DNA of 14,066 nucleotides from Nitrospirota bacterium (GTDB taxonomy: Bacteria > Nitrospirota > Nitrospiria > Nitrospirales > UBA8639): NCBI GenBank assembly GCA_029879555.1, contig JAOUQB010000027.1, forward strand, positions 1-14,066, read 5' to 3'. The translations under genes were made by a program, and so were the position numbers. A model generated the notes under the pieces. The model was not told the DNA's origin. It was given only the letters and a program-made list of their open reading frames with translations, and did not search any database. Shown piece by piece: positions 1-14,066 of this stretch (its first letter is position 1; every line of letters starts with the position of its first letter).

Positions 1-1
1 G

Positions 2-2377
<2,376 letters not shown>

Positions 2378-2418
2378 TCCCCGCGTTGATTATGGCCATT
2401 TACCCTTCCCTATAACCC

Positions 2419-2423
2419 GGAGG
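2419..2423 (+). promoter_or_regulatory. Shine-Dalgarno site fixing the TTG start of rpoC
   Basis: GGAGG lies seven bases upstream of the TTG at 2431. No ATG or GTG in the same frame is as well placed, and the protein from this TTG begins at the conserved RpoC N-terminus, so this site decides the start. Confidence 0.75.
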
Positions 2424-2430
2424 AACGCAC

Positions 2431-5400
2431 TTGGATAGTATCTATTCCCTTTTTGAAAAGCCGAGAGATGCCGTCTCCTTTGATGCAATGCGGATTCGTA
2501 TTGCTTCGCCGGAAAAGATTCGTTCATGGTCTTATGGCGAAGTCAAAAAGCCGGAAACCATCAATTACCGATCATTTAAGCCAGAGCGTGACGGTCTTTT
2601 TTGCGCGAAAATTTTCGGACCAACGAAAGATTGGGAATGCAATTGCGGCAAATATAAGAGAATGAAGCACCGGGGCATTGTCTGTGATAAATGCGGCGTG
2701 GAGGTGATTCAGTCAAAAGTCCGGCGTGAGCGAATGGGCCATATTGAGTTAGCCGCCCCAGTCGCACATATCTGGTTCTTGAAGGGAGTGCCAAGCCGAA
2801 TTGGGATTTTATTGGATATGAGTCTCAAGCAGTTGGAGAAAATTCTTTATTTTGAGGCGTATGTCGTATTGGATCCTGGCAATAGCAGCCTTAAAGATCG
2901 AGAATTATTGACGGAAGAGCGATATCGAGAATGTGTTGAGGAGTTTGGGGCGAATTCCTTTAAAGTGGGGATTGGGGCTGAAGCGATTCGCGAGCTATTG
3001 CGGAAAGTAGATATTGAAGCCCTTTGGGATGAGCGCCATGACAAAATTAATAGCACAACCTCTGTTGCTGTTGGGAAAAAGCTAACCAAGCGATTAAAGG
3101 TGATTGAAGCCTTTCATACTTCGGGAAACAATCCCGAATGGATGATCATGGATGCGATTCCGGTGCTTCCTCCTGAATTGCGTCCTCTTGTGCCACTGGA
3201 TGGTGGCCGATTTGCGACTTCAGATCTGAATGACCTCTATCGACGCGTCATTAACAGGAATAATCGTCTAAAGCGCCTGGTCGAATTGAAGGCTCCTGGC
3301 GTCATTATTCGAAATGAAATGCGGATGCTTCAAGAGGCAGTTGATGCGTTATTTGATAACGGGCGTCGTGGACGAGTGATTCGAGGTGCGAACAAGCGGC
3401 CATTGAAGTCCTTGAGCGACATGCTGAAGGGCAAGCAGGGGCGTTTCAGGCAAAATCTGTTAGGCAAGCGCGTCGATTATTCCGGGCGATCGGTCATCGT
3501 GGTGGGACCGGAGCTTCGATTGAATCAATGTGGGTTGCCCAAGAAGATGGCGCTTGAACTCTTTAAGCCGTTTATTTTTCATAAGCTAGAAGAGCGAGGC
3601 GCGGCCACAACTATTAAGAGTGCCAAGCGATTGGTGGAAAAGGAGCGCCCTGAAGTCTGGGATGTATTGGATGAAGTCATCCGTGAGCATCCGGTCATGC
3701 TGAATCGAGCGCCTACCCTTCACCGGTTGGGAATTCAGGCCTTTGATCCTATTTTAGTTGAAGGGAAGGCGATTCGCTTGCATCCGCTAGTTTGTGCAGC
3801 TTTTAATGCGGACTTTGATGGTGACCAAATGGCGGTGCATGTTCCTCTCTCCGTTGAAGCGCAAATCGAGGCGCGGGTGTTAATGATGGCTGCTAATAAT
3901 ATTCTCTCGCCTGCCAATGGTCGGCCGTTGTCTGTTCCATCCCAGGATATGGTGTTGGGTTGCTACTGGTTGACCAATGATCGTGATGGAGCGAAGGGGG
4001 AAGGGAAGATTTTTTCCTCACCTGAAGAAGTCCGAATTGCCTATGATTCAGGTGAGGTTGAAGAGCAGGCTCGGATCAAAGTGCGGCTTGAGGATGAGAT
4101 CATTGAGTCTACAGTAGGTCGTGTGATCCTCTCGGAAATTTTACCTGTCAATATGCCGTTTTCGCATGTGAACAAGTTAATGACCAAAAAAGAAATTACC
4201 AAGCTGGTTGATCGGGTCTACCGAATGGTGGGGCTTCATGAAGTTGTGGTGATGTTGGATCGCTTGAAGGATTTAGGCTTCTCTTATGCAACTAAGGCCG
4301 GGATATCAATCTGTATTGACAATATGCATATCCCATCTCGTAAGGGCGAATTGATCAATCGCGCTCAAGGAGAGGTGGGGCAAGTGCAGAATCAATATGG
4401 GGAAGGGCTCATTACCAATGGCGAGCGGTACAATAAGGTCATCGATATCTGGGCGCATGTGAGTGAGCAAATTGCTATCGAAATGATGAAGGAGATTAGT
4501 CAGGGTGGCGGCCGAGGTGCTACGGAAGGGCTAAATCCTATTTATATGATGGCTGACTCTGGCGCCCGAGGAAGCTCACAGCAGATTCGACAGCTGGGTG
4601 GTATGCGTGGATTGATGGCTAAGCCATCTGGGGAAATTATTGAAACCCCAATTACCGCCAATTTCCGTGAGGGCTTGACCGTGTTGCAATACTTTATTTC
4701 CACGCATGGAGCTCGGAAAGGTTTGGCGGATACCGCGTTGAAAACGGCTAATTCTGGGTACCTAACGCGGCGTCTCGTCGATGCGGCACAGGACGTCATT
4801 ATCAGTGAGCCAGATTGCTTCACGACCGATGGCATTATCGTTTCTGCCTTGGTCGAAGGCGGGGAAGTCATTCAGGCTTTGGATGAGCGGATATTGGGTC
4901 GGTTAACTGCCGAAGATGTGCATGATCCGATTACACAGGAGGTCCTTGTTAAGGCCCATGAGGAATTGGATGAGGAGCTCTGTCAGGCCATTGTCGAGGC
5001 TGGAATTGATCATTTGAAAATTCGTTCGGTGCTGACTTGTCAATCCCGCTGGGGGGTATGTGCAAGTTGCTATGGAAGAGATTTGGCCCGGGGCCGTCTC
5101 GTAGAAATGGGCGAGCCTGTTGGCGTGATAGCGGCTCAATCGATTGGTGAGCCAGGAACGCAGTTGACGATGCGTACCTTTCATATTGGAGGAACAGCCA
5201 GTAAGGTCGTTGCGCAGACCGTTCTCGAGGCAAAGCATGAAGGGGTCATCAAATATTTAAGTTTCGATGCAAAAAAGAATGCAGATTTCCATAATCCCAG
5301 CATGGCGATTAAAACGCAGCAGGGTGATTGGGTGGTGATGGTCAGAAATGCCAAGATTGCCGTCTATGATGATACGGGGCGCGAGCGGGAAAAGTATCCG

Positions 5401-6582
5401 TTGGTTCATGGCGCCAAGATCAAGGTCAAAGATGGCGGAAAAGTAGAGATCGGCCAAAAATTTGTAGAATGGGATCCTTACTCGTTGACTATTTTAACGG
5501 AAGTGGGAGGAAAGGTCGCCCTGGGTGATATTACTGAAGGCGTTACCATGAAAGATGAGGTCGATGAAGTCACGGGGTTATCGCGTCGTGTGGTGATCGA
5601 GCAAGCAGGAACCAATTTGCGTCCGCGACTTTCTGTTAAAGATGAATCAGGAAAAACAGCCAAGTTGAGTTCAGGATCTCCGGCTCGGTATTTGCTTCCG
5701 GTTGGAGCCCATATTTTTGTTGAAAAAGGCTCGACCGTATTTCCTGGTGATGTGTTAGCAAAGATTCCCCGAGAAACCACTAAAACAAAAGATATTACAG
5801 GGGGATTGCCTCGTGTCGCGGAATTGTTTGAAGCGAGAAAGCCAAAGGAACATGCCGTTGTCAGTGAGATCGACGGAGAGGTTTCATTCGGCGGTTTTGT
5901 GAAAGGCCTTCGAAAGGTTACTGTCGATAATAAAATTGGTGACGTAAAGGAGTACTTGATCCCTCGAGGGCGTCATGTAAATGTTCATGAAGGGGACTGG
6001 GTGCGAGCTGGAGAGCCTTTGATGGATGGTTCGGCTAATCCTCATGATATTTTGAGTGTGTTGGGGCCTCGTGAATTGCAAAAATATTTAGTGAATGAAG
6101 TCCAGGAAGTGTATCGTTTGCAAGGTGTGGTCATAAATGATAAGCACATTGAGGTTATTACTAGGCAAATGTTGAAAAAAGTTCGGATTGAGGATGCCGG
6201 AGATAGTTCATTCTTGCCAGGGACGCAGGTGAATAAATTTGTCTTTGATGACGAGAATGAGAGAGTGTTGGCAGAAGGAGGAAGGCCTTCATTAGGAAAG
6301 CCTGTGCTGCTAGGAATTACAAAGGCGTCCCTTAGTACGGACAGTTTTATTTCTGGCGCATCATTCCAGGAGACAACCAGGGTTCTGACGGAAGCCGCTA
6401 TTAATGGCAGAACAGATGAGCTTCGGGGATTGAAAGAAAATGTTATTGTTGGGCGACTTATTCCAGCAGGGACGGGTTGGGGAGAGTACAGGGAGACATT
6501 TGTTCCGAGGCCAACCGAAGAAGATGTGACAATTTTGGGCGAAAATGCCGGAATTGATCAAGCTCAATTATCAAGAGGATGA
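2431..6582 (+). CDS. rpoC: RNA polymerase beta' subunit
   Basis: This is the largest RNA polymerase subunit; it carries the catalytic magnesium and the clamp. The protein has 1383 residues from a TTG start, close to the 1407 of E. coli. Visible landmarks: the N-terminal zinc site Cys70, Cys72, Cys85, Cys88; the catalytic NADFDGD with Asp461, Asp463 and Asp465; a second zinc site Cys796, Cys870, Cys877, Cys880; and the trigger loop start MRTFHIGG (Met914, Arg915, His918). The trigger loop resumes at DITGGLPRV (Asp1121), so about 190 residues of the SI3 type are inserted between its arms. The C-terminus ([11 protein letters not shown], then a short acidic tail) looks complete. No residue expected to be essential is missing. 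A T run follows the stop but lacks a convincing terminator stem. Confidence 0.98.
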
Positions 6583-6617
6583 TCCTGTTTTTTTTATAAT
6601 GAAAGCTTTAAAAATCC

Positions 6618-6646
6618 TTGACAGAATGATGCTGAATCTATAAGAT
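6618..6646 (+). promoter_or_regulatory. Predicted sigma-70-type promoter of the rpsL-rpsG-fusA operon
   Basis: A perfect -35 hexamer TTGACA (6618-6623), a 17-base spacer and a -10-like TAAGAT (6641-6646) lie in the AT-rich gap after rpoC. Transcription would start near 6653, about 60 bases before the rpsL ATG. It would let the str operon be transcribed apart from rpoBC. The -35 and spacing are ideal; the -10 differs from TATAAT at two positions. The prediction rests on sequence alone. Confidence 0.6.
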
Positions 6647-6654
6647 CGGCTGGT

Positions 6655-6677
6655 TCCCCTCAAGTGTTTTTCGGGGA
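6655..6677 (+). other. Possible 5'-leader hairpin upstream of rpsL
   Basis: TCCCC (6655-6659) can pair with GGGGA (6673-6677) across a 13-base loop, forming a hairpin right at the predicted 5' end of the rpsL transcript. A short G/C stem there could protect the mRNA end or influence rpsL translation. With five pairs and a long loop, chance is a real possibility. Confidence 0.3.
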
Positions 6678-6711
6678 TGAAGTATTCACTTTTTGCAATG
6701 AAGAAGAAGAA

Positions 6712-7083
6712 ATGCCAACAGTTAATCAATTAATTCGGGTAGGTCGAAAGGCCATTAAGGCTAAGAGCAAAAGCTCGGCATTGAATCGTTGTCCTCAGCG
6801 AAGGGGTGTTTGTCTTCGTGTCTATACTACAACTCCAAAAAAGCCAAATTCAGCTCTCCGAAAAGTTGCCAGGGTTCGTTTGACTACTGGCTTGGAGGTG
6901 ACGGCGTATATCCCTGGTATGGGTCATAATCTTCAGGAGCATTCCATTGTGTTGGTTCGTGGGGGTCGCGTGAAAGATCTTCCTGGCGTTCGCTATCACA
7001 TGGTTCGTGGTGCCTTGGATGCTGTGGGGGTTGCGAACCGCAAGCAGGGTCGCTCTAAGTATGGAGCAAAGCGACCAAAGTAA
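6712..7083 (+). CDS. rpsL: 30S ribosomal protein S12
   Basis: S12 sits at the decoding centre of the 30S subunit and controls accuracy. The ATG at 6712 gives 123 residues, the normal size, beginning MPTVNQLIR. An in-frame GTG at 6664 would add 16 residues with no family counterpart, so it was not used. [13 protein letters not shown] and [14 protein letters not shown] are intact, including the lysines at 43 and 88 whose mutation gives streptomycin resistance, and Asp89, the residue methylthiolated in many bacteria. The usual [11 protein letters not shown] reads [11 protein letters not shown] here (Met70). The upstream GAAGAAGA stretch is a weak ribosome-binding site. It is the first gene of the str operon, and rpsG follows after 59 bases. 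Confidence 0.97.
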
Positions 7084-7142
7084 TCTCTTCTTTTCTGGTA
7101 GAAAATTTTTTAACCGTCCTTTAGATCTGAAAGAAATCGTAT

Positions 7143-7613
7143 ATGCCACGTAGGCCTCTGGTGCTTCGACAAAAGGTGGTGCAGGATTCACTTTATAAGG
7201 ATCCTGTGGTGGGAAGATTTTTGAATATCCTTTTGCGTGATGGAAAGAAGAGCACGGCGGAGCGTGTGTGTTATGGGGCTTTTGATATTGTGAGGGAGAA
7301 GACCGGTGATGAGCCCCTTAAGGTTTTTCATGCAGCCCTGGGTAATGTGAAGCCGATGGTTGAGGTGAAGTCGCGGAGGGTTGGTGGGGCATCTTATCAG
7401 GTTCCTGTTGAAATTAGGCCTGTTCGTCAAATTGCGTTGGCTTTGCGTTGGATTAAGGAAAGCGCATTGTCGCGAAGCGGGAAAAGTATGAAAGAGCGGT
7501 TGGCAGCTGAATTGATGGACGCCGCCAGTAATAATGGATCCGCAGTAAAAAAGCGGGATGAAACACATCGGATGGCAGAAGCGAATAGAGCTTTTGCTCA
7601 TTACCGGTGGTAA
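7143..7613 (+). CDS. rpsG: 30S ribosomal protein S7
   Basis: S7 is a primary 16S rRNA-binding protein that nucleates the 30S head and lines the E site. The product has 156 residues, typical of the family, starting MPRRPLVLR and ending in the signature [17 protein letters not shown]. The central [13 protein letters not shown] motif is present. The start is ATG, preceded by a weak purine-rich stretch (GAAAGAAA). In E. coli S7 represses its own operon by binding the rpsL-rpsG gap. Here that gap is only 59 bases with no obvious structure, whereas the gap after rpsG contains a large inverted repeat, so any feedback control may be placed differently (inference). Confidence 0.97.
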
Positions 7614-7623
7614 TGTTGGCTGT

Positions 7624-7701
7624 AATGCTGCAGTGGACTTGATAGGGTAGGGAGCGTTTAATTTTTTTGTGCTCCTGTTGAGTCAAGTCTCTTGCAGCAT
7701 T
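7624..7701 (+). repeat. Large imperfect inverted repeat (predicted stem-loop) between rpsG and fusA
   Basis: AATGCTGCA (7624-7632) pairs with TGCAGCATT (7693-7701). After a 3x3 internal loop, GACTTGA (7636-7642) pairs with TCAAGTC (7683-7689). Further inside, GGAGC (7651-7655) can pair with GCTCC (7671-7675) around a loop containing seven T. In total 21 perfect pairs span almost the whole 107-base gap. The repeat ends about seven bases before the GGGG that probably serves as the fusA ribosome-binding site. There is no trailing T run, so it is not a standard terminator. A translational control element, RNA processing site or attenuator are all possible. Confidence 0.7.
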
Positions 7702-7720
7702 GTTACGTGGGGAATTTGTG

Positions 7721-9799
7721 GTGACTGAAGGATCTCTCAGTAAAACGCGAAATATCGGGATCATGGCCCATATTGATGCTGGGAAAACTACGACCACTGA
7801 GCGCGTGCTTTTTTATACGGGGGTCTCCTATAAGATTGGGGAAGTTCATGAGGGTGCGGCGACTATGGACTGGATGGAGCAGGAGCGTGAGCGAGGAATT
7901 ACGATCACGTCTGCTGCGACAACATGTTCATGGAAGGATAGTCGAATAAATATCATTGATACTCCAGGTCATGTCGACTTCACGATTGAAGTTGAGCGGT
8001 CGTTGCGGGTCCTGGATGGCGCTGTTGCTGTGTTTGATTCTGTTATGGGGGTTGAGCCACAATCGGAGACAGTTTGGCGGCAAGCCGACAAATACCAGGT
8101 CCCACGAATTGCGTTTATGAATAAGATGGATCGCGTTGGGGCGGATTTTTTCCCCGCTGTTCAAACCCTGGTTGACCGATTGGGGGCAAACCCTGTTGTC
8201 TTGCAATTGCCTTTGGGGAAAGAGGAAGCTTTCAGGGGTGTGATAGATTTGGTTGCAATGAAAGCCTTAATTTTTGATGATGAGACTCTTGGTGCAGCAT
8301 TTGTAACGGGAGATATTCCAGCGGAAAATCTTGAGGAGGCTGAGGCATATCGGGAGAAAATGCTCGATGCTGTTGCGGAGTTCGATGAAGGGGTCATGGA
8401 GCGGTACTTGGGCGGTGAGGTTCTTAGCGTGGAGGAAGTAAAGCGGGCTATTCGTTTGGGAACGATCGCTTTGAAAATTACTCCAATATTTTGTGGTTCG
8501 GCCTTTAAGAATAAGGGTGTTCAGCCCTTGTTGGATGGGGTTGTTGATTATCTCCCTTCTCCTGTTGATCTCCCACCAGTTCGAGGAATTGATCCTCTTA
8601 CCGAAGGGGAAATTTATCGAAAGCCAGAAAATAGTGAACCGTTTGCGGCTTTGGCCTTTAAGATTATGTCTGATCCATTTTCTGGTCAGTTGACTTATTT
8701 TCGAGTGTATTCCGGCAAGCTCACTTCTGGATCTTATGTTTATAACATGGCCAAGGGGAAAAAGGAGCGAATCAGTCGGTTGTTGAAAATGCATGCCAAT
8801 AAGCGCGAAGAGATTGATGAAGTGTTTGCTGGGGATATTGCGGCAGCGGTGGGTTTAAAGGATACGAGAACTGGGGATACCTTGTGTGATGAGAAGCATC
8901 CTATCTTGCTGGAAGTTATTAAGTTTCCGGAGCCCGTGATCTCTTTGGCGGTTGAGCCAAAGACTAAGCAGGATATGGACAAGATGGGATATTCTCTTGA
9001 GAAGCTCGCTCAGGAAGATCCTTCTTTTCGGATTAAGACGGATGAGGAAACCGGGCAGACAATTATCTCTGGTATGGGTGAATTGCATTTAGAGATTATT
9101 GTTGACCGCCTGCTGCGTGAGTTTAAGGTTCAGGCAAATGTTGGTAAGCCGCAGGTTGCTTACCGTGAAACAATTCGTGGAACAGCGGAAGCCGAGGCGA
9201 AGTATGTCAAGCAAACCGGTGGGCGTGGGCAATATGGGCATGTATGGTTACGTGTTGAGCCAGCTGAATCAGGTAAGGGCTTGGAGTTTATTAATAAAAT
9301 TGTTGGTGGTACTGTCCCGAGGGAATTCATTGCCCCAGTGGAAAAAGGTGTCCGGGAGCGGATGGAAAGTGGTATATTGGCGGGCTACCCGCTAAGAGAT
9401 CTAAAGGTAACTTTGTATGATGGATCTTTCCATGAGGTTGATTCAAGTGAGATGGCATTTAAGATTGCCGGCTCTATGGCTTTGGTGAGTGCATGCCAAA
9501 AAGCAGACTTGGTTTTGTTGGAGCCGGTAATGAAGGTTGAGGTTTTGGTTCCGCAGGATTTCATGGGCGATGTGATCGGGGATTTAAATGGCCGGCGAGG
9601 GAAGATCCATGGCATGAAAGCTAGGGGTGGGTCTCAGGTGGTAGACGCAACGGTCCCATTGAGCGAGATGTTTGGGTATTCTACGGATTTGCGATCAAAG
9701 ACTCAGGGCCGTGCGACTTATAGTATGGAATTTGAATCATATGAGGTGGTTCCAAAGGTCATGGCTCAGCAGATAATTAAAAAGAATCAAGGTGAGTAA
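7721..9799 (+). CDS. fusA: Elongation factor G
   Basis: EF-G is the GTPase that drives translocation of tRNA and mRNA on the ribosome. From the GTG at 7721 the protein has 692 residues, typical for EF-G. The G motifs are all canonical: AHIDAGKT (16-23), RGITI (58-62), DTPGHVD (80-86, catalytic His84) and NKMD (134-137), followed by a CGSAFKN motif. Domains II-V follow, ending in [21 protein letters not shown] 7721 was chosen because TGGGGAA at 7708-7714 makes a plausible Shine-Dalgarno and the N-terminus then fits the family; the adjacent GTG at 7718 is almost equally good, and a TTG at 7700 lies inside the inverted repeat. tuf follows after 58 bases. Confidence 0.96.
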
Positions 9800-9857
9800 G
9801 GCCTCTCTTTATAAACGATTGTTTTTTGACAAATAAGTGATTTGAGGAGGAAAGAGG

Positions 9858-11063
9858 ATGGCGAAGGCGAAATTTGAGCGGAAGAAGCCGCATTTGAATG
9901 TGGGCACGATTGGGCACGTGGACCATGGGAAAACGACCTTGACTTCGGCTCTCACGAAGGTCATGGGGGACCTGGGTCAGGCGGCCTATGTGCCGTATGA
10001 CGACGTGGCCAAGGCGAGTGAAAGTCAGGGCCGACGGGATCCGACCAAGATTCTCACCATAGCCATCTCGCATGTCGAATATGAAACCGGCAATCGTCAT
10101 TATGCGCATGTGGACTGTCCGGGGCATGCCGACTATGTCAAGAACATGATCACCGGGGCCGCGCAAATGGACGGGGCCATCTTGGTCGTCAGTGCCGCTG
10201 ATGGGCCCATGCCGCAAACGCGGGAGCACATTCTCTTGGCTCGCCAAGTGGGCGTACCGTACATCGTCGTCTTCTTGAATAAAGCCGACAAAGTGGAAGA
10301 TAAGGAATTGTTGGAGCTGGTGGAGCTCGAAGTGCGGGAGCTCCTCACGAAATATGGGTTCCCAGGAGATGATGTGCCGGTCGTCATTGGGTCGGCCATT
10401 AAGGCCATCGAGGGGGACCAAAGTGAAGTCGGAGTGCCCTCGATCGTCAAGTTGTTAGACGCCGTCGATAGCTATATTCCGACGCCAGAGCGAGCCATTG
10501 ATAAACCCTTCCTGATGCCCATTGAAGACGTCTTCACTATTAGTGGTCGAGGGACTGTCGTCACGGGCCGAGTGGAGCGTGGGATCGTCAAGGTGGGGGA
10601 TGAAATTGAGATCGTGGGGCTTAAGCCGACGCAAGTGACCATTGTGACTGGGGTTGAAATGTTTCGCAAGGTGTTGGATGAAGGGCAAGCGGGAGATAAT
10701 ATCGGCGCCTTATTGCGCGGCACGAAGAAGGAAGATGTGGAGCGGGGCATGGTGTTAGCCAAGCCGAAATCAATCACCCCGCATACCAAATTTAAGGCCG
10801 AAGTGTATGTACTCACGAAGGAAGAAGGGGGTCGCCATACGCCGTTCTTTAATGGCTATCGGCCACAGTTCTACTTCCGGACAACGGACGTGACGGGCAT
10901 TGTGCAGTTGAATGAAGGCGTGGAGATGGTGATGCCGGGCGATAACGTGTCGTTTGCCGGGGAGTTGATTGCGCCAATTGCGATGGAGCAAGGGGTGCGG
11001 TTTGCGGTGCGTGAAGGGGGTCGGACGGTGGGCGCCGGGGTGGTCACGGAAATTGTGGAATAA
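9858..11063 (+). CDS. tuf: Elongation factor Tu with a non-canonical switch I
   Basis: EF-Tu delivers aminoacyl-tRNA to the ribosome as a GTP complex. The ATG follows AGGAGG (9845-9850) by seven bases, the strongest Shine-Dalgarno in the window. The product has 401 residues (E. coli 394). P-loop GHVDHGKT (19-26), DCPGHAD (86-92, catalytic His90), NKAD (141-144) and SAIK (179-182) are intact, and domains 2 and 3 look normal to the C-terminus. The effector loop is odd: the RGITI normally found before SHVEY reads KILTI (64-68), and the loop is five residues longer than in E. coli. The threonine that contacts magnesium is kept as Thr67. Synonymous sites are visibly richer in G and C than in fusA or secE. 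It lies between fusA (the tufA position) and rpmG-tRNA-secE (the tufB position). Confidence 0.96.
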
Positions 11064-11081
11064 AAATACAGGGGTGTAGCT

Positions 11082-11231
11082 ATGCGAGTAATTATTTCTC
11101 TGGCTTGCGGAGATTGCAAGCGACGAAATTATTCAACGATGAAAAACAAGAAGAACGATCCTGATCGTTTGGAAATGAAAAAGTATTGCCGATTTTGTCG
11201 GAAACATAGTCCGCATAAAGAGGTGAAGTAA
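11082..11231 (+). CDS. rpmG: 50S ribosomal protein L33 (zinc-ribbon type)
   Basis: This small gene encodes 49 residues, starting [13 protein letters not shown]. Two CxxC pairs (Cys9/Cys12 and Cys36/Cys39) form the zinc ribbon of the C+ form of L33, a 50S protein near the E site. The core ([23 protein letters not shown]) is characteristic of the family. CAGGGGTG at 11069-11076 serves as ribosome-binding site. It begins 18 bases after the tuf stop and stands just before tRNA-Trp and secE, a common order in bacteria whose tuf copy precedes secE. The zinc-binding form means that its function depends on zinc supply. Confidence 0.93.
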
Positions 11232-11268
11232 TCTTGGGCCGTTCCCCTGGGGTTATTAGGTGCGTTGA

Positions 11269-11344
11269 AGGGGCATAGTGTCAATGGCTAGCACGTCGGT
11301 CTCCAAAACCGAAAGTCCGGGTTCGAATCCCTGTGCCCCTGCCA
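11269..11344 (+). tRNA. trnW: tRNA-Trp (anticodon CCA)
   Basis: The 76-base cloverleaf folds by eye. The acceptor stem AGGGGCA/TGCCCCT is perfect, with discriminator G and an encoded CCA end (11342-11344). The D stem is GTGT/GCAC. The anticodon stem TCGGT/ACCGA holds the loop CTCCAAA with anticodon CCA at 11303-11305, reading UGG. The T arm CCGGG-TTCGAAT-CCCTG has one C-U mismatch (11318 with 11332, tRNA positions 50-64). It lies between rpmG and secE and is probably processed from the same transcript, since no promoter was found just upstream. Confidence 0.95.
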
Positions 11345-11413
11345 AAATAGTTCCTCGGGGCAAGGGTGTAGGAAAAATTGAAGAAGTTCTAGCTTAAATG
11401 CAAGGGATAGGAA

Positions 11414-11608
11414 ATGTTTAAAAAAGTTTGGTCTTCTATTGCGGAGTTTTTGTCTGACGTTCGCAGTGAATTAAGGAAAATTTCCTATCCCACGAAATCT
11501 GAAACAATTGGTTCGACAACCGTCGTGTTGTTATTTTGTGTGATTATGTCCATATATTTGTCGGTAGTGGATTCATTTCTGGTTTGGTTAATCAGCAGGA
11601 TTGTCTAA
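11414..11608 (+). CDS. secE: Preprotein translocase subunit SecE
   Basis: SecE is the small essential clamp subunit of the SecYEG export channel in the inner membrane. The product is a short single-span form of 64 residues: an amphipathic cytosolic helix with the conserved stretch RSELRKISYPTKSET (17-31), then one hydrophobic membrane segment at about 35-61. E. coli SecE has two extra N-terminal spans; most bacteria have this short type. AAGGGA at 11402-11407 is six bases before the ATG. The pairing with nusG, which starts 18 bases after the stop, is nearly universal in bacteria and supports the call. Confidence 0.95.
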   Translation: MFKKVWSSIAEFLSDVRSELRKISYPTKSETIGSTTVVLLFCVIMSIYLSVVDSFLVWLISRIV

Positions 11609-11626
11609 CGGAGAAGAAAGGAATTC

Positions 11627-12163
11627 ATGACGAGCCACTGGTATGTCATTCACACCTATGCTGGGTTCGAGGGGCGAGTTCGGACAGGGATTGTTGAGCG
11701 AGCTAATCAACTGGGTATGGGTGAAGCAGTCGGGCAGGTGCTGGTTCCCACCGAAGATGTTGTAGAGTTTAAGGAGGGCAAGCGCCGCGCTTCAAAGAGG
11801 AAGTTTTTCCCTGGTTATGTTCTGTTGGAGGCCAACGGACCCATCAATGACGAAATGGTCACCATGATCAAGGAAACTCCAAAGGTGACGGGGTTTGTAG
11901 GAGGCGGGACTCGGCCAATTCCTCTTGATCCTGAAGAAGTGGCGACACTTTTGAAGCAGCTTGAGGCGGGAGTTTCGGCACCCAGGGAGCTTGCGAGCTT
12001 TTCCAAGGGAGATAATGTGCGAATTGTTGATGGACCATTCTTAGGTTTTAATGGTTTGGTAGATGAGGTGGATCAAGATCATGCGAGAGTGAAGGCCTTG
12101 GTGAGTATCTTCGGGCGATCGACGCCCGTGGAGCTGGCATTTTCGCAAGTTGAAAGAGCATAA
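11627..12163 (+). CDS. nusG: Transcription termination/antitermination factor NusG
   Basis: NusG binds the RNA polymerase clamp through its N-terminal domain and links transcription to Rho or to the ribosome through its C-terminal KOW domain. The 178-residue product begins HWYVIHTYAGFE, the classical NGN start, and has FFPGYVLLE at 60-68 in the polymerase-binding face. The KOW domain runs from about 125 to the end, with KGDNVRIVDGPFLGFNG and IFGRSTPVEL. The length matches the family (181 in E. coli), with no extra inserted domain. AAGGA at 11618-11622 precedes the ATG by four bases. The gap to rplK is 74 bases. Confidence 0.97.
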   Translation: MTSHWYVIHTYAGFEGRVRTGIVERANQLGMGEAVGQVLVPTEDVVEFKEGKRRASKRKFFPGYVLLEANGPINDEMVTMIKETPKVTGFVGGGTRPIPLDPEEVATLLKQLEAGVSAPRELASFSKGDNVRIVDGPFLGFNGLVDEVDQDHARVKALVSIFGRSTPVELAFSQVERA

Positions 12164-12237
12164 AAGCGCCGTTCGGCTATTTTGTTGAGGTTCATGGAGA
12201 TAGGTAAGAGTTTAAGAATTTTAAGGTAGGTGGATGT

Positions 12238-12663
12238 ATGGCCAAAGAGGTAACTAGTCAAATTAAATTGCAAATTCCTGCGGGCAAAGCTAATCCTGCC
12301 CCTCCTGTTGGTCCATCCTTGGGTCAACATGGCGTGAATATTATGGAGTTTTGCAAACAGTTTAATGCGAAGACCCAAAAGCAAGAGGGAAGCATTATTC
12401 CTGTGGTGATTTCCGTCTACAAAGACAGAAGTTTTAGCTTTATTACGAAGACGCCACCGGCATCGGACCTCTTGAAGAAGGCGGCAGGTGTGATTAAGGG
12501 GTCTGGGATCCCGCACAAAAATAAAGTGGGGTCTATTACGCGGGCGCAATTAGAAGATATTGCCAAGTTGAAGGTGGAAGATTTGAATGCGAGTGATATT
12601 CCTGCCGCGATGCTTGTTATTGCTGGGACGGCGCGGAGTATGGGCATTTCGGTCGAAGGGTAA
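12238..12663 (+). CDS. rplK: 50S ribosomal protein L11
   Basis: L11 forms the GTPase-associated centre with 23S rRNA and the L10-L12 stalk, and is needed for RelA activation by stalled ribosomes. The product has 141 residues, one short of E. coli. The N-terminal domain shows the proline-rich [19 protein letters not shown] that faces rRNA and is the thiostrepton site; the C-terminal RNA-binding domain ends with [12 protein letters not shown]. Purine-rich GG-containing sequence at 12223-12234 provides ribosome binding. In other bacteria the rplKA pair is repressed by L1; the 74-base gap upstream holds no L1 site that I can recognise with confidence. Confidence 0.97.
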
Positions 12664-12697
12664 TTCTATTGGGGGCTTTAAAAAGAGGATAGGTATC

Positions 12698-13390
12698 GTG
12701 GGGAAAAAATTTACAGAAGCGTTAGCGAAGGTGTCGAAGCCGGAGTACTCCTTGGAGGAAGCCAGTGCGTTGCTGAAAGAGGTCGCATTTGCCAAATTTG
12801 ACGAAGGGGTGGAAATTGCTTTGTCTCTAGGGGTGGACCCCAAGCGAGCGGATCAAATGGTTCGTGGAACCACAGTTCTGCCTCATGGCACAGGCAAAAA
12901 GATACGCATTGTCGTCATTGCCAAGGGGGAGAAGGAGCAGGAGGCAAGGGAGGCGGGGGCTGATTTTGCTGGTGGTGATGATCTTTTGCAGAAAATTCAG
13001 GATGGCTGGTTAGATTTTGACTCCATGATTGCTACCCCCGATATGATGGGCGCGGTGGGGAAAATGGGGAAAGTGCTCGGGCCTCGAGGGTTGATGCCTA
13101 ATCCCAAGACGGGCACCGTGACGTTTGAAGTCGGCAAGGCGGTTCAGGAGATTCGAAAGGGTCGAGTTGAATACAGGGTTGATAAAGCGGGGAATGTCCA
13201 TGTTCCAGTTGGAAAGATGTCATTCCAGAGTCAGCAAATTGCCGATAATGTTCGGACGGTGTTTGATTCGATCTTGAAAGCGAAGCCGTCATCCAGCAAG
13301 GGCAAGTATGTGAGAAGTGCGACATTATCCAGCACGATGGGACCCGCAATTCGTTTAGATAGCGTAAGTCTTGCGAAGCAAGTTGGGTGA
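12698..13390 (+). CDS. rplA: 50S ribosomal protein L1
   Basis: L1 forms the mobile L1 stalk that handles the E-site tRNA, and typically acts as repressor of its own operon. The GTG at 12698 lies eight bases after GAGGA (12685-12689) and gives 230 residues (234 in E. coli). The frame is open further upstream to an ATG at 12587, but that part overlaps the rplK coding region and has no L1 similarity, so it was left out. Conserved [15 protein letters not shown] is at 128-142, and the rRNA-binding triad Thr213, Met214, Gly215 (SSTMGP) lies near the C-terminus. rplJ starts only 28 bases after the stop. Confidence 0.96.
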
Positions 13391-13418
13391 ACTTTTAATC
13401 TGAGTAGGTGGGTTGGGT

Positions 13419-14066
13419 ATGAAAAAAACTGACAAAACAGAAGTGGTGTCTGTCATGCACGAACGGTTTGCTCGTGCGCGAATAGCCATTGTGTCTGAAT
13501 GTGCGGGCATGCCGGTCAATCAAGTAAATGATTTGCGGAAAAAGCTTCGTCAAGCGCAGGCGCATATGCATGTGGTGAAGAATACGTTGGCTGTTCGGGC
13601 CATCGGTAATACCCCGCTCGTTCCCTTGCAGCCATTTTTTAAAGGGCAGTCGGTGTTGGTCATTGGCTATGATGATCCTGTGCTGCCAACGAAAGTGATT
13701 CGGGATTTCATTCGAGCGGAGAAGTGTGAAGACAAATTGCAGATCAGGGGCGCGGTGCTTGATGGGGAGGAGCTGGATCCTGTTCGCTTGTCTTCGGTGG
13801 CAGATTTGCCATCAAAGGCGGAGTTGCTTTCCATGTTGTTGTCGGCCTTCCAAGGCCCCATTCGGGGGTTTGTGGGGGTCTTGGGTCAGGTGGTGAGAAG
13901 CATTGTTGCCGTATTAGCAGCTATACAAGAAAACAAAACGCAGAAAGGAGAGGGAGAAATGAGTGCTACAGAAACAAAAATGTCGAAGGAAGATTTCATT
14001 AAGGCCATAGAGGGCTTGAGTGTGTTGGAATTATCTGATTTGGTGAAAGGCTTGGAGGAGCGATTT
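13419..14066 (+). CDS. rplJ: 50S ribosomal protein L10 read in frame into L7/L12 (no stop codon; open at the window end)
   Basis: L10 anchors the L7/L12 dimers to the ribosome. AGGTGGG (13406-13412) precedes the ATG. The first 180 residues (13419-13958) form a full-length L10: an N-terminal rRNA-binding domain with HVVKNTLAVRA at 51-61, the segment PFFKGQSVLVIG, and a C-terminal helical tail (QVVRSIVAVLAAIQENK) of the kind that binds L12. Most L10 proteins end just after such a tail. Here no stop codon occurs; the frame passes through TQKGEGE directly into Met181, the L7/L12 start, and stays open for 36 more codons to the window end. Either this is a real L10-L12 fusion, or a lost base created a false one. 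The L10 identity is certain; the fusion needs read support. Confidence 0.9.
   Translation, partial: MKKTDKTEVVSVMHERFARARIAIVSECAGMPVNQVNDLRKKLRQAQAHMHVVKNTLAVRAIGNTPLVPLQPFFKGQSVLVIGYDDPVLPTKVIRDFIRAEKCEDKLQIRGAVLDGEELDPVRLSSVADLPSKAELLSMLLSAFQGPIRGFVGVLGQVVRSIVAVLAAIQENKTQKGEGEMSATETKMSKEDFIKAIEGLSVLELSDLVKGLEERF
13944..13950 (+). promoter_or_regulatory. Internal Shine-Dalgarno for rplL inside the rplJ frame
   Basis: AAAGGAG lies eight bases upstream of the ATG at 13959, within the continuous rplJ-rplL reading frame. It is a near-ideal ribosome-binding site and is the reason to expect a separately initiated L7/L12 even if L10 is fused to it. Confidence 0.75.
13959..14066 (+). CDS. rplL: 50S ribosomal protein L7/L12, N-terminal part (cut by window end)
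   Basis: L7/L12 is the multi-copy stalk protein that recruits EF-Tu, EF-G and other translational GTPases. Only 36 residues are visible. The segment EDFIKAIEGLSVLELSDLV matches the N-terminal dimerization and L10-binding domain, ending at GLEERF just before the usual GV and the alanine-rich hinge. ATG 13959 is preferred because of the AAAGGAG upstream; a second ATG at 13980 would give a shorter N-terminus and has no comparable site. It shares its reading frame with rplJ and is not separated from it by a stop codon. The globular GTPase-binding domain lies outside the window. Confidence 0.92.
   Translation, partial: MSATETKMSKEDFIKAIEGLSVLELSDLVKGLEERF

Follow-up and report, generated by a model that had tools for sequence, protein, structure and literature searches.

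An open L10-L12 reading frame with a conserved internal L12 start across an order of Nitrospirota

The L10-L12 frame at the end of the contig

The window analysed here (the whole stretch of 14,066 nt) ends within rplL, the gene for L7/L12. From the ATG at 13419 to the window end at 14066, 216 codons are translated with zero stops, giving a complete L10 sequence followed by the start of L12, and the rplL ATG at 13959 is in frame with the L10 ORF. An earlier note on this DNA had described this stop-free frame, the in-frame rplL start and linker letters reading TQKGEGE, and all three points were borne out by translation. That note was silent on the fact that the TQKGEGE codons hold the Shine-Dalgarno sequence AAAGGAG of rplL (13944-13950); the first codons of the linker double as the rplL ribosome-binding site. 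The features of the locus are as follows.

13419..14066, + strand: L10-L12 fused ORF, stop-free, with the L10 and L12 N-terminal domains; truncated where the contig stops
13419..13709, + strand: L10 domain PF00466 (Pfam, residues 1-97)
13815..13943, + strand: long C-terminal L10 helix, predicted to bind L12 dimers (residues 133-175 in the AlphaFold model of the closest relative found, with shared numbering; alignment to the tail ends of the 1zav and 4v63 L10 chains)
13944..13985, + strand: linker from the L10 helix to the first L12 helix (residues 176-189; the model is disordered at 175-191)
13944..13950, + strand: internal Shine-Dalgarno sequence AAAGGAG of rplL, 8 nt upstream of the ATG
13959..13961, + strand: internal rplL start codon, ATG in 152 of 152 junctions read
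13959..14066, + strand: N-terminal part of rplL (L7/L12), PF16320; gene truncated where the contig stops

The L12 dimerisation domain PF16320 corresponds to residues 190-216 of the window protein in the Pfam analysis. Its closest relative found, 90% identical, is a complete fusion of 311 aa. The NCBIfam L10 equivalog NF000955 (cut-off 85) scores above its cut-off in both the window protein (151.2 bits) and this relative (163.7 bits). The L12 equivalog TIGR00855 (NCBIfam, cut-off 84.4) reaches 158 bits in the complete relative and 20.7 bits, under the cut-off, in the window protein, of which only 36 L12 residues lie in the window. One L10 was found in the genome of this bacterium. The L12 C-terminal domain PF00542 had no match anywhere in its assembly, because contig and window are identical and rplL is interrupted at their last base, 14066.

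When the window is aligned with the single-contig genomes G018 and G009, it falls into two blocks whose order is exchanged, and it lacks a segment of ~2 kb between rplL and rpoB. The contig begins within rpoB and runs out within rplL, genes that adjoin each other in the relatives. Judged by this gene order, the contig resembles a loop that the assembly may have closed across a pair of tuf copies (window 9800-11063 and both ends). Such a loop leaves the L10-L12 finding untouched. Many of the relatives' contigs at this locus are likewise about 15 kb long. The gap between rplA and rplJ is 28 nt (window 13391-13418). In an Rfam search of the window only tRNA reached its gathering score, and thus no L10 leader was detected.

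Conservation of the open junction across the order

We searched 59 genomes, including that of this bacterium, and 395 genomes of the phylum; in total, 167 of these belong to the order of this bacterium (families f1-f4), which we infer to be the Nitrospirales. A match to the locus is present in 157 of the 167. One match (G045) stops short of the junction, at a contig end. The other 156 cross it, and in all of them, single-contig genomes included, L10 and L12 form one frame without a stop. This rules out an assembly slip, and the open L10-L12 junction is confirmed as genuine at the level of DNA. The earlier note had pointed to related genomes as the place to look for a stop or a frame difference and had named a base lost or gained near the end of rplJ as the alternative to a fusion. 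No such difference appeared in any of the 156 junctions, which speaks against that alternative.

The locus match is missing in ten of the 167 genomes (G248, G160, G315, G330, G355, G379, G381, G392, G001 and G054). L1 is missing from all ten too, and both positive controls returned L1. The L1-L10 block is absent from these assemblies, which are therefore uninformative on the fusion. G248 is a single contig rated 99% complete, yet lacks L1 and L10. Collapse of the tuf repeat may drop the whole L1-L10 block from assemblies of this kind.

The DNA of the junction region was read for 153 of the 157 genomes; G004, G005, G006 and G034 were counted from the search table only. Complete ORFs starting at the L10 ATG were obtained for 149 of the 153 and encode proteins of 308-314 aa, and the other four (G000, the genome of this bacterium, with G377, G040 and G045) are cut by contig ends. 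Nine full-length ORFs in which a crude motif test had overlooked L10 show the L10 tail by alignment.

The linker varies between groups in length, always in frame, and in its letters (KGEGE, KGEGD, KGTGE and KEDS). An average linker offers ~2.6 single substitutions that would create a stop, with the Shine-Dalgarno codons excluded. Over a total tree length of 55.5 (third positions) or 20.2 (all sites) for 150 taxa, roughly 48 or 18 stop gains, respectively, would be expected under neutrality, and none was observed in 152 junctions; the estimate is crude, as all base changes were taken as equally frequent, and its gap to the observed value is large.

Among the other Nitrospirota, a locus match was found in 222 of 252 genomes. 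All 57 outgroup genomes with a single match were checked: four matches cover L12 only, and 53 span both genes, with at least one stop inside each of these 53 spans. The remaining 165 genomes have two or more separate matches. In ten outgroup junctions that we read closely, L10 ends at a stop and rplL begins at its own start beyond a spacer. About a quarter of the outgroups (53/218) have both genes in one frame, versus every judgeable genome of the order.

The internal start of rplL

The L12 start is ATG in 152 of the 152 junctions read, and a GGA core lies 4-16 nt upstream of it in each. Each junction thus has what characterizes a dual-start gene, a further start in the same frame preceded by a ribosome-binding site. 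The best upstream motif is AAAGGAG in 101 junctions, GGAG in 39, AAGGAGG in 6, AGGAG in 5 and GGA in 1. Codon usage is also distinctive at this spot. The Lys codon at position -5 is AAA in 145 of 146 cases, and elsewhere in the same ORFs AAG makes up 71.5%. Where the Gly codon is GGG, GAG follows it in 35 of 36 linkers, G026 being the exception. In the family f2 junctions that were read, the codons specify Pro-Lys-Glu, and AAGGAG is retained in a shifted register. The Shine-Dalgarno sequence is conserved more strongly at the nucleotide than at the amino-acid level. Since related sequences are not independent, these conservation figures are counts and not probabilities.

We also compared predicted pairing energies with the 16S rRNA tail, for which a sequence was assumed. 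The median is -8.7 at the L12 start, -7.9 at the L10 start and -3.3 at other ATGs (n=1452), 2.6% of which reach -8.7. Pairing is stronger at the L12 start than at the L10 start in 132 of 152 junctions and not stronger in 20. Medians were used as the L10 mean is distorted by a placeholder value in a case that yielded no pairing, which was scored as weaker for L10.

L12 copy number, L10 tail and structure

Exactly one L12 domain (PF00542, over the cut-off) is present in each of the 22 order genomes searched. G040 and G045 carry L10 and the L12 match on different contigs, each of them cut. Four extra PF00542 matches, in G046, G049 and G051, were considered as possible separate rplL genes and set aside, all being partial and under the cut-off. 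There is thus no separate L12 gene over the cut-off in these 22 genomes, and the conserved internal start could supply separate L12.

The L10 tail aligns almost to the end of the L10 chain in both 1zav and 4v63, which we take to be those of Thermotoga maritima and Thermus thermophilus, respectively. According to PMC6021402, the stalks of these two species carry six L12 and those of Bacillus subtilis and Escherichia coli four, and the length of the tail sets the L12 number (PMC4592705). In length, the L10 tail studied here matches tails that bind three L12 dimers, and it would offer several dimer sites. The fusion alone would provide one L12 per L10, although the tail length suits three dimers. 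With one L12 domain per genome and a tail of this length, either the internal start is the source of free L12 or the majority of the tail sites stay empty.

An AlphaFold model of the closest relative found (59 sequences, mean pLDDT 66, pTM 0.42) has the L10 helix up to residue 175 (pLDDT about 70), a disordered segment, and L12 helices from residue 190. It recovers the domains and not their arrangement, and the attached L12 is not placed on L10. In the L12 part, K256, K261, R264, K272 and K275 (query numbering), presumably the residues that bind the factors, are invariant in all 59 aligned fusions.

A nested gene with two predicted products, and its alternatives

As the open frame coexists with a conserved L12 start and Shine-Dalgarno sequence, both the fusion and free L12 are most likely made. 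The fusion predicted in the earlier note stands at the DNA level, but the prediction overlooked this kept start and its ribosome-binding site, which point to free L12 too. We consider it quite likely that the locus is one nested gene with two products, namely an L10-L12 fusion and free L12 that is made from the internal start and fills the remaining sites of the tail. The ribosomes of this bacterium and of its order thus probably carry one L12 built onto L10.

As no stop separates L10 from L12, initiation at the ATG at 13419 would yield the fusion. Other ribosomes would initiate at the internal Shine-Dalgarno sequence and the ATG at 13959, for which the sequence evidence is strong, and make ordinary free L12. 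No separate L10 was seen in the genome of this bacterium, and hence one L12 would be covalently attached in every 50S subunit, with free L12 on the long L10 tail. For a stalk of three dimers, the simplest stoichiometry would be one fusion with five free L12. Judged by length, the 14-residue linker looks long enough for the N-terminal domain of the attached L12 to occupy the last site of its own L10. The fusion would not be cut. The anchor would then hold a factor-recruiting L12 domain permanently, even after free L12 departs, which may be its benefit. As to its origin, the rplJ stop was likely lost in the ancestor of the order, and the spacer, including the Shine-Dalgarno sequence, would have become the linker.

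Four other explanations were weighed against this nested gene. The fusion might be a polyprotein that a protease cuts at the Lys-rich linker to release ordinary mature L10 and L12. A short, charged and predicted disordered linker would suit cleavage, but its letters vary across the order, and free L12 has a source besides cleavage because the internal start is kept; we regard processing as unlikely. It is more doubtful still that only the fusion is made, the internal start being unused and each ribosome having a single attached L12. The uninterrupted frame and the single L12 domain per genome agree with this proposal. However, it is at odds with the conserved ATG and Shine-Dalgarno sequence, with a codon bias confined to that spot, and with the retention of both the L12 dimerisation domain and the long L10 tail.

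A programmed frameshift near the end of rplJ might release ordinary L10 and leave the open frame mostly unread. The other frames do close near the junction in about half of the sequences, with the first stop of the +2 (= -1) frame at -22 in 77 of 152 and that of the +1 frame at +37 in 73 of 152. However, neither stop is common to the whole order, no in-frame X XXY YYZ heptamer occurs in the last 60 nt in 146 of 152, and the zero frame is stop-free in 152 of 152. Neither a slippery site nor an other-frame stop shared across the order was found in the 152 junctions, and we consider frameshifting highly improbable. Finally, an error of sequencing or assembly in our contig has a negligible chance of explaining the frame, for although this contig appears to be a misassembled loop from a genome in 605 contigs, the junction is open in every order genome that crosses it, single-contig ones included, and the suspected false join is at tuf and not at the L10-L12 junction.

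Comparison with known systems

The fused ORF shares with the bacterial L10-(L12)n stalk (uL10/bL12) the L10 domain, a long predicted L12-binding tail, and the L12 dimerisation and C-terminal domains. In contrast, the stalks described in PMC6021402 and PMC4592705 are made of separate chains, whereas here there is one chain, known from DNA. In a canonical stalk L10 and L12 are joined only non-covalently; the lack of a stop in 156 of 156 order genomes departs from this at the DNA level. The coupled rplJ-rplL pair of E. coli has the same gene order and an L12 with its own start, and it yields a fivefold excess of L12 (PMC10666635). The E. coli genes are separated by a stop and a 66-nt spacer, whereas in the Nitrospirales the ribosomes that translate L10 would pass through the L12 start. 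The dual-start genes infB and cheA have one frame with two starts, giving a long and a short protein (PMC11005335). Here, however, the short product would be a complete multi-copy ribosomal protein, and the long one its own anchor fused to it.

Across the order as a whole, we think it likely that each L10 has a covalent built-in L12, that the remaining L12 is supplied free from the nested start, and that the make-up of the stalk results from read-through and internal initiation competing within a single ORF. This would make the fusion an independently reached bacterial counterpart of the archaeal and eukaryotic anchor P0. P0 (uL10), which works with P1/P2, itself bears a factor-recruiting segment that resembles that of the arms. 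In P0 the tail does not consist of an L12 domain and has no relation to one; any likeness to the L10-L12 fusion would be convergent.

L10 and L12 belong to the core of the bacterial ribosome, where descriptions have them linked non-covalently. In the order to which Nitrospira belongs, one arm seems to have become permanent. This offers a natural experiment on why L12 is present in several copies per ribosome and whether every copy must come off. It is also a clean test case for obtaining two products in the needed ratio from one frame.

Other L10-L12 fusions

We found no description of a natural L10-L12 fusion in the open-access literature searched. Among the matches listed, the sources that name these proteins give them as plain L10 or L7/L12. 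The unit used for these bacteria in proteomics, in structural models and in marker-gene alignments may therefore be the wrong one.

In a protein search based on the E. coli sequences, 13 of the best 120 of 5406 matches have both L10 and L12 domains, and all 13 are single-member clusters. When read, these 13 sequences mostly have internal deletions or scrambled tails, such as misassembly can give. P0167 and P0175, single-member clusters of the proteobacterial type, have a full L10, a translated spacer and a full L12, and may be rare natural read-throughs, as judged from their sequences.

A search based on the T. maritima sequences (best 120 of 6749) returned further fusions of the Nitrospirales type among the matches listed. 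Five other proteins (P0269, P0274, P0283, P0309 and P0319) are L10-L12 fusions whose linker is clearly longer, with a total length of 322-323 aa, and the contig of P0274 is 163,711 bases long. Beyond the best 120 of 5406 and the best 120 of 6749 matches listed, there may be a fixed L10-L12 fusion in another phylum.
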